Of a stretch of DNA of 7,362 bases, positions 1 through 7,362 are shown one piece after another. The DNA is taken from contig JADFON010000083.1 in the NCBI GenBank assembly GCA_022562855.1, forward strand, positions 1 through 7,362. The letters run 5' to 3'. The notes beneath the pieces are model-generated. The model worked only from the letters and a program-made list of their open reading frames with translations, did no database searches and had not been told where the DNA came from. The DNA comes from Candidatus Zhuqueibacterota bacterium (GTDB taxonomy: Bacteria > SM23-31). Each line of letters starts with the position of its first letter. Positions within the stretch are counted from its first letter, which is position 1. Made by a program: the position numbers and the translations under genes.

Positions 1-129
1 CGATCGTCTCGGCCCTGTTCAGTCGACGGTGAACCCCGTGGTGTTGAATTCGGGGGGAGGGCCGAGGCAACTACGCAGCCATTGCGCTCGCGACCCTTCC
101 GGCGAGCCAGTGTCGTGGCGGCCGACCGC
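1..129. other. GC-rich flank downstream of the CBS gene, no supported gene
   Basis: This short stretch follows the stop of the CBS-domain gene (minus strand) and reaches the window edge. On the plus strand a frame open from base 3 ends in TGA at 30-32 and reads IVSALFSRR; it could be the tail of a gene entering from the left but is too short to support. On the minus strand the CBS reading frame stays open for about 36 codons after its stop. I see no convincing terminator hairpin here. Confidence 0.4.
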
Positions 130-642
130 TCAGGCGCCCTCGCGGATCTTGGCTCCGCGGTGGGGCTCGGGCAACACGTTGGCGACCTCGGTCGAGAAGA
201 AATCGAGCACGTAGCGCACCACGTCCTTGATCGATACGATCGAGACCGGCCGATCCTCGTCGTCGACGATCGGAATGTGGCGGTAGCCCCCCACCTGCAT
301 GTTGTGCGCCGCGTGGATGATCGGGTCGCTCTCGCGCAGCGAGACCGGGTCCCTGGTCATCACGTCCGACACCAGGGCGTCGAGCCTGTTGACGCTCACG
401 ACCAGGTCGCGCTCCGTGAAGATGCCCACGAGCTTGCCGCCCTCGGTGACCGTGATGGCACCGAACTCATGCTCTCGCATGATCCTCACCGCATCGAGGA
501 CCGTCTTTTGGCAGTCGATCGAGATGGCCCGCTTGGATAGCAGCTTGCGCACCGGTTCATTGAAGGCCGCCACGGTCAGCGCCGGTTCGGGCGCAACGTC
601 AGAGGAGAGCCGGTTCAGTTCGTCTTCGAGTCCATCGTCCAT
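130..642 (-). CDS. two-CBS-domain protein (putative adenine-nucleotide sensor)
   Basis: This 170-residue protein is almost entirely a pair of CBS domains (a Bateman module). The first covers about residues 30-84 and includes the run KTVLDAVRIM, an acidic/glycine turn and LVGIFTERDL. The second covers about 92-147 and includes VSDVMTRDPVSL, YRHIPIVDDE and VSIVSIKDVV. In the family such modules bind AMP, ATP, NAD or S-adenosylmethionine and regulate a partner protein; here no catalytic domain is fused, so the partner is unknown. There is no signal peptide or membrane segment, so it should be cytoplasmic. The start at 642 is supported by GGAGG eight bases upstream. The 29-residue N-terminal lead and the tail after 147 (FFSTEVANVLPEPHR) match nothing I can name. 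G+C is far above that of the other genes in the window, and codons mostly end in G or C. The gene is complete and looks intact. The fold is confident; the ligand and role are not. Confidence 0.9.
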   Translation of the reverse strand: MDDGLEDELNRLSSDVAPEPALTVAAFNEPVRKLLSKRAISIDCQKTVLDAVRIMREHEFGAITVTEGGKLVGIFTERDLVVSVNRLDALVSDVMTRDPVSLRESDPIIHAAHNMQVGGYRHIPIVDDEDRPVSIVSIKDVVRYVLDFFSTEVANVLPEPHRGAKIREGA

Positions 643-650
643 GTGCGGTG

Positions 651-655
651 CCTCC
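651..655 (-). promoter_or_regulatory. Shine-Dalgarno site of the CBS gene
   Basis: GGAGG on the minus strand lies eight bases before the ATG at 642. It is close to consensus and settles the start codon. Confidence 0.75.
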
Positions 656-730
656 GGAAAAAGGATGTGGATGATAGCGCCTTGGGGCCCCGATCACGGC
701 GTATTTTTTTCCAGTCTGGCCCACGGGCGC

Positions 731-746
731 ATCGCGCTGGCGCGAT
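731..746. promoter_or_regulatory. perfect GC-rich inverted repeat upstream of the CBS gene
   Basis: ATCGCGC and GCGCGAT are exact reverse complements separated by TG. The site lies about 90 bases upstream of the CBS start codon, in what should be its promoter region. The very short centre fits a dimeric regulator operator better than an RNA hairpin, but in DNA this GC-rich a chance 7-base arm is possible. Confidence 0.25.
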
Positions 747-752
747 TGAACG

Positions 753-789
753 CATAAAAAAACGCGCATCATAATCACATGATGCGCGT
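753..789 (-). terminator. intrinsic terminator on the minus strand, orphaned
   Basis: Read on the minus strand, ACGCGCATCAT (789-779), a six-base loop GTGATT and ATGATGCGCGT (772-762) form a perfect 11-bp stem. It runs directly into a seven-T tract and then ATGCG. This is the textbook layout of a factor-independent terminator for a transcript moving leftward. No minus-strand gene ends to its right: the DNA there encodes a plus-strand receiver. It was probably the end of a gene that sat upstream of the CBS gene in its original genome. Its right arm also supplies the ATG codons at 779 and 782 that open the truncated receiver frame. Confidence 0.7.
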
Positions 790-1096
790 CAATTTGATAT
801 TCGATTATTTTGATGCGTATGACGGAACTACCGGTTATAGTCTTATATTGGAGGAAATGCCGGATTTAATAATCCTCGATATTAAGATGCCCAGCTTGAG
901 CGGATTAGAAGTGTTAAAGAAAATAAGAACAAACACGGATTCAAATATCTCGAAGATTCCTGTCATTATGCTTACCGCTGCCAGCGATTCTGAAACTGTC
1001 CAAACGGCTATTGAACAAGGCGCTTCTAATTACTTGCTGAAACCCTTCCAAAAGACCGCCCTGATCTCCCGTGTAAATAAAATACTAAAACTGTAA
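779..1096 (+). CDS. response regulator receiver domain, N-terminally truncated
   Basis: The 105 residues match a CheY-like receiver from roughly helix 1 to helix 5. Visible are DLIILDIKMP with the phospho-acceptor Asp at residue 34, VIMLTAAS with the switch Thr at 66, and YLLKPF with the conserved Lys at 88. The first strand and the acidic pair that binds Mg2+ should lie about 20 residues before the start, and they are missing. The frame is closed by a stop at 755-757, just upstream. The two ATG codons at its front lie inside a terminator hairpin and have no ribosome binding site. The start is therefore probably an accident of a DNA junction rather than a native start. As it stands the protein should not be phosphorylated normally. 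No output domain follows, so it was either a single-domain regulator or the C-terminal receiver of a hybrid kinase. The histidine kinase begins 93 bases downstream on the same strand and may belong to the same pathway. Confidence 0.8.
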   Translation: MMRVNLIFDYFDAYDGTTGYSLILEEMPDLIILDIKMPSLSGLEVLKKIRTNTDSNISKIPVIMLTAASDSETVQTAIEQGASNYLLKPFQKTALISRVNKILKL

Positions 1097-1175
1097 GAAA
1101 TATTTTTTATATCGATCATTTTATGTATCTGTACAAAATCTATCGACAAAAGTATTAAAGTAGAAAACTATTTTC

Positions 1176-1182
1176 AGGAAGA
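1176..1182 (+). promoter_or_regulatory. Shine-Dalgarno site of the histidine kinase
   Basis: AGGAAGA lies seven bases upstream of the ATG at 1190, a good match and spacing that supports this start. Confidence 0.6.
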
Positions 1183-1189
1183 TACTTGA

Positions 1190-2737
1190 ATGATATATAA
1201 TTATACTTATTTTGAGAAATCTGTCTATTCTGTCCATTCAATTTCACAAAGTCGCAAAAGAATATTACTGCTTGCAGCAATACTATTAGTTTTATCCGGC
1301 GTTTATCCCTTCTTGATAGGATCGTCATATAAGGGGAGCGCCGATCTTCATGGAATTATTGAGATGGTCGGTTCTTTGATGGGATTGATAGCGGGGATTT
1401 CGTTAATTACGCGGTTTTATAACCTTGGAAATCGATTTCAATTGTATATAGGTCTGGCGTTCTTTATTAATGGATCAGAGGATTTTATTCATGGATTACT
1501 CTCATTCAGCAGTGTGCGTTGGCTTGGAGGACCCGCTTCAAGTTTGGTACAATTCATACCCGGCACCTATGTCACCGGCCGTCTTTTGATGGGTGTGATT
1601 CTGATTATCGGATTAATTATACCGGTATGGATGGGGAAAGCAAAGAACCTGAAAAAAGAAACGCTGTGGACCATTATTGTAACAGTAATTATCACTATGG
1701 TGGTTACAATAATTGCCTTTATGATTCCATTGCCAAATTTTGTCTATCAGGATAGACTAATATCCCGACCTATAGATTTCCTGTCAGCTATTGTTCTTGC
1801 TGTCGCCTTTATAGGATTTGTTATAAAATATCTGAATGAAAGAAGCAGATTGATTTGGTGGATTGCATTATCAATCGGTATCAATGTTGTCGGTCAGGTT
1901 ATAATGTCTTTTTCTAAAGAACTTTACGATCCCTATTTTGATATAGCACATACATATAAAGTGTTAGGTTACTTTGTTCCTCTTTTAGGTTTTTCTTTTT
2001 ATCAAATTTCGATCATTCTTGAGCTTAGGCAGGCAGAAGAGGAACTACGCTCCTTAGATCAAATGAAAAATAATTTCGTCGCATCTGTATCGCATGAATT
2101 AAGAACGCCGCTTACATCGATAAAAGGCTCAATCGGATTGTTGTTGGCAGATTATGCAGGAAAAATCGATAAGGAGGCAAGAGAATTTTTGGATATTTGC
2201 TATGCGAATACTGAGCGATTGATCCGAATAATCAACGATCTTTTAGACCTTTCTAAGTTTGAAGAAAAGAAAAAAGAACTGAAAATGGAGGAATTTGATA
2301 TCGCAGACCTCATTAATGAAGTAATAGTGAGTTTAAAACCTCTCGCTAATGCTCATTCATCAAGATTAGTTTCTGACTTAACGGGAAAAAACACTATAAT
2401 TGCCGACAGAGATAAAATTGCCCAGGTATTAATTAATCTCATATCAAACGGTATCAAATTCTCAGGTGGAGGTGATATTGCAGTTTCATCTCATAAAAAT
2501 AATAAAGGAATTAATATCATTGTATCTGATTCGGGAGATCCGATTTCTAAGGATAATAGAGAAAAAATATTCGACAAATTTGTTCAGGTCGACAATTCTC
2601 CAAGTCGTAAAATTGGCGGCACCGGGTTGGGACTATCCATAAGCAAAGCTATCATTACGATGCATAACGGAAAAATATGGGTGGAAAGCAATGAAAAAGG
2701 AAATAAATTCAATTTTACAATTCCAAGCCATCAATAA
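1190..2737 (+). CDS. membrane sensor histidine kinase with MASE3-like N-terminal domain
   Basis: This 515-residue sensor kinase has an N-terminal block of about seven or eight membrane segments (roughly residues 24-279). That block resembles MASE3-type sensors: DLHGIIE with His54 and Glu58, and SEDFIHG with Glu97, Asp98 and His101. A short coiled linker (about 277-293) leads to HisKA with the phospho-acceptor His302 in SHELRTPL. The catalytic ATPase domain follows, with the N box QVLINLISN (about 412-420), G1 box, F box IFDKFVQVD and G2 box GGTGLGLSI (476-484). The protein should autophosphorylate His302 and pass phosphate to a response regulator. There is no HAMP, PAS or periplasmic sensor domain, so the signal is probably sensed in the membrane. 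The G1 box reads DSGDPI, with Pro where the second Gly is usual. The gene looks complete, and its codons are AT-rich. The receiver upstream is the obvious candidate partner but is truncated here. The ligand is unknown. Confidence 0.92.
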   Translation: MIYNYTYFEKSVYSVHSISQSRKRILLLAAILLVLSGVYPFLIGSSYKGSADLHGIIEMVGSLMGLIAGISLITRFYNLGNRFQLYIGLAFFINGSEDFIHGLLSFSSVRWLGGPASSLVQFIPGTYVTGRLLMGVILIIGLIIPVWMGKAKNLKKETLWTIIVTVIITMVVTIIAFMIPLPNFVYQDRLISRPIDFLSAIVLAVAFIGFVIKYLNERSRLIWWIALSIGINVVGQVIMSFSKELYDPYFDIAHTYKVLGYFVPLLGFSFYQISIILELRQAEEELRSLDQMKNNFVASVSHELRTPLTSIKGSIGLLLADYAGKIDKEAREFLDICYANTERLIRIINDLLDLSKFEEKKKELKMEEFDIADLINEVIVSLKPLANAHSSRLVSDLTGKNTIIADRDKIAQVLINLISNGIKFSGGGDIAVSSHKNNKGINIIVSDSGDPISKDNREKIFDKFVQVDNSPSRKIGGTGLGLSISKAIITMHNGKIWVESNEKGNKFNFTIPSHQ

Positions 2738-2874
2738 TGTCCGGAAGAGTGTATCTAAGTCGCGAATAGTCAAGGGAATAACCTGCTTTCCATCAGCGGC
2801 AAGCTATTTCATACTCTTACTTGAAAACGGAAGAGACAGATTCTACAGATAACGATAATTTTCATGTTTCTAAT
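2738..2874. other. convergent intergenic region
   Basis: The histidine kinase (plus) and the EEP protein (minus) end facing each other across these 137 bases. I looked for a bidirectional terminator and found no strong stem followed by a T tract. Only a weak, long-range pairing (AAGAGT near 2745 with ACTCTT near 2813) is visible. No gene is supported. Confidence 0.4.
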
Positions 2875-4071
2875 TTATAATTTCAGGTCTACGATGAGCG
2901 GATTGTGGTCGGAAATCTGCCGGTTGTCCCAGACCGGCTTTTCAATAATTTGCGGGGGACCATAAACACCGTTGTTAGAATATACGACATCAAATCCCTT
3001 CCCCGCAAGCCAGTCGTTTCGTAAAGGTATTTCTCCATTCCAGGGGCGCAATTTTCTTCGCATCCACCGCAGCACAAAATTGGGTATCATCTGGGTGGAT
3101 TTCTTGACGGTCAACAGATCGTTCACATCAAAATACATAGTGCCGGTGGTTACGTCGTTATATTTTTTATAATCATATCCGGATTTGTTCAAAACTTCAA
3201 ACAGCGGTTTTTCAAAGAATTTTTCCGGGGTCATATAATGCCCCACCGCCTTGTTAAATCCCATAACGATCGCTTTATACAGGAGGTTTCTTGCCAGTCC
3301 GAGCTTACTTTTCAGGTTATAGGTGGAGGTGTTGAGATCGCCGCCGATCAACTTGGCAACACCGTCGGATTCGTCAAGAGCCAGTAATGCCGCCTGCATT
3401 TGCTCCGCCCGTTGTATAAAAGAGGTTCTGTGGTCAATATGCAATGCTGCGAAGTCGTACAATTTGTTTGCGATCTCAATTGTACATATCAGTACGCGCC
3501 GTTTACCAAGACGTTTTTCCGGGCTGTAAAACGCGTCCCTGAAAGTTGGAAGCGGTTCCACTCTGCACGATTGTATCGGGTATTTTGAGACAATTGTAGT
3601 CCCATGCAGTGAAAGAGTGTTTTCAAGATCGTGTTCCTGTTCGCCTATGTCTCCCTTCGAGAAAACAATATATGAATTCGCGTAGCAGTAGTTCATTTTC
3701 AGAGCAGTGGCAATTTCTTTCGGAACATTGTGATTGCCGCTTCTACCCATGCCGATGTCCGTTTCAGTCAGCAGTATTATATCCGCCCGGGACAGGATTT
3801 CATTAGATTTAAGATACTCGATAACGCCTTTGAGGTGAGCGCCACGCTCAATATTCCACGAAACAACGCGTATTGTATCCTTCGGTCCGGATTCACGGAG
3901 CGTATTGTCCCATTCAACCCCGTCTACAACACGGTTTATTTCTGCGCCATGTTCTTTGTACAGGGCGGAATTCTCGTACTCATCCAGCGTTCTAATAGCC
4001 TTTATGTCATCAAAAAGATGATTCAGATTATGACTGAGTAGAAATTTCGGTTCTTTCAGCGTTTTTTTCAT
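2875..4071 (-). CDS. endonuclease/exonuclease/phosphatase (EEP) family protein
   Basis: The 398-residue protein carries the ordered motifs of the EEP (DNase I / exonuclease III / sphingomyelinase) fold. They are VVSWNIERG with Asn73, LLTETD with the metal-binding Glu103, GTTIVSKYPI (157-166), AALHID with His211, LIGGDLNT with Asp245 and Asn247, GFDVV with Asp361, and the closing ISDHNPLIV with Asp388 and His389. These give the full set for Mg2+-dependent phosphodiester cleavage, so an active enzyme is likely; whether it cuts DNA, RNA, a phospholipid or a small phosphoester cannot be read from the sequence. There is no signal peptide, which argues for a cytoplasmic protein and against a secreted sphingomyelinase. 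Two parts lie outside the core: about 65 N-terminal residues, and a roughly 100-residue insertion (about 250-350) before the last core elements, with the basic run RWMRRKLRPW. The ATG at 4071 has only a poor ribosome binding site but is the first in frame. It shares no obvious operon with the peptidase 253 bases upstream. Confidence 0.88.
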   Translation of the reverse strand: MKKTLKEPKFLLSHNLNHLFDDIKAIRTLDEYENSALYKEHGAEINRVVDGVEWDNTLRESGPKDTIRVVSWNIERGAHLKGVIEYLKSNEILSRADIILLTETDIGMGRSGNHNVPKEIATALKMNYCYANSYIVFSKGDIGEQEHDLENTLSLHGTTIVSKYPIQSCRVEPLPTFRDAFYSPEKRLGKRRVLICTIEIANKLYDFAALHIDHRTSFIQRAEQMQAALLALDESDGVAKLIGGDLNTSTYNLKSKLGLARNLLYKAIVMGFNKAVGHYMTPEKFFEKPLFEVLNKSGYDYKKYNDVTTGTMYFDVNDLLTVKKSTQMIPNFVLRWMRRKLRPWNGEIPLRNDWLAGKGFDVVYSNNGVYGPPQIIEKPVWDNRQISDHNPLIVDLKL

Positions 4072-4096
4072 ATGCCATAAGAAAAGGTTCAGAATT

Positions 4097-4110
4097 ATGA
4101 ATTAATTCAT
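4097..4110. promoter_or_regulatory. perfect 14-bp palindrome upstream of the EEP gene
   Basis: ATGAATTAATTCAT is a perfect palindrome 25 bases upstream of the EEP start codon, where a dimeric regulator could act. Its AT-only core makes chance occurrence fairly easy, so operator function is only a suggestion. Confidence 0.25.
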
Positions 4111-4118
4111 GTTTTATT

Positions 4119-4138
4119 AACAGACAAGAATGTCTGTT
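4119..4138. repeat. short hairpin element 1 (8-bp perfect stem)
   Basis: AACAGACA and TGTCTGTT are perfect reverse complements around the loop AGAA, followed by CTACC. No T tract follows on either strand, so it is not a classical terminator. The shape recalls the small dispersed palindromic repeats of many environmental genomes. Only one copy is visible in this window, so repeat status is inferred. Confidence 0.4.
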
Positions 4139-4198
4139 CTACCTGATAATAAGTCCCGAAAATTTGTTTGATCTTCCGATTTTTTTAGGTGTCGTAGT

Positions 4199-4214
4199 AC
4201 CCGGCTCGCCGTGT
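4199..4214. repeat. short hairpin element 2 (7-bp stem, one mismatch)
   Basis: ACCCGGC and GCCGTGT pair around a TC loop with a single mismatch. It is a GC-rich stem inside otherwise AT-rich spacer DNA, between the two other hairpins of this gap. On the minus strand it precedes an A-rich rather than T-rich run, so it does not look like a terminator of the peptidase gene. Confidence 0.3.
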
Positions 4215-4253
4215 CCTGATGAAAAACATAAATAATTGAAATACCTCGGCAGC

Positions 4254-4271
4254 CGTAGACTTTAGTCTGCG
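4254..4271. repeat. short hairpin element 3
   Basis: CGTAGACT and AGTCTGCG pair around TT with one G-T wobble. It lies about 55 bases beyond the peptidase stop codon on the minus strand. The weak T content after it argues against a simple intrinsic terminator, although it could protect the mRNA 3' end. It resembles dispersed intergenic palindromes, but copy number cannot be judged here. Confidence 0.4.
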
Positions 4272-4324
4272 CAAAATTTACCAACAAAATACAAATCTAA
4301 GCGGTGCCATTTTTTTTATTTTTC

Positions 4325-6985
4325 TTAAAACGCCGGGGCAAACAGAATACTGCTTAGCAGCAGTCTGTCTAATCCGCGCCAGTATAATCTGAATGTCGGG
4401 TCGTCGGCAAAGAGTATAACGTGACCGCCGCCAAGCGGAACGTCCGCAAGATACATTTTCCCGGTCAGGACTTCTTCGCTGTCTTCCCATTTATGACCCA
4501 TGATAAAGGAATTCTCCGGAAAAGTGACGACGTTTGCGCCGGTTTTTGTCCCGGGAAAGAGATAACTGCCACGAACCTGAACAGCAATTTCCTCCGGGTA
4601 TCCCAGTCCGAGATAATAGTCGTTATTTACGCGGGCTTTGAAGATCGAACCGGGGATATTTTCAACGGGTTTCATCGGGGATTCGTCTTCATTTTCAGTC
4701 ATCGGTTCAGGGTCAGAATCGGGCACTTCGGTAATCAATTTTACATCGGTCATTTCAACACCGCTTCTGTTGGCGAAAACTGCTCCTCCTTTTATCCCGA
4801 TAAATGTCCCGCCGCTCCTGACCCACGCTTTGAGATTCTCAACACCTGTTTCTCCAAGCGTAGTTTGATATCCCGAAGCAGAACCATCGGGGAAAATAAT
4901 GACATTATATCGTGACAGGTCAGCCGCCGCAAAATGTTCGGCGCGGACCGCAGAAAATTCGAGTTCGTATCTCTTCTCAAGCATATACCAGATTGCGCCG
5001 TATGCTGTCGGGCTGGCAGGGGCGTTGGTAAGCACCATGATTCTCGGTTTCTCTAAGTTTCGCACAGACCCGGAGCCAAGTGAAATGCCGGTTTCACCCC
5101 ATGCGGTATTTACTGCAAAGACTTCCGTTCCGTATTCTTCCGCAAGACCGGAAATCCTGTTATGCAGTGTTTCGGGATTTCGCTGGGTTCTTACGACAAG
5201 CGTCCCCTGGGGAAAATCCCTGCCGCCGTTCCTGAATTCTTTTGTTGCAAGCGCCACTCTATAATCTTCCTGCAACAGCCGTCCTGCAAGTTTTGCGCCT
5301 GCATCTGTCTCGTATGAAAATAGATACGCATAACCCGCTCTTCCGCCGTCTACTTTACCTTCGCTTTGCAGATTTTCGGTGATACGCCGGCTTCCCGAAA
5401 CAGAAAGCGCCTCCCCGGTGAATACCGCTTCTACGCCGTAGGTCAACGGCAAAGCCCATGCGGTTACATCATAAAACCCGGTGCGTTCCTTTGGTGCGGA
5501 TGAGCCGAGTTTTTTGTTGCGGTTACGAATTTCTTCGACCCTTCCGAGAAACAAGTCTTCCATCTTCGGGTCGGGTTCAAGAAGCGTTTTGATCATCCTT
5601 TTTTGCGGCTGATTGAGCGGTATCAAATAGCTTCCCGATGGGATTAATCTCGTTTTGGCAGACCGGTCGTGGTATGTTTGGGATGACCCGACTGTGATTT
5701 CAGAGCTTGTCTTATAGATCTCGAATTGATGCAAAAGAAAGAGGTTTACCAACTCAATCAATCTGCCGTTATCCCGCCCCGGAACCAGGATATAGGTCTT
5801 GAACTGCTCATCCTTCGCTTCATCCATGCCGGTTTTCCGGAATGCAAAAAAATCGTTGAGTATAGCTTCCCGGTTATCCGCTAAGACCTCCAGCGTTGCA
5901 ACATTTGTCGTGAAATGGTGATGAATTCCATCTCTCAATGTTTTTATTGTCTTGTCGGGGATTTCATATCGAAAGGCTTTTCGTCCGCCGCCGTCTGTTT
6001 CGTAGGTCATCCCGATTGCGCCGTAAAACGCCGGATAGGAGTCCCAATATCCAGGGTAATAAATATCATATGTTTCATCTTTCTTGAATGTCCATCCGTA
6101 TTTATCGAAATACCGTGCGTTATTCAGCCCTATCTCTGTTGCCCATTTTAACAAGGAAGAGGGGTAGTTGAGGTTAATAGGTGAAACAAACGGGGCAAAG
6201 AAATATTCGTCCGGGTCGCCGTGATTATCTACCCATATTTGAGGGTTCCAGTGGTGCATGACCTTGGTTGATTCCCGTGTTTCAAGCTGCGACTGCGCAA
6301 AAGCGTCGCGGTTCAGGTCGATGTCATAATGGTTGTTATTCGTTGCCATGAGCCAGTCACCCCTGTGTTCGGTGGCAGCAGGGTCCGCGGTTCCGTATTT
6401 CCCGACGGTTACCGCTTTCATCCATGTCACATACCGCTGGTGACTGTCCGGGTTGAGAGCCATATTTAAAATTGTAATTACTTCCCGGTTTATCTTGTTT
6501 GTCACCGGGTCGCTGCCTGCGGCAAGCTGGTACGCTAATTGGATCCCTGTTTCAAATGCCGCCGATTCGTTTCCGTCATTGGCATAATTCATCCAGCCTA
6601 TTGCGGGAGTAGTGCGTGCAATCTCCGCCGCTTCGGATTCGCTGATAGCTCTCGGGTCGGTGAGTCTTTCAATTGCCAGCCGGATGTCTTCTAACCGGCT
6701 CATGTTTTCGGGTGAACTGATGATGACTAAGTAAAGATCGCGTCTCTCAATTGACTGACCGAACTTAACGATCTGCACCTTATCCGTTGATTCGGCGAGT
6801 TTGCGAATATAGTCTACCATCTGCAGATGATCGGTCAGATACGTGCCGATTTCGAACCCAAGGACAGATTCGGGCGTCGGTATGGACCGGTCATAGGTAC
6901 TCCCCGGCAGCCAATCAAAACCTTGTGCAAAAATGAGGGCGGGTAATAGTATTATTGCGAATATCGTAATCGAAATTTTTTTCAT
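4325..6985 (-). CDS. secreted M14-type zinc carboxypeptidase homologue with C-terminal amidotransferase-like domain
   Basis: From the ATG at 6985 the product is 886 residues. Residues 1-21 form a Sec signal peptide (MKKISITIF, hydrophobic stretch, then IFAQG), so it acts outside the cytoplasm. The M14 carboxypeptidase fold covers roughly residues 35-370: DGNE (137-140) at the HxxE zinc site, DIDLNRD with Asn225-Arg226 as the substrate-carboxylate pair, VDNHGD with zinc ligand His255, and MTYETDGGG with candidate catalytic Glu329. The first zinc ligand is Asp137 rather than His. A class I amidotransferase-like domain follows at about 646-744 (RIMVLTNAP, YNVIIFPDG, GGTFIGIKGG) without a nucleophilic Cys. 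An acidic loop (about 755-775) and a conserved-looking tail follow. The expected role is digestion of exogenous peptides, if active. The frame continues upstream to 7048, but AGAAAGG six bases before 6985, plus the signal peptide, fixes the shorter start. It appears to be a monocistronic gene. Confidence 0.9.
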   Translation of the reverse strand: MKKISITIFAIILLPALIFAQGFDWLPGSTYDRSIPTPESVLGFEIGTYLTDHLQMVDYIRKLAESTDKVQIVKFGQSIERRDLYLVIISSPENMSRLEDIRLAIERLTDPRAISESEAAEIARTTPAIGWMNYANDGNESAAFETGIQLAYQLAAGSDPVTNKINREVITILNMALNPDSHQRYVTWMKAVTVGKYGTADPAATEHRGDWLMATNNNHYDIDLNRDAFAQSQLETRESTKVMHHWNPQIWVDNHGDPDEYFFAPFVSPINLNYPSSLLKWATEIGLNNARYFDKYGWTFKKDETYDIYYPGYWDSYPAFYGAIGMTYETDGGGRKAFRYEIPDKTIKTLRDGIHHHFTTNVATLEVLADNREAILNDFFAFRKTGMDEAKDEQFKTYILVPGRDNGRLIELVNLFLLHQFEIYKTSSEITVGSSQTYHDRSAKTRLIPSGSYLIPLNQPQKRMIKTLLEPDPKMEDLFLGRVEEIRNRNKKLGSSAPKERTGFYDVTAWALPLTYGVEAVFTGEALSVSGSRRITENLQSEGKVDGGRAGYAYLFSYETDAGAKLAGRLLQEDYRVALATKEFRNGGRDFPQGTLVVRTQRNPETLHNRISGLAEEYGTEVFAVNTAWGETGISLGSGSVRNLEKPRIMVLTNAPASPTAYGAIWYMLEKRYELEFSAVRAEHFAAADLSRYNVIIFPDGSASGYQTTLGETGVENLKAWVRSGGTFIGIKGGAVFANRSGVEMTDVKLITEVPDSDPEPMTENEDESPMKPVENIPGSIFKARVNNDYYLGLGYPEEIAVQVRGSYLFPGTKTGANVVTFPENSFIMGHKWEDSEEVLTGKMYLADVPLGGGHVILFADDPTFRLYWRGLDRLLLSSILFAPAF

Positions 6986-6991
6986 GGAGAA

Positions 6992-6998
6992 CCTTTCT
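6992..6998 (-). promoter_or_regulatory. Shine-Dalgarno site deciding the peptidase start
   Basis: AGAAAGG on the minus strand lies six bases before the ATG at 6985. It favours this start over the in-frame ATG at 7048, whose 21 extra residues are polar and would bury the signal peptide. Confidence 0.65.
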
Positions 6999-7050
6999 GT
7001 ATGATTGGTACATATTCGGTGGCTGTTGTTATCAATGCGGGGAATCAAAC

Positions 7051-7079
7051 AATATACTTTTTGTCACGAATTTTAGCAA
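7051..7079 (-). promoter_or_regulatory. candidate sigma-70-type promoter of the peptidase
   Basis: On the minus strand TTGCTA (-35, four of six consensus bases) and TATATT (-10, five of six) are 17 bases apart. Transcription would begin near 7044, giving a leader of about 60 bases to the ATG at 6985. It would exclude the ATG at 7048, in agreement with the chosen start. If the host is Bacteroidetes-like, a different promoter consensus would apply. Confidence 0.4.
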
Positions 7080-7147
7080 GACAAAATCCATTATTTTTTT
7101 GACATTTATTATGTATATTAGTACGAAAATTAGTAATATAAATAATT

Positions 7148-7166
7148 AAAAAATATTATAAATATT
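7148..7166 (-). terminator. weak AT-only terminator candidate after the partial AbrB-like gene
   Basis: On the minus strand AATATT, TAT and AATATT form a small hairpin that overlaps the stop codon and leads into TTTT. The stem has no G-C pair, so terminator strength is doubtful. Confidence 0.2.
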
Positions 7167-7362
7167 GTATTCGGGCTTTTTTAATCAACATTGTTCTGTT
7201 AGTGTATCTAGATATTGATATAGGATCTCCTTCTCTAAGATCCAAATAATTCAATACTTCCTCGGGAATCTTTATCGAGCCATTTGTAATTCGAGCATGT
7301 GATGGTTCAAGTTCGGATCTTTCGGCTTCACGAAATCTTTTACTTTTCTGATCACAATATAC
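7156..7362 (-). CDS. partial protein with AbrB/MazE-like C-terminal domain
   Basis: The minus strand is open from the window edge to a TAA at 7156-7158, giving the last 68 residues of a protein whose start lies beyond base 7362. Residues about 23-62 of the fragment (HARITNGSIKIPEEVLNYL, then DLREGDPISI) follow the swapped-hairpin pattern of the AbrB/SpoVT/MazE DNA-binding domain: a short strand, the I-x-IP-x-EV segment, L-x-L-x-EGD, then a final strand. In the family these are transition-state regulators or antitoxins that bind DNA as dimers. Here the domain sits at the C-terminus rather than the more common N-terminal position in antitoxins, after a charged stretch (KSKRFREAERSELEP). Base composition is AT-rich like the kinase. 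It is divergently spaced by 170 bases from the peptidase start on the same strand, so they are tandem and it may be upstream in transcription. A toxin partner, if any, is out of view. Confidence 0.6.
   Translation of the reverse strand, partial: VYCDQKSKRFREAERSELEPSHARITNGSIKIPEEVLNYLDLREGDPISISRYTNRTMLIKKARIQYL

Follow-up and report, generated by a model that had tools for sequence, protein, structure and literature searches.

Chimeric misassembled contigs are a known type of error in metagenome-assembled genomes (GUNC, PMC8201837). The DNA analysed here, which we call the window, spans all 7362 bp of contig C89 from the draft genome G000, an assembly of 2.51 Mb in 491 contigs with a listed completeness of 79.6% and contamination of 2.5%. 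The genome is presumably derived from a metagenome, since it is fragmented and carries chimeric contigs. C89 resembles the contigs described with GUNC in that fragments of different source genomes appear to share one contig, in that lineage and composition change within it, and in that the genome passes marker-based contamination limits; it differs in that the foreign pieces of G000 mostly form tails, 0.5-1.7 kb long, at contig ends. As the sequence comparisons below indicate, C89 is very probably a chimera of two bacterial genomes, its junction an artefact and not a product of biology. The features on which this reading turns are as follows.

1-790, no strand: G+C-rich segment (0.65), foreign and from a different bacterium, probably Myxococcota-like, as judged from the G+C step against the genome mean of 0.42 and from full-length CBS relatives in Myxococcota.
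130-642, minus strand: complete gene for a protein of 170 aa with a pair of CBS domains, assigned to the left donor (two stretches match Pfam CBS, E 3e-25; proteins in two Myxococcota genomes share 44% identity with residues 1-165).
761-790, minus strand: hairpin resembling a Rho-independent terminator, whose 11-bp core pairs perfectly (762-772/779-789) and which ends in a T tail, from fold and repeat analysis.
790-805, no strand: probable false join, between the end of the complete hairpin at 790 and the start of receiver similarity at about 800-812.
791-1096, plus strand: receiver domain that lost its first ~40 residues to the join (Response_reg positions 27-110 of 111 only; intact relative in G001).
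1190-2737, plus strand: MASE3 sensor histidine kinase, the receiver's partner (Pfam; same receiver-kinase order in contig C273 of G001).

The composition of the contig changes abruptly. From position 1 to ~790 the G+C content is ~0.65, against a genome average of 0.42, and across the ~2 kb to the right of ~790 it is 0.31-0.44. A single change-point model fitted to positions 1-2800 gains 88.7 in log-likelihood, and the local fit around the best change-point gives 0.647 on the left and 0.365 on the right. The original prediction of two-thirds G+C to the left of the break is thus borne out; the value of roughly one-third that it gave for the right side fits about 900-2700, whereas later genes climb to 0.45-0.53. 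The same prediction placed the break at 779-795. The break is real, but its position shifts: the composition-only optimum is 744 (741-755), slightly to the left; the A+T-rich hairpin stretch (744-790) accounts for this shift and keeps G+C alone from giving a tighter position. Because the complete hairpin runs to 790 and receiver similarity starts at about 800-812, we infer that the exact join lies at about 790-805.

On the right of this point, the receiver gene is incomplete in the manner originally claimed. The Pfam Response_reg match begins at residue 12 of the frame and lacks profile positions 1-26, and the first strand and the acidic residues of the fold are missing; an in-frame TAA at 755-757 closes the frame upstream, as had also been noted. 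The frame itself (105 aa) runs from an ATG at 779, which is accidental, to a stop at 1096. An intact counterpart occurs in G001, a genome of the same family, where contig C273 has related genes in the same order: first a receiver with 45% identity, then a kinase whose kinase domain is 62% identical. In contrast to the window, the G001 receiver is complete at 144 aa, with about 40 additional N-terminal residues; upstream of it lies a further receiver gene, and no CBS gene adjoins the receiver-kinase locus. The G001 kinase also has its own N-terminal sensor part, PAS-like by eye. Given this complete counterpart, the right side of C89 is a normal stretch of the binned lineage interrupted inside the receiver gene. 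Elsewhere, the neighbourhoods of CBS genes (L202 and others) yielded weak similarity to the receiver or kinase, at 22-34% identity; these hits were set aside as generic two-component genes in other arrangements.

The left side points to a different lineage. Relatives of the CBS protein recovered through short exact peptide patterns share only 24-51% identity and come from many phyla. At strict limits, three nearly full-length matches were obtained among 377 Myxococcota genomes (44%, 44% and 42% identity, from residue 1 or 4 to 165), the phylum being identified through one genome that bears the Myxococcota label; these genes sit in a local G+C of 0.69-0.70. No match was obtained at the same limits in samples of 39, 398, 396 and 298 genomes from four other phyla that hold CBS relatives, each phylum-level search being a genome sample with a limited first look. 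Myxococcota is therefore likely to be the donor phylum, judging from these protein matches. Searches of genomes, plasmids and viruses returned no parent sequence at high identity, and neither plasmid DNA nor viral contigs yielded any relative of the left side. Among the sampled contigs of G001 and the remaining ones sampled from G000, nothing related to the CBS protein turned up, and Rfam recognised no RNA in the window. When the two sides are compared with genomes separately, as originally suggested, the right leads to the same-family G001 and the left to Myxococcota, where its best full-length relatives share 44% identity, so that the taxonomic affinity of the contig differs across the join.

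We considered whether other contigs of G000 end in a similar way. Together with the window, the 86 further contigs that were read make a sample of 87 contigs and 594 kb at a G+C of 0.42, contigs shorter than about 3 kb (which read as N) being left out. Interior windows were 500 bp long and more than 2 kb from any contig end, and the G+C threshold was set three standard deviations above their mean. It is exceeded by 8 of 174 contig ends and by 0 of 459 interior windows (Fisher p 2.9e-5), an excess that holds without the window (p 1.0e-4). The highest interior 500-bp value in this tiled sample is at most 0.542, whereas the left side of C89 reaches 0.658. In a denser scan, one stretch (L164, 0.562-0.568) lies about 1.2-1.8 kb from the left end of its contig and is not strictly terminal; every other stretch above 0.56 is at or near a contig end. 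None of 38 ends in the G001 assembly exceeds the threshold, although these are too few for the difference from G000 to be significant alone (p 0.36).

The clearest of the other tails is in C120 (L094), where the stretch 4969-6393 reads in one frame from a truncated SDR gene into a DprA gene without a start, short of about 43-56 N-terminal residues. The fusion point coincides with a G+C step from 0.44 to 0.60, and this SDR-DprA fusion is false, another misjoin. C90 (L091) is G+C-rich over positions 1-1660 and links a membrane-sensor-like gene to a fragment, after which comes a heme A synthase. C96 (L153, from ~5650), C101 (L157, from ~5980) and C56 (L122, from ~8170) step from about 0.38-0.40 to 0.58-0.60, and C86 (L146) has a G+C-rich tail from ~6500-6800. 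The tails of C90, C96, C101, C56 and C86 are probably further false joins. Across the tails G+C spans about 0.57-0.65, and such genes as can be recognised in them are of ordinary kinds; because the values differ and the genes are of this kind, the tails seem to derive from several donors. By eye, the C101 tail may consist of two unrelated fragments, flippase-like and then MMPL-like; family scans gave no confirmation of this. The right end of C420 (L114) has a G+C of 0.226 over its last 500 bp, which could be an A+T-rich donor tail or an ordinary intergenic region.

A genuine boundary of recombination or horizontal transfer, in which myxobacterial DNA was very recently inserted into a receiver gene of the binned lineage and the contig happens to end nearby, would locally look identical, with the same step and the same truncated gene. 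Assemblies frequently break close to variable regions, which fits a contig ending near such an insertion. We nevertheless regard it as improbable. In the tiled sample, contig ends repeatedly carry tails of foreign appearance and interior windows carry none, and other joins break genes too, a pattern not expected of natural transfer; their cargo is ordinary (DprA, heme A synthase). As to signs of integration, no recombinase gene is recognised in the window and no direct repeats of at least 12 bp occur in 600-1000, a result limited to this side of the left segment because the contig does not reach its other end. Still harder to credit is a single genome with no junction at all, in which a G+C-rich gene stands beside a naturally short receiver. 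The ATG at 779 does open a 105-aa frame, but that frame is without the acidic pair of the fold, the left side far exceeds any interior window of the tiled sample in G+C, and its CBS protein is without kin in the sampled contigs of either genome.

The hairpin bears on how the join arose. Its folding energy is -22.5 kcal/mol (z -3.7), with 0 of 200 shuffled sequences folding equally well, and a perfect inverted repeat of at least 11 bp is found in only 0.5% of random 150-bp stretches of the G000 genome. Both the 11-bp repeat and a minus-strand terminator aimed at no gene, as originally described, are real: the hairpin reads from 790 to 761, and no minus-strand gene occurs to its right before 2875. 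This rarity, and the position of the repeat directly to the left of the join, would suit template switching at the repeat during amplification, as the original prediction proposed. That proposal finds no support, and we give it next to no weight: within 75 bp of six other joins of G000 there are only perfect inverted repeats of 4-6 bp, the background level, and the repeat at 762-789 is typical of a terminator with its T tail. It looks like an ordinary terminator that by chance is the final element of the left donor to survive intact. The exact hairpin is absent from viral contigs, and its arms occur in no locus beyond copies of C89. Probably it terminated a minus-strand gene of the left donor, one that would have been removed at the join.

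A misjoin thus remains the preferred reading, as it was the simplest one originally. It rests on the composition step, on a receiver gene severed at the join yet intact in the G001 pair, on the similar tails at other contig ends, and on the myxobacterial affinity of the left gene against the same-family affinity of the right. In such a misjoin, a bacterium rich in G+C and probably Myxococcota-like would have contributed ~790 bp, which library preparation or assembly attached to ~6.57 kb of the binned organism of ~42% G+C, and the false join would have removed the start of the receiver gene on the right and the gene served by the leftover terminator on the left. The lineage of the donor is likewise inferred, as is the step at which the error arose; for that step we lean towards the assembler, because tails of 0.5-1.7 kb exceed one short read.

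The value of the finding is one of data quality only. The CBS gene should not be attributed to the binned organism, the receiver of C89 is not naturally truncated, and gene fusions in G000 such as SDR-DprA are false. Contig ends of this assembly should be trimmed or distrusted, even though the genome is within the usual contamination limits (2.5%). At the opposite end of C89, an open-ended frame of 68 aa (7156-7362, minus strand), with no Pfam match, resembles by eye an AbrB-type DNA-binding protein.
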